From assembly GCA_028867785.1 (NCBI GenBank), contig JAGWFS010000003.1:124001-188000 (forward strand): 64,000 nt of DNA. The letters are read 5' to 3'. Origin of the DNA: Nitrososphaerota archaeon. Lineage in GTDB: Archaea > Thermoproteota > Nitrososphaeria > Nitrososphaerales > Nitrosopumilaceae. Below, piece after piece: positions 1 through 64,000 of this stretch. The notes beneath the pieces were generated by a model that saw only the letters and a program-made list of their open reading frames with translations, searched no databases and was not told the DNA's origin. A program made the position numbers and the translations under genes. Every line of letters starts with the position of its first letter. Position 1 is the first letter of the stretch.

Positions 1-2
1 TC

Positions 3-482
3 CAGCTTGGAAGATACATAGGGCTGGAACTAAAACCAGTCGGTTTTCCAGGGCACTTTTTGGTGAAGTATTCAGAAGAGATGATACTTGATCCCTTCAA
101 CAGGGGCGCACTACTGGATGTTGACGACCTGCAGACGATGCTTGACAACATCCATGGCAGCGGAGTGCAGTTCAGTCCAGAGTATCTAAACGAGATAGAG
201 CCTGAGAACATACTTGTTCGAATTGCAAAAAACCTCAAAAACTCTTACATACAGTCATTTAACTACAAGATGGCCATGCACTGCATTAACATGGTTCTTG
301 GCCTGCACCCTGACGAACCAGATGAGATAAGGGACATGGGAATCGTACAGTCTCGACTGCTCCAAAATAACCTTGCATTAAGGCTGCTTGAAAGATATCT
401 TGAACTTGCACCTGAGGCAAATGACGTAGACTATGTGCTGGATTTGATAAGAAGCATCAAGGAAAAGTCTACTCAACGATAG
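3..482 (+). CDS. SirB1-like transglutaminase-fold/TPR protein, C-terminal part
   Basis: The frame is open from base 3, so the true start lies outside the window. The visible part begins with a segment containing PVGFPGHFLVK, followed by a DPFNRG motif, which matches the SirB1/UPF0162 family (a transglutaminase-like domain without established enzymatic activity). The second half is helical and TPR-like (about residues 70-150, with LALRLLERYLELAP). The codon at 60 (TTG) would only be an internal start. The stop overlaps the tail of the convergent microprotein gene by 14 bp. Family is moderately sure; function is unknown. Confidence 0.65.
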   Translation, partial: QLGRYIGLELKPVGFPGHFLVKYSEEMILDPFNRGALLDVDDLQTMLDNIHGSGVQFSPEYLNEIEPENILVRIAKNLKNSYIQSFNYKMAMHCINMVLGLHPDEPDEIRDMGIVQSRLLQNNLALRLLERYLELAPEANDVDYVLDLIRSIKEKSTQR

Positions 483-642
483 ACTTGACGTCTGTTCCCT
501 TCTTTATTAGCCGGTGCTCGTATCGAACTATCTTGTTTCTCATTGTACCTTTCATAATGTCCACCTCGTGCCGTAGCATAGCAACCTCGTCCTCGAGTCT
601 GGCTACTCTCTCATAGATAGATTCTTCTGCGTCTTGAGCCAT
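469..642 (-). CDS. 57-residue coiled-coil-like microprotein
   Basis: ATG at 642 to TAG at 469 encodes 57 residues. It starts MAQDAEESIYERVARLEDE and continues with heptad-like spacing of Leu, Val and Met, so the N-terminal half is probably a short coiled coil; the C-terminus is basic. No domain is recognised. It overlaps the end of the SirB1-like gene tail to tail by 14 bp, as many real convergent pairs do here. Its clean codon structure and gap-filling position support it as a gene, but function is unknown. Confidence 0.55.
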   Translation of the reverse strand: MAQDAEESIYERVARLEDEVAMLRHEVDIMKGTMRNKIVRYEHRLIKKGTDVKSIVE

Positions 643-714
643 ATATCCAATCTGCGCTAGATCTGAATCTTAAAAATTGATGGTTTATTTTGTTGAGGGT
701 TTTGTCAGTATTTT

Positions 715-876
715 CTACAGGTCAAACTCGCCGTTGCATGCTTGGCATTTGCCTTTCTCGCTGCCAATCACGCCTATAATCAAAATTTTCCCGATTGTCC
801 CGCATTTTGGACATAGACCTGTTGTAATGTTTTTTGGACCGCTTGCTCTTGGTTTTACTGTTTTTCTCCTTACCAT
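715..876 (-). CDS. 53-residue zinc-ribbon microprotein
   Basis: ATG at 874-876 to TAG at 715 encodes 53 residues. The N-terminus is basic (MVRRKTVKPRASG). A CPKCG knuckle near residues 22-26 and a CQAC knuckle near 44-47 together make a four-cysteine zinc ribbon. Such small zinc ribbons in archaea often bind nucleic acids or ribosomes, but nothing here fixes the role. It lies just downstream of tRNA-Ser on the same strand and could share its transcript. Confidence 0.6.
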   Translation of the reverse strand: MVRRKTVKPRASGPKNITTGLCPKCGTIGKILIIGVIGSEKGKCQACNGEFDL

Positions 877-929
877 TATTGGAAAGAATAAAATTCAGTT
901 TATTAAGTCTAAGCGTAGATCGCAGAAGG

Positions 930-1013
930 CGCGGGGAGTGGGATTTGAACCCACGGGTCCTTACGGACATGGGATTAGCAATCCCACGCCCTACCAGGCT
1001 AGGCGACCCCCGC
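930..1013 (-). tRNA. tRNA-Ser (GCT anticodon)
   Basis: On the minus strand the sequence folds as a tRNA. The acceptor GCGGGGG pairs with CTCCCCGC, the anticodon loop is TTGCTAA (GCT, reading AGC/AGU), and a long variable arm (GTCC-GTAA-GGAC) is typical of tRNA-Ser. The T-arm is GTGGG-TTCAAAT-CCCAC. The discriminator base is G, usual for serine. No intron is seen and CCA is not encoded. Confidence 0.95.
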
Positions 1014-1064
1014 ACAGATGTTGCTGAAAATAGAACTGTTATTTAATCTTGGGTAGGCAGTTAC

Positions 1065-1811
1065 CTATTCTTCGCCGAAACGCTTGTAGTTTTCAACAAG
1101 GTCTTTTAGCGACATCCTCTTGCCGCCGACTATTTTCAAGTCTACTTTTATCTTGCCTTTTTCGACGTTGATAATATTGTAGGTATTTTCAAAAAGGCCT
1201 CTCATTCTTTCTGACGATGCGGTTCCTGCGTTTGCAATTGTAATGTGCCCAAAATGCCAAAACCATGGCCTGTGTTTGTGACCGCAGATTACCAAGTCTA
1301 TCTTGCTTGCAAGTGCCGTACGCAATACATCTCCCGAATCAATCACTGTAACCCTGTCAGTCCCCGTATCTGGCACGCCAATTAGATGATGATGCATTGC
1401 GAGTATCTTTGTCCTGCCTTCATATTTTTTCATGGTTCTCTCAAGCCATAGGTTTTGCCTGTACCCGACCTCGCCTTCGTCTCTGTCAGGCCTTGCAGTG
1501 CCTATTGTTACAAGTACGGTGCTATCGTCAAGCTCGTTTACGGAATCTATTGGAAAGAATTTTTTGAACAGGAGGTATCCGGTATTTCTATAATCATGGT
1601 TGCCGCTGATTGCAATTATTTTGTCTGTCTCAAACTCTGAAAACTTTATTTTGCATTTTTCATATTCTTTGAGTAATCCTTCGTTGGTCAGATCGCCTGT
1701 CACTACAATGGCTGAAGGCCTGAGTTCGTTTACCTCTGATACCACTTGGTCAAACACGTCTTCTTGAAATTGTCCCCCCACGTGAATATCTGAGAGCTGT
1801 ACTATACGCAT
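1065..1811 (-). CDS. Calcineurin-like metallophosphoesterase
   Basis: A 248-residue protein of the calcineurin-like phosphoesterase superfamily, closest in layout to the CpdA/3',5'-cyclic-nucleotide phosphodiesterase group. Metal-binding motifs are complete: D8-x-H10 in LSDIH, D40 in VTGDL, GNHD at 70-73, HHH near 140-142 and GHKH at 177-180. I start at ATG 1811, because the upstream GTG at 1826 would add five residues before the usual MRIVQLSDIH beginning. Substrate is unknown. It is a single gene, divergent from the dehydrogenase at 1920. Confidence 0.8.
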   Translation of the reverse strand: MRIVQLSDIHVGGQFQEDVFDQVVSEVNELRPSAIVVTGDLTNEGLLKEYEKCKIKFSEFETDKIIAISGNHDYRNTGYLLFKKFFPIDSVNELDDSTVLVTIGTARPDRDEGEVGYRQNLWLERTMKKYEGRTKILAMHHHLIGVPDTGTDRVTVIDSGDVLRTALASKIDLVICGHKHRPWFWHFGHITIANAGTASSERMRGLFENTYNIINVEKGKIKVDLKIVGGKRMSLKDLVENYKRFGEE

Positions 1812-1919
1812 ATGCTCCAATAGCACATAGGGATTTGTTTAAGGGTTGGGATCTGCATTGGATTGATGCCACAAGATCCAGTTAGAATTAAATAGACTGG
1901 ATCTGAAAGCTCGCCTGTT

Positions 1920-2948
1920 TTGGGCAAAAAGGCTGCGGTGATAAGAGGAGACGGTATAGGACCTGAGATCGTAGATGCAATGCTGCATGTGTTGCGATCG
2001 TGCAATACCCAGACTGAATTAATTTTGTGCGATGCAGGCTCGGAACAATGGGAAAAACATGGCGGAGAGACATACATTCCAGATTCCACAATGAAGATAC
2101 TTGAGGATTCCAATGCATGTTTCAAGGGCCCTACCACCACTATTCCAAAACCAAATGCGCCAAGAAGCGTTGCAGTTACACTTAGACAAAAATTTGAACT
2201 GTATTCCAACATCAGACCGATCAAGACATACAGGAGGATAACCCCCGACAGATCACTTGACTTTGTCTGCTTCAGAGAGGCCACTGAGGGCCTTTACGCC
2301 GGAATAGAGTTCAAGATATCAAACGATGCGGCAGTTGCAATAAGAAAGATTACAAGGCAGGGGTGCAGCCGATTCATCAACTCGGCATTTTCCTGGGCAA
2401 AAAGATACAAGATGAACAAGGTTGTGGCAATAACAAAGAGAAACATACTCAAAGTAACAGACGGCATATTCTGGGAGGAAATCGAAAAGACTGCCAAGGC
2501 AAACCCTGGCATGACAATAGAAGAACTGTACATAGACAACATGACCCAGCAGCTTGTCATAAAGCCTGAACAGTTCAACGGTTCTGTGCTTGTAAGCACA
2601 AACCTGTTCATGGATATCATATCAGAGCTTGCATCTGGCATAATTGGCTCCATAGGGCTGGTCTACTCTGCAAACATGGGAGACTCGTTTTCCATGTTTG
2701 AGGCGGCTCATGGAAGCGCCCCGTCATTTAAGGGCCAGAACAAGGTAAACCCGACTGCTGCAATACTTTCTGGCGCGTGGATGGCAGAATACCTGGGAGA
2801 GACCCACATAAGTGATGCAATATTTTCCGCGACAGAGCAGGTAATCAATGAAGGAAAACAGGTCACGTTTGACATTGGCGGAAATGCCACCACTATGAGG
2901 ATGGCAGAAGTAATTGCAGACATTGCAGAGCAAAAGCTGAGAAAATAG
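1920..2948 (+). CDS. Isocitrate/isopropylmalate dehydrogenase family (probably isocitrate dehydrogenase)
   Basis: A 342-residue beta-decarboxylating dehydrogenase. It opens with the nucleotide-site motif RGDGIGPEIV and has GPTTT near residue 69, an LRQ...NIRP segment, and the metal-binding signature NMGDSFSMFEAAHGSAP near 252-270. Family members oxidise isocitrate, 3-isopropylmalate or homoisocitrate with NAD(P). The S-x-x-x-LRQ pattern around residue 88 favours isocitrate, where it would feed the TCA cycle, but this is inference. The start is TTG at 1920, the only start after the in-frame stop at 1893. It ends flush against the convergent gene at 2949. Confidence 0.78.
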   Translation: MGKKAAVIRGDGIGPEIVDAMLHVLRSCNTQTELILCDAGSEQWEKHGGETYIPDSTMKILEDSNACFKGPTTTIPKPNAPRSVAVTLRQKFELYSNIRPIKTYRRITPDRSLDFVCFREATEGLYAGIEFKISNDAAVAIRKITRQGCSRFINSAFSWAKRYKMNKVVAITKRNILKVTDGIFWEEIEKTAKANPGMTIEELYIDNMTQQLVIKPEQFNGSVLVSTNLFMDIISELASGIIGSIGLVYSANMGDSFSMFEAAHGSAPSFKGQNKVNPTAAILSGAWMAEYLGETHISDAIFSATEQVINEGKQVTFDIGGNATTMRMAEVIADIAEQKLRK

Positions 2949-3857
2949 CTAGACTTTGAAAAGACGGGAACGGACAGATATCATCAGGACAGAGAATATC
3001 GATACTGCAAGAACTACAAATGACAGTGGGCCAAACTCTGGAACTGTCGTGTTTTTGTCATCCAGTGTAAAGTTTTTTGCCATGACTGATTCTGGCTGGC
3101 TTGTGTTTGGTTTTGATACTGAAATGAGATCTGATGAGACATCATTGTTTTCGTTGGTCTGCCCTGGCAAATTCTCCGAATTAAAATTCAATCTATAACT
3201 TCCCGGCTGCGGGTTGTTCCAAGTAAATCTTACCGTGGCGTTCTGTCTGGCAGGAACGTTTCCGCTAGTTGTGTTGTCGTAAAATAAAAACCCAGAATCG
3301 TTCAGTATCCTAAGCCTGAAGATTACTGAGTTTGCATCAATGCCTCCGGTATTTTCAATCTGTTTTGTCACGACCAGTTTTTGATTATCGTTGTAGACCT
3401 GGCTTGTCACAGAAAGTGAGCCGTTAACCCAGCCAATCTCGGCATGAGTGGGACCTTGGTTGCTTACAACTACAACTCCTGACGGCCACATGTCCATTTG
3501 GTCGTAGTACTGATACCTGCCTATTGTGCCAAAGAACTGTGTATAGGAATGCCCCGGAGGTATTGTGCCGCTGTCAAACATGCCAACAGGCCCATAGTTT
3601 GTAGTTCCCGCCGTTGCCGTGTGGGCCTTGTTGTCATTATTTACCCATGTTACAGTGTTTCCCGGCTGCACGTCAATTTCATACGGCTTGTAGCAGGAAG
3701 GATACGGTAGGCAGTGGTTTGCAGTACCGTTTACTATTACTACCTGAGAATCAGAAGCATATGCGCCGCCTGCAAGTGCAAAAAGAAAGACAGTCATTCC
3801 AATGCCATACGCTACATGTTTGAATCTCAATGAGTACAAGAATTTCATTTTAGACAT
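2949..3857 (-). CDS. Secreted cupredoxin-like protein with PEFG-CTERM tail
   Basis: A 302-residue exported protein. Residues 10-35 form a signal peptide ending near AYA. A plastocyanin-like domain follows (about 38-135; VQPGNTVTWVNNDNKAHTAT carries the first His ligand). The second copper loop reads YYDQMDMWPSG where the family has a Cys-x-x-His-Pro-x-Met pattern, so the Cys and His ligands appear lost. A CARDB-like beta domain (140-250) and a VPEFGP tail with one membrane helix and a basic end follow. The tail matches PEFG-CTERM sorting signals of thaumarchaeal surface proteins. Confidence 0.8.
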   Translation of the reverse strand: MSKMKFLYSLRFKHVAYGIGMTVFLFALAGGAYASDSQVVIVNGTANHCLPYPSCYKPYEIDVQPGNTVTWVNNDNKAHTATAGTTNYGPVGMFDSGTIPPGHSYTQFFGTIGRYQYYDQMDMWPSGVVVVSNQGPTHAEIGWVNGSLSVTSQVYNDNQKLVVTKQIENTGGIDANSVIFRLRILNDSGFLFYDNTTSGNVPARQNATVRFTWNNPQPGSYRLNFNSENLPGQTNENNDVSSDLISVSKPNTSQPESVMAKNFTLDDKNTTVPEFGPLSFVVLAVSIFSVLMISVRSRLFKV

Positions 3858-3906
3858 AAATCACACTCATATCTCATGCGTAATCTTTATTCTCTGCCAT
3901 GCAATT

Positions 3907-4446
3907 TTAGAGTTTTGTACATTCCACTATTACCAATTCCTCAAAGAAGAGTTTCTTTTTTGCATATATTTTTGCAGCAAATCCAAGACTCTCAGTTCTT
4001 CTTATCAACTCGTTATAGTTTGCAAGAGAAGATGTAAGAAATACCAGCTTGCCATGTTTTTGGATTACGCTGCTTGCAGACTTTATTATGCCAGTGGGGA
4101 TGCCAAGCCCCTCTTCCAGGCCATCGACGGCACTATCTGCAACCTTATCTGACGGAAGATATGGCAGATTACATACTACAAGGTCAAAGCTGCATCGCAG
4201 CGCGTCTGCAGAGTTGCAGCAGATACAATTTTTTACAGTCTTGTGTGCTTTTTTCAATGCGTCAAGGCTAATGTCGGTTGCAACCACAAGCTCAAAGTTG
4301 TCGGATAAGACCTGTGCAAGGAGGCCAGAACCTGTTCCAATATCAAGCGCGGCACGGCCTTTTTCGTTTTGTATGCAACCAGCAAGAAAGAATGTGTCTT
4401 CAGCAGGCTCATAGTATTCATCGAATGATTTTTTTTGCAATATCAA
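3907..4446 (-). CDS. HemK/Mtq2-like protein methyltransferase
   Basis: A 179-residue Rossmann methyltransferase with SAM motif LDIGTGSG (34-41) and the NLPYLP motif (93-98), a variant of the NPPY signature of N5-glutamine methyltransferases. In archaea this short form is expected to methylate the GGQ glutamine of release factor aRF1, as Mtq2/HemK2 does with Trm112. It is the last gene of the eL21-Rpo4-DUF655-KsgA cluster and overlaps ksgA by 29 bp, which suggests translational coupling. Confidence 0.8.
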   Translation of the reverse strand: MILQKKSFDEYYEPAEDTFFLAGCIQNEKGRAALDIGTGSGLLAQVLSDNFELVVATDISLDALKKAHKTVKNCICCNSADALRCSFDLVVCNLPYLPSDKVADSAVDGLEEGLGIPTGIIKSASSVIQKHGKLVFLTSSLANYNELIRRTESLGFAAKIYAKKKLFFEELVIVECTKL

Positions 4447-5122
4447 TTATCTCTCCATCAGACAGATCTTCAAGCCTTTTATCAGAATCAATGACAACAT
4501 CAAACTGCCTTGCAATGCTTCTTACAGTCTTTCTCTTAAACGAAAATAGCTTGTTGACTGCCGCGATGAGCTCTTTTTGCATTCTTTTCTTTTGTTTTAT
4601 GCCTATTACTACAGAATCCACCCTTGGCACTGGTTGGAAGTTTGCTTTTTTGACATTCAAGAGTTTTTCCATGTCAAAACAATAACCTGCAAGAACGGAG
4701 ACTGCCCTTCTGCCGCTTCCTTTTTTTAAGAAGAGTTTCTGGGCAAACTCCTTTTGTACCATTATTACAGCGTGTGAGAACCTTCTCTGGACCAGCCATT
4801 CCATGGCATTTCGGCTCTCAGAATACGGCAGGTTTGAGACAAGTGCTGTAAAATCAACGTCCATCTCGAAGGCATCCCCGTGCTCAAGCTCCAGATTTTG
4901 TATCCCAGCAAACCTTGCTTTTGCCTCCCTGTACAGTATAGGGTCCTTTTCAACAGAAATTACCCTTTTTGCCTTGCTGCACAGACAACTGGTCAGAATT
5001 CCCTTTCCCGTTCCCACCTCAAGGACTGTATCTTCTCTTGTAATGCGTGCAAGATCAACTATGGATTCTGCGATTTGGTTTGACGTTAGAAAGTGTTGTC
5101 CCAGTGCGCGGCGCTTGCTCAT
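4418..5122 (-). CDS. ksgA: 16S rRNA dimethyladenosine transferase KsgA/Dim1
   Basis: A 234-residue enzyme that dimethylates two adjacent adenines in helix 45 of 16S rRNA during small-subunit maturation. Visible are the RRALGQHFL start, SAM motif LEVGTGKG (34-41), the acidic loop VEKD (57-60) and the catalytic NLPYS (97-101). The C-terminal helical domain has VPRVDSVV and FSFKRKTVR. It overlaps DUF655 upstream by 4 bp (ATGA) and the methyltransferase downstream by 29 bp. The cluster is a classic archaeal arrangement. Confidence 0.93.
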   Translation of the reverse strand: MSKRRALGQHFLTSNQIAESIVDLARITREDTVLEVGTGKGILTSCLCSKAKRVISVEKDPILYREAKARFAGIQNLELEHGDAFEMDVDFTALVSNLPYSESRNAMEWLVQRRFSHAVIMVQKEFAQKLFLKKGSGRRAVSVLAGYCFDMEKLLNVKKANFQPVPRVDSVVIGIKQKKRMQKELIAAVNKLFSFKRKTVRSIARQFDVVIDSDKRLEDLSDGEIIDIAKKIIR

Positions 5123-5679
5123 TTTCTGACAAAGAGATTCATTCTGGTCTCGCCCGTGATCTCTTCGATTATTCTTTTTGCAATTTGTTTTGCAGGCTCT
5201 TTTAGTCCCACCCTTTCTTGCAAGTCCTTAAAGTCAGAGAACTTTGTCTTTTCTCGCTCTTCAAGCATTGTCTTCATGTAGGTCTTTCCAATTCCCGGAA
5301 TAAGCTCTAGCGCATGTATTCTTGGGGTCAATGGTTGCGCGTTATTGAGATAGTCTACAAACCTTTGCTCGTTTTGTACGACTATTTTTTCAACTACTGA
5401 CGCAAGTTCGCTTTGCGCAGAAGACGATGTCTGGCTAAACTCTAGTCTTCCAAGCACTGAAAGTATTTTTGTTCTTCCTTCCTTTCCAATGTAGACACGT
5501 TCGCCTATCTCAAAAGTAGAATTTGGCATTGCAAGAAGTTCAAGTATTGTGAGTCTTTCCTCTCCAAGTGCTGTGACAATAATTCCGTCTCTTCCCCGCA
5601 CCGTGGTTGATTTTCCTCTAACTACAAAATCTAACACGTACGCGTACTCTTCATACTTTCTAGTTTGAGCTCTCTCCAA
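5119..5679 (-). CDS. DUF655 family RNA-binding protein
   Basis: A 186-residue member of DUF655. The N-terminal half is a beta-rich, OB-like region beginning REYEEYAYVLDF-type (here TRKYEEYAYVLDFV). The C-terminal half holds a helix-hairpin-helix-like segment (LELIPGIGKTYMKTMLEERE, with PGIGK near 130). This family is nearly always found between rpo4 and ksgA in archaea and is presumed to act in RNA metabolism, with no proven reaction. It starts 19 bp after rpo4 and overlaps ksgA by 4 bp. Confidence 0.82.
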   Translation of the reverse strand: MERAQTRKYEEYAYVLDFVVRGKSTTVRGRDGIIVTALGEERLTILELLAMPNSTFEIGERVYIGKEGRTKILSVLGRLEFSQTSSSAQSELASVVEKIVVQNEQRFVDYLNNAQPLTPRIHALELIPGIGKTYMKTMLEEREKTKFSDFKDLQERVGLKEPAKQIAKRIIEEITGETRMNLFVRK

Positions 5680-5698
5680 GAAAACTCTGCTCCTAAGA

Positions 5699-6025
5699 TC
5701 AGGCGTTCTCCTTGATTATCTTCAGCATTTTGTCAAGCGTCTCTGCCAGAATCAATTTCTTCCAGCCAAAAGTGAACGCGCGCAATTCAGCCTCAGTACT
5801 TGGCAGATTGTTAACAATTTCGACTGCCTCCTCGTCAGTAATATTGCATTCTTTGACGAGTTGTTGTTTTAGTTTCTTCCCAGCCTTTGAATCAATATTT
5901 GCAAATTTGGTAACATAGTCATACGTCCATCTCTGAATTTGATCCATGGATTCAGGATCTACCTTTTCCATAATTTCTTTAACTTCTGGAATAGAGATTG
6001 GTTGCTTTTTCTTTACTTCTTCCAT
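5699..6025 (-). CDS. rpoF: DNA-directed RNA polymerase subunit Rpo4 (RpoF)
   Basis: A 108-residue subunit that pairs with Rpo7 to form the polymerase stalk, homologous to eukaryotic Rpb4. The sequence shows the usual HRDC-like helical C-terminus (TDEEAVEIVNNLPSTEAELR, then a hydrophobic helix). It starts 2 bp after the eL21 stop, so the two are cotranscribed. Length fits archaeal Rpo4. The partner Rpo7 is not in the window. Confidence 0.88.
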   Translation of the reverse strand: MEEVKKKQPISIPEVKEIMEKVDPESMDQIQRWTYDYVTKFANIDSKAGKKLKQQLVKECNITDEEAVEIVNNLPSTEAELRAFTFGWKKLILAETLDKMLKIIKENA

Positions 6026-6027
6026 AT

Positions 6028-6327
6028 TTACACACCGAACGGTTTGATATGGTCCAACCTAGTGATTAAGGTTTTTGTCTTGTTACCAAGTTTGACGGCC
6101 AGTTTTACTGTCCTTCGCCCCACTTCCTTTACAGTACCTACCTTGCCGTGATACCTGCGGTGTGGCAAAGCCTTGTGTTGCGACGGGTCTATAATTACCA
6201 GAACCTTGTCTCCTACCTTGTATTCTCTCAGTAGGAAAGATACTCCCCTATCTGCATCCTTGGTCATCACGGATCGCGCCTTGTGCATAAAGCCATGGGA
6301 ATGACCTCGCGGCTTCTTGGTAGTCAT
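6028..6327 (-). CDS. rpl21e: Large-subunit ribosomal protein eL21
   Basis: A 99-residue basic protein of the eL21 family. It begins MTTKKPRGHSHGFMHKAR and has the KVGDKVLVIIDPSQHKALPHRRYHGKVG-type core (about residues 36-63) with an SH3-like beta barrel. It heads the cluster that runs through rpo4, DUF655, ksgA and the HemK-like gene. Archaea and eukaryotes have this protein; bacteria do not. Confidence 0.93.
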   Translation of the reverse strand: MTTKKPRGHSHGFMHKARSVMTKDADRGVSFLLREYKVGDKVLVIIDPSQHKALPHRRYHGKVGTVKEVGRRTVKLAVKLGNKTKTLITRLDHIKPFGV

Positions 6328-6429
6328 ATAGCGAGGACTTTGGTCGGCCTAATTTAACACTTACTGGCTGTAAAAAAGGGAATTTTGGTCTTTTAGTACC
6401 CATTTGAAAATAATGGAAAGGAGGAGAAC

Positions 6430-7428
6430 CTATTCCTCAGGTTCTTCTTTCTTTTTCTTCTTTGTTTCGTCTTCTGGGTCTGATACACCAGCTTCGGTCA
6501 CAGTGAAGAGTACCTCTTGTTCTGGATGGTGCGGACTGTCAACCATTCTTGCAATTCTCTTCTTGCCAGATTTCTTTAGGTAAACCCGGTAAGTCGAGGC
6601 ATGACCGACAACGTTTCCTCCAACCGGTCTTGTTGGGTCGCCAAAGAATGTGTCAGGAGATGCCTGGACTTGGTTGGTAGCAATTATTGCAATGTTGTAT
6701 GCTTCTGCAGTTCTGGAGAGCAAGTGCATGAATTTGTTGAGTCTCTGCTGTCTTACGGAGAGGGTTCCTCTTCCGAGATACTCTGATCGGAACAATCCGA
6801 CTGCAGAATCTACTATGATTAGCTTTATCTTGTTCTCTTCAATTACAGGTCCGACCTCTTGCATTATCAGTTCCTGATGCGAGCTATTGTATGCTTTTGC
6901 CACTATTATTCTGTCAAGTGCTTTTTCTGGCTCTATTCCCTTTGCTTTTGCAATAGAGACAATTCTTTCGGGTCTGAAAGTTCCTTCTGTATCAATGTAC
7001 AAGACTCCGCCATCCAGTCCACCTTCTTCTTTCGGTTTTTGGACGTTTACACATAATGTGTGGCAAAGCTGCGTCTTTCCAGAACCAAATTCGCCATACA
7101 CCTCGGTTACTGCCTGGGTCTCAATTCCCCCGTCAAACAGTGTATCAAGTGTATTTGTTCCAGTAGAGATCTTGCCAATGTCTTGCCTTCTTTTGTAAAT
7201 TTCAGTTGCGCTGACAAACTCTTTTTGGAGCTGGCCACTTTCGACTAGCTGCAATCTTGCCTTGTTTACTAGCTTTACAGCCGTATCAGCATCCATGCCA
7301 GTAATTTCGGAGATATCAACAGGACCTCTTATGACGAGATCGAGTATGTTATGGACTCCTGCGTCGCTAAGCTTCTTGGAAGTTACGGGGCCTACCCCTT
7401 CTAGACTTTCTAATCTTAAATCATCCAT
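6430..7428 (-). CDS. radA: RadA recombinase
   Basis: A 332-residue RecA/Rad51-family ATPase that forms filaments on single-stranded DNA for homologous recombination. It has an N-terminal helix-hairpin-helix domain (LEGVGPVTSKKL, 9-20), polymerisation motif, Walker A GEFGSGKTQ (112-120), Walker B LIIVDS (203-208), an L2 region with TNQVQASPDTFFGDP, and GGNVVGHAST (270-279). The C-terminus is a highly charged Lys/Glu tail. The ATG at 7428 sits two bases downstream of a perfect inverted repeat (see 7431-7470), so regulation at the transcription start is likely. Confidence 0.96.
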   Translation of the reverse strand: MDDLRLESLEGVGPVTSKKLSDAGVHNILDLVIRGPVDISEITGMDADTAVKLVNKARLQLVESGQLQKEFVSATEIYKRRQDIGKISTGTNTLDTLFDGGIETQAVTEVYGEFGSGKTQLCHTLCVNVQKPKEEGGLDGGVLYIDTEGTFRPERIVSIAKAKGIEPEKALDRIIVAKAYNSSHQELIMQEVGPVIEENKIKLIIVDSAVGLFRSEYLGRGTLSVRQQRLNKFMHLLSRTAEAYNIAIIATNQVQASPDTFFGDPTRPVGGNVVGHASTYRVYLKKSGKKRIARMVDSPHHPEQEVLFTVTEAGVSDPEDETKKKKKEEPEE

Positions 7429-7430
7429 CT

Positions 7431-7470
7431 TACCGTATGATACGGTACCAGTACCTAATAAAGATACGGT
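7431..7470 (-). promoter_or_regulatory. radA promoter with overlapping palindromes
   Basis: Reading toward radA, a TATA-like TCTTTATTA lies around 7457-7465, about 32 bp before the ATG. Between it and the ATG lie two inverted repeats: TACCGTA-TGA-TACGGTA (7431-7447) and GGTAC-CA-GTACC (7444-7455). The octamer GATACGGT also occurs twice (7439-7446 and 7463-7470). The first palindrome covers the expected transcription start and could be a repressor site; no regulator is identified. Confidence 0.5.
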
Positions 7471-7572
7471 TGAATGGTTCTTTGACCTCTTCGGTTGTTT
7501 TTATTGATGTTCCGCTCGGTTGGTAAGATTTTATTCAATTAGTATATCTACTGAAAAATACCTAACTTAGGA

Positions 7573-7854
7573 ATGCTTAGATTCAAAATTCTATCTGCTA
7601 CAAACGTTATGATATTGACCATTATGGCTGGTGGCAACTTCATATTTGGTTTAGTATCATATTTTCAAGAATTTGGAAAAATGGATTGTGTACGCCAAGC
7701 AATATACGATAAAATTACAGAAAATAGTTTTTTGGTTTGTCTTAATGGTAGAGGATTATTAGATCCAAATGGGATTACATGGATATATATTCAATTTATT
7801 TTGATTATAATTTCAATAGTAGCGACTGCCTTTATTGAAAGAAACAAAAAGTGA
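7573..7854 (+). CDS. Small two-helix membrane protein
   Basis: A 93-residue protein of unknown function with two predicted membrane helices (about 10-30 and 70-88) separated by a roughly 40-residue loop that contains two cysteines (CVRQ and VCLNG). The two cysteines could form a disulfide if the loop faces outside. ATG at 7573 is preceded by a TATA-like AGTATATC about 28 bp upstream. It is AT-richer than the housekeeping genes and sits at the edge of a region with transposase remnants. Confidence 0.55.
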   Translation: MLRFKILSATNVMILTIMAGGNFIFGLVSYFQEFGKMDCVRQAIYDKITENSFLVCLNGRGLLDPNGITWIYIQFILIIISIVATAFIERNKK

Positions 7855-7864
7855 CTCTTATTTC

Positions 7865-8172
7865 TTAAGCGTTCTGTATCAACGTCGTCCACTTGTTATT
7901 ACCCTCAATCTTAACCCCACATGCCTCAGTAGGCGTTTTACCATTCAATCCCTCATGTGGTCTAAGGTAATTGTGGAAAATCTCAATACCTTTCAAAATA
8001 GGCGTATTTGTCTTCTTTAGCCCTCTCATGGTCTTTTCCCTGTCTCGTATCTCGCCGTTGAGACGTTCCATTTTGTTGTTATTCATATCTCCACTCATTC
8101 GGATGTGTTCAATGTGTAAGGTTCGTTTTTCTCGGTTGATGAAAGTTTGGAAATATATTGTTAGGAACCATC
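7865..8172 (-). pseudogene. Transposase remnant, C-terminal end (DDE family)
   Basis: From 8098 downward the frame encodes 77 residues with NNNKMERLNGEIRDRE, NYLRPHEGL and a GNNKWTTLIQNA end, the C-terminal part of a DDE transposase/integrase (IS6/IS240-like or related archaeal groups). The same frame continues upstream of the first ATG (HIEHIRMSGDM) to the stop near 8171 of the small membrane ORF, so the true protein was longer and has lost its N-terminal part. It cannot be active. No terminal inverted repeats were found by eye. Confidence 0.75.
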
Positions 8173-8368
8173 ACAAGTTATTTTTGTGGAGGACAAACAG
8201 AATTTGGATTAGTATCGAGATTCCAAAGACAACAAAGAGGGCCGGAATACCCCATCTTAATCGATCTGGCGATACCATACCCCTCTGAATCACAAAGTAG
8301 GAAATTATTGAGAGAATTGCCGTAGTGATAACAACTCTTGCAATAAGACTCTGACTTAAATCAAGCAT
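8171..8368 (-). CDS. 65-residue two-helix membrane protein
   Basis: ATG at 8368 encodes 65 residues with two hydrophobic helices (about 8-27 and 40-60) joined by a short RGMVSPDRLRW loop. A TATA-like segment lies about 23 bp upstream. Its stop abuts the transposase remnant in the same frame, so it separates two transposase pieces. It may be a young or lineage-specific gene. No homology is recognised and function is unknown. Confidence 0.4.
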   Translation of the reverse strand: MLDLSQSLIARVVITTAILSIISYFVIQRGMVSPDRLRWGIPALFVVFGISILIQILFVLHKNNL

Positions 8369-8475
8369 AAAGGTTGTGATAATCTTAGATTAATGAAATA
8401 ACTTATCATCAAAAGTGTGTTCTCCAGTCAAATATCGGGCAATTTTAATCCTACAATCATCACACCAAAAATATC

Positions 8476-8667
8476 TTAATTCATAATCATAATCAAGATC
8501 CATCTTGACTTTGCATAAAGGTCAAGTATAGGTAGTCGAGACTCTCTCCTTGCAATATGATTTGTTTTATGTGAACTGTCCTTCTGTGTAAAAAATTCCT
8601 TGTCATAGGCATCTGCATACGATCTAAGATCATCTGTGATTATGACCTTTGGCTTAGTTCCTGTCAC
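8476..8667 (-). pseudogene. Transposase remnant, internal part (DDE family)
   Basis: About the first 45 residues (TKPKVIITDDLRSYADAY, KEFFTQKD, HKTNHIARRES) match the region around the second catalytic aspartate of the same transposase family as the 7865-8172 remnant. The final part (LPILDLYAKSRWILIMIMN) no longer looks like transposase, so the fragment runs off into unrelated sequence. It overlaps the part of the protein covered by the other remnant's upstream frame, so the two pieces probably come from two copies. A 37-codon ORF with a CDDC motif (8390-8503, minus) overlaps its end. Confidence 0.65.
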
Positions 8668-8852
8668 TTGTTTTTCGGTTGACGATTATTTTTTTTCTTA
8701 CCCTTCTCGTATCCTTTTTGTGCCGATTCTTTAGCACCCTCGTATCCCCTAGTTCCTAGTTCTACACCTTTTTCAATTCCTTTTTTTCCAAGATCAATGC
8801 TTTTTTCAGTACCTTTCTTAGCCAAGTCTTTGGCTTTGTCTAAAATTCCCAT
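8664..8852 (-). CDS. 62-residue LEA-like repeat protein
   Basis: Residues 5-52 consist of roughly 11-residue degenerate repeats rich in Lys, Gly and Glu (AKKGTEKSIDLGKKGIEKG), followed by a Lys/Asn tail. This pattern resembles late-embryogenesis-abundant or stress-type amphipathic helices, which are usually unfolded in water. ATG at 8852 has a TATA-like CTAAATACTT about 25 bp upstream. Its TGA overlaps the start of the transposase remnant by 4 bp. Role is unknown; stress protection is only a guess from composition. Confidence 0.6.
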   Translation of the reverse strand: MGILDKAKDLAKKGTEKSIDLGKKGIEKGVELGTRGYEGAKESAQKGYEKGKKKNNRQPKNK

Positions 8853-9076
8853 GATGCACTAGTCACAATCAAGTATTTAGTATTTTTTACAATTCTATTT
8901 TATTATAAAATATGACTAAAAAGGAACTACACTTAGGTGGATTGACTGGCTGTTAATTTCAGTAGTCATAGCCACAATTGGAAGAAAGTGATTTACCAAA
9001 AATGAGTTATATTTCCTAGCTTGCCTTTTGCAAACAAACTTGATCTAATACGATATTTACCATCAAGTAGAAATCA

Positions 9077-9436
9077 ATGAGCATTAAAGCAATAGTGATA
9101 GATGATAGCAATGACATAAAGCGTGTTTTTGTAGAGCTGCTACAGTTTAACAACATCCAAGTCGTTGGTACTGGATCTAATGGCAGAGAAGCCGCTGAGC
9201 TGTATCAGAAACTCAAGCCCGATGTTGTTTTCATGGATGCCATGATGCCCAGATATGATGGATTTTACGGGTTAGAAAAAATTAGGGAGCAAGATCCAAA
9301 ATCAATAGTGTTTTTGGTAACAGGCTCAATCAACGTAGAAGATAAACTGGACAATTGTAATGCTACCGCCATTCTTCCAAAACCAATTGACATGAGTATG
9401 ATAATGGATACCATAGGCAGATTTTGTATGCATTAA
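9077..9436 (+). CDS. CheY-like response regulator (receiver domain only)
   Basis: A 119-residue stand-alone receiver domain. Acidic residues D9 and D10 (VIDDS), phosphoacceptor D54 (VFMDAMMP), T82 (VTGS) and K102 (LPKP) are all present, so it should be phosphorylated by a histidine kinase. There is no output domain and no kinase nearby. It could act through protein contact like CheY. ATG at 9077 follows a TATA-like GATATTTACC. Confidence 0.9.
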   Translation: MSIKAIVIDDSNDIKRVFVELLQFNNIQVVGTGSNGREAAELYQKLKPDVVFMDAMMPRYDGFYGLEKIREQDPKSIVFLVTGSINVEDKLDNCNATAILPKPIDMSMIMDTIGRFCMH

Positions 9437-9527
9437 AATTAGAAATAATGCTTTACACGTAATCTGGTTTCTAATCATTTTTTATCCAGTACAATTTTGC
9501 ATAAATTCAACATTTGCAGAACATTTT

Positions 9528-9782
9528 CTATGTCTTACTGGCAGGTTTTATTTCCACGTCGTCGCGGTTGTAAAATATTTTCTCGTGTGTTATTGTAACG
9601 GTAGAGTTTCGCTTGAACTTCATCTCTCTTCCGTTTCCTATTGCATCAACAAAGAGGATTCTGGGCTCTTGTGTTACATCAACAGTATAGTGCTTGCCCT
9701 TGTCGGTAGTTTTGAATTCATTGCATCCCTTTACGTCAAGCAACTTGGAGCATCCCACAGAGTTTGATTCTGCACCTGACAT
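9528..9782 (-). CDS. Hypothetical 84-residue protein
   Basis: A small protein of unknown function with a mixed beta pattern (HYTVDVTQEPRILFVDAIG, then KRNSTVTITHEKIFY) and two cysteines near the N-terminus (GCSKLL, KGCNEF). I prefer ATG 9782 to the TTG at 9830, because a TATA-like TTTTTATAGTC lies about 24 bp upstream of 9782 and would fall inside the longer reading frame. No domain recognised. Confidence 0.55.
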   Translation of the reverse strand: MSGAESNSVGCSKLLDVKGCNEFKTTDKGKHYTVDVTQEPRILFVDAIGNGREMKFKRNSTVTITHEKIFYNRDDVEIKPASKT

Positions 9783-9874
9783 GAGACTTTGCAATTCTTG
9801 ACTATAAAAAAAGATTCTGCTATTTATCAAATGATGGATTTTTTCAAAAATTGTACAGTAAATACGAACCTAAA

Positions 9875-10057
9875 CTACTTTCTTCTTCTTCTTTGACCCG
9901 GCTTGTTCTGTCCAGGTACTCGTTTTAGTATGAATCTTTTTCTAAAATTGTCACGATTTCTTGTAATGCCAATTTCTCCATGTCTTTCTCTTGCCTGGAC
10001 TTTTGGAGTCTGGCCCCTGACTTTACCTGCTTTTGTAAGCGAACCGTGAGTTGGCAC
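9875..10057 (-). CDS. rps30e: Small-subunit ribosomal protein eS30
   Basis: A 60-residue basic protein. THGSLTKAGKVRGQTPKV at residues 3-20 is the eS30 signature, and the C-terminus is the usual Arg/Lys run (GQRRRRK). The start is GTG at 10057 with a TATA-like CATAAATTG about 26 bp upstream. eS30 occurs in eukaryotes and in part of the archaea, including Thaumarchaeota and Crenarchaeota, which supports the assignment of the organism. Confidence 0.92.
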   Translation of the reverse strand: MPTHGSLTKAGKVRGQTPKVQARERHGEIGITRNRDNFRKRFILKRVPGQNKPGQRRRRK

Positions 10058-10101
10058 GAGCTATTTGGCGCTATTAATACAATTTATGTATTTGGTTTCT
10101 C

Positions 10102-11850
10102 TTACCAGTACTTTGTCTTGATTGTATCAATTACTCTTTGATGTTCAGCGCCCTTCTTTCTGGCATATTTTTCCATTGCACTCAATGGAACTCCTCCCAG
10201 AGTTTTTGCAAGAGTGGTGAACATCTTTCTCTTCAGCGGGCTGTTGTGTCCTGTCTTGTCCATGAATTTCTGGATTCCATACTTGAAGTTGTGCTGCCAT
10301 GTCTTGTACATTACACCAAGCTGTGCTGCAGTCATCTCGTTACCGATATCAAAGAATTCTGATTTTTCAAGAAGTCCAATAGGCACAAAAGTCAGGGGCG
10401 TTGTCGTAAACATAGATTCTGGCTGTTCTTTTTCAAGTTCGCTGATGAGGCGTATTGTCTCCCATGCATCCTCCTCCGTTTCTGCATTGTCCAGTCCCAT
10501 GATGAGTGTGAATGCAGGAATCCAGTGATGCTCGTTTAGTGTCTTGACTCCCTCCTTTACAACCCAGTGCCACTCCTCTGGCTTGTATGGAGACAGTTTT
10601 CTGTCGGCATATTTTCCTATCAATCTCAGGCTTCCAGTCTCAAATCCACATTGGATTCCAATCTTGTTCTCCGGGCTTGAGCGGATGATTTTTGAAATGT
10701 TTGGAATCAATTTTTCGTCAGCTATTGCACCTGCCAGTGTGCCGTGAGTAGGATTGGTATGAACAATGCCGGTTGACATTACTGCACTGAAGAGTTCCTC
10801 CAGTGCCTCCCTGTTTGGTGCCATGTCCTTTGTCTTTCTTGGGTCAAGTCCGTACACAAATATATCATCGCTGTGCAGCCATGCATTTTTCTGTCCGCCT
10901 TTTTTTATGTTGATCTCGATCTCCCTCTTTACCTTCTCCGGCGGATAGTATCTTAGCGGTCGAAGCGTAACGTCGCAGAATTTGCAGCCTCTTCCACATC
11001 CACGCATGACTTCGACCATTCCGTGCATGCTTGGCTCTACAATGTCTGGAATATCGTCAACTTCTGGCTCGTCCCAGTAGTGGATGAACCTTCCATGGAA
11101 TTTGTTCTCGTCCTTTCCAAATTCTTTTACCTCTACTTTAAAGTCGCTTTTTACAAACGGGTTCATGTTGTCAAATTCATTGTTGATTAGTTTGTCAAAG
11201 AATAGCCCTGCGTGGCCGTCAATTTCGGGTGCAATTCCCCCAAGTTCTCCCTCAAGTACGGCATATAGGCCATACTCTTGGATCTTTTTTGGATCATAGT
11301 TGTATTGCCAAGTTCCGGATGCGCCAACAATCACTTTGGCATGACTGCCGCTCGTTTTCTTTGCATCAAGAATTTTTCTGTGTAAATCGGCATTGTAATA
11401 TTCATCATATGACATTTGTTTTCGGCCATAAGTGAAGGTCATTGTTACAGGCCCCATTCCCAACGGGTCCATCTCGTACGTACCCACAACCTCGGTCTCA
11501 GGACCGATGAATTTCTCGATATGATCAGGATGTGCTACTACGACGTCCTCTCTCTTGTATCCGTCCCTCAATAGTGCAGCCTCTACCTTTCGCAGTCCGT
11601 ATGGGGCATATGCCGCAACTCCGTTTGTATGCGCGATTGGGTTGCAGATAAAGTCAAAGAGAATTTTCGGGGTTACCTGGTTTTTTAAAAGATAATACCA
11701 TATGCTGTTTTTTGGCCTGTGTGGATCAATTGCAGGCGCACACCCAAAGAAGGTGGCCAGAGATATCCCACGATAGGGAGACATGAGTGTTCGATCAGCG
11801 CTTAGTACAACTTTCGGGTGACCCAATTTGCAATCTGAATGAATTCCCAT
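10102..11850 (-). CDS. Radical SAM protein (B12-binding-domain-like N-terminus)
   Basis: A 582-residue protein. The radical SAM Cys motif is C285-x3-C289-x2-C292 (RGCGRGCKFCD), which binds a 4Fe-4S cluster and cleaves S-adenosylmethionine. The preceding ~250 residues resemble the N-terminal domain of archaeal B12-type radical SAM proteins (AYAPYGLRKVEAALL, then VVVAHPDHIEKFIG). Substrate is not known. It stands alone, downstream of the pyrK gene on the same strand and 32 bp from it. Spacing allows cotranscription with pyrD-pyrK, but functional linkage is not evident. Confidence 0.8.
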   Translation of the reverse strand: MGIHSDCKLGHPKVVLSADRTLMSPYRGISLATFFGCAPAIDPHRPKNSIWYYLLKNQVTPKILFDFICNPIAHTNGVAAYAPYGLRKVEAALLRDGYKREDVVVAHPDHIEKFIGPETEVVGTYEMDPLGMGPVTMTFTYGRKQMSYDEYYNADLHRKILDAKKTSGSHAKVIVGASGTWQYNYDPKKIQEYGLYAVLEGELGGIAPEIDGHAGLFFDKLINNEFDNMNPFVKSDFKVEVKEFGKDENKFHGRFIHYWDEPEVDDIPDIVEPSMHGMVEVMRGCGRGCKFCDVTLRPLRYYPPEKVKREIEINIKKGGQKNAWLHSDDIFVYGLDPRKTKDMAPNREALEELFSAVMSTGIVHTNPTHGTLAGAIADEKLIPNISKIIRSSPENKIGIQCGFETGSLRLIGKYADRKLSPYKPEEWHWVVKEGVKTLNEHHWIPAFTLIMGLDNAETEEDAWETIRLISELEKEQPESMFTTTPLTFVPIGLLEKSEFFDIGNEMTAAQLGVMYKTWQHNFKYGIQKFMDKTGHNSPLKRKMFTTLAKTLGGVPLSAMEKYARKKGAEHQRVIDTIKTKYW

Positions 11851-11882
11851 AGCATTTTAAGGTTTCCCGTATTTACACGAGC

Positions 11883-12713
11883 CTAATAGTTCTCAAGAAT
11901 GCCCGATTTGCTTCTGTGAGTGTGTCCAAATTCGTTGTTTGTCACAAGATACTGACCGTCAAATACAGTGCCATCCTTGCATGCCAAGACTTCACCAAAA
12001 CAACAGCTCCCGCACAGACCCATGCCGCACTTCATCATTCTTTCAACGCTTGCCTCCACGTAGATTTTTTTTTCAAAAGCAAGCTGCACTACCCTGTGCA
12101 TCATCTTCTCTGGACCGCATGTGTATACCGCATCAAATCTATTTTCGCCGAGCAATCTCTCCATTGCATCAGTCACAAGCCCTAGCTCGCCTTGTGTTCC
12201 GTCCTCGGTTACTACCAAAACCCTGTGCCTGTTGTACTTCAAAAGTTTGTTTGCAAGATCCTCAAAAAAGACCTCTTCTTTTGTCTTTGCTCCGATTATT
12301 ATCGTAACGTCATCAGTCTTTGTCAAAAATGTCACAAGCCTTACAAGCGGGACAAGCCCTGTACCTCCACCAACAAGTAACAGTTTCCCCTGTTTTATTG
12401 TAAAGGAGTTGCCATAAGGGCCTCTCACTCCAATCTGGTCGCCTGCCTTTACAGAGTAAAGTGCTGTCGAGGACAGGCCGTGTTTTCTCACAGTAAAGGC
12501 CGCCTTTCCTTTTTCCAAGGTTATCATAACACTCATCGGAAGCTCGTTTGTACCCGGAATCCAGACCATTGCAAATTGTCCCGGAAGCACCGCGGCTAGA
12601 GATTCGTCTGAAAATACAAGCGTCCGCACAGTCGGGGTCTCGTCAATTACTTTTTCGACTGTCACAACTTTGATTGAATTAGGATTTCTTTGCAATTCCA
12701 ACCATATCACCAA
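11883..12713 (-). CDS. pyrK: Dihydroorotate dehydrogenase electron-transfer subunit PyrK
   Basis: A 276-residue ferredoxin-reductase-fold protein: FAD-binding barrel (residues 15-105; GQFAMVWIPG, RGPYGNSF), NAD-binding half (GGGTGLVP near 115-122, YTCGPEKMM near 197-205) and a C-terminal [2Fe-2S] site with C229, C234, C237 and C245. With PyrD it forms class 1B dihydroorotate dehydrogenase, passing electrons to NAD in pyrimidine synthesis. It overlaps pyrD by 35 bp; an in-frame start inside the overlap is possible, so the first ten residues are uncertain. Confidence 0.88.
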   Translation of the reverse strand: MVIWLELQRNPNSIKVVTVEKVIDETPTVRTLVFSDESLAAVLPGQFAMVWIPGTNELPMSVMITLEKGKAAFTVRKHGLSSTALYSVKAGDQIGVRGPYGNSFTIKQGKLLLVGGGTGLVPLVRLVTFLTKTDDVTIIIGAKTKEEVFFEDLANKLLKYNRHRVLVVTEDGTQGELGLVTDAMERLLGENRFDAVYTCGPEKMMHRVVQLAFEKKIYVEASVERMMKCGMGLCGSCCFGEVLACKDGTVFDGQYLVTNNEFGHTHRSKSGILENY

Positions 12714-13587
12714 TTTTCTGAAAACCTTTCCTTTCCATGTATCTTGATATTCCTCCGTTTATTTCCGAGAACACCCCGGTCCACTTGTCCGCAACCGCAC
12801 TGCCAATCTGTACTGCGCTTGCACCTGCAAGGACAAACTCGACTGCATCCTCCCAACTTGACACGCCACCGCAGCCAATTATTGGAATGCCGAATTTTGA
12901 GGATATCTCGTAGACGCACCGTACAGCAATCGGCTTTATCGGAGTTCCAGACAGCCCCCCTATCTTGTGACTCAGTGCAGGACGTGTAGTCTCCACATCA
13001 ATTGCCATTGCCCTAACTGTGTTAATTGCAGTTATTGCGTCAATTCCCGCATCGCATGATGCCTGCACTGTTTTGAGATAGTCTGACGAGCCAAGACCGA
13101 CTTTTGCTATCACAGGAACAGCAGACGCTTTTTTCACCTCTCTGACTATTTTTATCACAAGTTCAGGATCGTCTCCTACTTCAAGCCCCACTTTTTCCAC
13201 ATGGGGGCATGACAAGTTCAATTCATAAGCTAGAACTTTGACGTTCTCAAATTGTTTTATCATAAATGTAAAATCTTCCGGAACAGAGCCAACCAAGCTG
13301 ACAACTATTGGTACTGTGTTGTTAGATGAGATCATCTTTGCAAAATAAGCAGCGCCCGGATTTGAGAGTCCCACTGCGTTGAGATATCCGCCCTTTACTC
13401 CAATTACGGTCGGATTTGGATATCCCTCCCAAGGTTCTTTGCTCAAAGACTTGGTTACAAGCGCTCCTGCTCCTTCCTCATATAAGCGGGCAAAAACCTC
13501 AAGCGAAATGCCAAGAATGCCTGAGGCAAGCATTGTGGGTCGTTCAAGTGAGATTGGCCCCACATTTGTAGAGATGTCGGGATTCAC
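12679..13587 (-). CDS. pyrD: Dihydroorotate dehydrogenase, class 1B catalytic subunit
   Basis: A 302-residue FMN TIM-barrel enzyme oxidising dihydroorotate to orotate. The class 1 catalytic Cys is C127 in NLSCPHV. FMN-binding motifs include AVGLSNPG (71-78), the AKVGLG segment and the GCGG...SAVQIGSA C-terminal phosphate site. The start is GTG at 13587 with a TATA-like GTTATAAGC about 25 bp upstream. pyrK follows with a 35-bp overlap, so the two subunits are made together. Confidence 0.93.
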   Translation of the reverse strand: MNPDISTNVGPISLERPTMLASGILGISLEVFARLYEEGAGALVTKSLSKEPWEGYPNPTVIGVKGGYLNAVGLSNPGAAYFAKMISSNNTVPIVVSLVGSVPEDFTFMIKQFENVKVLAYELNLSCPHVEKVGLEVGDDPELVIKIVREVKKASAVPVIAKVGLGSSDYLKTVQASCDAGIDAITAINTVRAMAIDVETTRPALSHKIGGLSGTPIKPIAVRCVYEISSKFGIPIIGCGGVSSWEDAVEFVLAGASAVQIGSAVADKWTGVFSEINGGISRYMERKGFQKIGDMVGIAKKS

Positions 13588-13660
13588 TTATAATTATAAA
13601 AAATGGTTTGCTTATAACAGTTGATGTGGGGTTTGCCACTGTTACCTTTTTTAGTAAGAC

Positions 13661-14944
13661 ATGAAAATGCCTTGTATGCATTCTGTAATTCTAACAGAGC
13701 TGGGTATTGCAATTTTTGACAATAACAAATGCGTAAAATCAATTCCATTTAGAAATCCCGCAAAGGAGTACATCGAATTAAAAAAAGAAATGTCGGACAT
13801 AAATGAACTTGAACAGTTTCTCGGCAAGACTGGTACCGCAGTGTCTGTCAACGATACAGGATTGCTCAAGCTCTTAAAGAAAAGATCAATTGACGTTGAA
13901 CTCATGGAGGAAAAAAAGATAGAGACCATCCAGTCTTCCAAGCTCAGGGTTCTTGTAGACTCGGGCTTTGCAACAGACGAACATGACGCAAGAGGAAAAC
14001 TGCGAGAATTTGCAATGCAGTTGTCATCCTCAAAGGTTACAGAAATTTCTGAGAGTCCCGATCTTCACATAATACAAGCCATAAATGCACTGGACGAGAC
14101 TGACAAGATGATCAATCTCCTAAGCTCAAGGCTAAGAGAATGGTATGGTCTTCACTTTCCAGAGCTTGACAACCTAATTGACACAATCGTAGGATATTCC
14201 AAAATAGTTCTTGCCGGACGCAGAGACGACCTCAACCAAAAAGTGTACAGCGATGCAGGGTTTCCAGAGGAAAAGGTAGAGATGCTCTCCCTTTTGCAGG
14301 AAAAAAGCAGGGGGGGACAGATTTCTAACGAGAACCTTGCCATAGTCCAAGTCCTTGCAAAGCAAATCCTAGAATTATTCGAATTGAGATCTACCCTGGA
14401 AAGGCACATAGAAGAGCAGATGAAAACAATTGCTCCAAACCTTTCCGGAATTTTGGGAACCTCTGTTGGAGCAAGAATACTTGGGAGAGCTGGAAGCATG
14501 AAAAGACTGGCAACCATGCCTGCAAGTACAATCCAGGTGCTGGGAGCAGAAAAGGCGCTTTTCCGCTCCCTAAAGACTGGCGCACAGCCTCCAAAACATG
14601 GATTGCTATTCCAGCATACTCTCGTCCATGCAGCCCCCCGATGGCAGCGAGGCAAGATTGCAAGGGCAATTGCGGCAAAGGCAGCTCTTGCCGCAAGAGT
14701 AGATGTTTTTGGCGGGGGAGGAAGAAATGACACTCTCTTTGAGAAACTAAACGTAAGAATTGGCGAGATTGGAGAAAAATACAAGGAGCCTCCAGAGAGG
14801 CCGCCGGCGCAGGTACAGCAACGCAGACCATTTGAACAGAGGGACAGAAGGCATGGCGGTGGTAGCGGTTTTGGCAGACAAAGAGACAAAAAGAACGACT
14901 GGCAAAAGTCAAAACGAAGGAAATTTGGAAAACGAAGAAGGTAA
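13661..14944 (+). CDS. nop5: Nop5 (Nop56/58) core protein of C/D box sRNPs
   Basis: A 427-residue protein: N-terminal fibrillarin-binding domain (1-110), coiled coil (about 130-220) and NOP RNA-binding domain (about 225-350, with NLSGILGTSVGARILGRAGS). A low-complexity Arg/Lys/Gln/Gly tail closes it. It scaffolds L7Ae, fibrillarin and guide RNA for 2'-O-methylation. The fibrillarin gene starts inside its end (14925), the standard archaeal nop5-flpA arrangement. Two ATGs (13661 and 13667) are possible starts. Confidence 0.94.
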   Translation: MKMPCMHSVILTELGIAIFDNNKCVKSIPFRNPAKEYIELKKEMSDINELEQFLGKTGTAVSVNDTGLLKLLKKRSIDVELMEEKKIETIQSSKLRVLVDSGFATDEHDARGKLREFAMQLSSSKVTEISESPDLHIIQAINALDETDKMINLLSSRLREWYGLHFPELDNLIDTIVGYSKIVLAGRRDDLNQKVYSDAGFPEEKVEMLSLLQEKSRGGQISNENLAIVQVLAKQILELFELRSTLERHIEEQMKTIAPNLSGILGTSVGARILGRAGSMKRLATMPASTIQVLGAEKALFRSLKTGAQPPKHGLLFQHTLVHAAPRWQRGKIARAIAAKAALAARVDVFGGGGRNDTLFEKLNVRIGEIGEKYKEPPERPPAQVQQRRPFEQRDRRHGGGSGFGRQRDKKNDWQKSKRRKFGKRRR

Positions 14945-15599
14945 TATTTTCTGGGTCAAAGTAGAAGGAGAAAAGAGACTCGCTACTCTAAATCTCGTTC
15001 CAGGAAATCAGGTTTACAAGGAAAAACTAGTAAAAATCAGCGATGAAGAATTCAGGGCATGGGATCCTTTCAGGAGCAAGCTTGGCGCGGCCATAATGAA
15101 TGACCTGCAGGTACTTCCAATAGTCAGAAAGTCCCGCGTTCTCTATCTCGGAGTCTCCACCGGCACAACTGCAAGCCATGTCTCAGATATCGTGGGCCCA
15201 AACGGAATTGTGTTTTGCGTAGAACATACAAGCAGAGTTGCGCGAGAATTTCTTGACAGGGTGGCATCATACAGATCAAACATCGTTCCCATACTTCAGG
15301 ATGCAAGAAACCCCAAGGAGTATTTTGCAGTTTATGGTACCATCGATGTCGTATACGTAGACATTGCACAGCCTGATCAGACAGAGATTGCCATATTGAA
15401 CTGCAAAACATATCTGAAAAAAGACGGCTACTTGGTGCTTGTGATAAAGACGCGGAGCATAGATGTTACAAAAGATCCTTCAGAGATAACCCGCATGGAA
15501 TCCAAAAAGATACAAAAGGATTTTGAGATAATCCAGGAGCTCAACTTGTCCCCGTATGAAAAGGACCACAGCATGCTTATTGCAAGATACAAAGGCTAG
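14925..15599 (+). CDS. flpA: Fibrillarin-like rRNA/tRNA 2'-O-methyltransferase
   Basis: A 224-residue catalytic subunit of C/D sRNPs. It shows the fibrillarin SAM motif VLYLGVSTGTTASHVSD and later VYVDIAQPDQ plus KTRSIDVT. I choose TTG 14925, which overlaps nop5 by 20 bp: it gives the expected N-terminus (EEGNIFWVKVEGEKRLAT) and length near 225. Longer readings would run through the nop5 tail in a shadow frame. It abuts rnhB tail to tail with no gap. Confidence 0.92.
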   Translation: MENEEGNIFWVKVEGEKRLATLNLVPGNQVYKEKLVKISDEEFRAWDPFRSKLGAAIMNDLQVLPIVRKSRVLYLGVSTGTTASHVSDIVGPNGIVFCVEHTSRVAREFLDRVASYRSNIVPILQDARNPKEYFAVYGTIDVVYVDIAQPDQTEIAILNCKTYLKKDGYLVLVIKTRSIDVTKDPSEITRMESKKIQKDFEIIQELNLSPYEKDHSMLIARYKG

Positions 15600-16220
15600 T
15601 CATTTAGAGCTCAGCAGTATTTTTACAGGCTTCCAGCTTTTTCTTACAAATTTTGGCGGCATTCCATTTGACTCGATGTATTCCCGTATGAAACGCATTG
15701 TCTTTGGATCTGACGGGTATCCGCTTCCAACCTCAAAGTTCTTTCGTATCCTCTCAATTGCCCTGTCCCTGTTTACCTTGGCAATTATGGATGCTGCAGA
15801 AACAACTGGGAAACGCCTGTCAGCATGATGGCTGGAATGTATCTTGCCAACTTGAGAGAGTTTTGATATGTACAGTCCAAACCTGTTTGGATTCACATCG
15901 CACGAGTCGACATAGGCAGAATCAGGCTTTAGTTTGGCAATCACTTTGGCCATGTATTTTCCTTCAAGCTGGTTCAGCTGGTTTTTTTGCACGCTCTTGT
16001 CTATTACGTGCGGAGGTATCCTTGCCACATGATAATCGTCCACCAGCTCAAGTATTTTCCCGTACAAGATCTCTCTTGCACGCGGAGTAAGCTGCTTTGA
16101 ATCTTTGACACCAATCTCAGACAGCCGTTTTATTTTGTTTTTTTCAATTCTTATTCCCGCTATGACAAGCGGGCCGATGGCCGAGCCTCTTCCAGCATCG
16201 TCGACGCCACAGACTAGCAT
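15600..16220 (-). CDS. rnhB: Ribonuclease HII
   Basis: A 206-residue enzyme removing ribonucleotides from RNA/DNA hybrids. The opening motif is GVDDAGRGSAIGP: D7 is conserved, while residue 8 is Asp where most homologues have Glu. YVDSCDVN and SAASIIAKVNRDRAI carry the remaining active-site region. ATG at 16220 has a TATA-like GATTTAATAC about 26 bp upstream, in the divergent gap shared with trm1. Confidence 0.92.
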   Translation of the reverse strand: MLVCGVDDAGRGSAIGPLVIAGIRIEKNKIKRLSEIGVKDSKQLTPRAREILYGKILELVDDYHVARIPPHVIDKSVQKNQLNQLEGKYMAKVIAKLKPDSAYVDSCDVNPNRFGLYISKLSQVGKIHSSHHADRRFPVVSAASIIAKVNRDRAIERIRKNFEVGSGYPSDPKTMRFIREYIESNGMPPKFVRKSWKPVKILLSSK

Positions 16221-16239
16221 TTGAGTTGTTCTTGCGCTA

Positions 16240-16260
16240 GATGTATTAAATCATTTTAGA
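16240..16260. promoter_or_regulatory. Shared divergent promoter of rnhB and trm1
   Basis: The gap between rnhB (start 16220, minus) and trm1 (start 16274, plus) is 53 bp. It contains one near-palindromic AT element, TATTAAAT at 16244-16251. It lies about 26 bp from each start codon, the right spacing for a TATA box serving a leaderless transcript in either direction. I see no second TATA-like element that would fit better. Confidence 0.5.
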
Positions 16261-16273
16261 TTACAGAATCCAG

Positions 16274-17404
16274 TTGGAATCAGAACTTGTTGAGATAACA
16301 GAAGGAAGTACAAAGCTGCTAGTACCCAAGGAATCTCTGGTGGGCAAGACTCCTCCCAAGGAACCTGCTTTTTTCAACCCCAGAGCAAAGATAAGCAGGG
16401 ATTTTTCAATAATAGCATATGCGGCTTTTCTGAAAAACTTCAAGGGGCCAAAAACATTTCTTGATTCGCTTTCAGGCATTGGTGCAAGAAGCATCAGGGT
16501 TGCAAACGAACTAAGCGAGATAGAACAGGTTTTTGTAAATGACGTGAACCCAAAAGCTCTTGAGATTGCAGAAGACATTTCAAAACTAAACAATGTCACA
16601 AAATGTGTCTTCTCTGAAAACGAGGCATGTCGGTTTCTTAGTTTGCATTCCAGGCGAGATCAGAGAGGGGCAATTGTTGATGTAGATCCCTTTGGTTCTC
16701 CCTCAAGGTATCTTGACTGTGCCATAAGGGCCACTTTTCATGGGGGCCTTCTTTCTGTCACTGCTACAGACCTTACAGTGTTGCACGGATTGTTTCCTGC
16801 AGCCTGCAAGAGAAAATACCATGGCATCCCAGTCAGGGCAGAATATGGCAATGAGATAGCACTGAGGCTGATTCTTGGGTGCCTAAGTCAGGTCGCCGGG
16901 AGGCTGGACGTAAAGATTGAGCCCTTGTTTGCGCAAAATAACATGCACTATTACAAGACATACGCCAAGATTCTTGTCAGAACCGGAGGCGAGGATGACA
17001 TTGGATATATCCTAAACTGTAAAAGTTGCGGAAACAGGCATGCCACAAAAGAGATCAAGCGTGAATGCGACAAGTGCAGGTCGAAGGCAGAACTTGCAGG
17101 CCCTCTCTGGACTGGCAGTCTCTACGATAAGGATTTCATAGATGAAATGATTCTAAAAGAAGAACACTTGGAGACCGACAAGTCATGCAAGAAAATTCTG
17201 GAAAAGTGCAGAGGCGAGACAGGCATGCCGCCCACATATTTTACAATTGATGAGCTGGCACACATGAAGCGCTGTGCGCCGATATCACTTGCAAAGACAA
17301 TAGAAAAGATTCAGAAGGCTGGGTTTAGGGCAAGTGCAACAAGCCTCAATCCCGCAGCTTTTAAAACAGATGCGCCAATAGATTCGATATTGTCTATAAT
17401 CTAG
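16274..17404 (+). CDS. trm1: tRNA (guanine26-N2)-dimethyltransferase Trm1
   Basis: A 376-residue enzyme that makes m2,2G26 in tRNA. NPRAKISRDFSI and the SAM region LDSLSGIGARSIRVANE are typical, with DVDPFGSP as the catalytic motif (about residues 138-145). A C-terminal zinc site (CKSCGN...CDKC) is visible. The start is TTG at 16274, about 26 bp after the TATA-like element. Its stop shares the bases CTAG with the stop of rlmE. Confidence 0.93.
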   Translation: MESELVEITEGSTKLLVPKESLVGKTPPKEPAFFNPRAKISRDFSIIAYAAFLKNFKGPKTFLDSLSGIGARSIRVANELSEIEQVFVNDVNPKALEIAEDISKLNNVTKCVFSENEACRFLSLHSRRDQRGAIVDVDPFGSPSRYLDCAIRATFHGGLLSVTATDLTVLHGLFPAACKRKYHGIPVRAEYGNEIALRLILGCLSQVAGRLDVKIEPLFAQNNMHYYKTYAKILVRTGGEDDIGYILNCKSCGNRHATKEIKRECDKCRSKAELAGPLWTGSLYDKDFIDEMILKEEHLETDKSCKKILEKCRGETGMPPTYFTIDELAHMKRCAPISLAKTIEKIQKAGFRASATSLNPAAFKTDAPIDSILSII

Positions 17405-17997
17405 TTTCCCATATACCCAAGGCAGATGTGATACAGTTCGCTGCTTGTTTTCCTGCTTGCTTTGGGTTTTTTTAGCTGTACCTTGGCAAATTTTTTCTTC
17501 AGATAATCCCTAAACTCATTTGAATACTCACCGTCAAAGACCTTGAACAGTGCGTTTCCTTTTCGCGCAAGAACGTGGTCCATTATTTTGCTTGCAGAAT
17601 AATTCAGCGATATCTGCCTGCCGTGATCCACAGACCACGTGCCAGTGATATTCGGAGACAGGTCACATATTACGGCATTTACCTTTGTGCCAAAATAATC
17701 AAAGATGGATTCTACGATTGACTCGTCCTCAATGTCTCCTCGCAGAATGTTCGCGTTTGGAATCTCCTCTACAAATGATTTGTCCACTCCCATTACTTTT
17801 CCCCTGTTTCCAGCCAGCTCAAGTGCCACCTGCATCCATCCGCCTGGAGAGCATCCAAGATCTAGAACATAAAATCCCGGGCCAATAATTCTGTAAGACG
17901 TGTTCAACTCTTTTAGTTTGTATGCAGCCCTGCTCCTGTACCCCTCCTGGTGAGCCAGTCTTCTATACAAGTCTCGTCTTGCATCTAACAGTTTCAT
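17401..17997 (-). CDS. rlmE: 23S rRNA 2'-O-methyltransferase RlmE/FtsJ family
   Basis: A 198-residue RrmJ/FtsJ-type enzyme. Motifs: RRLAHQEGYRSRAAYKL, SAM site VLDLGCSPGGWMQ, DLSPNITG and a C-terminal KPKASRKTSSELY. These match the K-D-K-E catalytic layout of 2'-O-methyltransferases. I start at ATG 17997, giving a 4-bp ATGA overlap with the TFE-beta-like gene; a start at 18042 would add 15 unusual residues inside that gene. Confidence 0.9.
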   Translation of the reverse strand: MKLLDARRDLYRRLAHQEGYRSRAAYKLKELNTSYRIIGPGFYVLDLGCSPGGWMQVALELAGNRGKVMGVDKSFVEEIPNANILRGDIEDESIVESIFDYFGTKVNAVICDLSPNITGTWSVDHGRQISLNYSASKIMDHVLARKGNALFKVFDGEYSNEFRDYLKKKFAKVQLKKPKASRKTSSELYHICLGYMGN

Positions 17998-18614
17998 TTC
18001 TTGCTTGTCTTTTTGGAATTTGCAAACTCGGTCAAAACCCATTGTTCAATTAGCGGACAGGTTCTCGGGCTTACTTCTCCTTCCAGTGTGCATTTTTGCT
18101 CAACCGGACAGATAAGACATGGAGCAGACTCGATTGATTGCGTGCTTACAGGAACATGGGCAATTTTTAGTTTGTATGTCCACCTTCCATCCTCCAGTAT
18201 TTTTTCTCTTTTGATGAGATGCTGCCTTTCGAGTTTTAGGGCAAGTCTTGAACCATCCCTGCTTGAAAGCTTGAGTTTCTTCCACAGTTCGCTTTGAAAC
18301 ATGCCGTCGTCACCCCGTTTTGCAACATGGTCGAGCACCGTAGTCTTGAGTTTTTCCATGTCCAACCCCTCAATCTCAAAGTTTTCAATCTCTTTTTCGT
18401 CAATATCTTCAAGTTCCTCGTCAGTTGGCTCTGCCTGTTTTTTCTTTGATTCGACAGCTTTCTTTTTGTCTGCCTTTGCAGTTTTCTTGTCTTCTGCTTT
18501 CTTTGGTTTTTCTTCTGCCTTTTTCTTTTCTTCAGTTTTTTTGGTCTTTTTTTCTTCTACTTTCTTTGCTTTCTTTTCTTCAGTTTTTGTTGATTTTTCT
18601 GTTTTTTTAGCCAT
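17994..18614 (-). CDS. TFE-beta/RPC39-like transcription factor with Lys/Glu-rich extension
   Basis: A 206-residue protein. Residues 1-65 are almost pure Lys/Glu/Ala/Thr repeats, probably disordered. A winged-helix domain follows (about 85-150; KTTVLDHVAKRGDDGMFQSELWKKLKLSSRDGSRLALKLERQ). The end carries a CLICPVEQKC...SPRTC pattern, the cysteine arrangement of the Fe-S site in archaeal TFE-beta and human RPC39. TFE-beta pairs with TFE-alpha to assist promoter opening. The assignment comes from motif pattern and is fairly strong; the long charged extension is unusual. Confidence 0.72.
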   Translation of the reverse strand: MAKKTEKSTKTEEKKAKKVEEKKTKKTEEKKKAEEKPKKAEDKKTAKADKKKAVESKKKQAEPTDEELEDIDEKEIENFEIEGLDMEKLKTTVLDHVAKRGDDGMFQSELWKKLKLSSRDGSRLALKLERQHLIKREKILEDGRWTYKLKIAHVPVSTQSIESAPCLICPVEQKCTLEGEVSPRTCPLIEQWVLTEFANSKKTSKK

Positions 18615-18692
18615 AACTAATCACAATGACAGTAAACGCTGTTTCCTCAGGAATACTTTGTTGACTGCAATATAATAAACATATGATTTTGT

Positions 18693-19172
18693 TTATCTGA
18701 TGCTAAATCCGGCAGTCACGTTTATGCTGTTCTGGTATGACTTGTCCTTCATATCAGCCACAATCTGGTAATCTCCAGTCGCATTGATTAGAGGAGAAAA
18801 GGCCTCATGGACCGGGAGTGTAAAGTTACCAGCTGCAAAACATTGTGAAAAGTAGGCGTTCTGGGCTACTACCTGCTTTGGCGACATGCCAACGTTGTAA
18901 ATTGTCATGTACAAGTCTCCGCAGTCAAATGATGTGTTGTTTACCCTTACGATAAAGTTCAACTGGGCTCCCACAGAATACGAACTGTTAAGATTCATTA
19001 TTCGTATATCAGGACTGCCTATTTGGCCTGGTGCAGACGTAAAGTTGAACTGCCACATGTTCAGATGCCTGTCTGGTTGCGCCAAAACATTTGATAAAAC
19101 ATATCCTCCAAGTATTATCGAAATTACTACAGGCAATACGAAAACAACGTAAGCTATTTTCCTTGCACCCAT
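18693..19172 (-). CDS. Membrane-anchored extracellular protein, beta-sandwich type
   Basis: A 159-residue protein with an N-terminal membrane helix or signal anchor (residues 8-30) followed by a beta-rich domain with many Asn-x-Ser/Thr sequons and two cysteines (FDCGDL, SQCFAAG) that could form a disulfide. It looks like an Ig-like accessory domain exposed outside the cell. No specific family is recognised. Function unknown. Confidence 0.65.
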   Translation of the reverse strand: MGARKIAYVVFVLPVVISIILGGYVLSNVLAQPDRHLNMWQFNFTSAPGQIGSPDIRIMNLNSSYSVGAQLNFIVRVNNTSFDCGDLYMTIYNVGMSPKQVVAQNAYFSQCFAAGNFTLPVHEAFSPLINATGDYQIVADMKDKSYQNSINVTAGFSIR

Positions 19173-19280
19173 TTCGTAATCTAACCACTTGAATTCCCTT
19201 ATATCTATTTGGTCGGAAAACTATCTCTCATGACAATTTTGACGAATAAGTTAAATCATAGACAGGGACAATAGCGGCTA

Positions 19281-21362
19281 ATGCGGCTTAGAAAGTTCAG
19301 AGTTAAAGCTTATCGTTGCATTCATGACTCTGGTGAGATCAAAGTTGAAGACCTGGCTGCTTTTGTTGGAAGAAACGAAAGCGGCAAGACAACCATACTT
19401 GAAGCTCTTACCTTGCTAAACAAGGAACAAAAGGTTTCGGAACTTGACCTCTGCGATGAGATGGCAGAGGAACTAAAATCAGAAATCAAGCTCGCAGAGG
19501 GGGAGTTTGAATTAAATGAAAAAGAGACAGGACTTGTCAGAGAAAAATTTCCGAATCTTCAGGATATAAAAAAAATCAAGATCTACAGGACCAACAAGAA
19601 CCCGCGAGTCCAGTATGATTTTGGCGAGATCAAGATAAGTGGCGAGGCAAGCAAGAGGCTCAATTCATGGGAAAACTTTGTGGAAAGAATACAGGACTTT
19701 GTCAATTCCATGCCAAACCCCATAATGATACGCATGGATGTGAAGTTCCTAGAGTCTCCTGCTCCAAGAACAAGAGACGTCTTTATGAACATGATGTCAG
19801 AGTTTAACAACAGCGTATACCTGCTTGCCTCCGAAGACGCACGTGTAATATCAGACTGGAAAAAGATCCACCAAGACTTGGATTACATATTTGACAACAT
19901 GCTGGTGGGAACAAATGAGAGATCGGCCCTGGAGAACTTTATCGAGGACAAGATACATCCGAGATTTGTCTACTTTTCTGATTACAAAAAGATACTTGGA
20001 AACATCGACCTTGAGGAATTCCTGAGGGAGAAGAAGGGGATTAGACCTAGGGGACTAGAGTATGTGGAAGAATTCGACAAGGCCGAGACTGTGATAAATT
20101 TATTTTATCTGGCAGAACTAGATGTGGAAAAGCTCGAGGAGGCACAAAATAGCCCTTCAAGACTCATAAAATTACTCCACACTGCAAGTAGAAAACTCAG
20201 TGACAGGCTAAACCCGGCATGGAAGGGAGACCCGATACATGTAGAGTTGAGGTGGAACCCGGGAAACATTTTGAGTGTAGTAATATCTGATGTCCACAAG
20301 GATGGAACGGTAACCAACACTGGTCTTTTAAACAGAAGAGCGGAGGGATTCAAGTGGACATTTTCTTTCATAGTAAACTTTGCAGCAGAGACTCAAAAGG
20401 CGGAGCTAAAAGAAACCATATTGCTGCTTGACGAGCCAGCAAGAAACTTGCATCCTGCACAGCAGAGGGGAATATCAGATCTTCTCAAAGGTCTGGCAGG
20501 ATCCAATCAGGTTCTATACTCTACCCACTCTCCATTTATGATATTTGACTATACTCCCGGAAATCTCTTGGTCGTTGAACTTGACAAGAGAAAACACCTG
20601 AGCCACATTTACTATGATTATTGGAATGCAGATGATCAAACGCTGATTCCCATACTGTATGGACTGTCAAGAGGGCTGACAGAATCCATTGTTGATAGGC
20701 AGATTGGGTTTAATTCAAGGCCTGTAATCATTGTCGAGACAATGTCAGATAGCATGTATCTAAATGCATTTGACAAGTTCCTAAAAGATCCAAACCTGTC
20801 CATGAACCCGCTCAACATAGTGCCTGCGTATAGCAAAAACTCTGTCATGTCGCTAGCCATATTTTATAGAAATCACGGATATGACACGTTTGTACTTCTT
20901 GACAACACGGATGAATCAGTGCAAATTGCTACGCATCTTGAAACAAACCAGTTCAAAAAGGTGCAAATGATATTCTTTGAGCTTGGAGGTCAGACAAAGC
21001 AGTTCCTGGAGGACCTGATAATGGATGAAGATTATTTGTATGCGGTAAACCAGACGTATGAGGTAAAACTAAGAAAAGAAGGATACAAGGCGTTAACCAA
21101 GGAAACAGTCTTGTCAAAGGGCAAAAAGAGCATAATAGACAACCTAAATGAGATTTGGAAAGAAAATCACCACCTAGGATGGGAAAAATTTGACAGGGAA
21201 GAAATATGCAGATACATTTGTGAAAAAATAGCCATAAACGAAACAGACTTTTTGACTGACAAGACAAAGGACCAGTTCAGGTCACTTTATAGGCTGATAG
21301 CAGAACGCATAAGACAGAACCAGAACTTGGGCTCACAGGCTACCCTGTCCTACTCGCGATGA
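19281..21362 (+). CDS. OLD-family-like AAA ATPase with C-terminal Toprim-like domain
   Basis: A 693-residue ABC-type ATPase. Walker A is GRNESGKTT (30-38); the signature region is followed by Walker B ILLLDEPARNLHP (about 380-392) and an H-loop STHSPF (about 414-419). The C-terminal third resembles the Toprim nuclease of OLD proteins: IIVE at 483-486 and LLDNTD near 539-544. The usual glycine after the catalytic Glu is missing (ETMSD), so nuclease activity is uncertain. OLD proteins act in phage defence or repair. ATG at 19281 follows a TATA-like AGTTAAATC by about 27 bp. No partner gene adjoins it. Confidence 0.75.
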   Translation: MRLRKFRVKAYRCIHDSGEIKVEDLAAFVGRNESGKTTILEALTLLNKEQKVSELDLCDEMAEELKSEIKLAEGEFELNEKETGLVREKFPNLQDIKKIKIYRTNKNPRVQYDFGEIKISGEASKRLNSWENFVERIQDFVNSMPNPIMIRMDVKFLESPAPRTRDVFMNMMSEFNNSVYLLASEDARVISDWKKIHQDLDYIFDNMLVGTNERSALENFIEDKIHPRFVYFSDYKKILGNIDLEEFLREKKGIRPRGLEYVEEFDKAETVINLFYLAELDVEKLEEAQNSPSRLIKLLHTASRKLSDRLNPAWKGDPIHVELRWNPGNILSVVISDVHKDGTVTNTGLLNRRAEGFKWTFSFIVNFAAETQKAELKETILLLDEPARNLHPAQQRGISDLLKGLAGSNQVLYSTHSPFMIFDYTPGNLLVVELDKRKHLSHIYYDYWNADDQTLIPILYGLSRGLTESIVDRQIGFNSRPVIIVETMSDSMYLNAFDKFLKDPNLSMNPLNIVPAYSKNSVMSLAIFYRNHGYDTFVLLDNTDESVQIATHLETNQFKKVQMIFFELGGQTKQFLEDLIMDEDYLYAVNQTYEVKLRKEGYKALTKETVLSKGKKSIIDNLNEIWKENHHLGWEKFDREEICRYICEKIAINETDFLTDKTKDQFRSLYRLIAERIRQNQNLGSQATLSYSR

Positions 21363-21439
21363 GAGCAAACTAGTCAAAACAATTTTCACATTTTCAAAGA
21401 TGACATGAAGCAACAGAAATGAATGATTTATCATTAAGA

Positions 21440-21464
21440 TTTAATTTAGAGGCGGATCGCCTCT
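21440..21464 (+). promoter_or_regulatory. Promoter with palindromic operator candidate upstream of Ig-like protein
   Basis: A TATA-like GATTTAATTTA at about 21438-21448 is followed directly by a perfect inverted repeat GAGGCG-GAT-CGCCTC (21449-21463) and then by tandem TTG codons at 21466 and 21469. The repeat lies between the TATA box and the start, where bound protein would block transcription. It is much more GC-rich than its surroundings. Confidence 0.5.
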
Positions 21465-21465
21465 T

Positions 21466-23631
21466 TTGTTGAGCAAAGTGTTATTAAAATCCAGCATCAT
21501 CCTAGCTTTAATCATTAGCGGAACTCTTACTGCTTTCATACCAATAGCACAGGCAGAACCGGATCTGGTGACAGTCACAGCAACAAACACTGGTGATAAA
21601 ACTTTGTTGCAAGTTGCCAACAACCCCTCTGACACTTCAGATATTGCATCCTTTACGGTAGAAATCAAGAATGGAAATTTCAAATCATTCACACTAGGAA
21701 ATGGCTGGATTGGAAAGAAAACGTCGCCTACAACAATAACATTTTTTTCATCAAACCCAACCAAACCTGGTGATTCCACAATATTTACAATCAGCACGGA
21801 TCAGTCAGCACCTGATCTTGTATGGACGGCTTCGGATGCAAACAACAACCAGCTAGGAACAGGAGAGATCGGGGCACCTGCACATTCCAATACAGGCACA
21901 GGCACAAATACTAGTTCAAATAAACCCCCACCGCCACCGCCCACACCGACTAGAGGTGTACTGGATACATCCACTCTCCGAATCATCCCCTCTACACCTG
22001 CCCCAGGTTTTGAAATACGTGTTGTTGGACAAAGCTATACGTCATCAATACCTCTTGACTTGTACATAGGAAGTCAGAAGATTGATTCTTTTTCATCAGA
22101 TAGCAGCGGAAACTTTGTGATTACCGCCACAGTACCTACCACCATACAGCCTGGTAGCATAGACTTTATTGTAAAGGATCAGGCAAACAACCAGAAAACT
22201 TTCACCACAAGCATAAAACCCGCCCCACAATCTCGTTCAACTCCACAATCAGTCCCATTAACTGTAAATATTCCTTCCATATTGCATCCAGGGGATATCG
22301 ACGTTATCAATGGAACGGCAAATCCAGGAAGTACAGTTACCATAACAGTATTAGATTCAAATGGAACAAGTATAACCACGTTTACTGCCAACGTTGACAA
22401 TAATGGGAGATATTCAGTTTCACGAACGATTCCAAACGACGTGCGATTTGGAGGGTACACGATATCGGTTTCTGACGGAAAGGGCAAGTCTAACAAGGTG
22501 TATACAGTAGTCACAGCTCACAAGCTTACGATAGAAACATCGCAAGCGAGATACAATCCCGGAGATGCCGTGGTGATTAACGGAACTTCCATAACAAATA
22601 CCCCAGTGTCTATTGTAATACTAGATCCGACTGGCAATCAGGTATTTGCAAAAGATGTCAACGTTACCGCAGATGGAAAGATTTCAACGACATATCAGAT
22701 AAGCAGCACGGCCATCATTGGCACTTATTCCATTACTGCCTCGCAAGGAAATGATCAGGTCACCCTCAATATAGGAGTAGGAGTTGATCGAGTGGCAGCG
22801 CTAAGCGTTAGCATGGATAAATTAAACTACGAAGTTACTGACAAACCAGTCCTCAATATTTCTGCCCCGCCGGGTTCTACGCTGAATTTGGTAATCGTGG
22901 ATCCGTCCAACCAGGAAAAGTTTGCCGATATCATTTCAGTAGGACAGGATGGCTTTGCCACATATTCATTTAATTTAACATCATACACGCCAGGCATATA
23001 TTCGGCAGTGATCACCAGAGGCAACGATAAAGCAGTAAAGGACTTTGCAGTAGGACTTCAGACAGGATGCGGACAGATAAGCATCAGGACCGTAAAGGAC
23101 ACGTATTTCCCAGGAGACAGCATACTCATTTTCGGAAACGCCAATCCAAACTGCATCATCCAGCTTGATTTGACAGATCCAAACGGCTTCCAATCAAAAG
23201 TAGAGCAAACATTTGTAGACAAGTCAGGCATATTTTCTGCATTTGACTTCAGGATTCCAGACGATGGAATTCCAGGTACTTGGAAGTTGGATGCGACCAG
23301 CGGCATAAATCACAAGAGCATACCCATCAACGTGAGATCGTCATCCGTAATGACAGTAGGACTGGACAAGAGTCCTCCAATCTATAGCCAAGGAGACCTT
23401 GTCACCATTTCCGGAAGCGGAGCAGGCCAGTCAGCTGGAGTCATCGTCAACATACTCGGTACAAACAATACATCACTTCAAACATTACAGATACAATCGA
23501 CAAACCGCGGAGACTATAGTACAGAATGGCTCATTCCCAAGGATTTCAGCCCCGGAACCTATACGGTGAAGATATCAAGCGTAGCTGGCAAGATAACCAC
23601 TCCCATAACAATCCAGCCATCTGCACGTTGA
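21466..23631 (+). CDS. Large secreted multi-domain Ig-like protein
   Basis: A 721-residue exported protein. A signal peptide (1-30, ending near AQA) is followed by a beta domain (30-145), a Thr/Asn/Pro linker with a run of prolines (about 150-165), and six to seven related beta-sandwich repeats of about 85 residues. Each repeat has a pattern like YxPGDxVxINGT, with YNPGDAVVINGT and YFPGDSILIFGN as examples. No membrane helix or PEFG tail closes it, so it is either released or held by other means. The repeats resemble MG2/macroglobulin-like or adhesin domains. Function is probably surface related; this is inference. Confidence 0.75.
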   Translation: MLSKVLLKSSIILALIISGTLTAFIPIAQAEPDLVTVTATNTGDKTLLQVANNPSDTSDIASFTVEIKNGNFKSFTLGNGWIGKKTSPTTITFFSSNPTKPGDSTIFTISTDQSAPDLVWTASDANNNQLGTGEIGAPAHSNTGTGTNTSSNKPPPPPPTPTRGVLDTSTLRIIPSTPAPGFEIRVVGQSYTSSIPLDLYIGSQKIDSFSSDSSGNFVITATVPTTIQPGSIDFIVKDQANNQKTFTTSIKPAPQSRSTPQSVPLTVNIPSILHPGDIDVINGTANPGSTVTITVLDSNGTSITTFTANVDNNGRYSVSRTIPNDVRFGGYTISVSDGKGKSNKVYTVVTAHKLTIETSQARYNPGDAVVINGTSITNTPVSIVILDPTGNQVFAKDVNVTADGKISTTYQISSTAIIGTYSITASQGNDQVTLNIGVGVDRVAALSVSMDKLNYEVTDKPVLNISAPPGSTLNLVIVDPSNQEKFADIISVGQDGFATYSFNLTSYTPGIYSAVITRGNDKAVKDFAVGLQTGCGQISIRTVKDTYFPGDSILIFGNANPNCIIQLDLTDPNGFQSKVEQTFVDKSGIFSAFDFRIPDDGIPGTWKLDATSGINHKSIPINVRSSSVMTVGLDKSPPIYSQGDLVTISGSGAGQSAGVIVNILGTNNTSLQTLQIQSTNRGDYSTEWLIPKDFSPGTYTVKISSVAGKITTPITIQPSAR

Positions 23632-23667
23632 GAAATATTTTTTACATCCACAGCGTGTGAAGCATTT

Positions 23668-24180
23668 GTGAATCTAAGAGAAAAAATTGCCGAGATACCA
23701 GACTTTCCAAAAAAAGGCATCCTGTTCAGGGACATCAGCCCTCTTTTGAGGGACCCTGCAGCACTATCGCTTGTGATAGACGAATTTTCAAAGCGCATAC
23801 ATCCCAGAGATGTAGATGTCTTTGTAGGCATAGAATCAAGGGGGTTTCCATTAGCCTGTGCCCTAGCCCTCAAGTATAACAAGGGAATGGTGATGGTAAG
23901 AAAGCAGGGCAAGCTTCCCGGTGCCACGCACAAATTAACATACAACATAGAATATGGCACAGCAACCATGGAGATACAGGCTGGCGCGATAAAGAAAGGC
24001 GAGAAGGTGTTCATATGCGACGATTTGCTTGCAACAGGCGGTACGGCAAAGGCTGCTGCCAAGCTAGTCGAGAAGATAGGCGGAGATGTTATGGGCTTTG
24101 CATTTATCATAGAATTGACAGACTTGAAAGGATCAAAGGCAATCAAGGGTTACAGATACGAATCTCTGGTGAAATATTGA
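23668..24180 (+). CDS. apt: Adenine phosphoribosyltransferase
   Basis: A 170-residue type I phosphoribosyltransferase converting adenine and PRPP to AMP. The N-terminal [18 protein letters not shown] and the PRPP motif [16 protein letters not shown] (about 112-127) are diagnostic. The start is GTG at 23668. It overlaps mtnP by 4 bp (TTGA). The pairing makes sense, because MTA phosphorylase releases adenine that Apt salvages. Confidence 0.93.
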
Positions 24181-24971
24181 CAGAGCAAGCTGAGATAGGA
24201 ATATTCGGTGGTACCGGCATTTATGATCCCGGCTTGCTAAGCGAGAGCAAGGAGATTACGATAGATACTCCGTTTGGAAAGACTTCGGACTCGGTAACAG
24301 TCGGCATTTACAAGGGCAGAAGGGTTGCATTCATGCCAAGACATGGAAGAAAACATACCATACCGCCACACTTGATAAATTTCAGGGCAAACATCTGGGC
24401 CTTCAAAGAGATGGGAATCAAAAGAATAATAGCTCCGTCTGCGGTCGGCAGCCTGCAGAAAAAATTAGAGCCTGGAGATTTTGTGATTCCTACCCAGTTT
24501 ATTGATTTTACAAAATCAAGAAAGTACACCTTGTTTGAAGACGGCAAAGTAATTCACATATCTGTAGCAGATCCATTTTGTCCAGAGCTTCAAAATTCAG
24601 TGTATGGTGCAGCAAAAAAGATAGGTTTGCACCTGCACAAGAATGCAACCTACATCTGCATAGAAGGGCCCAGGTTTTCCACAAGGGCGGAATCTCGATT
24701 CTACAAAAACGTGATAGGTGCTGACATAATAGGAATGACCCTAGTTCCAGAGTGTCAGCTTGCAAGAGAGGCCCAAATGTGCTATGTTTCAGTCTCGACG
24801 GTTACAGATTATGACGTATGGGCAGAAAAGCCAGTAACTGCCAAGGAAGTCTTGGAAACACTATCAAAGAACGCGCATACTACAAAAAACCTATTAGGAG
24901 TACTACTTGACTTGATTCCCGAGCAGAGAGGATGCTCGTGCGCCAAGGCCCTAGAAGAAGCAGGACTTTAG
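24177..24971 (+). CDS. mtnP: S-methyl-5'-thioadenosine phosphorylase
   Basis: A 264-residue member of the PNP/MTAP family that splits methylthioadenosine to adenine and methylthioribose-1-phosphate. Motifs: [41 protein letters not shown] and a final acidic [12 protein letters not shown] start at TTG 24177, overlapping the apt stop; earlier in-frame codons lie inside apt and give no family-like N-terminus. Adenine produced here is the substrate of the upstream gene product. Confidence 0.92.
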
Positions 24972-25252
24972 CTGTCAGCAAACGATTCCTTTTTGAGCCC
25001 TTCTGGGAGGGAGATGTCACCCCTGACCAGCTTTTGTTGTAGATCATTTATCACGTCATCCACATTATAACCAAGTTTGACCAGCTCTTTTTCTACAGCC
25101 TTTGAAATTTTTGCACCGATATTGTGACCCCCTATCCTTCCAAATGCAATAGCGCTAAACTTGAAAGAGTGTCCATCCACAGTAAAATTACCCGTAATCT
25201 TGGCTGCAATCTGGCTTCCGTGTACGTTGCTTATATGAACCTCGAGATTCAT
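24968..25252 (-). CDS. Hypothetical 94-residue protein
   Basis: Residues 1-35 form an amphipathic beta pattern ([25 protein letters not shown]), followed by a helical second half ([27 protein letters not shown]). The stop overlaps the mtnP stop by 4 bp. It lies 8 bp after the zinc-finger gene at 25261 on the same strand and is probably cotranscribed with it. No family recognised. Confidence 0.6.
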
Positions 25253-25260
25253 ACTGGATT

Positions 25261-25659
25261 CTATATCTCTACTGCCTTGTTTATAGAATTTTCAATCATA
25301 AAGTTCCAGTGTTTGTCGTCTTCGATTTTAAAGTCCTTGACTTTGAGCATGATGACCTTTTCTTCCAGACATTCATGTTGGATCTCATCGTCTTTTTTAA
25401 TCTTGACAAGTTTCCATTTGTCCTTGTGTTTTTTCAGGTTGCATAGAAGAACTGCCCATTTTTGGTCCGATGATATTTTTGGCATTCCCACATAATCAAC
25501 AATGCTTTCAATTCCCAACTGTTTTTCCTCACAAAACACTTTCTTGCATTTTACGCAGCGCCACGAGTCTACAGAACCAATAGTTCTTCTTTCATAATTT
25601 ATGTTGGTTACTCCAAAGTAAACAATCTCATGTTTACAGGAATCTGCATCTACAGACAT
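25261..25659 (-). CDS. Hypothetical Cys-containing protein (putative zinc knuckle)
   Basis: A 132-residue protein. A possible metal site is formed by C8, H10 (CKHE) and C35-x2-C38 (RCVKCKKVFC), similar to short zinc knuckles. The rest is Lys-rich alpha/beta sequence with no known motif. It lies between a winged-helix gene (25682) and the 94-residue gene in one minus-strand run. Function unknown. Confidence 0.6.
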   Translation of the reverse strand: MSVDADSCKHEIVYFGVTNINYERRTIGSVDSWRCVKCKKVFCEEKQLGIESIVDYVGMPKISSDQKWAVLLCNLKKHKDKWKLVKIKKDDEIQHECLEEKVIMLKVKDFKIEDDKHWNFMIENSINKAVEI

Positions 25660-25681
25660 TGTTCCTCCTCAATATTGGGTT

Positions 25682-26065
25682 CTATTTAGTTCTTGCATCA
25701 TCATACGGTTTTTCTAAAACGATTGATATGTTGTCAACAAGTAAATTCTTTTTAAAAGGAATATTTTCTCGCAAACACATTCTCCTGTACATGTTAACAA
25801 CGGCAAATCGTGGATGCATGGATTCAAATTCCGTCTTTGTTATATCGATAAAGCCTCCCAGATCAACAAGATTTTTTGTCACTTCAGATGCCTGCAAGTC
25901 CGAGATTCCCAAGCCTTGAGCAATATTTTCTACAGATTTTTTTCCATTCTTTACTACAAAGACAAAAACTTTTGCCTGCAATGGAGACAGTTTGAGTTCT
26001 AAGACAAGCTTTTCTTCGACATCGTCAATATTTACACTCACAAGTGCAGAAACGAGTTTTGCCAT
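25682..26065 (-). CDS. Winged-helix DNA-binding protein, TrmB-like
   Basis: A 127-residue protein. The core LSPLQAKVFVFVVKNGKKSVENIAQGLGISDLQASEVTKNLVDLGGF (about residues 27-73) is a helix-turn-helix with a wing, resembling the N-terminal domain of TrmB regulators. The remaining part lacks a sugar-binding domain. Probably a transcription regulator of unknown target. ATG 26065 faces ubiX on the plus strand across a 54-bp gap. Confidence 0.72.
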   Translation of the reverse strand: MAKLVSALVSVNIDDVEEKLVLELKLSPLQAKVFVFVVKNGKKSVENIAQGLGISDLQASEVTKNLVDLGGFIDITKTEFESMHPRFAVVNMYRRMCLRENIPFKKNLLVDNISIVLEKPYDDARTK

Positions 26066-26119
26066 AATTAAAGATGCCCAAAACTATGAAATTAAATAGC
26101 GAAGACAAGCAGTTCCAAT

Positions 26120-26695
26120 ATGAAATTGGTTGTAGGAATGACAGGCAGCTCAGGAATTGCGTATGGAATAAGAATGCTTGAAGTTCTAAAACGCTGCAAG
26201 GTTGACGTCCATCTCATAATGACTGAATGGGCCAAGAAGTGTTTGACGTTAGAAACAGATTTCGATTTAAAATATGTCAAATCGCTTGCAAATAGCTATT
26301 CTGATGATTCCAACATGGCGGCAAATGTTTCAAGCGGCACCCACAAAACAGACGGCATGATCATAATACCTTGCAGTATGAAGACGTTATCAAGCATAGC
26401 CAATGGATACGAGGAGACTCTTGTCGCGCGTGCTGCTGGCGTTACAATAAAAGAGTCCCGTAGATTGATAATTGTTCCAAGGGAGACTCCGCTGACAAGC
26501 ATACATCTTGAAAATATGCTAAAACTTGCAAGAATAGGAATAGTCATTCTGCCAGCCATGCCAGGATTTTACAACAGGCCAAAAAACGTAGATGAACTGA
26601 TAAACCACATAGTTGGAAAATGCCTTGACCAATTCGATATAGAGCACAATCTTTTCAAAAGATGGGGAACCTCAAAGCCTTCAGTCGATAATTAG
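26120..26695 (+). CDS. ubiX: UbiX-family flavin prenyltransferase
   Basis: A 191-residue flavoprotein. The N-terminal GMTGSSGIAYGIRMLEVL (5-22) is the flavin-binding start of UbiX/Pad1, and PRETPLTSIHLENMLKLA is the dimethylallyl phosphate site. UbiX makes prenylated FMN for UbiD decarboxylases; no UbiD gene is in the window. ATG 26120. Confidence 0.9.
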   Translation: MKLVVGMTGSSGIAYGIRMLEVLKRCKVDVHLIMTEWAKKCLTLETDFDLKYVKSLANSYSDDSNMAANVSSGTHKTDGMIIIPCSMKTLSSIANGYEETLVARAAGVTIKESRRLIIVPRETPLTSIHLENMLKLARIGIVILPAMPGFYNRPKNVDELINHIVGKCLDQFDIEHNLFKRWGTSKPSVDN

Positions 26696-26748
26696 ACAGA
26701 CTTTCAACACGATGTAATTCACTATGAAAATTCTACGAGTGTTTATAT

Positions 26749-27249
26749 TTGGATGAATGGTTGCGTATACAGAATAGGTTGAGCAGCTACAAAAATCGAT
26801 ATTCTAATGACAAATCATTTGATTTCATAATCCCATTGATGGTTCTATTATTCTTGGGGGTTGTATACGTGCTATCTCTGAGAAATGACGCAGGATATGT
26901 CAGTTTTATTTTAATTGGCATAACAGCAGCGATCATGATTTACTGGGTCAGGGTTCTCAAGAAAATGACAAGAGACAGCCAAACGCAATACGTGCCAAAA
27001 GAATCCGAGTCAAAGAATTGGGTATATGACCTCATCAAAGGAGAAAATGAGATCGTATTTGTTGCAGAGGTGCCAGGACCTGAGGACCAAGTAACTGTGA
27101 GACTGATTGAGGGAGTCTTGTATATACGTGGTTCAGGCCACTTTTCAAAGGAAGTCCCAATCGAGACAACGCCAGACATGGGCATCCATGACTTCAAGTA
27201 CAGAAACGGCGTGCTCACACTGAGGATAAAAAAGCTAGAGGCTCTTTGA
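26749..27249 (+). CDS. Membrane-anchored Hsp20/CS-domain protein
   Basis: A 166-residue protein with two hydrophobic helices (about 27-45 and 50-67) and then a soluble domain whose VAEVPGPEDQVTVRLIEGVLYIRG pattern and final GVLTLRIKK match the alpha-crystallin/CS beta-sandwich of small heat-shock proteins. The combination places a chaperone-like domain on the membrane. Start is uncertain: TTG 26749, 26761 or 26779 are in frame, and a TATA-like GTTTATATT overlaps the first. It overlaps the top6A stop by 15 bp. Confidence 0.65.
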   Translation: MDEWLRIQNRLSSYKNRYSNDKSFDFIIPLMVLLFLGVVYVLSLRNDAGYVSFILIGITAAIMIYWVRVLKKMTRDSQTQYVPKESESKNWVYDLIKGENEIVFVAEVPGPEDQVTVRLIEGVLYIRGSGHFSKEVPIETTPDMGIHDFKYRNGVLTLRIKKLEAL

Positions 27250-28341
27250 TTCTTCCAGTTTTGCTGGAAGATACTTGTCGGTAATGTTTGTCAGCCCATA
27301 CTTTGAGAATGCTTCCAGTTCTGCCTTTCTCTTGATTTTTAGAAAGACTTCGAGTTGTTTTTTCCAGTTTCCTTCCTGATATCGAGGATCCTTTTGCAAG
27401 TCGTAAATTCTTTTAATGTCAGACTCGGTCATCGGGATTGTCGGCAGTTTGTACTTTTCAATATCAGTGGCCCACACGCCAAGCCATTTAGCATCTGGAA
27501 CAGTCAGTTCACGCAGGTGAGCCGCATTGGCCGAGCCAGATTTTATAACCATGGCAATGTGCTCGCCATACACGTCCCCGTCAGCCAAAATCACCACCGG
27601 AAGTCCCAGTTCTTGGTTTAGCCTCTTCAAAAGGCTTCTTGTAGAGCGCGGTGCTTGGCCTGCAGTATCTACAATGATTGATTTGAATTTTTTGTGCACG
27701 TTTTCTTCTACAAATCTTGTGAAAAGTCCACCCTTCTCGATTGCAATGACTAGCTCGGCACTAGTATCTACCAGCTCTGCGCTGCTAAGACTTGGGCCTA
27801 TCAGATATCCGTCAGGATGGTCTGACAAGTTTACACGCTTTCCCTCGTATCCAGGTACTGTGTATTCAATAGTCAAGTCTCCAAATACGCTGCTTCTCTC
27901 TTCAGGGAAAATGTGAAACTCCTCACGCGGGCTTGAGGTAACCGCCTCCAAATCCACTATGATGTTATCGGACTCTGGCTGGTCTTCAAAGTCGATACTG
28001 AATGCCTGGGATGAATAATAGATGTCTCTTAATGTAGAGGATTTCCCTTCCCTTACCAGCCTGTTAACAAAAAATGCAAGCCATGCAAGCTGGGTGTAAG
28101 AGCGGAGCTGTGACATGTTTCTTGAGCTTCTAATGGCGCTTGCGTTTCCCAGTATGTACTGCCTGATTTTTTTGTCATAGACGATGTTGTTTACAGATCT
28201 GCTTGGAATGACAAACTGCGGGAATTTTCCTTCATCAAGATCGTCGTATATGTTAATTCCATGCCTTTCCAGTACGGAAAGAAGGTTAGCTTTTCTTGCT
28301 TCTGCAGTCTTTTGTTTATTGGATTTGTTCTTCAATTTCAC
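27235..28341 (-). CDS. top6A: DNA topoisomerase VI subunit A
   Basis: A 368-residue Spo11-type subunit that cuts DNA. The catalytic tyrosine is in STLRDIYYSSQ (Y108 or Y109). The Toprim metal site has E202 (IEKGG) and D254-x-D256 (LADGDVYG). It overlaps the top6B stop by 26 bp and is the last gene of the seven-gene translation/topoisomerase block. Confidence 0.94.
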   Translation of the reverse strand: MKLKNKSNKQKTAEARKANLLSVLERHGINIYDDLDEGKFPQFVIPSRSVNNIVYDKKIRQYILGNASAIRSSRNMSQLRSYTQLAWLAFFVNRLVREGKSSTLRDIYYSSQAFSIDFEDQPESDNIIVDLEAVTSSPREEFHIFPEERSSVFGDLTIEYTVPGYEGKRVNLSDHPDGYLIGPSLSSAELVDTSAELVIAIEKGGLFTRFVEENVHKKFKSIIVDTAGQAPRSTRSLLKRLNQELGLPVVILADGDVYGEHIAMVIKSGSANAAHLRELTVPDAKWLGVWATDIEKYKLPTIPMTESDIKRIYDLQKDPRYQEGNWKKQLEVFLKIKRKAELEAFSKYGLTNITDKYLPAKLEESKSL

Positions 28342-30151
28342 TTCCTATCTTGATTAGTTGTTTATAATTTGGCTCTTTTTTCTTTCCTGACAACTCTGTT
28401 GCAAATTGAGATATAAGCGGAACATATTTTGCATAGAGGTTAGCCCTTTTCTTTGCCATGTCTGCGGCTCCCTGTCTTGACATGTGAACGGCAAGCTTTC
28501 TTGCCAAGAATTGTAATGCGTTTTTTAGCTCTCGTTCAAGTTCTGGCCTGTCTGCGACGTTTTCTTTTCCTACGGTCTTGTATGGAATTCTGGTAGAACA
28601 GATATGAGAAACTATGACAAGGGGCGGATCTCCCTTTACCTTGTACCTGCTCCAGTCCATCTCGTTTACTATCTTCAGTACAACATCACTTCCTTCATCA
28701 TAAAGCAGCGGGATTCTGTTGGCAAATCGGTATACTTTGAGCCCGGTCGACGGTATGTCTCCGCCGTATGCAACTCCCATCTCCACAACAAACGGAAACC
28801 CGGAATAGGCAGACGCGCTACGCTGTATCACAGAGGCAAATTCAGGATTGAAAAACTTCATGATACCCTTAGAAAGAGGCCCCTCTCCCAAGGGCGCAAG
28901 GCAGCTTGGATCAGGGGCAAGAAAGTCATCGAACTTTTGCAGCGCGTCTGCCAGTCTAACCAACTCTTCATTTGTCATGCTGCCTATTCTTCTCTCAGGC
29001 TTGAGCTTTGCAAACTCACAGAACTTTTCTGCCGTGGTAGGACCCACTCTCTGGAATCTCTTGGTCAGAAAGGTAAGCAGCGTGTCTCCCTGTACAGTAT
29101 TTGCAAGCTGTTTATAGTACGGACTTTCCGGATCAAGATCTATTGCGTGGGATTGCGCCTCGCCAAAATCCCAGTAGGTGAGTTTTTTGTTGGCAACATC
29201 GAGATCATCAATTCGTATCTTCTTTAATCCGTCAAAATCAACATTCAGAAATGACATGACCGCAATTATTGTCCTGACAGGCCTTGACAGATCTGGCCAT
29301 TTCTTCTGGGCTCTTTCAAGTATGTCTTTGTTTGTAAGGCTTTTTTTCTGGCCAAGTTCCTTTCTTACTTTCTCCATCATTTTGTTGTCAACTGTAGGAA
29401 TCTGATAATGCGTATCCACTATCATTCTCCTTATTGTTTCAACATCTACGCCGTGTGGATGAGGCTTGATTATTGTAGGCGGGGCAGGCATTTCCTTTAC
29501 TATTCTAGGATAGTGGAATTTTTCTCCAGATGGGTCTTCAAACGTTATTGAGGCATACGGCGTGATAAGTGATGTTTGAGAAACATAGTCGCGTATCTTC
29601 GAGCCTGCTTTTGAGTAATCCCCTTCAAGCACAATGCTAACAGAAAGCCCCGTCTTGGATGCTTCCTTGGTGTTGTGTTTCAAAATTACCGGCTTGTTCT
29701 TCTGTATATCAAGCAGCATTACAAATTCATCAGCGACCTTGCCATCAGAGCAACTTTTCACGGTTACTGGCTTGTTTGTAGTTATTTGCCCATACAATAT
29801 GGCCATCGTAGCACCAAGCCCAAACATCCCTCTTGCCTGTTTGAGACCAAATTTTGAGCCGTAGAGGACAGTGCCAAACGCATGAGGTATGTGCTTTGGA
29901 TCTATGCCGGGGCCGTTGTCTTTTACAGTTAAAACATAATGCTTTGGATCAGATTGTTCAGAATCTACTGCTTTAATTGACATGTGGATATCAGGCAGGA
30001 TTTTCTTTTGGTCACAGGCGTCAAGTGCGTTTTCTACAAATTCGCGGACAGACGTGTAGAGTGACCTTGTCGGATTGCTAAAGCCCGCAAGATCTCGGTT
30101 CCTATAAAAGAACTCGCTTGGAGAGATCTGGCTGAAAGATTCCTTACTCAA
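28316..30151 (-). CDS. top6B: DNA topoisomerase VI subunit B
   Basis: A 611-residue GHKL-ATPase subunit. N-box VREFVENALDACD, G1 box VKDNGPGIDP and G2 box ARGMFGLGATMA are complete, followed by a helix-two-turns-helix and transducer domain. I start at TTG 30151, because the RNA before it reads GGAGGGTGA, a good archaeal ribosome-binding site eight bases upstream. GTG 30163 is the alternative. Longer readings to 30298 would lie within the pno1 gene. It overlaps pno1 by 8 bp. Confidence 0.92.
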   Translation of the reverse strand: MSKESFSQISPSEFFYRNRDLAGFSNPTRSLYTSVREFVENALDACDQKKILPDIHMSIKAVDSEQSDPKHYVLTVKDNGPGIDPKHIPHAFGTVLYGSKFGLKQARGMFGLGATMAILYGQITTNKPVTVKSCSDGKVADEFVMLLDIQKNKPVILKHNTKEASKTGLSVSIVLEGDYSKAGSKIRDYVSQTSLITPYASITFEDPSGEKFHYPRIVKEMPAPPTIIKPHPHGVDVETIRRMIVDTHYQIPTVDNKMMEKVRKELGQKKSLTNKDILERAQKKWPDLSRPVRTIIAVMSFLNVDFDGLKKIRIDDLDVANKKLTYWDFGEAQSHAIDLDPESPYYKQLANTVQGDTLLTFLTKRFQRVGPTTAEKFCEFAKLKPERRIGSMTNEELVRLADALQKFDDFLAPDPSCLAPLGEGPLSKGIMKFFNPEFASVIQRSASAYSGFPFVVEMGVAYGGDIPSTGLKVYRFANRIPLLYDEGSDVVLKIVNEMDWSRYKVKGDPPLVIVSHICSTRIPYKTVGKENVADRPELERELKNALQFLARKLAVHMSRQGAADMAKKRANLYAKYVPLISQFATELSGKKKEPNYKQLIKIGSEIEEQIQ

Positions 30152-30716
30152 AGACGTTTTCACCCTCCCAGAGTTGTAATTTTTCCATCTTTTGTCGTCT
30201 CCTTGAATCTTGGAGATCATTGTAAACTTTGCCATGTGTGCTGCCGCTTGAAAGGGCTGCAATTGCCTGGACGGCAGATCGCAGTTGCCTACCTTCACCT
30301 ATAATTGCAACTGTACGTCCGTAAACTGAGACACTGGCTCCACTTAGATCCTCAACATTTTTTCGAACTCTTCCGCCCTCTCCTATTATTCGGCCCTTTA
30401 CCCGCTCTATTTGCGACGTTGACTTGCCCACAAATTCCCGTAAATCAATTATGTGTAATGAATTTTCGCCTTCAAGCAGCCTCAGTGCTTTGTCAGGAGA
30501 AAACCCCCTCCCTATGGCCAGGACAATCTCTTCTGCTTTAAATGGCAACATGTTTTCGACATCGTCTGCACCTCTAATAATAATCTCTCCTGTCTGGCCA
30601 TCAATCAGCAAAGAAACCGAGCAGATCTTTTCTATCTTGGCCTTTACTTTTCCAGACTTGCCTATCAAGGCCCCCACTCTTTCCAGAGGGATCAGTATGG
30701 TTTTCTCAAAGATCAT
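30144..30716 (-). CDS. KH-domain ribosome biogenesis protein Pno1/Dim2
   Basis: A 190-residue protein with two KH-like domains. The first has GALIGKSGKVKAKIEK, and the second has RGRIIGEGGRVRKNVEDLSGASVSVYG. Archaeal Dim2p binds the 3' end of 16S rRNA precursor during small-subunit maturation. It overlaps rio1 by 4 bp upstream and top6B by 8 bp downstream. Pairing with RIO1 fits a joint role in ribosome assembly. Confidence 0.88.
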   Translation of the reverse strand: MIFEKTILIPLERVGALIGKSGKVKAKIEKICSVSLLIDGQTGEIIIRGADDVENMLPFKAEEIVLAIGRGFSPDKALRLLEGENSLHIIDLREFVGKSTSQIERVKGRIIGEGGRVRKNVEDLSGASVSVYGRTVAIIGEGRQLRSAVQAIAALSSGSTHGKVYNDLQDSRRRQKMEKLQLWEGENVFE

Positions 30717-31498
30717 TTCATTATCCTCTTTATCACATCAACTGGATTTGTAACAGTCAATCCCCTCTTAACAAAGAATTTGGTTATATTTTTAATGTCT
30801 CTCTCAAGAAAATCCAGTGCGTTGGGGTGCCTAGATTCTACAGCGGATCCGAAATCAAAAACCACCAATCCTTTTTCTGTCTTGAATATGTTATACTCGG
30901 AAAAATCGGCATGCACTATCTTTGCCTTGTTGTACAAATCATCAATGATAGAGATTGCCCGCTCATAGTCTTTGTAATCAACTTCAGTTTCTACCAATAT
31001 GGGTTCAGGCACGCCGTTTTTTCCCATAAAATCCATCACAAGCACATTTTTGATCACAGTTATTGGCCTGACGCAGGGTATCTTGCTGTCAAAGCAATGG
31101 CTAAGATTTGCAAATTCTTTCTGCGCCCAGAGCTCAACTAGATGCCTCGTACCTTTTCTTAATTTTGTGAATCTCTTATCTCCCAGTAGATACGGATGTC
31201 TCTTTTTGAAGTTCGAGGTTGCTACGAGGTATATCTTTAGCGCAAGATCCTTTCCGGAAGGACTCACGGCCCAGTATGTCTTAGATTCCTTGCCAGAACC
31301 CATGGCCCCATTCAAATAAGAGATTGTCCCGGAATTTTTTAACCCTGAGACAGTCATGGTTGTTGACTTGTCAAAAACCTCATCCATGACTTTGTTTTTG
31401 TTGAATCCGTCTTTTTCAGATTTTTTTTCTCTTTCTTTTTCTAAAAGCTTTCCATCAATACGTTTTGCCAGTTTTTTCTGTAGTTCGTCAGTCAACAT
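30713..31498 (-). CDS. rio1: RIO1-type serine/threonine kinase
   Basis: A 261-residue atypical kinase/ATPase. The nucleotide loop lies around GAMGSGKESKTYWA. The catalytic loop is VHADFSEYNIF and the metal-binding motif VVFDFGSAVE. No winged helix precedes it, so RIO1 rather than RIO2. RIO1 acts in late small-subunit maturation. It is linked by a 4-bp overlap to the KH gene and preceded by aIF1A. Confidence 0.9.
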   Translation of the reverse strand: MLTDELQKKLAKRIDGKLLEKEREKKSEKDGFNKNKVMDEVFDKSTTMTVSGLKNSGTISYLNGAMGSGKESKTYWAVSPSGKDLALKIYLVATSNFKKRHPYLLGDKRFTKLRKGTRHLVELWAQKEFANLSHCFDSKIPCVRPITVIKNVLVMDFMGKNGVPEPILVETEVDYKDYERAISIIDDLYNKAKIVHADFSEYNIFKTEKGLVVFDFGSAVESRHPNALDFLERDIKNITKFFVKRGLTVTNPVDVIKRIMK

Positions 31499-31535
31499 TT
31501 TGAATTAAACGGACTTGGTAAAATTGATTACGCTA

Positions 31536-31847
31536 TCAAAAATCTTTTGGCAGGTGTCCGTTTTCCTTTAACCAGTCTACCTGAGATAGCGTATATCTCC
31601 ATATAATGTCCCCCCTGTCATCAGCTTTGAAATCCCATGGAGCTATGGTAACAATGTCGTTGTCTCGAATCCATATTTTTCGTTTGAGCTTGCCTCGAAT
31701 TCTGCCCATCCTCGTTTTTTCATCAACACATCTTACCAAAATATGATCACTGCCCAATAATTTAATGACTCTTCCAAGCATTTCCCCTTCTTCAGGTATT
31801 TTCATTTCCTTAAGCTCACTTTCGTTTAGTACTTTGCGCTTTCCCAA
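31536..31847 (-). CDS. eif1a: Translation initiation factor aIF1A
   Basis: A 103-residue OB-fold factor. MLGRVIKLLGSDHILVRCVDEKTRMGRIRGK (about residues 23-53) and KRKIWIRDNDIVTIAPWDF are typical of aIF1A. It binds the ribosomal A site during start-codon selection. It sits 37 bp upstream of rio1 and 47 bp downstream of DUF424. Confidence 0.94.
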   Translation of the reverse strand: MGKRKVLNESELKEMKIPEEGEMLGRVIKLLGSDHILVRCVDEKTRMGRIRGKLKRKIWIRDNDIVTIAPWDFKADDRGDIIWRYTLSQVDWLKENGHLPKDF

Positions 31848-31894
31848 AATTCTCAGTCTTCGATCTACTCAGTACGTATATAACTGTTGTATTT

Positions 31895-32200
31895 TCAGAA
31901 TTTGAAAACTAAGAGGAATGGAATGCCATCAATTTTTTTCACTCCTTTTGCAGAGCCTACTCCAGTTTTTACAGAGAGTGCGATTGTTTTCTCTCCAACC
32001 ATGTTGATGATTGAAGAATTTCGCAGCAGTTGTTCTGCTTCTTTTTCATCCACAACCCTTTCTTCAAAATAATTTTTTGTCACATTGATGGTCAGATCTG
32101 CTTCGACTAATGTTCTTCCCACCAGCTCAGCATCACATATGTTCAACATCTTGTTGCGTTGATAATTAACGATTCGTACGGCAAAAAGGCCATTATGCAT
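31895..32200 (-). CDS. DUF424 family protein
   Basis: A 101-residue protein of DUF424, with the family pattern LLNICDAELVGRTLVE-like (here MLNICDAELVGRTL) and a central acidic helix EAEQLLRNSSIINMVG. It is nearly always beside aIF2-beta in archaea, and overlaps it here by 8 bp. A role in translation is presumed only from context. Confidence 0.8.
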   Translation of the reverse strand: MHNGLFAVRIVNYQRNKMLNICDAELVGRTLVEADLTINVTKNYFEERVVDEKEAEQLLRNSSIINMVGEKTIALSVKTGVGSAKGVKKIDGIPFLLVFKF

Positions 32201-32615
32201 ATTGGCCCTTTAGAGAGGATTTAGCGCCGCATGCCTCACATACAAGAAAATGCACGCGGTTTGATTTTTCCACTCTTGTATCAGGACTTTTGCACATTGG
32301 ACATTCCACATACTCTTTTACATATCTGGTTAAAAGAGACGTGAATTCATGAGGTTCCTTTTTGCCTACAAATACAGCCTTGTCGCCTGCATATTGGGCC
32401 GGAGTTGCAAATTCTTTAGAAAGATACTGAAGTATTTTTTCGGGTTCCCTACGTAAGACTTTGGGAAATTCTGAAAAGTTTCGGAAAAATGTCCTGTTTC
32501 CTTGCCACATTATGTCAACCTTGGGAAGCTCAAATCTAGATGTAGAGTCCTTCCTAATCTCAGAAACTTTATCCTGCACTTTCTTGAGCAGTTTTTCATA
32601 ATCGCTTTTTGCCAA
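32193..32615 (-). CDS. eif2b: Translation initiation factor aIF2 subunit beta
   Basis: A 140-residue factor with an N-terminal helix, an alpha/beta core (FRNFSEFPKVLRREPEKILQYL) and a C-terminal zinc ribbon (CPMC near 109 and CEAC near 128). With aIF2-alpha and gamma it delivers initiator tRNA. Start ATG 32615. It heads the block aIF2b-DUF424-aIF1A-rio1-pno1-top6B-top6A. Confidence 0.93.
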   Translation of the reverse strand: MAKSDYEKLLKKVQDKVSEIRKDSTSRFELPKVDIMWQGNRTFFRNFSEFPKVLRREPEKILQYLSKEFATPAQYAGDKAVFVGKKEPHEFTSLLTRYVKEYVECPMCKSPDTRVEKSNRVHFLVCEACGAKSSLKGQYA

Positions 32616-32680
32616 CTGTTTCGTGGAGCAATACTGCTACCTATATTGATTTATGTTTCAAAAAAGAAGAAAGTGGTCCC

Positions 32681-32824
32681 CTAAGGCTTTCCTATTCGGA
32701 AGACGTTAGTACCACATTTTGGGCATTGTCCCTTTACCGCAGGTCGTCCATTCTTTAGCTTAACTTCTTTTGGATTTGCGATCTCGACTTTCTTCCTGCA
32801 TTTGACGCAGTAGGCTTGAGTCAT
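32681..32824 (-). CDS. 47-residue zinc-ribbon microprotein (DUF5679-like)
   Basis: ATG 32824 to TAG 32681. It starts MTQAYCVKCRKKVEI and has a second knuckle QCPKCGTNVF, so two CxxC pairs make a compact zinc ribbon. KNGRPAVKGQCPKCG is a pattern seen in short archaeal chromatin-like or ribosome-associated ribbons. It lies 65 bp upstream of the aIF2-beta start on the same strand. Function unknown. Confidence 0.65.
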   Translation of the reverse strand: MTQAYCVKCRKKVEIANPKEVKLKNGRPAVKGQCPKCGTNVFRIGKP

Positions 32825-33079
32825 TTCATCTTCTTACGAAAGAAGTGGTATTTAGCAAGACGCTGTAAAAATTATTTCACTATACGCTAGAGGCTGTTAA
32901 ATTTTTACAATGTCTTTCTCAGATCATATGTAGAGAATTTATACAAATAGTTCTATTTTTTTGATATTTCTTAGGTTGAAATGATCCAACTCAAGGAAAT
33001 TAACAGATTGAGTAATTGAATCATCAAATTGTTCCACCCTTGAGGTATACTTTTAAACTGCTTAAAAAGAGTCATTTGA

Positions 33080-33577
33080 ATGGCGACCAAGAAAGGCATA
33101 ATCATTACAGCAATAATACTTGGTGCCATAGCAGCAGGCAGTTCTATTGCATGGATACTTCCGCAAAACAACGGATCAACAATTGTAGTATCAGATTATG
33201 GAAATGAGCTTGAAGGGGTTAAGGAGAGACATGCCTTGATAATGACAACCATGGACTCGAACCTAAAGAGCATGCTAAACAACACCCTCTCACCTGACGA
33301 ATTTACAACCATGGCACAGACATCATCAACTCAGACTACTTCTCTCATATCCGAGCTTATAGAGAGCAACCCACCGGCACAATGGAGGGAGAGCTATCTC
33401 AACTATGCAGAGGCCTTGAAGAAATACAACGACTATCTCACTGAGAGCATCTCACTGGCAAGCAAGATGAAGAGCGGTATATCTCCCAGTGACCTGTCAG
33501 ATGAGATGTCAAAGATAGGCTCTTTGAAAAACGATACGGATGCATTTATTGTCAAATCCAGTGAGACAAAACCCTGA
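33080..33577 (+). CDS. Membrane-anchored helical protein of unknown function
   Basis: A 165-residue protein: an N-terminal signal anchor (residues 6-27) and then a mostly helical, Ser/Glu-rich extracellular part. ATG 33080 is preceded by a TATA-like CTTTTAAAC about 26 bp upstream, fitting a leaderless message. The 254 bp before the gene (32825-33079) hold only this promoter and nothing else I can identify. No family recognised. Confidence 0.65.
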   Translation: MATKKGIIITAIILGAIAAGSSIAWILPQNNGSTIVVSDYGNELEGVKERHALIMTTMDSNLKSMLNNTLSPDEFTTMAQTSSTQTTSLISELIESNPPAQWRESYLNYAEALKKYNDYLTESISLASKMKSGISPSDLSDEMSKIGSLKNDTDAFIVKSSETKP

Positions 33578-33677
33578 GATTATCAAAAATACTTCCATAT
33601 GGTCAAAACTTTCTCCAATTTGGACAATATTTGGTATAAATTAGATTAATTAATAGGAAATAAGATTTTTGTATATC

Positions 33678-34826
33678 ATGTCAACCAAGGAGGCAGACCT
33701 GCAGAAAGGAAGTACAGAAACGAAAACCAGCAGATTGCTGGTAATATGTGTCGACAGGGATGATGACATTGGTAGTAAAGCCGGTGTTGCCACCCCAATA
33801 GTGGGACGAAATGCATGCATAGAGGCTGCACAGCGACTAGCTCTTGAAGATCCAGAAGATGCAGATTCCAACTCCATTTTTGCCGCAGTCAAGACCTTTG
33901 AAGATTTGATTAGCAAAGGATACCAAGCAGAAGTAGCAATTGTTTCCGGGACAGAAAACAAGGGCGTACAAGGCGATGAAAAGATTGTTTTGCAAGTAAA
34001 AACAATAGTGCAGGCATTTTCAGCAAACGGTGCAGTTATTGTGTCAGACGGTGAAGACGATGAAAGTGTGATTCCAATAATTCAAAATGTTTTGCCAATA
34101 GTATCGGTCAAGCGAGTTGTCATGAGGGCCAGTAGAAGTGTAGAATACTCTTATGCAGTGTTTGGAAGGTATTTGAAAGCTATTGCTTTTGATTCAAAGT
34201 ATTCCAAGTTCTTTCTTGGAGTCCCAGGAATTCTACTAGTACTTGGAGGAATTGCAACAGTACTTGGACTTACCAAAGAAATTTTTGCCGCAATGGTAAG
34301 TATCTTGGGCGGAGCATTCCTTATCAGAGCATTTGATATTGACAGGGCCTGGTCGCAGTGGACAAAACCTACTCCTGCAGGATTCATCAGGGTGTTCACA
34401 CTGGTGGCGGGAATTATTTTTGTTCTTGCATCAATAACGACCGGAGTCGGCGCCATCAGTTCGCAAATATCAACTACAAGACCAGACGAGATACTCAAGA
34501 TTGTTGCCAACAAACAAACAATCGGCATGTTTGTAGCTGGAATGCTGCCGTTTCTATGGATGGGAATTGGTTGCATATTTGGAGGGTCGCTGCTTAGCAG
34601 CTGGTTCAGGGGAAGCATAAGATCAATTACCGACATACTTAGGATTATCGTGCTTTTGACCCTCTATCCAATCATTGCACAATTTACAACAGTTGTCACA
34701 AGAGACGAGAGCCCTTTCACACTCATCCCGCCGTTGCTCTTAGGTTTGGCAGTAATACTGATATCAGCGTCGCTGCTCTTCCACAAGTATAGAAGGAAGA
34801 AGGGTGGCGAGGTACTATCGGAATAA
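33678..34826 (+). CDS. DUF373 family membrane protein
   Basis: A 382-residue protein. The soluble N-terminal part (about 1-165) carries the DUF373 pattern LLVICVDRDDDIG, then VGRNACIEAAQRLALEDPEDADSN. The C-terminal part has five or six membrane helices (about 170-375) and a basic end. ATG 33678 is used in place of the TTG at 33669. DUF373 has no proven function. uppS follows after 17 bp, so a link to polyprenyl lipid metabolism is possible. Confidence 0.82.
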   Translation: MSTKEADLQKGSTETKTSRLLVICVDRDDDIGSKAGVATPIVGRNACIEAAQRLALEDPEDADSNSIFAAVKTFEDLISKGYQAEVAIVSGTENKGVQGDEKIVLQVKTIVQAFSANGAVIVSDGEDDESVIPIIQNVLPIVSVKRVVMRASRSVEYSYAVFGRYLKAIAFDSKYSKFFLGVPGILLVLGGIATVLGLTKEIFAAMVSILGGAFLIRAFDIDRAWSQWTKPTPAGFIRVFTLVAGIIFVLASITTGVGAISSQISTTRPDEILKIVANKQTIGMFVAGMLPFLWMGIGCIFGGSLLSSWFRGSIRSITDILRIIVLLTLYPIIAQFTTVVTRDESPFTLIPPLLLGLAVILISASLLFHKYRRKKGGEVLSE

Positions 34827-34843
34827 AAGACAAAGCTTTCCAG

Positions 34844-35605
34844 TTGGGCGGTTTTTACACCTTATATTCTAAAAAACTTGAAAAAGAGATACTGACAGGA
34901 GAGATACCAAAACACATAGCAATAATACTTGATGGCAACAGAAGATGGGCCAAGAGAAACCTGGTCCTGAAAGTAGACGGACACTTTAGGGGGGCGGATG
35001 CGGTTGAAAAGCTGCTGGACTGGTGCGAGGAGCTTAACATCAAGATAATCACCCTGTACGTATTATCAGCAGAAAATCTTGCCAGGAATGACGAAGAACT
35101 AGACTATCTCTATGATCTTATCAACCAGAGGCTGGAAAAACTGTACAATGACCCGCGCATTCACAAAAACCACATGAAAGTAAAAGCAATTGGGAGTATT
35201 GAGTTATTGCCAGATTTCTTAAAAGAGATACTAAACAAGCTTGAAACAGCTACAAAGGACTACGACAATCACTATCTTAACATAGCAATAGCATACGGGG
35301 GACAAAATGAATTGGTCGATGCAGTAAAGAAGATAGGCGTCAAGATCAAGGAAGGTTCCCTCGATGTAAATCAGATAGATAAGGACGTGATAGAGTCATG
35401 TCTTTACACATCGCATCTGCCACAGTCCTCTCCTGACATGATACTGAGGACGTCCGGGGAAAAAAGGCTGAGCGGGTTTTTAATGTGGCAAAGTGCATAC
35501 AGTGAGCTTGTTTTCATGGACATTTACTGGCCAGAATTTAGAAAGATAGATCTGATGCGTGCCATAAGAACATTCCAAAAAAGAAGGCGCAGGCTCGGCA
35601 AGTAG
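34844..35605 (+). CDS. uppS: cis-Prenyltransferase (UppS family)
   Basis: A 253-residue enzyme condensing isopentenyl diphosphates into long cis-polyprenyl chains, which carry sugars for glycosylation. IAIILDGNRRWAKR (about 25-38) holds the catalytic Asp, NIAIAYGGQNELVDA and LRTSGEKRLSGFLMWQSAYSE hold the remaining signatures. The start is TTG at 34844. It is probably cotranscribed with DUF373 and perhaps the Nudix gene (34 bp downstream). Confidence 0.92.
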   Translation: MGGFYTLYSKKLEKEILTGEIPKHIAIILDGNRRWAKRNLVLKVDGHFRGADAVEKLLDWCEELNIKIITLYVLSAENLARNDEELDYLYDLINQRLEKLYNDPRIHKNHMKVKAIGSIELLPDFLKEILNKLETATKDYDNHYLNIAIAYGGQNELVDAVKKIGVKIKEGSLDVNQIDKDVIESCLYTSHLPQSSPDMILRTSGEKRLSGFLMWQSAYSELVFMDIYWPEFRKIDLMRAIRTFQKRRRRLGK

Positions 35606-35639
35606 AAAAGAAAAATACTAGTTTCAAAGTTACAACTAT

Positions 35640-36056
35640 ATGCTTGAGGAGAGATCGGCTGGAGCAATCCTATATCGCGAATCACCGTCTGGGAAATTCT
35701 ATTTGCTTTTGAACTATCCTTCAGGACACTGGGATTTTGTTAAAGGAAATATTGAGAAAGGCGAGACGTTCAGGCAGACAGTCGTGCGAGAAATCAAGGA
35801 AGAGACGGGCATATCTGATGTGAGTTTTATAGACGGTTTTGAGGATAAAGTCCAGTATCACTACCAGCGAGATGGCGAACTTGTGCACAAGGAGGTAGTC
35901 TTCTTTTTAGCAAAGACCCCGACAGAACGTGTGGAAATATCACACGAACACCTCGGATTCATTTGGCTCAAATTCAACGATGCCATGCAAAAGTTGACAT
36001 ACAAGACTGCTCAGAATTTAATGCGAAAAGTAAGCGAGTTAGGATTCAAGACTTAG
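35640..36056 (+). CDS. Nudix hydrolase, diadenosine-tetraphosphatase-like
   Basis: A 138-residue enzyme. The Nudix box GNIEKGETFRQTVVREIKEE plus TGI (about residues 37-59) is complete (GX5EX7REUXEEXGU). YPSGHWDFVKG before it is typical of asymmetric Ap4A hydrolases. It would clear dinucleoside polyphosphates or related nucleotides. It overlaps the pyrF stop by 18 bp. Confidence 0.85.
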   Translation: MLEERSAGAILYRESPSGKFYLLLNYPSGHWDFVKGNIEKGETFRQTVVREIKEETGISDVSFIDGFEDKVQYHYQRDGELVHKEVVFFLAKTPTERVEISHEHLGFIWLKFNDAMQKLTYKTAQNLMRKVSELGFKT

Positions 36057-36791
36057 ATGTTGGAGTTTTTCTGCTTCCAGTGTCTGGTTTTTAGAATTAA
36101 GAATCGTTCTTCCAACTATCAGGTATCTAGATCCTGCTTGTAGGGATTTTCTTGCGTCGCCGCCCTGGGTTCCCACTCCTGGTGAATATATGTCACAGCG
36201 ACCTCGGACAGCTTTTCTTGTATGACTTATGATACTAGGAACCGTTGCACCCACCACTATGCCGTCGACGTTTGAAGAGTATGACCATTTCAGGAACAGG
36301 TCGTGGAGTTTTTGCATTTTTTTTGTTGCAGGATCCCTTACAGAAAGACCATATCCTGATTTTGCACCTGGATGACTCATGTGCACAAGCGTTATCACTC
36401 CATGTTCATCACTGTGAGCTGTCTTGACCAATTCTTTGAGATTTTCAGGCCCCATTATCGGGTTTGCTATCACTGCGTCAAACCCACATTTCCACAACCT
36501 CTTGATTGCAATCATGTTGGTATTTCCAATATCATTTAGTTTCATATCAGCAATTGTCTGCAGGCCTTCCCTATGAGCTAGCTGGTTTATTTTTGACAGG
36601 CTTTGTTCGCCCAGGGGCAACATTACATGAAAATTGAGTTTAACTGCACAGAGATACTTGCCTAGTCTTTTTATGTTGGAAATCGTTTTCTTTTCTAATC
36701 CATCCACATTAGTATCGTCTAGATCATTGGCAAGTATTATCCTGCCCTTTTCTGATGAAACCTGTTCCATTCTTTTTCTAAAGCCCGTCAT
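36039..36791 (-). CDS. pyrF: Orotidine 5'-phosphate decarboxylase
   Basis: A 250-residue TIM-barrel enzyme that makes UMP from OMP. The catalytic tetrad motif is DMKLNDIGN (about residues 83-91, DxKxxD type), with the phosphate-binding SPGVGTQGGDA near the end. ATG 36791 overlaps the unknown gene upstream by 4 bp. With pyrD and pyrK elsewhere in the window, it belongs to pyrimidine synthesis. Confidence 0.9.
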   Translation of the reverse strand: MTGFRKRMEQVSSEKGRIILANDLDDTNVDGLEKKTISNIKRLGKYLCAVKLNFHVMLPLGEQSLSKINQLAHREGLQTIADMKLNDIGNTNMIAIKRLWKCGFDAVIANPIMGPENLKELVKTAHSDEHGVITLVHMSHPGAKSGYGLSVRDPATKKMQKLHDLFLKWSYSSNVDGIVVGATVPSIISHTRKAVRGRCDIYSPGVGTQGGDARKSLQAGSRYLIVGRTILNSKNQTLEAEKLQHLSLES

Positions 36792-37444
36792 AGTTTGACT
36801 AGGGGATGTCGGCCTTTTAGCTTTATTACTTTAAGGTATGAGTATCCATGTTCGTTTATGCTGCTAACAAAGGACGGTTCTATTCCATCTTTGCTGGAAT
36901 ACTTTAGGAATGGTTTTGTGGGTTCGTAGCCAAGCTTTACGTGGCAAAAGTATGACGATTCGTCAGACTCGTTGAAATTCATGAACATCCCCACCAACCA
37001 GTTGGTTCCCTCAGGAAATACGAATAACGGAAATGGGGACTCTTCAAACCCATAGCTGAGCTTCAGCAGGCTTGCAAGATCCTCAAGCTCCAACGGCTCA
37101 TACGCAGGATCAGAATCTGTTGCGGCTTCGGGTTTGAGTGATTCGGGCATTGATTTTACGCGTATGATTGGAGAGTAGAGATATGTGGGATTTGTTATGG
37201 TATTGACTACATCACAGTCCTCCTTTGCTGCCTTAAACCCATAAGAAAGATAGTGTCCAGATTTTGCACTTGGTATGTAATAGTTCACAGGCCTTTCTTT
37301 TAGTACGTCCATCTGAACTGAGATTATGTCCTTGCCATCAAGTGTAAAAGAAAAACAAGTTCGTGGAATTCGCTCCAAGGCACAAACCAGTCTTGAAAAT
37401 TCGGTCACATCATAAAGCTCCACATAATACGGACGCTTGGACAT
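36788..37444 (-). CDS. Conserved-looking hypothetical protein between purA and pyrF
   Basis: A 218-residue soluble protein, acidic in the middle (TDSDPAYEPLELEDLASLL) with aromatic-rich beta strands (PYYVELYDV at 5-13, FPLFVFPEGTNWLVGMFMNF near 139-158). No signal peptide or membrane helix. No family is recognised. It lies 46 bp downstream of purA and overlaps pyrF by 4 bp, so it is translated with pyrF and may serve nucleotide metabolism, but this is only from context. Confidence 0.65.
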   Translation of the reverse strand: MSKRPYYVELYDVTEFSRLVCALERIPRTCFSFTLDGKDIISVQMDVLKERPVNYYIPSAKSGHYLSYGFKAAKEDCDVVNTITNPTYLYSPIIRVKSMPESLKPEAATDSDPAYEPLELEDLASLLKLSYGFEESPFPLFVFPEGTNWLVGMFMNFNESDESSYFCHVKLGYEPTKPFLKYSSKDGIEPSFVSSINEHGYSYLKVIKLKGRHPLVKL

Positions 37445-37490
37445 AGAATTCCTCCTAAAACTACCCCATTAAAAGTAGTCGTTTGTTATT

Positions 37491-38498
37491 TTATAGTTCG
37501 TCGCGTCTATCAATCGTGTCATTCACGTCAGGGCCTGTTCCAATCAAGGTAACAGGCACCTTTAGCTGATCCTCAATATTTTTTATGAAGTATTTGGCAG
37601 GTGAGCTAAGGTCGGAAAACGATTGCATGTGTGCACACTCTGGATACAGTACGTCAAGTTTTGTTATTCCAATCTGCGTTGCACTGTTTAGCATAACGGC
37701 TCTTTTTGCAAGATCAAAATCAAATTCGGCCGCACGTCTTGTCCTGCCCGTAACTGTACCTACCTCCTTCCATCCTTTTGCAGCAGTTTTTTCTGGGCTA
37801 AGCTCATTTTTCAGCGGCCCCTCTCCAACTCGGGTCACATACGACTTGAATACGACTACAACATCATCGACATTCTTGGGTCCCAGCCCCACATCTGCAC
37901 AGATTCCAGACGCAGTGACATCTTTTGAAGTAACATACGGATATGTCCCGTGCCATAATGAGAGAAAGGTGCCCTGAGTCCCCTCCACCATTACTTTTTC
38001 TTTTCTTTCTAGCGCAAAATTAACAGCGTTTGGAATATCATCAAGGTATAATGCCAGCGAGTCTACGTCTTTGGCAAGCTTGAGCGTTCTCATGGCCCTA
38101 TCAGCATTGGCAGGTCCAGTCCCTGTTCCCGTACTGCCTATAGATTCTTTCAATCTGCCCTCAGAATCAGCTGCCTTGTGAGAATCCTCTATAATTCCAC
38201 ATTGGTAATCAACAAAAGCCCTATCTTGAACTCCAAATTCAGATATTTCTTTTAGTAGGACTTCCTGGCTTATCACTACGCCAGGTCCCACCAGCAGTCG
38301 TGTGTTTGGATTCAAAAATGCGCTTGGCAGCATCCTTACTTTGTAGGTCTTGCCTCCGTGCTCTATAGTGTGACCAGCATTAGGACCTGCTCCACCCCTG
38401 ACAGCTATTACAGGATTATCTTTCATGGCAAGGTATGAGACAATCTTGCCCTTGCCTTCGTCTCCAAAAAAACCGCCTACAATAACTGTAGAAGTCAT
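37491..38498 (-). CDS. purA: Adenylosuccinate synthetase, short archaeal form
   Basis: A 335-residue GTP-dependent enzyme joining IMP and aspartate. GGFFGDEGKGK (8-18) is the P-loop; RGGAGPNAGHT, STGTGTGPANADRAM and VEGTQGTFLSL are further signatures. Bacterial PurA has about 430 residues, so this is the compact archaeal type. I start at ATG 38498, with a TATA-like CTTAAATA (38521-38528) about 26 bp upstream; the start at 38513 would lie too close to it. Confidence 0.92.
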   Translation of the reverse strand: MTSTVIVGGFFGDEGKGKIVSYLAMKDNPVIAVRGGAGPNAGHTIEHGGKTYKVRMLPSAFLNPNTRLLVGPGVVISQEVLLKEISEFGVQDRAFVDYQCGIIEDSHKAADSEGRLKESIGSTGTGTGPANADRAMRTLKLAKDVDSLALYLDDIPNAVNFALERKEKVMVEGTQGTFLSLWHGTYPYVTSKDVTASGICADVGLGPKNVDDVVVVFKSYVTRVGEGPLKNELSPEKTAAKGWKEVGTVTGRTRRAAEFDFDLAKRAVMLNSATQIGITKLDVLYPECAHMQSFSDLSSPAKYFIKNIEDQLKVPVTLIGTGPDVNDTIDRRDEL

Positions 38499-38520
38499 AA
38501 ATGATGAGCACATGCGGAGA

Positions 38521-38528
38521 TATTTAAG
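38521..38528 (-). promoter_or_regulatory. TATA box of purA
   Basis: CTTAAATA on the minus strand, centred about 26 bp before the purA ATG at 38498. This spacing predicts a leaderless transcript starting at or next to the ATG. Confidence 0.5.
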
Positions 38529-38577
38529 CCAAGTCTTAGCAATACAATTTTAGCAAAGAAGATTGACCCAGCTTTGC

Positions 38578-39039
38578 ATGTCACAGCCAAACTATGCTGG
38601 AAACATTATTGTTTCTCTGGCAAACCTTCCAGAATTTCTGCGCAAACCCATATTGCAAAAAAGACTGTCCGAGTTCTTTTCAATGTCAAGAGAAGACAAA
38701 CAGGAGATCATAAACAATGCCTTGCAGGCCGGGCCCACAATACAGTTTGACAGGTTTTCCACCCTGTTTAAGACATGGCTTGAGGTGCTGTGCAATTTAT
38801 CTGAAGAACAGAGAAGAATGATGTTTGATGCGTACATTACTGAGATTACAAACAATCCAGAAAAAATCATCCTGTTTAATCTTGACGGAATTTTAGAGGT
38901 TTACTTTATGCTGACAAACGACCAGAGAAGTATAATCTCAAGCACTATTAAAAAAATCACAGATTCGCTGGATAGTGAGTCAAAAAAGAGAATTAGCCTT
39001 GTAATTCCAGAAAGAGCAAAGAAAGAGATAGGAATCTAG
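38578..39039 (+). CDS. Hypothetical helical protein
   Basis: A 153-residue, mostly alpha-helical protein. Pattern: repeated amphipathic helices with SMSREDKQEIINNAL, NLSEEQRRMMFDAYI and LTNDQRSIISSTI, spaced about 40-45 residues apart, which looks like three degenerate copies of one helical motif (Leu/Met-Ser/Thr-x-(Asp/Glu)-(Lys/Gln)). ATG 38578 is chosen over TTG 38563 from the spacing to a TATA-like segment. It shares its CTAG stop with the next gene. Function unknown. Confidence 0.65.
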   Translation: MSQPNYAGNIIVSLANLPEFLRKPILQKRLSEFFSMSREDKQEIINNALQAGPTIQFDRFSTLFKTWLEVLCNLSEEQRRMMFDAYITEITNNPEKIILFNLDGILEVYFMLTNDQRSIISSTIKKITDSLDSESKKRISLVIPERAKKEIGI

Positions 39040-39311
39040 AGCGGTTTGTCAGGTTTTCGCTGATTCTCATCTGCGAAATTTATGACATCGCCTTCAGGCG
39101 TCATTACCCCTACGAATACTTTTTCATACCTTTTCACTACTTTTCGGTGATCAGGCATGGACATGTCTAGCCTCATTTCATTCATCACCATTACCCTGTA
39201 CTGCTTCCATTCTTCCCAACATGGGTTGCAGCAAGGATAAACGGCTGCTATAGGATCTAGTTCCATACTATCTGGAATCTCCTTTTTACATTTAGTACAG
39301 CTTCTTGCCAT
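39036..39311 (-). CDS. YggX-like protein (Fe-S/iron-trafficking-type fold) with zinc knuckle
   Basis: A 91-residue protein. N-terminal cysteines C5-x2-C8 and a CCNPC cluster (27-31) suggest a metal site. The following EEWKQYRVMVMNEMRLDMSMPDHRK segment resembles the conserved helix region of YggX (Fe(2+)-trafficking protein, WQKKQ-x-LINE-x-x-L-x-M-x-x-P-E-x-R). YggX-type proteins protect Fe-S clusters from oxidants in bacteria. The assignment rests on this one stretch and is tentative. Confidence 0.5.
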   Translation of the reverse strand: MARSCTKCKKEIPDSMELDPIAAVYPCCNPCWEEWKQYRVMVMNEMRLDMSMPDHRKVVKRYEKVFVGVMTPEGDVINFADENQRKPDKPL

Positions 39312-39424
39312 AACAAGATATCAAAAATATAGCAATTTATTTCTTAGTTCAAGATGTCAAACTCCGAATAATTCCCAGAAGTCTCCTTAAGAAGAGATAT
39401 TAGGGAAAACAGAGAAATTAAGAT

Positions 39425-39631
39425 ATGAAGATCAAGTGCCCCAAATGTGACCAGATAGCAGAATTGGGGGATGATTTTTCATATGTCAAGTGTTCAAAAT
39501 GTTCCCTAGACATGACGTACGGCGAGTATGTGAGGCTCTTGACATACAAGGATGCCAGATATTCGGACGTACTGGGCGATTATGCCACTGATACCAACGG
39601 TAATACAGCAGGAACTCTTGATGACTGGTAG
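39425..39631 (+). CDS. 68-residue zinc-ribbon protein
   Basis: Two CxxC pairs (CPKC at 5-8, CSKC at 23-26) form a zinc ribbon. An acidic tail (SDVLGDYATDT...) ends at DDW. Small archaeal zinc ribbons of this kind are common and mostly uncharacterised. ATG 39425. Start and length are clear; function unknown. Confidence 0.7.
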   Translation: MKIKCPKCDQIAELGDDFSYVKCSKCSLDMTYGEYVRLLTYKDARYSDVLGDYATDTNGNTAGTLDDW

Positions 39632-39682
39632 AAAAAAAAGAACTGCAAGGCTTAATTAATTTCAAAAGGCTAGGGCGTCTAG

Positions 39683-40333
39683 TTGGCGATTGTATCTGAT
39701 ACGGTTCTTGAGATAGCTCTTAACTTGTTAGGATTCGTAGTGGGAATTGCACTTGGAATTTTTTCATACATAGGATTCAAGAACACCGGAAGCCCGACTT
39801 TGTTTAGACTAAACATTTCCTTTTTTTCAATTGGAATAGGTTTTGGAGTTGTCGGATTTGGATACATGATAGAGTTGTTCGTACTAGGTTACGGTCAGAT
39901 TGACGGCTGGATTCAGACACTGGGCATAGGAATACAGACGGTGGGATATTTTTTCATCGCATTCTCTCACGGCATCAAGTCGTTTTTCCCAAAATCAAGG
40001 TATTTCAAATCCATAGTGTTTCCTCTTTTCATCATACCCGGCAATGCACTTGAGCATATTATAAGGTCAATTTCTTTTATCCTATTGGTATATGGCACGA
40101 TTGAGACCATTATGTCGTATATGGAGAGCAGGAAGAGGAGCACTATCTTCGTTGCTGCTGGACTTGGGTTGCTTGCCTTGGGCGAATTTCTAGGCTGGTA
40201 CTCTGTAGTATTTCCAAAATCGATACTATACCTTGTCTCGCTTTCTACAAAAATAATAGGCCTTGGAGCACTGTTTGTTCCAATCTCTCAAGTCCCCTTA
40301 AGAGGAGGTATGAAATTTGGCGGCAGTGTATAG
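39683..40333 (+). CDS. Polytopic membrane protein upstream of winged-helix gene
   Basis: A 216-residue protein with about seven membrane helices (roughly 8-30, 43-66, 77-99, 108-128, 132-150, 156-175, 182-203) and short charged loops. No enzyme motif is seen. Its 3' end overlaps the winged-helix gene by 17 bp, so the pair is translated together. A sensor-plus-regulator arrangement is a reasonable idea but is unproven. Confidence 0.65.
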   Translation: MAIVSDTVLEIALNLLGFVVGIALGIFSYIGFKNTGSPTLFRLNISFFSIGIGFGVVGFGYMIELFVLGYGQIDGWIQTLGIGIQTVGYFFIAFSHGIKSFFPKSRYFKSIVFPLFIIPGNALEHIIRSISFILLVYGTIETIMSYMESRKRSTIFVAAGLGLLALGEFLGWYSVVFPKSILYLVSLSTKIIGLGALFVPISQVPLRGGMKFGGSV

Positions 40334-40607
40334 AACTCACATGAGTATCATAGGAGACATACTCTCTACCACTAGAGATGAGGCGCCTGATGAAGCAGGT
40401 GCAAGTGTAACATACCTAATTCGAAAGGCCAATGTCTCATATGGAAGACTGGCAAAAATACTAGAAACACTGGTTCAACAAGGACTTTTAGAACAGACCA
40501 CATCGGAAAGAGCATGCAAGTACAGAATAAGCTCTAGAGGCAGGGAATTTCTGCAGGCATACCGCGGATTCAGAGAGTTTGCAGATTCCTTCGGGTTAAG
40601 AATTTAG
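40317..40607 (+). CDS. Winged-helix DNA-binding protein
   Basis: A 96-residue single-domain winged helix. SYGRLAKILETLVQQGLLEQ is the recognition region, and RGREFLQAYRGFREFADSFGL its C-terminal helix. It is clearly a paralogue of the protein at 49556, with the same AYRT start, the same ADSFGL end and similar length. The start may lie a few codons inside the quoted one (ATG at 40341). It overlaps the membrane protein gene by 17 bp. Likely a transcription regulator. Confidence 0.75.
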   Translation: MAAVYRTHMSIIGDILSTTRDEAPDEAGASVTYLIRKANVSYGRLAKILETLVQQGLLEQTTSERACKYRISSRGREFLQAYRGFREFADSFGLRI

Positions 40608-40687
40608 TCAGAGTCATTTTCAACGTCTTCGTCATCCACATCGTCGTCGAATTCATCTTCAAAATCATTCTCAAATTCTTCAGACAT
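40604..40687 (-). CDS. 27-residue acidic microprotein
   Basis: ATG 40687 to TAA 40604. Of the residues, well over half are Asp or Glu (MSEEFENDFEDEFDDD and onward). The stop overlaps the convergent winged-helix stop by 4 bp, which is the pattern of real convergent genes in this window. A homologous protein would be needed to confirm it. No structure is expected on its own. Confidence 0.35.
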   Translation of the reverse strand: MSEEFENDFEDEFDDDVDDEDVENDSD

Positions 40688-40756
40688 AACAATCAGAGAA
40701 AATATTTTCCTATAAAAGACTACTTGCCTAATACCGCATTTGTAAATGGTGTTTTG

Positions 40757-40867
40757 TCACACAGGGGTTACCCAGCCACCGCATGAAACACAGATGCTCA
40801 TGCCGTCATCGTTTTCATATGTTTCTCCGCCCGGCGGACAATGACATTGAGGTATTTCCTCTTCCAT
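40757..40867 (-). CDS. 36-residue zinc-knuckle microprotein
   Basis: ATG 40867 to TGA 40757. The residues include QCHC (7-10) and CVSC (26-29), two cysteine pairs that could bind one zinc ion. It sits 69 bp upstream of the acidic microprotein on the same strand. Too short for a family assignment; the spaced Cys pairs make it more than a chance ORF. Confidence 0.45.
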   Translation of the reverse strand: MEEEIPQCHCPPGGETYENDDGMSICVSCGGWVTPV

Positions 40868-40940
40868 GCAGGATATACGTGGTTGAGCTTTATATCATTT
40901 TTAGAATAAGAGATAATTTACATCGTTTATCAGGTAGTTC

Positions 40941-41540
40941 ATGATCGTATCCTGCAGCCGCGATGGAATTTCCATGGCTTCCAAGATAATCAAGAGTGGC
41001 GGCATTGCGGTTTTTCCTACAGATACCGTATATGGAATAGGATGCGATCCATTCAACAACAAAGCGGTAGAAACAATTTACAAGATTAAAGGACGCGAGG
41101 GATCAAAACATCTCCCGGTCCTTGGATATTCCATTTTTGAGATATCAGAGATTGCAGTCTTTGACAAGTTATCACAGAAATTTGCATCCAAGTTCTGGCC
41201 CGGTCCATTAACATTAATTCTTGATGTGAAAGAAGAAAAGATTGCAAGGTCCCTTGGTCTTGATAAAAAGATAGCAGTACGTGTGCCTAACCACCCGTGC
41301 GTATTAGAACTCCTCAGAGAATGCAAACTGCTTGTTGGAACCAGCGCAAATCCATCCGGCCAACCGTCTGCTGCAGATTCTTCAGAGGTGATAGAGAAAC
41401 TGAACGGATATGACATACTGTTAGATGGAGGCAGCATACCAAATCCTGTGGAATCAACAATCGTCAAAGTAGAAGGTGACATGTTTGACATAGTACGGCA
41501 AGGAAAAATTAGCAAAAAGGAGCTGCTTTCTCTAGTTTGA
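40941..41540 (+). CDS. sua5: L-threonylcarbamoyladenylate synthase (Sua5/YrdC family)
   Basis: A 199-residue YrdC-domain protein that makes threonylcarbamoyl-AMP, the precursor for t6A in tRNA. GGIAVFPTDTVYGIGCDPFN and KGREGSKHLPVL are the nucleotide-binding signatures, and GTSANPSGQPSA closes the domain. It lacks the extra Sua5 C-terminal domain. It overlaps the THUMP gene by 4 bp, and the MoaD-Cgi121 fusion lies convergent just after, so the neighbourhood is a tRNA-modification locus. Confidence 0.9.
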   Translation: MIVSCSRDGISMASKIIKSGGIAVFPTDTVYGIGCDPFNNKAVETIYKIKGREGSKHLPVLGYSIFEISEIAVFDKLSQKFASKFWPGPLTLILDVKEEKIARSLGLDKKIAVRVPNHPCVLELLRECKLLVGTSANPSGQPSAADSSEVIEKLNGYDILLDGGSIPNPVESTIVKVEGDMFDIVRQGKISKKELLSLV

Positions 41541-42058
41541 ACCTAATTGTAACATGCAGTCGCCATCTTGAAGAAGAGGCGTCCGATGAGATTTCAAAGA
41601 CTCTCGTGACACTAGGCGATGCAGAATCTAAAACAGAACACAGCAGATTCTCAGGCATAGTAGTGGTTGATACGTCTCTAGATCCCTTCCAAGTAGTGGA
41701 CAAGATAAGAACAAAGATTCTTGACGAGCCGTGGAGCATCAGATACTGCCACAGATTCATACCGATTCAGGAGTCGATGAGGACCACGCTTGAAAACATA
41801 GTGGCTGCCGTGCAAAAACATGCAGGCCGTATGCAGTCAGGTGATTCTTACAGAATTACAGTTGAAAAACGCGGTTCAGAACTGTCAACTAAGGAATTGA
41901 TCGATTCAATTGCAGGAATTGTGAAAAACAAGGTGTCCTTGGAGGAATATGACTGGAATATCACAGTTGAAATTCTTGGAGACATCACTGGAATCTCCAT
42001 ACTGAAAGACCCAGACATAGTAAGCACCTTGAAAACAAAACGAGACTCAATGGAGTAG
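41537..42058 (+). CDS. THUMP-domain RNA-binding protein (Tan1-like)
   Basis: A 173-residue protein formed by a THUMP domain. MNLIVTCSRHLEEEASDEI start and the later DSYRITVEKRGSELSTKELIDSIAG with VEILGD fit the Tan1/THUMPD1 group, which binds tRNA and helps N4-acetylcytidine formation at position 12. The start is TTG at 41537 overlapping the sua5 stop. It overlaps the convergent gene by 12 bp. Confidence 0.82.
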   Translation: MNLIVTCSRHLEEEASDEISKTLVTLGDAESKTEHSRFSGIVVVDTSLDPFQVVDKIRTKILDEPWSIRYCHRFIPIQESMRTTLENIVAAVQKHAGRMQSGDSYRITVEKRGSELSTKELIDSIAGIVKNKVSLEEYDWNITVEILGDITGISILKDPDIVSTLKTKRDSME

Positions 42059-42823
42059 AACTGCAGATCTCTCGACTAGGAGATCCTCAAGTGGTTCTGA
42101 TGACATTATACAGCCAAGTTCTTTTTTTGTTATTTTGAACTGTTTTTTTAAGAAACTGGCATTGTCGGGAAACGGCATCATTGGCTTTATCACGGGACCT
42201 AGTTCTGCAACAAGCTTGTCAACTAGCGGTTCTTTTCCAATAGCAATCAGAATCGAATCGCCATCCTTTTGCAATCCCACTTTGGAGATTGCGTCACTTA
42301 TCTGCTTATTTGCCGCAAATCTCATAAGCATGTCAGTTTCAACTTTGTTTGAAAGCAGGATTCCAGCCTTGTTTGCTGCCAGGGAAACTTCAATGACTCT
42401 CTTTGCATGGCTTACACTTAGGACGTACTTTGATCTAATGCCCTGAATGATTATAGTCGGGAATCTGGCTCGTATGGATTCAAGAAATTTCACTGGATCG
42501 GCACTTGTCTTTCCAACCCTGATTAGTTCTACATGGTAATTTGAGATCCTAAAGTTGGCTCTTTTGCTGCCTCCATGAACCACGGGAATTATGCTGACAA
42601 TGTCCCCGCCCTTAAGGAGAGTTTCGTTTCCTTGCAGAACAGACGAATCGGCACCGTTTATCGCCACAAGAATATTTCTGGTGTCAAATGCAGGCATGTT
42701 TTTTTGAACCAGGTCCTGGAGAAGGACGAGGAGATCAGATACCGACATGGAGTTTTTCTCAATTGATATGGTATCAGACAGAAAGGATCTCTTGGCACCG
42801 CCAAGAAGTTTGACTGTTATCAT
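42047..42823 (-). CDS. MoaD/ThiS-like domain fused to Cgi121-like KEOPS subunit
   Basis: A 258-residue two-domain protein. Residues 1-86 form a beta-grasp MoaD/ThiS/SAMP-like domain ending PVVHGG (80-85), which is a Gly-Gly as in sulfur carriers but internal here. Residues 90-258 match Cgi121: SVSHAKRVIEVSLAANKAG (136-154) and RFAANKQISDAISKVG (168-183). Cgi121 activates Bud32/Kae1 in t6A synthesis. The gene ends inside the convergent THUMP gene and faces Sua5. Both domain calls are motif-based; the fusion itself is a plain reading of one frame. Confidence 0.72.
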   Translation of the reverse strand: MITVKLLGGAKRSFLSDTISIEKNSMSVSDLLVLLQDLVQKNMPAFDTRNILVAINGADSSVLQGNETLLKGGDIVSIIPVVHGGSKRANFRISNYHVELIRVGKTSADPVKFLESIRARFPTIIIQGIRSKYVLSVSHAKRVIEVSLAANKAGILLSNKVETDMLMRFAANKQISDAISKVGLQKDGDSILIAIGKEPLVDKLVAELGPVIKPMMPFPDNASFLKKQFKITKKELGCIMSSEPLEDLLVERSAVLLH

Positions 42824-42887
42824 GGTTTAAGAAATTAACTAGTACAATATGGAATTATTGGTTTTTTATATACAGACAAGAGATGTC

Positions 42888-43160
42888 TTAGCTGATCAGC
42901 TGTTCTTCCATCTCTTCAGGCTCAGCCATGGCCTCTTCCTGCGGTGCCAGTGATTCTTTTTCTTTTTGTTCTTCAAGTTCTCTTCGCAGGTGAGCCGTGA
43001 TATATCCCGCAATCTCGTTTTTTAGTCCCTTTGATCTAACTACAGCAACTTCATCAAGTATTTTCTTATTTTGTTTAAAGTCGATGCCGAATTTTCCTTT
43101 ATAAGTAGTCATTAGTTCCGTGGAAATTCGTCTGACTCTATTCACGTTACCGATTGGCAT
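42888..43160 (-). CDS. rps17e: Small-subunit ribosomal protein eS17
   Basis: A 90-residue protein. GNVNRVRRISTELMTTYKGKF and EVAVVRSKGLKNEIAGYITAHL are the eS17 signatures. The Glu/Met-rich tail after residue 65 is an addition to the usual core. I start at ATG 43160 (MPIGNVNRV), since family members begin with GNV; GTG 43145 is possible, because a TATA-like GTATATAAT lies 27 bp before it. The longer frame to 43250 is not needed. Confidence 0.88.
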   Translation of the reverse strand: MPIGNVNRVRRISTELMTTYKGKFGIDFKQNKKILDEVAVVRSKGLKNEIAGYITAHLRRELEEQKEKESLAPQEEAMAEPEEMEEQLIS

Positions 43161-43322
43161 AAGGGGTATTATATACCAGACTTTTCTGGGCATAAAATAA
43201 CTTCCCAACGCCTCAACTACCATCCAAGCATACCTGCAATCTTGTTTCACATCCCAAAATCTGGTCTTTCATTTTAGCCTGTCTTAGCAAATAATGTTCT
43301 CTTCATTATTTTGTGCTTCGAG

Positions 43323-43673
43323 TCACTTTATAATATTTAGATTGAATCCTGCCTGAAAGCCTACATGTTCAATAGTATCGTTGTAATAAGAAGCATCCAC
43401 TACTACAGGAAATAATCCAATAGAGGTGTTATCAGACACATCAATAGTCAGAGGTATGTTTGAAGCAGGTGTAGTCACATGAGTTACAGGAAGATGAATT
43501 GTCAGACCTATAGGCAAAACCTCAGTATTTTGCAGATGAGCATTCAGTGATACCAAGTATGGTTGTTTAGATGTTACATCCACGAAAATTACGATGTTTT
43601 GTCCTCTTGTAACAGTGTAAGACGGATAGACAGAACTACCATTAAGCGATATCTCAAATGGTGGTAACGCCAT
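43323..43673 (-). pseudogene. C-terminal beta-domain piece of a probably frameshifted secreted protein
   Basis: From ATG 43673 the frame reads about 116 residues (MALPPFEISLNGSSVYPS onward): an Ig-like domain with no signal peptide of its own. It begins exactly where the upstream frame (43654-44085) stops, so the two look like one gene broken by a single-base shift near 43655-43675. A real overlapping pair is the alternative. The C-terminus ends GFNLNIIK. Confidence 0.5.
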
Positions 43674-44085
43674 TTCGTGGTGTTGCAGGAGGTAAATTAG
43701 GTGGACTGGATGAAGTTTCTGCATACACATTATGATTTAAGCTACCAGACTGTATATCTATTACTTTATTTTGAAAGAGATTTTCCCTAACTAGTACATA
43801 CGAGTTATCATCGAAGACAAATTTGATAATTGTGTCTGTGAATGGAACACCAACGTTAGGAATAACACCCCCATAATCAAAATAAATATGATATGGTCTG
43901 TTATCAAGGGCTTGTTTCACTCTTTGGTCTGACAATGCCAATTGAATCAATTTTTTCTGGTCTGTTGGTACAAACATGTTTCCATGCCCCACTGTCATAA
44001 ACGGATTTCCACTAATTATCATAAAAACCGTAATTGTTATCAGTACTGTCATAATAGGTATAATCAGTATCAATCTTAACTGCAT
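43654..44085 (-). CDS. Membrane-anchored secreted protein, N-terminal piece
   Basis: From ATG 44085 this frame encodes 143 residues: a membrane helix (2-24, LRLILIIPIMTVLITITVFMI) and an extracellular alpha/beta part with GHGNMFVPTDQKKLIQLAL. It ends with a Pro/Ser-rich linker (SSSPPNLPPATP) that runs directly into the second frame. The linker before a domain boundary supports the idea that the downstream Ig domain belonged to this protein. No family recognised. Confidence 0.55.
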   Translation of the reverse strand: MQLRLILIIPIMTVLITITVFMIISGNPFMTVGHGNMFVPTDQKKLIQLALSDQRVKQALDNRPYHIYFDYGGVIPNVGVPFTDTIIKFVFDDNSYVLVRENLFQNKVIDIQSGSLNHNVYAETSSSPPNLPPATPRNGVTTI

Positions 44086-44194
44086 AGTTTCGATTACTGG
44101 TCTTTTAATAAATACAATTCGATGGATAAATACTGACAATCCTAATACAAACACATTCAATCAGGACGTATTTTACAAAAAAGAAAAAAGATGG

Positions 44195-44815
44195 TTAGTG
44201 TTTAGTCGGAACTGCTGGACATGTCGGATTGATGTGGTGGTACACTGCTATGAAGTCATTTGAATTGTTCGCAGTACTGTCTACGGAAATGTTACTTCCA
44301 TAATTTAGGGTAGACTGTCCTGTGTTGATAGATGTTCCGCCTGAAGTAACTTTGGTGTCCCAAAGGCTACCGCCTTGGTCTATGAATGCCATTTCCCATG
44401 TTCCACTGCCTTGATATTCAACGCCAAGAGTCTGTTGATGGGCATACGAGTCACAAGGATATGACACATCAGCTTGTGCTGATTTTGGCGAGCCACCACT
44501 TGGGGTGTATATGCCATACCATTCATATCCTGTAGATGATGCCGAATCTGGAACGTAGATCGATTCATATTCATTACCATTATTGTCGTAGGCAGTGACA
44601 TCAACCTCATCAGCATATGCTAGTGGATTGACAAGCTTTTTGGCAAGATCCTTGCTCATTGGTTTGAGTGGAACAAATCTTTCTGAGTGTGTTGTTGATA
44701 CAGCATGTACAGAGGGAAGTACTGTTGTCGGTGATAACAGTACCAATCCAAACACTAAAGTAGCTATTGTTGTGGTTATGACTTTTGTTCTGTTTTTTGT
44801 GTTACTATTTGTCAT
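44195..44815 (-). CDS. Secreted protein with signal peptide
   Basis: A 206-residue protein with an N-terminal signal peptide (about 10-38, cleavage near VHA) and a beta-rich mature part containing GSGTWEMAFIDQGGSLWD and many Ser/Thr/Asn/Gly residues. Two cysteines (YPCDSY, PTCPAV) may form a disulfide. ATG 44815 is preferred to 44827. No family assigned; probably an extracellular protein. Confidence 0.6.
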   Translation of the reverse strand: MTNSNTKNRTKVITTTIATLVFGLVLLSPTTVLPSVHAVSTTHSERFVPLKPMSKDLAKKLVNPLAYADEVDVTAYDNNGNEYESIYVPDSASSTGYEWYGIYTPSGGSPKSAQADVSYPCDSYAHQQTLGVEYQGSGTWEMAFIDQGGSLWDTKVTSGGTSINTGQSTLNYGSNISVDSTANNSNDFIAVYHHINPTCPAVPTKH

Positions 44816-44922
44816 TGTCCAGTACATTCAAAACATCATTAATAAAATGAACTCACCAAAAACACTTGTTTCAGGTGAGCAATACTTAATAGGCAAAAAT
44901 AGGACATCAGCACCACAAAAAA

Positions 44923-45183
44923 TCATTTCATGGAATCAAAAAATGCCAGCAGCTTTTGAAACATCTCAATTCCAGCCTGTGTCAATACATACGACCTGAT
45001 ATTTCCGGTTGGCAGATGCATGATGTAATTATTAGATAACAGCCATTCCAGATATCTTACAGACAGATCCCATCGTAGTCTTGAAGCAAGTTGAAGGGAT
45101 GTCTTTGATGCAGAACCGCGCTCATAAAATACGCTGGCAATCCGTTTGAGAATTTCAGGATTAGGCTTGAATTGCCTTGCCAT
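44923..45183 (-). CDS. Winged-helix DNA-binding protein
   Basis: An 86-residue single winged helix: ERGSASKTSLQLASRLRWDLSVRYLEWLLSNNYIMHL is the HTH and SYVLTQAGIEMFQKLLAFFDSM the wing and last helix. It resembles the two single-domain proteins at 40317 and 49556 in layout but is more distant. ATG 45183 or TTG 45201 are the possible starts. Target unknown. Confidence 0.65.
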   Translation of the reverse strand: MARQFKPNPEILKRIASVFYERGSASKTSLQLASRLRWDLSVRYLEWLLSNNYIMHLPTGNIRSYVLTQAGIEMFQKLLAFFDSMK

Positions 45184-45326
45184 GCTATATATACCTGACA
45201 ATTTACCTGATATTTTCTATTTTAGGATTACGTAGATTTCCTATGTCTGAGATGTGCAAATCATAGAAGAGATTTCCAAATTAGATATACCAACAATTTA
45301 TCAACAATATCGCAAAAAATCATGTA

Positions 45327-45482
45327 TTGCCAAGTGAGGATTACAGGACACTTACACTGAGGAAGGAGACATATGACAGGATCATTACGGCGGTTCACAA
45401 GTCAAAGAAGAAGAACCGCAGGACGTATACAAGTGAGTTTGTTGAGATGTTGCTGGACCTGTATGAAAAGAGATCAGGTTAG
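45327..45482 (+). CDS. 51-residue basic protein, antitoxin/RHH-like
   Basis: TTG 45327 to TAG 45480-45482 encodes 51 residues. It starts MPSEDYRTLTLRKETYDRI, then a basic KSKKKNRR stretch, and ends in a helix FVEMLLDLYEKRSG. The strand-then-two-helices pattern resembles ribbon-helix-helix proteins such as small antitoxins. No toxin gene is adjacent. The frame is clean and codon use normal, but homology would be needed. Confidence 0.45.
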   Translation: MPSEDYRTLTLRKETYDRIITAVHKSKKKNRRTYTSEFVEMLLDLYEKRSG

Positions 45483-45566
45483 ACTGCAAACGGTTGCTCT
45501 TATTTTTCCAACATCTCAACCTTAATTTTCTGCCTAGCGTTGCAGAGCATCACGGATATTTTATAC

Positions 45567-46322
45567 CTATATGCCAAGATATGAATTCATATTTTTTTCC
45601 ACGATTTCAAGTGTCTCATCATATCTCTTGCCAAGAATGTTGGAGGCGCAAAAAAGAACGCTTGGAAGAAAAGTTATTTGCGCAGTCTTGTATCCAAAAC
45701 ATTTGGAAAATTTCACCGGTCCATCAGTTTCCATCAATACCCTGTCGAGTTGAGTTTGAGAAAGAAGGACTTGTTTATCTTGAGAATAAACCATCGCAGG
45801 TCCATATGAAACATAACACCCGACATCCATCGCTTTTTGCAGTTGCTTTTTGTTTCCTGCAAACCAGTGCAGCAGCGTGCCACCAAGGCGGTATGACGAC
45901 AAAATAGAGAATATCTCATCCAGTGTCTTTCGCGAATGGATTGACACCGGCTTGCCAAGTTTTTCTGCCAGGGACAGCATTTTTTCAAAGACATGAACCT
46001 GACGTTTGAAACCGTCATCGTCTGAGACATATGTCTTGTCAAGGCCAATCTCCCCTATGCCAGATATCCTGTCTGAATTGTCCAGAATCAGGTTTGTTAC
46101 TGAATCCAGATCGTCGCCTGCCTTTTCCGGATGTATCCCAAGAAAAGGCAGTACCAGTCTGCTTTTCTCGCTTATAGCAAGCGTTGCATTTGAACTTGCA
46201 TAGTCCATGGAGACGCAGCATGCCCTCATTTTCATCTTGTCCATGGCTGTAAGAATAAACGGCAGTTCTGATTTGAATTCGTCGTCGGATAGATGGATGT
46301 GAGCATCAGTGAGCCAACTCAT
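45567..46322 (-). CDS. tatD: TatD-family metal-dependent hydrolase (DNase)
   Basis: A 251-residue TIM-barrel hydrolase. DAHIHLSD (6-13), GIHPEK, GEIGLDKT (E and D metal ligands), VSIHSRKTLDE, TLLHWFAGN and METDGPV form the TatD signature set. Family members are 3'-5' nucleases acting in DNA repair and turnover. ATG 46322 on the minus strand lies head to head with the histone gene region. Confidence 0.88.
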   Translation of the reverse strand: MSWLTDAHIHLSDDEFKSELPFILTAMDKMKMRACCVSMDYASSNATLAISEKSRLVLPFLGIHPEKAGDDLDSVTNLILDNSDRISGIGEIGLDKTYVSDDDGFKRQVHVFEKMLSLAEKLGKPVSIHSRKTLDEIFSILSSYRLGGTLLHWFAGNKKQLQKAMDVGCYVSYGPAMVYSQDKQVLLSQTQLDRVLMETDGPVKFSKCFGYKTAQITFLPSVLFCASNILGKRYDETLEIVEKNMNSYLGI

Positions 46323-46423
46323 GAGTATACCATTATCATATAAAAAAAAGTGTGTATAAATCGATTCCCAGATAGTCTTTTTTCTACTTGAACTCTTTTA
46401 TCATAGATGTCTGGAGTTGTATC

Positions 46424-46645
46424 ATGACAACATCTGAATTTGGTCTTTCTGTGATGTACAGGATCTTAAAAAAGGCAGGAGCTGACAGGGTAAGCGACGA
46501 GTCAGCAAATGAATTGAGGAGAATACTGGAAGAGGTCGGTACGTCCATTGCCAAAAGCGCAGTAGAAATGTCCACACATGCAGGTAGGAAAACAATCAAA
46601 GCAGAAGATGTTAGACTAGCTGCAAAACAGTTTTCAAAATTCTGA
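46424..46645 (+). CDS. Archaeal histone
   Basis: A 73-residue histone fold. MTTSEFGLSVMYRILKKAGADRVSDESANELRRI and HAGRKTIKAEDVRLAAKQF are typical. It has no long tail. It compacts DNA into hypernucleosome-like fibres. ATG 46424 is chosen over the 46388 start, because a TATA-like CTTTTATC lies about 25 bp upstream of it. tRNA-Cys follows 41 bp after the stop. Confidence 0.93.
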   Translation: MTTSEFGLSVMYRILKKAGADRVSDESANELRRILEEVGTSIAKSAVEMSTHAGRKTIKAEDVRLAAKQFSKF

Positions 46646-46686
46646 TCTAAAAGATTTAATTGTTCATCGGAAACCTGTTTGATTGC

Positions 46687-46758
46687 GGTGAGGTGGCAGA
46701 GCGGCTATGCGTTCGCCTGCAAAGCGAATCTATAGGGGTTCGAATCCCTTCCTCACCT
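46687..46758 (+). tRNA. tRNA-Cys (GCA anticodon)
   Basis: The acceptor GGTGAGG pairs with CCTCACC; the anticodon stem TTCGC/GCGAA encloses loop CTGCAAA (GCA); the T-arm AGGGG-TTCGAAT-CCCTT is complete. The discriminator is T (U73), as expected for tRNA-Cys. No intron; CCA is not encoded. Confidence 0.95.
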
Positions 46759-46788
46759 TTCATTTTTTGATATCATAATAACCTACTT

Positions 46789-46800
46789 TACTAAATATAC
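46789..46800 (+). promoter_or_regulatory. TATA box of the AIPR gene
   Basis: ACTAAATATACC centred about 26 bp before the TTG start at 46821. It supports the non-ATG start and a leaderless transcript separate from tRNA-Cys. Confidence 0.45.
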
Positions 46801-46820
46801 CACATTCTACCCATTTCATA

Positions 46821-48575
46821 TTGGTTGATAGAAGTAGCGGATTGCTAGAGTACATACCAGGTGCAAAACCACCCGTACAACAGCCATCCAATGGACAACC
46901 ACTGGAAGGATTTGTTCAGAACATACGCGACAGCGTAAAAGAGTATGCAGAGGACGCACAGAATGAGGTTGAGAAGGGCCACAACTTTCTTCAATGGGTG
47001 TTAACGAGAGTTTTTGAAGCTACCTATGACGATGCCACTGATGCAATCATTGACGGGCCCAACGATTTAGGCATAGATGCATATCTACCGGTTGATTTTT
47101 CAGAAGACAAGATCTATCTCTTCCAGTCAAAATATGGTACTGCTCATTCAATGGAAGCGATTGCCAAGTTTAGACATGATGTACAGAGCTTGCTTGCCAA
47201 AGACGTGGCAAAAATGCGTCCCGAGATTGCCCATTTGGTAACGCAGATCCAGCAAAGACACCTGAAAATCGAATGTGTCTATGTCACGGATCAAAAGATT
47301 GACGAAGAAACTTACGAGTCTGTTGAGATATACGACATAGATGCAATAATACAAAAACTGTGGGATAGAATCAAAAAGCCAGCAGTAGGCAAAAAGGCCA
47401 CAATCAGGCTTGAAAGCAAACTGAGGTACCAGAATACGCTGCTTGGAATCTTGAAGCTTAGGGAATTGACCAATTTTGTCACAAAGAACAGGGATTATGT
47501 CTTTGAGTCCAACATAAGGCAGTGGATGCAGTTTAAAACAACCGTAAACAAGGGCCTGCGTGAAACCCTCCAGGAATCTCCTAACAAGTTCTTCTATTAT
47601 AACAACGGTATAACCATAGTCGTAAACGACTTTGAGGAGCTCGAGGACAATTCCATACTTTTGCATGCTCCGCAGATAGTCAATGGTGCACAGACATCCA
47701 ATTCAGTGTTAGATCATGCAAAACGTACTCACAATCTGGAGGGAAGTATCACGGTTACAATAATCAAGGCGGCAGACGAGATGGACCAGAACAACATTAC
47801 AAAGTACAGAAATTCGCAGAATGCAGTAAGGGGAAAGGACCTGGTTTCTTTGATGGATTTTCACAAATCGATCAAATCTCAGATGGAAAGTCTCGGATAT
47901 TTTTACGAGATACAGGCAGGATCGTTTGACAGCAAGACCAAGTCCCAACAGTCGGAGTTTACAGGGGATCCAACATACAGCAAGTACCTTCCGGACAATC
48001 ACAAAAAAGTGATTGTTGGTAAAGACGCAATACAGGCATTCGTAGCCGGAATTGAACAGAGACCTACCGAGTCATATAGCTCACCTGCACAATTTCTTCC
48101 AAGAGGAAGCAAGTATGACGAGGTATTTGATGAAAAACTGAAAGACGATTACAGGTTGTTGCTGTATCCCTATCTTGTGAAAGAGTATGCAAAAAAGATA
48201 TTGAATTACGGGAAGAAGGGAGGGCACAAGACAAAAAGATACGCGACCTTGTTTTTTGTTGCGGTTTATTTCAAGATTCTCCACGAGAAAATACTTCTAA
48301 CCAAGGGAGACTTTAAGGAGGATATTGCAAAACTAGAGCCTGTCTTCAAGAGTGTCAAGCTTAACCAGAGAATTTTAAAGCTTACAGACACAGTGGCGAC
48401 AAAATTTCTAGAAGACACTGTTGTTGATGACGAGATGACAGCGGCAAACACTTACCATAACTTCTTCTCACACCATGTCTGGCTAGACTCGATGATACGC
48501 GTAATTGAGAAGAAGATAAAACAGGAAGAAGAAGACATACTTGACATTCAGACCATAGTGCGAGATCTTTTCTGA
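46821..48575 (+). CDS. AIPR-family abortive infection protein with nuclease-like N-terminus
   Basis: A 584-residue protein. The N-terminal part has a PD-(D/E)xK-like site: D78-G-P-N-D82-L-G-I-D86, then FQSKY with Q102 and K104. The central and C-terminal parts carry the AIPR signatures FFYYNNGITIV (about 255-265) and PQIVNGAQTSNS (about 280-291). AIPR proteins are linked to phage resistance. TTG 46821 lies about 26 bp after TATA-like ACTAAATATA. It stands alone between tRNA-Cys and small genes, with no partner defence gene. Confidence 0.82.
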   Translation: MVDRSSGLLEYIPGAKPPVQQPSNGQPLEGFVQNIRDSVKEYAEDAQNEVEKGHNFLQWVLTRVFEATYDDATDAIIDGPNDLGIDAYLPVDFSEDKIYLFQSKYGTAHSMEAIAKFRHDVQSLLAKDVAKMRPEIAHLVTQIQQRHLKIECVYVTDQKIDEETYESVEIYDIDAIIQKLWDRIKKPAVGKKATIRLESKLRYQNTLLGILKLRELTNFVTKNRDYVFESNIRQWMQFKTTVNKGLRETLQESPNKFFYYNNGITIVVNDFEELEDNSILLHAPQIVNGAQTSNSVLDHAKRTHNLEGSITVTIIKAADEMDQNNITKYRNSQNAVRGKDLVSLMDFHKSIKSQMESLGYFYEIQAGSFDSKTKSQQSEFTGDPTYSKYLPDNHKKVIVGKDAIQAFVAGIEQRPTESYSSPAQFLPRGSKYDEVFDEKLKDDYRLLLYPYLVKEYAKKILNYGKKGGHKTKRYATLFFVAVYFKILHEKILLTKGDFKEDIAKLEPVFKSVKLNQRILKLTDTVATKFLEDTVVDDEMTAANTYHNFFSHHVWLDSMIRVIEKKIKQEEEDILDIQTIVRDLF

Positions 48576-48581
48576 AAAGCT

Positions 48582-48662
48582 ATCAAGAGAGGCGGCAGAC
48601 GGGTGACCGATAGGTCTCTTGCAGGAGGTCCGCATCTGGCCATCCAGTCTACCGCTGTCTTA
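48582..48662 (+). ncRNA. Candidate structured RNA, or short in-frame ORF, after the AIPR gene
   Basis: This segment is clearly richer in G and C than its flanks. It can fold: GGCGGC (48591-48596) pairs with GCTGTC (48654-48659), AGAC inside pairs with GTCT, and GACC-GATA-GGTC makes an inner hairpin. In the same frame as the AIPR gene, a GTG at 48603 opens a 27-codon ORF to TAA 48684. Downstream GTACC...GGTAC is a further short inverted repeat. I cannot tell an RNA from a peptide by eye. Confidence 0.35.
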
Positions 48663-48723
48663 ATGTACCAATTTGGTACTATTTAACTAGATTTTTATAA
48701 CGAAAAAAGAGAGTTTTAACAAC

Positions 48724-48891
48724 TTGGTAGAAACAACTAGCAAATGTTCATTGTGCAATGGTTCTATAGATCACATGTACCAGCCCATGGAATCGTGGGG
48801 CGTCAAGGGATCTCTGTGCAGCAAGTGCTACTCCAAAAAGCTCTCAGAGCATTATCCGGGCACTCATGAAAGAGTGAACAAATCAAATTAA
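48724..48891 (+). CDS. 55-residue zinc-binding microprotein
   Basis: TTG 48724 to TAA 48889-48891 encodes 55 residues with CSLC (8-11) and CSKC (32-35), a four-cysteine zinc ribbon. HMYQPMESWGVKGSLC between the knuckles is a pattern I cannot assign. The stop overlaps the convergent YkgJ gene by 9 bp. Function unknown. Confidence 0.6.
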   Translation: MVETTSKCSLCNGSIDHMYQPMESWGVKGSLCSKCYSKKLSEHYPGTHERVNKSN

Positions 48892-49440
48892 AAACCAGCC
48901 AATTTCAATCTGCGATTTGTCAGATGTCTCCCCTATTCCGGTAGCATATCTCCATACGTACCTTGCATTGGTTTCCATGTTGTCTTTTATTTTAACAAGA
49001 GACTCAAGCTCAGACTGGATGTTTCCATCAACTGTAGAGCACGATTCACAGAATTTGCATTTGGGATCCAGCGTTGGCGGGGACGATTCCATTAGCGGAT
49101 ATGCCCTGCAGGCAAGAGGTCGATCTTGGTATATTTTACATTTGTATCCCCCATGGGGAGATCTTTCGCTACTTTCAGTATCAAGAAAAGGACACGTGTT
49201 CCCATTAGATTCCTTTCCCATCAATTGATATGCAAGAACTTTATCCGGTTTGTCGTCTTTTTCAGATATTCCAATTCTTGGAAGAATATCAGCTTTGACT
49301 GCATGTTTTTTTGCAAAAAACTCTATCTTTTGCTTTTCCTCAGGCAGAATAAGCACACCTATCTTGCCAAACTTTACTGATGGATAGTATTCTCTTTCGG
49401 TGCAACACTTTGAACATCCCTCCACGCATGAAAAATCCAA
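48883..49440 (-). CDS. YkgJ-family Cys cluster protein
   Basis: A 185-residue protein. The N-terminal CVEGCSKCC (5-13) and the later KCKIYQDRPLACRAYPL are the YkgJ/UPF0153 pattern of eight or so conserved cysteines, thought to bind zinc or iron. Two further pairs (CKFCESC near 127-133) are present. The metal and function are not known. ATG 49440. Confidence 0.82.
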   Translation of the reverse strand: MDFSCVEGCSKCCTEREYYPSVKFGKIGVLILPEEKQKIEFFAKKHAVKADILPRIGISEKDDKPDKVLAYQLMGKESNGNTCPFLDTESSERSPHGGYKCKIYQDRPLACRAYPLMESSPPTLDPKCKFCESCSTVDGNIQSELESLVKIKDNMETNARYVWRYATGIGETSDKSQIEIGWFLI

Positions 49441-49555
49441 TGCGATCTATGTGTTGAAATGAGATAAAACCCATTTCATCATCAATTGCATGAGAATTGT
49501 ATTGTATGAGAAAAGAGTAATACCCTTATATCACCTCTCCTTATAAGTACCGAAT

Positions 49556-49837
49556 ATGGTAGCTTACAGAACAAGTATGCAGATAGTATGCGATCTGCTC
49601 ACTGTTACAGATCAAAGCGGCCAGAGCGGCATCAATGTAACAGCACTCCTAACAAAGGCAAACCTGTCACATACAAGGCTATCCAAGTTTATCGAAAATC
49701 TGACAGGTGCAGGGCTTATAAACCGAATAGAATTTGACGGCAAAAACACGTTTGTCATAACTCCAAAAGGCAAACAATATCTGCAAACATACACCCAGTT
49801 CCAAAGTTTAGCCGATTCTTTTGGCCTAGAACTCTAG
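49556..49837 (+). CDS. Winged-helix DNA-binding protein, paralogue of 40317
   Basis: A 93-residue single winged helix. SHTRLSKFIENLTGAGLINRI is the HTH, and GKQYLQTYTQFQSLADSFGL the last helix; start (YRTSMQIV) and end match the 40317 protein. A TATA-like CCTTATATC lies about 29 bp upstream of ATG 49556. Likely a transcription regulator. The 230 bp after it (49838-50067) contain no gene that I can support apart from a promoter-like segment near 50026-50054. Confidence 0.75.
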   Translation: MVAYRTSMQIVCDLLTVTDQSGQSGINVTALLTKANLSHTRLSKFIENLTGAGLINRIEFDGKNTFVITPKGKQYLQTYTQFQSLADSFGLEL

Positions 49838-50067
49838 GCAACATACTCTGAATTTTCAATTTTACAACAAACGTCCAGGCTTGCAGATCATTGCAACTTT
49901 AGAGATTTTTTCTTGCAAACATTTGGAAATGATCTTCTAGACCATTTGTGACATTTTGAAATGCTGCAAAAGATCCAGAGATCGTAACGAACGACCAGAT
50001 CAAAAACATAGATCAGTAAGGTGTAGTATAAAACAACCGACAGATCTATAAAGGTGTAGATTGGTCT

Positions 50068-50184
50068 ATGTCTAAGGGGAGTATTATGGGAGAAGTATCA
50101 GCATGGTGGAAGGGGCTTGCAAAAGAATTGGAACTTGACATAGAAACCCTCAACGATGTGCAAGAAAAGAACAAACAGTTTTGA
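50068..50184 (+). CDS. 38-residue microprotein
   Basis: ATG 50068 (an in-frame ATG at 50086 is the alternative) to TGA 50182-50184. Sequence begins MSKGSIMGEVSAWWKGLAKELE and looks like one amphipathic helix with an acidic second half. A TATA-like TCTATAAAGG lies about 20 bp upstream. No homology recognised; a small helical protein or peptide. Confidence 0.4.
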   Translation: MSKGSIMGEVSAWWKGLAKELELDIETLNDVQEKNKQF

Positions 50185-50250
50185 ATTTAACTAGCACGTT
50201 ATAGAAAAAATATTTGTAAATTTTTTTGAAGGCGCAGTTTAATAATAAAA

Positions 50251-50324
50251 AGCCTCGAGCGGGATTCGATCCCGCGGCCTAACGCTTACGAGGCGTTCGC
50301 TCTACCAGGCTGAGCTATCGAGGC
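50251..50324 (-). tRNA. tRNA-Thr (CGT anticodon)
   Basis: On the minus strand the acceptor GCCTCGA pairs with TCGAGGC, the anticodon stem AACGC/GCGTT holds loop CTCGTAA (CGT), and the T-arm GCGGG-ATCGAAT-CCCGC is complete. The discriminator is T. The gene lies only about 50 bp from the glmM start on the other strand. Confidence 0.93.
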
Positions 50325-50347
50325 ATTGGTTCGCAATGTCATCAGAG

Positions 50348-50357
50348 TTTATAAAAA
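50348..50357 (+). promoter_or_regulatory. TATA box of glmM, adjoining tRNA-Thr
   Basis: TTTATAAAAA centred 25 bp before TTG 50378. It lies between the tRNA-Thr 5' end (50324) and the gene. With this spacing the transcript should begin at TTG 50378, not at ATG 50336, so the longer reading is unlikely. Confidence 0.55.
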
Positions 50358-50377
50358 GCCTTTGTGCTTTTGATACA

Positions 50378-51691
50378 TTGAAAGTATCAATTTCCGGAGT
50401 GCGCGGAATTTTTACTGATGATCTCAATCTCAAGGACATAATACATTTCTGCCGCAATTTTTCACACCTCATAAAATCAAAAAAATGCGTTCTGGCACGA
50501 GATACCAGACCATCAAGCGAGATCCTCTCCCAGGTGGCATCTGCATCACTGATGGAAAGAGGCATTTCAGTATACAATCTCGGAATAGCACCCACCCCGG
50601 TAGCATTCAGAGAGGCAAGAAAGTACGGAGGCGGTTTGATAGTGACATCATCCCACAATCCACTGGAATGGAATGGCCTAAAATTCATCATAGGTGGAAG
50701 AGGCATCAACGAGGCAGAACTAGAACACATGCTTGAAGAGAAGCGTTTTTCAAATGGAAAGATAGGGTCGGAATCAGAAATTGATTCTACCTATGTCAGT
50801 GAAGCCACAAAGTTGATTGGCAATGTACATGGCAAGCCAGAGATTGCACTCGATGTTGGAGGTGGGGCAGCATTTCAAGTGGCTCCAATGCTTTTGGAAA
50901 AGATAGGATGCAAGGTAAAAAAAATAAACCACACTCCGGGCAAATCCCTGCGCGGACCCGATCCCACATCTGACAGGCTGTCAGGTCTGACTAGACTGTC
51001 CAAGAATGCAGACATTGGATTTGCGTTTGATCTAGATGGGGATAGGCTCGTAGTGGTAAAAGACGGTAAAAAACAGTCACCAGACGCCACCCTAGGACTG
51101 GGGGTTGCAAAAGCGCTTGAAATAGGATACAAAAAATTTGTCTTGAGCACAGATACAAGTGTGTCAATTGAGAAATTCATCAAAAACGAAGGAGGCCGGG
51201 TGAAGAGATCAAGGGTTGGAGAGGCAAACGTTGTTGATTTGATGCTAAAGACAAATTCCCAAGCAGGGGGGGAGGGAAGCAGTGGCGGTTTCATCCTGCC
51301 CAAGTTTAACATGTGCAGGGACGGATTGCTTACAAGCGGCCTAATTGCATCAATGGTTGGAACAAAAAACTTTACAGACATTATCAAATTCATGGAGGGA
51401 TACATCCAGAAAAGAAGTAAGATAAACGCAGATTCAAGATTTCACAAGAAAACAATTGAGATACTTGCCAAAAAGATGGAAAAAAAATTCAGCCAGATAA
51501 TAACAATTGACGGAATCAAGGCAGTAATAGACGAAGACAGCTGGGTTCTAGTGAGACAGTCAAATACTGAACACAGCATAAGAGTTTCTGCAGAATCAAA
51601 TAACTTCAAGAAGATAAAAGAGATTGAGAACCAAATAACCAAGATGGTAACCAAAAGTTATGAAGAAGCCAGACGAAACAGAAATTATTAA
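50378..51691 (+). CDS. glmM: Phosphoglucosamine/phosphomannomutase family enzyme
   Basis: A 437-residue alpha-D-phosphohexomutase. VTSSHNPLEWNGLKF carries the phosphoserine, DLDGDRL binds metal, and a GGEGSSG motif forms the sugar-binding loop. It probably makes glucosamine-1-phosphate or mannose-1-phosphate for surface glycans. I start at TTG 50378 (MKVSISGVRGIF), the usual N-terminus of archaeal homologues, supported by the TATA box 25 bp upstream. Substrate is not settled. It overlaps thiL by 32 bp. Confidence 0.88.
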   Translation: MKVSISGVRGIFTDDLNLKDIIHFCRNFSHLIKSKKCVLARDTRPSSEILSQVASASLMERGISVYNLGIAPTPVAFREARKYGGGLIVTSSHNPLEWNGLKFIIGGRGINEAELEHMLEEKRFSNGKIGSESEIDSTYVSEATKLIGNVHGKPEIALDVGGGAAFQVAPMLLEKIGCKVKKINHTPGKSLRGPDPTSDRLSGLTRLSKNADIGFAFDLDGDRLVVVKDGKKQSPDATLGLGVAKALEIGYKKFVLSTDTSVSIEKFIKNEGGRVKRSRVGEANVVDLMLKTNSQAGGEGSSGGFILPKFNMCRDGLLTSGLIASMVGTKNFTDIIKFMEGYIQKRSKINADSRFHKKTIEILAKKMEKKFSQIITIDGIKAVIDEDSWVLVRQSNTEHSIRVSAESNNFKKIKEIENQITKMVTKSYEEARRNRNY

Positions 51692-52616
51692 GATATTTCA
51701 GTCCCGTTTTGGACGAGGGGCAAGTTTTGTTCCAGAAGACCTGGAGGTTATCTCCATGTCCAAACAGAATTTTCTAGCCAAATCAGACATGTTAGTTCAA
51801 AGTACAGATGTTCCCGCAGGAATGAAACTATATCAGGTTGCCAGAAAAAGCATGGTTTCATGCATAAGCGACTTTGCCTGCAAAGGAATCAGGCCAAGAT
51901 ACGCCATAGTTTCACTTGCCATCCCACACGGACTTGCTAGAAAAATGATATGGGAGTTGGCATCAGGTTTTGCCGCAGCCTCTAAAGAATTTGGTGTAAA
52001 AATAATCGGGGGGGATGTAAATCAGGGAAAGGAGATTGTCATAGACGTATCCATGTTTGGAACAGGTAACAGACTAGTGCGAAGAGGTGGGGCAAAAAGT
52101 GGCGACATCATAATTACTTCCGGACCTTTTGGGTATTCCTCATCAGGCCTGAAGATAATACTCCAAGGCATCAAGGCAGACCCAGGATTCGTTAAGAAGT
52201 GTAAAAAATCCGTTTTTCTTCCAACGCCAAGGCTAGAGTTTGGGTTAAGGGCTGCAAGGTACTTTACTTCTTCCATGGATTCAAGCGATGGCTTGTCCGT
52301 TACTCTAAATGATATGAGCAGGTTGAGCAAGAAGAGGTTTTTCATAACTAGGATGCCGGCAGAAAAAGATGTCATAGAGTTTTCAGAAAAGAAGAAGATC
52401 AGCCTGCCAGATCTTGTCTTTTGTGGAGGGGAAGAATATGAAATTGTGGCTACGGTTCCCAAAAAGAACATACGTACGGTCAAAAAAATTGCAGAGATGT
52501 TGATGGTACCCCTTTTTGAGATAGGATACGTTACCAACGGCAGCAATGTCATACTCAGAGATGGGAAACAGGAAAAGGCATTCAAGAGATGCGGCTGGGT
52601 TCATCTTAGATCCTAA
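51660..52616 (+). CDS. thiL: Thiamine-monophosphate kinase
   Basis: A 318-residue member of the AIR synthase/ThiL family, which phosphorylates TMP to thiamine diphosphate. SKQNFLAKSDMLVQSTDVP is the first metal-binding strand, and VKIIGGDVNQG, DSSDGLSVTL and FCGGEEYEIV are the ATP/Mg sites. ATG 51660 overlaps glmM by 32 bp. Family members such as HypE and PurM differ in the DSSDG and GGEEYE motifs. Confidence 0.88.
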   Translation: MKKPDETEIIKIFQSRFGRGASFVPEDLEVISMSKQNFLAKSDMLVQSTDVPAGMKLYQVARKSMVSCISDFACKGIRPRYAIVSLAIPHGLARKMIWELASGFAAASKEFGVKIIGGDVNQGKEIVIDVSMFGTGNRLVRRGGAKSGDIIITSGPFGYSSSGLKIILQGIKADPGFVKKCKKSVFLPTPRLEFGLRAARYFTSSMDSSDGLSVTLNDMSRLSKKRFFITRMPAEKDVIEFSEKKKISLPDLVFCGGEEYEIVATVPKKNIRTVKKIAEMLMVPLFEIGYVTNGSNVILRDGKQEKAFKRCGWVHLRS

Positions 52617-52672
52617 TGTTTAGTTGTAGAGTGCATGGGGTGAATTGAGACAGAGCGTCTTCAATAGTTACG

Positions 52673-52718
52673 CATAGTTATACATAGTTTTAATTATTCT
52701 ACTATGCTATAACATAGT
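52673..52718 (+). promoter_or_regulatory. Candidate toxin-antitoxin operator
   Basis: The perfect inverted repeat ACTATG-CTATAA-CATAGT lies at 52701-52718, ten bp before the antitoxin ATG, and two direct copies of CATAGTT lie just upstream (52673-52679 and 52683-52689). CATAGT is thus present four times in 46 bp, as expected for a site bound cooperatively by an autorepressing antitoxin. Confidence 0.55.
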
Positions 52719-52727
52719 GAAGATAAC

Positions 52728-52877
52728 ATGCAACGAGCCACAAAGAAGCCCAAAGAAACAGTGGACGATCTAACACCAGAGGAGATAGCAGACATCAAAG
52801 AATACGAAGTTGATAAAGCTAATGGTAAGACAAAACGAAGTACTTTAGAAGAACTGCTCAAAGAATTACATAGTTAA
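52728..52877 (+). CDS. Antitoxin of a RelE-type module
   Basis: A 49-residue protein. Basic start (MQRATKKPKE) and then an acidic helical part (DLTPEEIADIKEYEVDKANGKTK) with a C-terminal helix (LEELLKELHS). The size, position one base before the toxin frame, and palindromic upstream site fit a small antitoxin. It ends at TAA 52875-52877 and the toxin TTG begins at 52879. Confidence 0.6.
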   Translation: MQRATKKPKETVDDLTPEEIADIKEYEVDKANGKTKRSTLEELLKELHS

Positions 52878-52878
52878 A

Positions 52879-53142
52879 TTGTGGATACTTGCTCCAAACA
52901 AGAAGTTTATCAAACAATACAAGTCATTGAGTTCTGATTCACAAAAAAGGATAGACTCTGTACTCGCTGAATTAGTCGAGTCTGAAAATCCTACAAAATT
53001 AGGAGACTACAAACAGAGTCTAAAAGTATATGCCTACAATCTTGATAAGAGCAATAGAATTATCTACTCGGTTGATTTTGTAAACAGTACAATAGAACTG
53101 CGTAGAGTTGGCAGTCATAAACAGGTATATGGTAAGGATTAG
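52879..53142 (+). CDS. RelE/ParE-superfamily toxin
   Basis: An 87-residue protein with the RelE fold pattern: N-terminal PNKKFIKQYKSLSSDSQKRI helices, then KLGDYKQSLKVYAYNLDKSNRIIYSVDF, and a final strand TIELRRVGSHKQVYGK with the typical HxxVY. RelE enzymes cleave mRNA on ribosomes; ParE relatives poison gyrase. Start is TTG at 52879. The following 53143-53346 stretch (about 200 bp) has no gene apart from the promoter of the next gene. Confidence 0.75.
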   Translation: MWILAPNKKFIKQYKSLSSDSQKRIDSVLAELVESENPTKLGDYKQSLKVYAYNLDKSNRIIYSVDFVNSTIELRRVGSHKQVYGKD

Positions 53143-53346
53143 AAATCAAGTACGTTTTCACAATAACAATCTTCCAAACTATCCACGACTGGGCTATTTC
53201 TTCGAACAAATGTTTTTTAGTCAACTGTGAAATGCTGGTCTAAGTATAGTCCCTTAGTCAATTTTTAGCCATAATTCATACAGTAAACTCAAACAGACAA
53301 ATCAATAGCAATGTTTTTTATGAATTGTGCTAGGCTTTACCTTTGT

Positions 53347-54129
53347 ATGAATCCAAAGATACTCCTTTCCATTCCAGTCTTTGGCGTACTTTTAGCTGTC
53401 GGAGCGTTGCAGCTGGCTCATGGGGACAATAGCCAAGTCTCAATATCTAGTCCTACGATGGTGGACGCCACCGGCCATGCCATCTCAAGCTTTCAGGTTG
53501 GCCAAGAGATAGGAATCCAGTCTATGCTTACAAACCACGAAGCACACGATCAAAGGTTTGCATATGTTGTTGAAGCCATAGACAAGAACCACGTGTTAGA
53601 TTACTTTGAGGGCTTCTCAGCATCCATGTTAAGCAACCAGTCCTTCACTGCAACCCAAGTCTGGACGCCAAAAGAGGCTGGGAATTATACAATTCAGGTA
53701 TCTGCCTGGGACAGCCTCGCCTCTGCAGCTCTCCTTTCCGATGTAATGGAAAAACAGGTAACTGTACAAGCACCAGAAGATGCTTCTGTGCCCACAACAA
53801 CAATTCTAAAGTCATCGGCGTCAACAATTTGGTTTGAGTATACTCCGTTATGTTGCGATGGTGTTCCATGGGAAAATAAATATCCCTCTCCAGAGTTTTC
53901 GCTTCCTGAATTCATTAAAATAAAAGATTACTTCAACGGTTTTGGGATTACAGTAATTAAATCAATGCAGACACATGCCAACTGTATCTACTGCACAGAA
54001 ATTAATGGCAAGCCCCTAGATTATTCATATTATTTGCTAGTCCCTTCATCCGATGAAAATAAGATGCATGATCTAGGATTCGAAAAGGTAGACTCGATAC
54101 CTTCAGATGTTTCTACTGCAGGTATGTGA
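53347..54129 (+). CDS. Secreted protein with N-terminal Ig-like domain
   Basis: A 260-residue exported protein. A signal peptide (about 1-26) is followed by a beta-sandwich (30-140; TQVWTPKEAGNYTIQVSAWDS) and a C-terminal part with two Cys pairs (CC near 171 and CIYC near 218-221). ATG 53347 is chosen because a TATA-like TTTTTTATGA lies about 28 bp upstream; the start at 53311 would precede it. The CIYC motif could bind metal or form a disulfide. Function unknown. Confidence 0.65.
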   Translation: MNPKILLSIPVFGVLLAVGALQLAHGDNSQVSISSPTMVDATGHAISSFQVGQEIGIQSMLTNHEAHDQRFAYVVEAIDKNHVLDYFEGFSASMLSNQSFTATQVWTPKEAGNYTIQVSAWDSLASAALLSDVMEKQVTVQAPEDASVPTTTILKSSASTIWFEYTPLCCDGVPWENKYPSPEFSLPEFIKIKDYFNGFGITVIKSMQTHANCIYCTEINGKPLDYSYYLLVPSSDENKMHDLGFEKVDSIPSDVSTAGM

Positions 54130-54238
54130 GATCAGTGAAATTACCAGATTGTTGTCCATACTGAGCATATACAATGTTAATGCTAAATAACACAGCCATG
54201 AAGAGAATTACAATTATTGAAAGATGTGGACTTTTCAA
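54113..54238 (-). CDS. 41-residue peptide with signal-sequence features
   Basis: TTG 54238 to TAG 54113. It has a basic start (MKSP), a hydrophobic stretch (about 6-22), and an Ala-Gln cleavage-like site near VYAQ, then a short hydrophilic tail. It could be an exported microprotein or the remnant of a secreted gene. It overlaps the end of the convergent secreted protein by 17 bp. Confidence 0.35.
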   Translation of the reverse strand: MKSPHLSIIVILFMAVLFSINIVYAQYGQQSGNFTDLTYLQ

Positions 54239-54339
54239 AACACACCATCATCACTCCCTCTTCAAACCATAAAAGACTGACGTAGATTTTCACAGCATGG
54301 TTCTTCGAAAACTATTCTATTCATGCCTAGCGCACAATG

Positions 54340-54349
54340 TTTTTTAAAC
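54340..54349 (+). promoter_or_regulatory. TATA box of rps11
   Basis: TTTTTTAAAC centred about 23 bp before the ATG at 54368, predicting a leaderless mRNA for uS11. Confidence 0.5.
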
Positions 54350-54367
54350 CCGTTATAGAGCTCTGAG

Positions 54368-54775
54368 ATGTTGTCAGAACAGCAAGAAACCAAGGAGAAA
54401 TGGGGTATTGCCCACATTTACAGTAGTTATAACAACACCATTGTGCATATCACCGATGTTTCTGGTGGCGAAACGGTAGCCATCAGCTCAGGAGGCAGAC
54501 ACGTAAATGCAGACAGATACGAATCATCTCCTTATGCTGCAATGAAATCCACTGCAGCTGTGGTCGAGGCTGCCCATGACAAGGGCTTCACAGGACTCCA
54601 CATCAGAGTAAGAGCTGTTGGGGGAGTAGGATCCAGAGTTCCAGGACCCGGAGCACAGGCAGCAATCAGGGCACTGGCAAGGGGCGGATTTAAGATCGGA
54701 AGAATCGACGATGTAACACCAATCCCTCACGACACCACCCGCAAAAAGGGCGGTAAAAGAGGAAGAAGAGTCTAG
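54368..54775 (+). CDS. rps11: Small-subunit ribosomal protein uS11
   Basis: A 135-residue protein with the uS11 core ([41 protein letters not shown]) and the C-terminal [18 protein letters not shown]. It sits at the platform of the small subunit. In many archaea it lies in the S13-S4-S11-rpoD cluster; here neighbours on both sides are unrelated. Its stop shares CTAG with the next gene. Confidence 0.95.
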
Positions 54776-55095
54776 TCTTCTATCAGTTTTATCTTTACTT
54801 TTACCTTATTTTGTTCAAAGAGGTTTGTCATAAAGCTGACAAATTTCTCTTCGTATTTTTTCCCCTTTGACGCCTGAATCTTGTCTTCAAGTTTTAATTG
54901 CATGGCAGACAGGAGTTCATTTTTTATCAATATCTTGAAAAATGCCCAGCCAAACCTATGCATCGGATTGCTGATTAGAAAACCGTCCGCTATCTCACAG
55001 AGGGACTGCAGACTATTCATTGCAGAAGAGATCAGTTCAAGATCCGTTTCATAGCTGGTGCTTGCAATTTCTAATATGGTTGCCCTGCCGTTCAT
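54772..55095 (-). CDS. Hypothetical 107-residue protein
   Basis: A helical protein with a Lys-rich centre ([21 protein letters not shown]) and two cysteine-free hydrophobic helices ([15 protein letters not shown]). The stop overlaps rps11 by 4 bp (CTAG). No family recognised; a KEOPS Pcc1 assignment was considered and dropped. Confidence 0.55.
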
Positions 55096-55188
55096 TGGAA
55101 AGACACCCCGTAATGAACAAAAAAAATCATTCCATCTTTCTAGTTTTGTTACACAATTATAAGATTTGATTTTTCGGCACGAATAGAC

Positions 55189-55623
55189 CTAGGGGTTTTC
55201 TGTCGGATTGTCCAAGTTGCCGGCATCTGTCTTGTCCTTTAACTTGTCAGACCACGATACCAGCTTGCCGTCTTTCTCAACCTTGATTGTTGTCTGCACC
55301 TTGACTCGCACACCTATGGACCTAAAAAGGGTAAGCAGTTTTCCCCCGTCGATTATCTCTGTTACTTCTCCTGACTTGATCAATTCTGCGAGTTTTTCTA
55401 TTACCATCCTAGTTTCTACAGGAAATTGGGCCTCTGCATTTTCAAGAACTTCAAGACCTCTGTATCCCAGTTGTTTGATTACAATCTCACGCGGTGATAC
55501 TGACATGGCAGGCTTGGGATTTGCCTTTAGTTCATCAATTTTCTGTTTTTGAGAGAGGTTTTTTTGCATCTCAAGCAGCCGTTTTGCCTTTAGAAGTTCC
55601 AGTTCCTTGTCCTCTTCTGTCAT
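55189..55623 (-). CDS. PDCD5-like DNA-binding protein
   Basis: A 144-residue protein. It starts with a charged helix ELELLKAKRLLEMQKNLSQ and carries a helix-bundle region with IKQLGYRGLEVLENAEAQFP and EKLAELIKSGEVTEI, similar to the archaeal PDCD5/TFAR19 domain. The extra C-terminal beta part (RVKVQTTIKVEKDGK) and acidic tail are unusual. ATG 55623 overlaps the rtcB stop by 4 bp (ATGA). The family call is tentative. Confidence 0.5.
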   Translation of the reverse strand: MTEEDKELELLKAKRLLEMQKNLSQKQKIDELKANPKPAMSVSPREIVIKQLGYRGLEVLENAEAQFPVETRMVIEKLAELIKSGEVTEIIDGGKLLTLFRSIGVRVKVQTTIKVEKDGKLVSWSDKLKDKTDAGNLDNPTENP

Positions 55624-58559
55624 CCCTTGATCACCCCTATTGGGACAAGCTTGGCTACCTTTGTTGCAATTCCCATCTCATGTGATACATTGGCCACTGC
55701 GTCCACATCCTTGTATGCTTCTGGGGTTTCTTCTACGACACCTTCTCTGGTAAGGGCTTTTATGAAAATTCCCTTGTCTCCAAGAGATTTTTGAACTTGG
55801 CTTTCAGTGAAATTGCGCCTTGCGGCAGATCTTGACATCATTCTTCCAGCTCCATGCGCAGTAGAGCCAAAGCTCAGGTCCATCGAACCTGGCTGGCCTA
55901 AAAGAATCCAGCTGCCCGTGCCCATCGAACCAGGTATGAAGACAGGCTGCCCCAAGTCTCGATATTTCTGAGGTATCTCGTCCCTACCTCTTGGAAACGC
56001 CCGTGTTGCACCCTTTCGGTGTACCACAACTGAACGTATCTCGCCGTCAACTTTGTGCTTTTCTACTTTAGCAATATTGTGAGCCACGTCATAGATAAGC
56101 TTCATATCAAGATCAGATTCGGTCTGCTTGAAGACCCTTTCAAACGCTTTTCTTGTCCAGTGTGTAATCATTTGTCTGTTGCTCCAAGCAAAGTTTAGTG
56201 CAGCAAACATTGCCTTTCTATAAGACTCGCCTTCCTCAGACGAGTTTGGTACGCATGCAAGTTCCCTGTCAACCAGGTTTATCTTGTATTTCTGAAGTGC
56301 TTGCTCAGATGTTCTAAGATAATCACTGCATACCTGATGCCCGAACCCTCGCGAACCACAGTGAATCAAGACGGTGATTTGCCCCTCATTGAAGATTCCC
56401 ATTCTCTTTGCAGCCTCCTTGTCATGAATTTGGTCAACACGTTGAATTTCAAGAAAGTGATTTCCCGAGCCCAGGCTTCCCAGCTGTGGGGAACCACGCT
56501 TGCGTGCAGTCTGGGATACTCTGCTTGGATCTGCATTTTTTATCTGTCCGTTTTCCTCACATACGTCTGCGTCATCGTTTGAGCCGTAACCACGGTCTAC
56601 TGCCCACTGCACCCCACGTACAAGTACCTCATCAAGATCGGATGGACTCAGCCTGACAGCACCTTTTGAGCCAACTCCCGAAGGAATTGATTTGAACAGC
56701 TCAAGTACAATGTCTTTGAGTTTTGGTCTTACATCCTTTTCATTTAGATTTGTTCGTACCAGTCTTACACCGCAGTTTGAGACCACGATTCCATTTGCGA
56801 TGAAGTTATGATTGCAGTCATTGATGGTTAGATCGTAAACGTGTCCATCATAATCAGTTTCTTCTATACCTGCTATTTGGTCCCACGCATATCCGTCTCC
56901 TATTGAAACTTTGTGCATAAACTCGTTGAAACGTATGACATCCCAAACCCTGGCAGATTTTCTCTCAGACCATAAGGAATGTTCTATAAAGCCTTGAGTA
57001 AAGTATTCTCCCTTTAATGTGGCTAAAATCTGTCCAGAACTTTTTCCGCCTGAATACATCTCCCGTGCAGTATTTCTCGCGTTATCTCTCTGTGCCCTGA
57101 TCTCACCGATAAAACGCAGATACAGTGAAGCAATGCTTGCCAGTGTTTCCTTTTCCTTGTTGTAGACATATCCTACAGTGCTAAGGAACCTGAGCATATT
57201 GTCCGCATTAGATTCTATTCCCAAGCGTACTGTCTTTGTTGTGCCCTTCTTGCCGTCATAGGTATAACCATACACCAATACAGGCTCAGATGTTTTTACG
57301 CCAAGGGAATCAAGGATTTCCTTCATGTCGTTTACTATCTCAAATGCATTGTCTAGCAAAGTTTCCAGTTTGCTAACGCTAAATGCCGGCATGGCAAAAT
57401 TATACCCATTGTTTGAGATGGGTTTTGTAAGCTCGCCTCCGAAATATGCTGCAACAAAAAGTCTCTTTTGCCAAGCTTTGAGGGATTTTATCCACAGAGG
57501 TATTCTGTATCGTTGAGCAGATCTGTTTCCGGAAGGAATACCCATTGCGTGCAGAATGACCCGGAATCCTTGAGATGATATCTTTATGGAGTGTTCTACA
57601 GTTTGGAAAGTAGCTTCTCCATAGTGTGAATTTATCTTGTGATGCCTTTGTCGAGAAATTATGATAGAGTTTATTCCTAGCCAATCAAGATCATTCTCGA
57701 TTGATTTGAGATCCTCCAGTTTTCCATAGATTGAGACGTATTTGCTCCCTTGAGGGACCGTGCCATCGCTCAGTATTATTCCAAGCAGCTTTAGTATCCT
57801 TGAAAGTTTGTTGCTTGTTGTCTTTAGTTCATCAAGTCCTAGGCCGCCAAGATGTTTTAGCACCTGCGCCCGGGCATTGCCTTTGTCGCTTATACCCAGT
57901 TCGTTCATGGCCCTGTTCAGATCATCCATATCGTATATCACATCCTCGGTGGGTTCCAGGTGTTCCAATCCCTCAAATCCGTGTGAAACCAAGTTGGTTC
58001 CAATAGATACCAGTCCTGCAGCAACCATGCCCCTATCAGTAAGCAAAGGGTGATCCTTGGTGACTAGCAGTTCCCTTCCAAATTTTGTAGTTATTTTTAG
58101 TATGGTATCATTTTGTTTTTTCTTGAGAAACATGATTGGTGCTGTTTTTATGGTTGATTTGCTTGGTACATCAAGTGACAATGTAGTGTCATTGCCTGAA
58201 ATTTCAGTTATCTTCTTCCAGTTTCTATCTTCAGTATAGACTCGGGTGGATGGATGAAGACAGTTAATGTCATACCCTACGCCTCCAGGACTTATCATTC
58301 CTTCTTCGGCGTCCATTGCAGCTACGCCGCCCACAGGAAAACCATATCCTTCGTGGCCGTCTGGGAGCACCACCACGTGTTTTACAACTCCCGGCAGTGT
58401 TGAGACGTTGACTGCCTGAGTTATGGTCCTGTCGGTCATCATTTTTTGCAACAGGCCTTCATCTGCATATATCGTAACTGGAACCTTCATGCCTCGAGAA
58501 GAATCGGCCTCAATGCGATATTCCATATCGCCTATTTTTTTAGGAATTAACGAAGTCAT
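55620..58559 (-). CDS. rtcB: RtcB RNA ligase interrupted by an intein
   Basis: The full frame is 979 residues from ATG 58559. Removing the intein (56775-58262) leaves 483 residues, the usual RtcB length. The extein has GVGYDIN|CGVRLV at the junction and later HCGSRGFGHQ, plus GSTAHGAGRMMSR with the guanylylated histidine. RtcB joins tRNA halves and broken RNA with 2',3'-cyclic phosphates. A start at 58589 would lie on the TATA-like element (58587-58597), so it is rejected. Confidence 0.93.
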   Translation of the reverse strand: MTSLIPKKIGDMEYRIEADSSRGMKVPVTIYADEGLLQKMMTDRTITQAVNVSTLPGVVKHVVVLPDGHEGYGFPVGGVAAMDAEEGMISPGGVGYDINCLHPSTRVYTEDRNWKKITEISGNDTTLSLDVPSKSTIKTAPIMFLKKKQNDTILKITTKFGRELLVTKDHPLLTDRGMVAAGLVSIGTNLVSHGFEGLEHLEPTEDVIYDMDDLNRAMNELGISDKGNARAQVLKHLGGLGLDELKTTSNKLSRILKLLGIILSDGTVPQGSKYVSIYGKLEDLKSIENDLDWLGINSIIISRQRHHKINSHYGEATFQTVEHSIKISSQGFRVILHAMGIPSGNRSAQRYRIPLWIKSLKAWQKRLFVAAYFGGELTKPISNNGYNFAMPAFSVSKLETLLDNAFEIVNDMKEILDSLGVKTSEPVLVYGYTYDGKKGTTKTVRLGIESNADNMLRFLSTVGYVYNKEKETLASIASLYLRFIGEIRAQRDNARNTAREMYSGGKSSGQILATLKGEYFTQGFIEHSLWSERKSARVWDVIRFNEFMHKVSIGDGYAWDQIAGIEETDYDGHVYDLTINDCNHNFIANGIVVSNCGVRLVRTNLNEKDVRPKLKDIVLELFKSIPSGVGSKGAVRLSPSDLDEVLVRGVQWAVDRGYGSNDDADVCEENGQIKNADPSRVSQTARKRGSPQLGSLGSGNHFLEIQRVDQIHDKEAAKRMGIFNEGQITVLIHCGSRGFGHQVCSDYLRTSEQALQKYKINLVDRELACVPNSSEEGESYRKAMFAALNFAWSNRQMITHWTRKAFERVFKQTESDLDMKLIYDVAHNIAKVEKHKVDGEIRSVVVHRKGATRAFPRGRDEIPQKYRDLGQPVFIPGSMGTGSWILLGQPGSMDLSFGSTAHGAGRMMSRSAARRNFTESQVQKSLGDKGIFIKALTREGVVEETPEAYKDVDAVANVSHEMGIATKVAKLVPIGVIKG
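56775..58262 (-). other. Intein within RtcB (496 residues, with LAGLIDADG homing endonuclease)
   Basis: The first residue is Cys (codon 58260-58262, TGT) and the last Asn (codon 56775-56777), followed by the Cys of the C-extein. Block B-like TKDHPL is present. The endonuclease repeats are LLGIILSDGTV and AAYFGGELT. The end reads DCNHNFIANGIVVSN, so the penultimate residue is Ser where His is usual. The insertion site in GYDIN^C is the known RtcB intein site in other archaea. Splicing probably occurs with the variant C-terminus. Confidence 0.88.
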
Positions 58560-58623
58560 CTCTTTCTGCGAAAAAAGGCATTTGAACACAATTTAAATCA
58601 TGAGAAGGTACAAGTGGAGATTT

Positions 58624-58758
58624 CTATTTTATCAGTTTGGCGGTATGCCGATATAGATCATGCAATGCCTTTCCATCAAGAGTCAGGTCTTCACCCTCAA
58701 CATGGTCAGCGGTATTTTCCAAGTCGTGACTCTTGTTTTCTTCTTTCTTGTTGTCCAC
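58624..58758 (-). CDS. 44-residue acidic microprotein
   Basis: GTG 58758 to TAG 58624. Mostly charged (MDNKKEENKSHDLENTADHVEG), with a short helix at the end (GKALHDLYRHTAKLIK). It precedes the rtcB gene on the same strand by 64 bp and faces purB. No family recognised; the helical tail and clean frame make it plausible. Confidence 0.45.
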   Translation of the reverse strand: MDNKKEENKSHDLENTADHVEGEDLTLDGKALHDLYRHTAKLIK

Positions 58759-58856
58759 ATTTCTCACGTTCAAGTATTAATATAAAAAATTAGTGGTAAA
58801 ATGAAGGCCTAATCCATTCAAGTAGATTTATTTTGCTATAATAGTTTCTTTCAGGT

Positions 58857-60218
58857 ATGCCAATACTGCCAATTGATTCAGGCCGCTACGGAACAGATGC
58901 CATGAAGGAAATCTTTGATGACAGGAAAAAGATAACATATCAATTAGAGATAGAAGCTGCAGTAGCTCGCTCCCAGTCTGAAATAAACATGATACCAAAA
59001 AGTGCAGCTCAGAACATTTCAAGCATTGCGATGTCAGGAAGGATAACCGTAAAAAGGATAAAACAGCTTGAAGCAAAAAGCGATCACGATACAGCGGCGT
59101 TAGTAGAAGCACTAAGTGAGAGATGCAAACCTGCAGCAAGGCCGTGGGTTCACTATGGCCTGACCAGCAATGATCTTGTTGACACAAGCAACTCTTTGCA
59201 GATAAGAGATGCCATCCGCATAATAGAGCCCAAGGTAGCAAAGATGGCCGTCATTTTGGCAGACATGGCAGCAAGATACAAGGATGTTCCCGCAGTAGGC
59301 AGGACCCATGGGCAACATGCAAGCATAATTTCATTTGGTTTAAAATTTGCAAATTCTGCGCTTGAGATGGCAAAACATGTTGAGAGGATAGAAGAGGCAA
59401 AGAAGCGAATCTTAATTTGTAAGACTCTTGGAGTGGTTGGGACAGGCTCCCTCATGGGAGCAAAGGCACTGGAAGTACAAAGAAGAGTTGCAAAAAAACT
59501 CGCATTGTTTCCCGCAGACGTAGCGACCCAGGTGGTTCCGCGCGAGAGATACGCGGAATATGTTTTTTCCATGGCGTTAATTGGTTCAACGCTTGAAAAG
59601 ATAGCAGTCGAGATACGAAATCTGCAGAGAACAGAGATAGGCGAGGTGGCAGAGCCATTTAGAAAGGGTCAGATGGGAAGTAGCGCGGTTCCAGTCAAGA
59701 GAAACCCAGTGAAAAGCGAACGGGTCACGTCTCTTTCAAAGCTGTTGCGAAGCCAGATTTCAGTAGTGTTTGAAAACATCCCGCTCTGGCATGAGCGAGA
59801 TCTCTCAAATTCTGCCAATGAAAGATTCGTTCTTCCCACAACTTCCATACTGCTTGATGAAATGATTGAAACAATGACCAAGATCCTAAAAGAACTCTAC
59901 GTCAATGAAGAAAGAATAAGAAGCAACTTGGAATTCACCATGGGACAGATATTTGCAGAGTTTGTGCTTGAGGCACTCATAAAGAAAGGGATTCCAAGAT
60001 TTGAAGCATACAGAGACATACAACGCGTTGCATTTGCTGCATTGGAGAGCAAGACAGATTTCAGAGACGCAGTAAAGAGCGATAGCGCGATATCATCACA
60101 TCTCACAGAAGACGAGATTGACAGCATTTTCGTTCCAGAAAATCATCTTGGTGCATCGGACCAGATAATTAGAAACGTCTCAAGCATTGTGAAAAAGTCG
60201 TGCTCTAGGTTTTCCTGA
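58857..60218 (+). CDS. purB: Adenylosuccinate lyase
   Basis: A 453-residue fumarase/aspartase-superfamily enzyme acting in AMP and IMP synthesis. The signature MGSSAVPVKRNPVKSE (about 275-290), VGRTHGQHASI, and early GRYGTDAMKEIFDD are all present. ATG 58857. It overlaps the convergent gene by 14 bp. With purA at 37491 it covers the two last steps to AMP. Confidence 0.93.
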   Translation: MPILPIDSGRYGTDAMKEIFDDRKKITYQLEIEAAVARSQSEINMIPKSAAQNISSIAMSGRITVKRIKQLEAKSDHDTAALVEALSERCKPAARPWVHYGLTSNDLVDTSNSLQIRDAIRIIEPKVAKMAVILADMAARYKDVPAVGRTHGQHASIISFGLKFANSALEMAKHVERIEEAKKRILICKTLGVVGTGSLMGAKALEVQRRVAKKLALFPADVATQVVPRERYAEYVFSMALIGSTLEKIAVEIRNLQRTEIGEVAEPFRKGQMGSSAVPVKRNPVKSERVTSLSKLLRSQISVVFENIPLWHERDLSNSANERFVLPTTSILLDEMIETMTKILKELYVNEERIRSNLEFTMGQIFAEFVLEALIKKGIPRFEAYRDIQRVAFAALESKTDFRDAVKSDSAISSHLTEDEIDSIFVPENHLGASDQIIRNVSSIVKKSCSRFS

Positions 60219-60966
60219 TCTTCATCAAGTTTTTGTGAATAAGAGAACCATACTGTAGTGCTTTTTTCCTTTTCAGTGCAGACTCGGCCGGAACTCCAAC
60301 CGACAAGGCCAGCTGTCGAATAATGTGTTTTCTTACCAGATCGTCTTTGTCTTTTATCTTCTCTGGTATTGGGATGGGCTTTGCAAAGCCAACAAACTCG
60401 CCAGATAGAAGAGGCTGCAATATTTTTACGCCAAATTTTGAAGACACCTGATTTACCGCCCTCATCATCTTGATCTCGTTTTCAAGTTTTGACTCCATAA
60501 GATCCATTACGGCCTTTTCGCCTTTTTCCATAGCCTCCCTATAGGCATTATATCCACAAAAGAGTTCGTCCATACCATTTGACGTGAGAACAGTATCTAT
60601 GCCATTCTCCTTTGCAAGTTCCGATACATAATGGAAAGCTATGCAATTTTCATTCCAGGAGAGGTTGTCAGTACCTATTTGAGACCTGATCTCTTGTGCA
60701 ACAGACGGAAATGATTTTTCAGGTATTGTACGAGTAAGATGCCCTAGTTTCATCAAAGCAGAGATTTTCTTTGAAAATTCAATATCATGCGAACCTTCAA
60801 ACCCGATTGTAAGCAATGTCACCTCAAATCCAAGATCAGAGCAAATTTTTGCCAACAGCGAACTGTCAACACCACCAGAAAAGCCAAGTCCAATTTTTTG
60901 TGATGCTGAGACATTTTTTATTGCAAGAATTATTTGTTCGTGCAGTTTTGTAACAAGGCTTTCCAT
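60205..60966 (-). CDS. Asparagine-synthase-like PP-loop protein without glutaminase domain
   Basis: A 253-residue protein made only of the ATP-pyrophosphatase domain: P-loop FSGGVDSS (28-35) and SNGMDELFCGY, the hallmark of the asparagine synthetase C-terminal half. The N-terminal glutaminase domain of AsnB is absent. It may use free ammonia or another nucleophile. Related archaeal stand-alone proteins are called asparagine synthase-related. It overlaps the convergent purB gene by 14 bp. Confidence 0.75.
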   Translation of the reverse strand: MESLVTKLHEQIILAIKNVSASQKIGLGFSGGVDSSLLAKICSDLGFEVTLLTIGFEGSHDIEFSKKISALMKLGHLTRTIPEKSFPSVAQEIRSQIGTDNLSWNENCIAFHYVSELAKENGIDTVLTSNGMDELFCGYNAYREAMEKGEKAVMDLMESKLENEIKMMRAVNQVSSKFGVKILQPLLSGEFVGFAKPIPIPEKIKDKDDLVRKHIIRQLALSVGVPAESALKRKKALQYGSLIHKNLMKIRKT

Positions 60967-61024
60967 TTTTACGATCTAGTGCTTTTCTATGAGAGTTAAA
61001 TATAGGGTTAGCTGGAAAAAAGCT

Positions 61025-61312
61025 GTGGCATTAAGCAAGTTGACTGATGAACAGATCAGGGCAGAGTTAGTCAATTTGCATGGATGGAGCGTTGTAAATG
61101 GAAAATTACACAAAGATTTTGTTTTTGCGGATTTCATAGAGGCGTTTGGCTTTATGAGCAAGGCTGCCATCCACATAGAAAAAATGAACCATCATCCCGA
61201 ATGGTTTAATGTATACAACAAGATCAAGGTGGAGCTAGTTACCCATGATGCAGGCGGAATAACACAAAACGACATCAGTCTTGCAAAGACCCTAGACTCT
61301 TTGGCAAAATAA
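61025..61312 (+). CDS. Pterin-4-alpha-carbinolamine dehydratase
   Basis: A 95-residue protein. [28 protein letters not shown] and [18 protein letters not shown] with the HHPE motif match PCD/DCoH, which dehydrates carbinolamines in pterin recycling. The start is GTG 61025, with TATA-like TTAAATATAGG about 25 bp upstream; the ATG at 60989 would overlap it. The next gene is a PTPS fusion, so a pterin link is likely. Confidence 0.88.
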
Positions 61313-61345
61313 CACCCCTTACTAACAAAAACAACCTGTACAGAA

Positions 61346-61355
61346 TTTATATACG
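61346..61355 (+). promoter_or_regulatory. TATA box of the PTPS-fusion gene
   Basis: TTTATATACG centred about 26 bp before the ATG at 61376, which supports that start and a promoter separate from the dehydratase gene. Confidence 0.5.
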
Positions 61356-61375
61356 GACAATCTAAAATTTTTCAA

Positions 61376-62197
61376 ATGCCAAGCGGTTCGGCAATTCTGG
61401 ATTCAGATTTTCGATATATCGACAAAAAAGGAAATCTCATGAGGAGTAGAACGGAGCTTTCCATAGCAGAAATGCTCTCATTCTTAGGAGTAGAATACGA
61501 ATACAACTATGGCATTACCCTGAAGAATGGAAACAAAGTCCAGGTGGATTTCAAGACCGAAAAAGGTCTCATAGAAGTCATAGATGATGAAAAAGACATT
61601 ACGAAATACAAGGAACTAAAGCAAGAAAACCAAGATGTAAAACTAATTGCAATTGGACACCCCAAGCTTGCCGCGCAGCTAAAAGAGCTTGATGACATTG
61701 TTCTTTACAAGACAAAAGATGTTCAAACTGGCTCAATCTTCATAGAAGATCCTTCATTTGCGTTTGATTATGCGCATATTTTGCCCCTAGTGGAGAAATG
61801 CTCCATCCTTCACGGTCATACATCATCTGTCATGGTGGAACTTGTAGGCGAGATGAAAAATAACCTGCTTGTGGATTTTGGTGAGGCAAAGAGGATAATC
61901 AAGGAAGTCATCTCAGTTCTAGATCACAAGTTCTTCATTAACAAAAAATATCTCGTAAAAGAAGACGATATCCATTACAAGATTGCATTTGATGGTCCAA
62001 AAGGTAAGTTTGATCTGCAGATGCCAAAAAATACCACATATTTGTTAGAGGGAGAAGCCACGGTCGAAAACTTGTCAACTGAAATAATAAAACTCCTTGT
62101 TCCAAAGATGCCAAAGAATGTAGAGGCAGTTGGCGTATACATCTATGAAGGCTATAACAAGGGTGCTCACATTATCTCGCAGATCTCAAGATCATAG
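61376..62197 (+). CDS. PD-(D/E)xK-like domain fused to 6-pyruvoyltetrahydropterin synthase/QueD
   Basis: A 273-residue two-domain protein. Residues 1-115 resemble a PD-(D/E)xK nuclease fold (E27 in SRTELSIAEML, D58 in VQVDFKT, E67 in GLIEVI) but residue 69 is Ile where a catalytic Lys is expected. Residues 120-273 match PTPS/QueD: FAFDYAH (H134), C142, LHGHTS (H146, H148), DFGEAKRIIKEVI and LDHKFF. QueD would feed archaeosine or pterin synthesis. valS follows after 4 bp. Confidence 0.7.
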   Translation: MPSGSAILDSDFRYIDKKGNLMRSRTELSIAEMLSFLGVEYEYNYGITLKNGNKVQVDFKTEKGLIEVIDDEKDITKYKELKQENQDVKLIAIGHPKLAAQLKELDDIVLYKTKDVQTGSIFIEDPSFAFDYAHILPLVEKCSILHGHTSSVMVELVGEMKNNLLVDFGEAKRIIKEVISVLDHKFFINKKYLVKEDDIHYKIAFDGPKGKFDLQMPKNTTYLLEGEATVENLSTEIIKLLVPKMPKNVEAVGVYIYEGYNKGAHIISQISRS

Positions 62198-62201
62198 AGA
62201 C

Positions 62202-64000
62202 ATGGAGCCGAAAATAAAGGAAACATCTTGGAATCCCGAGATTGAAAAGCAGATTTTGAAACAGTGGGAAGACTCGAAAGCATACGAGTTTAGACTAGAA
62301 GGAGATGTATTTGTAATTGATACGCCTCCGCCATACCCGTCTGGAAGGCCCTGGCACATAGGAGCCGCTGCACATTATGCGCAGATAGACATGATTGCCA
62401 GGACTGCAAGGATGCAGGGGAAAAATGTGCTATTTCCAATAGGAATTGACAGAAACGGCCTGCCAGTAGAGCTGTACACAGAGAAAAAATACAACATACG
62501 AATGCATGAGACAGACAGGGCAGAGTTTCTGAATCTATGCTCTACTGCTCTGAATGACCTTGAGGCAGAGATGATCCAGATAATGAAAAGTTTGGGCCTG
62601 AGCGGAAATTTCTCAGAATACTACAGGACAGATTCCGAACAATACCGCTCCCTTACACAGGCCACCTTCATAGAATTATGGAAAAAGGGAATGGTGTACA
62701 TTGCAAACAGGCCAAATAACTATGACTGGGTGACGGGAACTACCATTGCAGATGCCGAGATAATCTACGAAGAGATACCAACAAAGCTAGTCTACATGAA
62801 ATTTAAGATAAAAGACTCTGACATGATTTTAACCATAGCCAGTACAAGGCCTGAGCTTTTGTGCGCGTGCCAGGCAATCATTGTAAACCCAGATGACGAG
62901 AGATATTCCAGTGTCATAGGAAAAAGTGCCATAATTCCAGTCATAAACAGAGAGGTTCAGATAAGGACACATCCGTCTGCAGAAAAGGAATTTGGTTCAG
63001 GAGCCGTCATGGCATGCAGCTATGGAGACCAAAACGACGTTGCCCTGTTCAGGGAGCTCAAGCTGGAAGAGATCGTAGCAATTGGCAAAAACGGCAGAAT
63101 GACCGAGGTTGCAGGCGCCTATTCAGGACTCAAGATAAAACAGGCTAGGGAAAAAATAATCGAAGACCTGCAAAATCAAAACCTGGTAGAAAAAATCGAG
63201 AACATCAATCACAGAACCCCCATTTCTGAAAGAAGCAAGATTCCAATTGAGATAATTGCGATGGAAGAATATTACCTAAAACAAAAAGAGTCTGTGGAAA
63301 AAATCAAGGAACTTGGATCAAAAATCGTGTTTCATCCGTCCATGCATAAACAGATCCTCATGAACTGGCTGGAATCAATAACAATAGACTGGCCCATCTC
63401 AAGGAGAAGGTTTTATGGAACAGAAATCCCAATATGGTATTGCAAAAAATGCTCCGAGCCCCATGTGCCAGAACCTGGAAGATACTATAGGCCGTGGAAG
63501 GACCCAAGCCCCATCTCAAAGTGCACCAAGTGTGGGGCAACAGAGTTTGTCGGAGAGGAGAGAACATTTGACACGTGGATGGATTCCAGCGTATCTCCTC
63601 TCTATGTCTCAAAATATAACAAAGACAAGGAATTTTTCAAAAAAACATATCCAGCGTCAATAAGACCGCAGTCAAAGGATATCGTAAGAACATGGCTTTA
63701 CTATACAGTATTAAGATGTGAACAACTTACCGGTATGACACCATGGAAGGACGCATGGATAATGGGCTATGGTGTTGACGAGCATGGAGCAAAGATGAGC
63801 AAGAGCAAGGGCAATGTAGTGGACCCCCTTCCGGTGATTCAGAAATTCGGTGCAGACACGTTTCGATTCTGGAGTGCAAGCGAGATAAATCTCGGCTATG
63901 ACTTTAGATGTTCAGAGCAAAAAATAGAGACAACAAAAAAGTTCCTAAGCAAGCTCTGGAACATATCCAGATTTCTTTCAGGATTTCCAATCATCAAGTC
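62202..64000 (+). CDS. valS: Valyl-tRNA synthetase, N-terminal part (runs off the window)
   Basis: ATG 62202, open to the end of the window (599 codons). The nucleotide-binding loop reads PPPYPSGRPWHIGAAAHYAQ, with HIGA in place of HIGH. An editing domain (TIASTRPELLCACQAIIV and onward) is present. Then ISRRRFYGTEIPIWYC with zinc-like CxxC pairs, RTWLYYTVLR and the KMSKSKGN motif complete the catalytic region. LeuRS and IleRS signatures do not fit as well. C-terminal tRNA-binding domain lies outside the window. Confidence 0.87.
   Translation, partial: MEPKIKETSWNPEIEKQILKQWEDSKAYEFRLEGDVFVIDTPPPYPSGRPWHIGAAAHYAQIDMIARTARMQGKNVLFPIGIDRNGLPVELYTEKKYNIRMHETDRAEFLNLCSTALNDLEAEMIQIMKSLGLSGNFSEYYRTDSEQYRSLTQATFIELWKKGMVYIANRPNNYDWVTGTTIADAEIIYEEIPTKLVYMKFKIKDSDMILTIASTRPELLCACQAIIVNPDDERYSSVIGKSAIIPVINREVQIRTHPSAEKEFGSGAVMACSYGDQNDVALFRELKLEEIVAIGKNGRMTEVAGAYSGLKIKQAREKIIEDLQNQNLVEKIENINHRTPISERSKIPIEIIAMEEYYLKQKESVEKIKELGSKIVFHPSMHKQILMNWLESITIDWPISRRRFYGTEIPIWYCKKCSEPHVPEPGRYYRPWKDPSPISKCTKCGATEFVGEERTFDTWMDSSVSPLYVSKYNKDKEFFKKTYPASIRPQSKDIVRTWLYYTVLRCEQLTGMTPWKDAWIMGYGVDEHGAKMSKSKGNVVDPLPVIQKFGADTFRFWSASEINLGYDFRCSEQKIETTKKFLSKLWNISRFLSGFPIIK

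Follow-up and report, generated by a model that had tools for sequence, protein, structure and literature searches.

A Urm1-like domain joined to the KEOPS subunit Cgi121 through an invariant His-Gly-Gly in Nitrosopumilaceae: a possible cleaved precursor

The fusion of a beta-grasp (Ubl) domain to the KEOPS subunit Cgi121 is already known. It was reported in 2010 in all of the thaumarchaeal genomes then available, with apparent co-transcription with S17 and proposed links to SAMPylation or to the control of RNA or protein turnover (Makarova and Koonin 2010, PMC2948915). The fusion described in the relevant passages of that paper is exactly the same as the one analyzed here; those passages draw on few genomes and do not treat split forms, their His-Gly-Gly (HGG) ends or processing at the joint. 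Our study adds a comparison of split with fused genes, data bearing on the Gly-Gly inside the chain, and the finding that no free Ubl is detected in fused genomes. In contrast to the 2010 description, the unfused pairs found here show that genomes across the wider order do not all share the fusion. We found no experimental follow-up of the fusion in the open-access literature, outside which most subscription papers fall.

An analog of the joint itself is MoaX of Mycobacterium tuberculosis, a fused MoaD-MoaE that is cut after Gly82 of an internal Gly81-Gly82, as shown experimentally, with Gly81 being needed (PMC4326299). The two proteins share an N-terminal beta-grasp carrier, an internal Gly-Gly and a fused partner, and by analogy MoaX offers a direct precedent for the proposed cleavage after Gly85 of the archaeal protein. 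However, the partner in MoaX is MoaE, which serves molybdopterin synthesis, rather than Cgi121, and the case for cleavage in archaea is a comparative one. In archaea, maturation of a Ubl precursor by an enzyme of the Rpn11 type is described for Caldiarchaeum, where Rpn11 processes a ubiquitin precursor (PMC6043591), although that is a true ubiquitin system with a different precursor. Eukaryotic and Sulfolobus Urm1 proteins (PDB 2k9x, 2ax5 and 4wwm) resemble the N-terminal half in fold, and the aligned 2k9x and 4wwm chains also end in His-Gly-Gly; the fusion domain differs from them in falling below the NCBIfam Urm1_like cut-off and in carrying the Cgi121 extension after HGG.

The locus lies in a window of 64,000 nucleotides (contig JAGWFS010000003.1, positions 124,001 to 188,000), and all positions below are those of the window (Table 1). 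The genome is Nitrosotalea-like, with named Nitrosotalea species among its nearest relatives.

Table 1. Features of the fusion gene and its neighbors in the window
Feature	Position	Strand	Evidence
Sua5/YrdC, L-threonylcarbamoyladenylate synthase	40941..41540	+	Pfam Sua5_yciO_yrdC, 179.8 bits; TIGR00057 over cut-off
Stand-alone THUMP-domain protein, convergent with the fusion gene, 12-nt overlap	41537..42058	+	Pfam THUMP, 30.8 bits
Fusion gene, ATG start, 258 aa, H83-G84-G85 internal	42047..42823	-	ORF and translation check
Variable residues after Gly-Gly, then KEOPS Cgi121 domain, residues 86-258	42050..42568	-	Pfam CGI-121, NCBIfam Cgi121; Foldseek to solved Cgi121; CCA-binding Gln/Ile positions kept
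His-Gly-Gly, residues 83-85, proposed cleavage after Gly85	42569..42577	-	55/55 fused proteins; end of free-standing Ubls; sole AF2 segment with pLDDT <50
Urm1-like beta-grasp (Ubl) domain, residues 1-85	42569..42823	-	Pfam ThiS and Urm1; PDB profile matches to Urm1 proteins; Foldseek to Urm1 and SAMP1
Ribosomal protein S17e, directly upstream of the fusion gene; true start probably inside the frame	42888..43250	-	Pfam Ribosomal_S17e

The first-pass annotation of this DNA had read a single frame as a MoaD/ThiS-like beta-grasp domain ending in HGG followed by a Cgi121-like domain, and had suggested a profile check of both halves. Both exceed curated cut-offs and both are also recovered by structure search. 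Residues 17-85 match Pfam ThiS at 34.4 bits (cut-off 22.5) and residues 129-254 match Pfam CGI-121 at 35.2 bits (cut-off 25), with NCBIfam Cgi121 reaching 110.9 bits (cut-off 40). A profile built from 46 fused proteins matches solved Cgi121 structures in the PDB, and its N-terminal part matches the Urm1 proteins of Trypanosoma, yeast and Sulfolobus. The AlphaFold (AF2) model has a mean pLDDT of 88.7 and a pTM of 0.65, and residues 83-85, modeled as disordered, are its only low-confidence segment. Foldseek searches with this model returned Cgi121 first (E 7e-9), the best 20 matches all being Cgi121/TPRKB structures, followed by Urm1 (2k9x, E 4e-4) and SAMP1.

The subfamily of the N-terminal domain had to be revised. 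Its membership in the beta-grasp superfamily stands, through Pfam ThiS, but within that superfamily the domain is of a Urm1-like kind, with no specific tie to ThiS or MoaD. Pfam Urm1 is slightly below its cut-off with the full fusion protein and above it with the isolated domain (25.2 versus 21.8). By NCBIfam, the isolated domain stays under the cut-offs for ThiS and MoaD proper (15.4 versus 80 for PRK08364; 21.7 versus 66.15 for TIGR01682). Because the nearest NCBIfam profile, Urm1_like, is also below its cut-off (27.6 versus 70), "Urm1-like" is the limit of the classification, and the domain is best filed under that name, neither as Urm1 nor as a ThiS- or MoaD-specific protein.

The C-terminal half shares its fold and most of its CCA-contact positions with the solved archaeal Cgi121 proteins (PDB 2k8y, 7kjt and 8up5), which differ in having no N-terminal Ubl. 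In Methanocaldococcus jannaschii Cgi121, the residues Gln28, Gln71, Ile72, Ile76 and Gly80 contact the tRNA CCA end (PMC7718258), and they align with Q127, Q174, I175, I179 and G183 of the fusion. Two further contact residues, Lys56 and Met60, are replaced by N159 and T163; Phe21 falls outside the alignment on which this comparison is based.

The gene order proposed at first reading, with the fusion gene convergent to and overlapping a THUMP gene that is itself coupled to Sua5, was borne out: Pfam confirms both neighbors, and the THUMP and Sua5 genes overlap by 4 nt (TTGA). These genes form a conserved block, S17e/Ubl-Cgi121/THUMP/Sua5, with S17e upstream on the same strand in 126 loci, a convergent THUMP gene downstream in 122, and Sua5 beyond it in 100.

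Our main sample comprised 201 genomes of the order in which Cgi121 was found by Pfam, a procedure that is not biased towards HGG. A survey of relatives, as the first-pass annotation had suggested, found the two halves fused in nearly all of the sampled Nitrosopumilaceae, the family of the window: apart from G071, the frames that hold the Cgi121 matches of this family are all about 245-320 aa long. The same fusion is present in Nitrosopumilus, Nitrosarchaeum and Nitrosotenuis records; the set of named public genomes is biased, since one of its two search patterns contains HGG. In G071 (family f1, otherwise fused; locus L088), a TGA stands one codon after HGG and a TTG follows immediately, and the GGAGGT of its Gly-Gly codons could serve as a ribosome-binding site. 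In another record (L136, Nitrosotalea sp. TS), the matching stretch at 4001-4778 has one base more than whole codons, suggesting a frameshift or a sequencing error in the record.

Elsewhere in the order, the Ubl and Cgi121 are usually encoded by separate adjacent genes. At the loci examined, the two genes are separate in families f2, f3, f4, f6, f7, f13 and f14, and genus g41 of family f8 is mixed, with fused (G161, G164, G086, G056, G083, G134) and split (G089, G074, G104) genomes. Some f8 genomes have no urm1 adjoining cgi121, but encode an unlinked free Ubl of about 90 aa. Adjacent urm1 and cgi121 genes are also seen in other Thermoproteota: at 6 of 30 loci a Urm1-like Ubl gene lies within 1.5 kb of cgi121, and in four of these it overlaps cgi121. 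A functional link between the Ubl and Cgi121 is likely on these genomic grounds, since the two genes are kept as a pair even where they are not fused. On a tree of 79 rows, we counted five changes between the fused and split states against a mean of 24 after shuffling; at least three are forced by supported branches, and long branches leave the exact number unsure. HGG stays at the joint through each of these changes.

The residues immediately following HGG vary among the fused proteins, whereas HGG itself is present in all 55 distinct sequences, which share a mean pairwise identity of 46% and a minimum of 23%. The Gly-Gly that is internal in the fusion lies at or close to the chain end in unfused relatives. 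Among the split Ubls beside cgi121 sampled in the order (30 in all), HGG is the exact end of 17, and the other 13 have tails of 1-9 residues. Some of the unfused Ubls with short tails after Gly-Gly (L003, L011, L014, L019, L027, L031, L085, L089, L090; tails CI, CL, GCL, CLRYDGEVE, MVGV, GTAF and SPKPA) would need trimming too. All four Gly codons (GGA, GGT, GGC and GGG) occur at both Gly positions of the fused genes; the third base is free, and selection therefore acts on the protein. The same codon usage rules out a Shine-Dalgarno origin of the Gly-Gly codons. An internal start of Cgi121 after HGG is not general, as about half of the fused genes lack an in-frame start in the next 66 nt.

A custom Ubl profile never found a free Ubl in the fused genomes, its only confident matches being Ubl-Cgi121 and, in most genomes, Ubl-E1. 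Of 61 genomes surveyed with Pfam ThiS, nearly all are in line with this, and in complete Nitrosopumilaceae genomes a sensitive Ubl profile recovers Ubl-Cgi121 and one Ubl fused to E1. This second Ubl is an N-terminal fusion to a ThiF-family E1 (G000:C294:65678-66628; L206-L211), and is nearer to SAMP1/MoaD. It adjoins threonine synthase (thrC); a reading of this neighbor as a possible cysteine synthase was dropped when it scored as threonine synthase. Ubl-E1 and thrC are both undetected in several small near-complete genomes. E1, NcsA and two JAMM genes are usually present, with NcsA (TIGR00269) in 38 of the 41 genomes tested and JAMM in 60 of 61. HSHP and a conserved Asp after it are retained in all ten JAMM proteins that were checked, and the JAMM genes are not linked to the fusion locus.

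We propose that the fusion is a Urm1-like carrier or modifier made as a precursor with Cgi121 and cut after Gly85, rather than a device for permanent coupling, and assign this reading a probability of roughly 0.6 on the basis of sequence comparison. The gene would encode a Urm1-like protein followed in frame by Cgi121, and a protease would cut after Gly85, most simply one of the conserved JAMM enzymes; these are candidates by virtue of their presence, and both their lack of linkage to the locus and the failure to find them in three f14 genomes, whose Ubl is unfused, speak against them. One product would be a mature Ubl ending in Gly-Gly, which E1 could activate for use either as the sulfur carrier in tRNA thiolation (NcsA/TtuA family) or in protein modification. 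The other, Cgi121, would join KEOPS and bind tRNA 3′ ends for t6A synthesis. Through the fusion, a single operon would supply S17e and, in equal amounts, the two translation-related factors. The precursor reading is suggested by two intact domains on either side of a joint that is flexible in the model, and by relatives in which separate genes encode both proteins and the smaller product stops at HGG or shortly after it. Cleavage is favored because repeated joining and splitting of the halves has left HGG at the joint every time. The first-pass remark that an internal Gly-Gly would need cleavage to act as a carrier holds good.

The carrier step of this model is weakened by four near-complete genomes (G076, G141, G147 and G174) in which no confident ThiF-family E1 was found, although HGG and NcsA are kept. 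E1 activation cannot account for the conservation of HGG in these genomes, because they have no confident E1. Two of the E1 losses would be recent, because close E1-bearing relatives of G076 and G147 exist (86-88% identical). We considered these genomes as a natural experiment and abandoned the idea: thrC is also undetected in all four, so that loss of the locus and an assembly gap are inseparable. Direct use of sulfide has been proposed for some archaeal thiolation enzymes. If thiolation does need a free Gly-Gly carrier, the fusions would be its only source. More broadly, we tentatively suggest, at somewhat short of an even chance, that the abundant Nitrosopumilaceae have no detectable Ubl other than fusions whose Gly-Gly is internal (one to Cgi121 and, in most genomes, a second to E1), and that their whole Ubl system would then depend on proteolytic maturation, with the Urm1-Cgi121 precursor setting the ratio of the tRNA thiolation and t6A machineries.

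Alternatively, the fusion may remain uncut. The Ubl would then be a lasting additional domain of KEOPS through which a partner is recruited (E1, NcsA or a substrate tRNA pathway), and HGG would act as a hinge or as a motif for recognition. The conservation of the pair across the order, its proximity in some other Thermoproteota families, which points to a functional link, and the near-fixation of the fusion in Nitrosopumilaceae would all fit. Nevertheless, hinge residues need not be invariant, unfused forms have the same HGG as their C-terminus, repeated splitting shows that the covalent linkage is dispensable, and fused genomes would be left without a Ubl of this family with a free C-terminus. 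We therefore regard an uncut fusion as unlikely, and the first-pass suggestion of a physical coupling between t6A synthesis and a carrier system is not favored, the halves being separate in most other lineages. More improbable still is that the HGG joint permits regulated attachment and removal of the Ubl on KEOPS, with the fused form as a pre-modified, switched state. KEOPS regulation by SAMPylation was proposed in the passages of the 2010 paper on this fusion (PMC2948915), and most genomes have E1 and JAMM genes, but an isopeptide conjugate is not equivalent to a linear N-terminal fusion and E1 is undetected in some genomes. Since split genes often overlap or share a frame, fusing takes only one small change, and a nearly neutral fusion in which Gly-Gly persists through recent ancestry might be imagined; the retention of HGG down to 23% identity already disfavors this reading, which we consider very improbable. 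That a frameshift or assembly error has joined two genes is refuted: dozens of assemblies made independently, single-contig genomes among them, all have this frame.

The repeated joining and splitting at the invariant HGG narrows the question of why a Ubl sits on KEOPS to a single one, namely whether Gly85 becomes a C-terminus in ammonia-oxidizing archaea. If so, the cleaved precursor would be a natural archaeal case of Ubl precursor processing tied to tRNA modification.

There are two further minor observations. JAMM was not found in three f14 genomes (G038, G046 and G014), and the unfused Ubls of G038 and G046 end exactly at HGG, which is suggestive but phylogenetically clustered. Finally, in 73 loci the fusion gene is followed on the same strand, about 2-4 kb further downstream, by the gene for a 91-aa protein with CxxC pairs (39036-39311, minus strand, in the window), whose only match is to an oxidative damage protection profile (PRK05408) below the cut-off.
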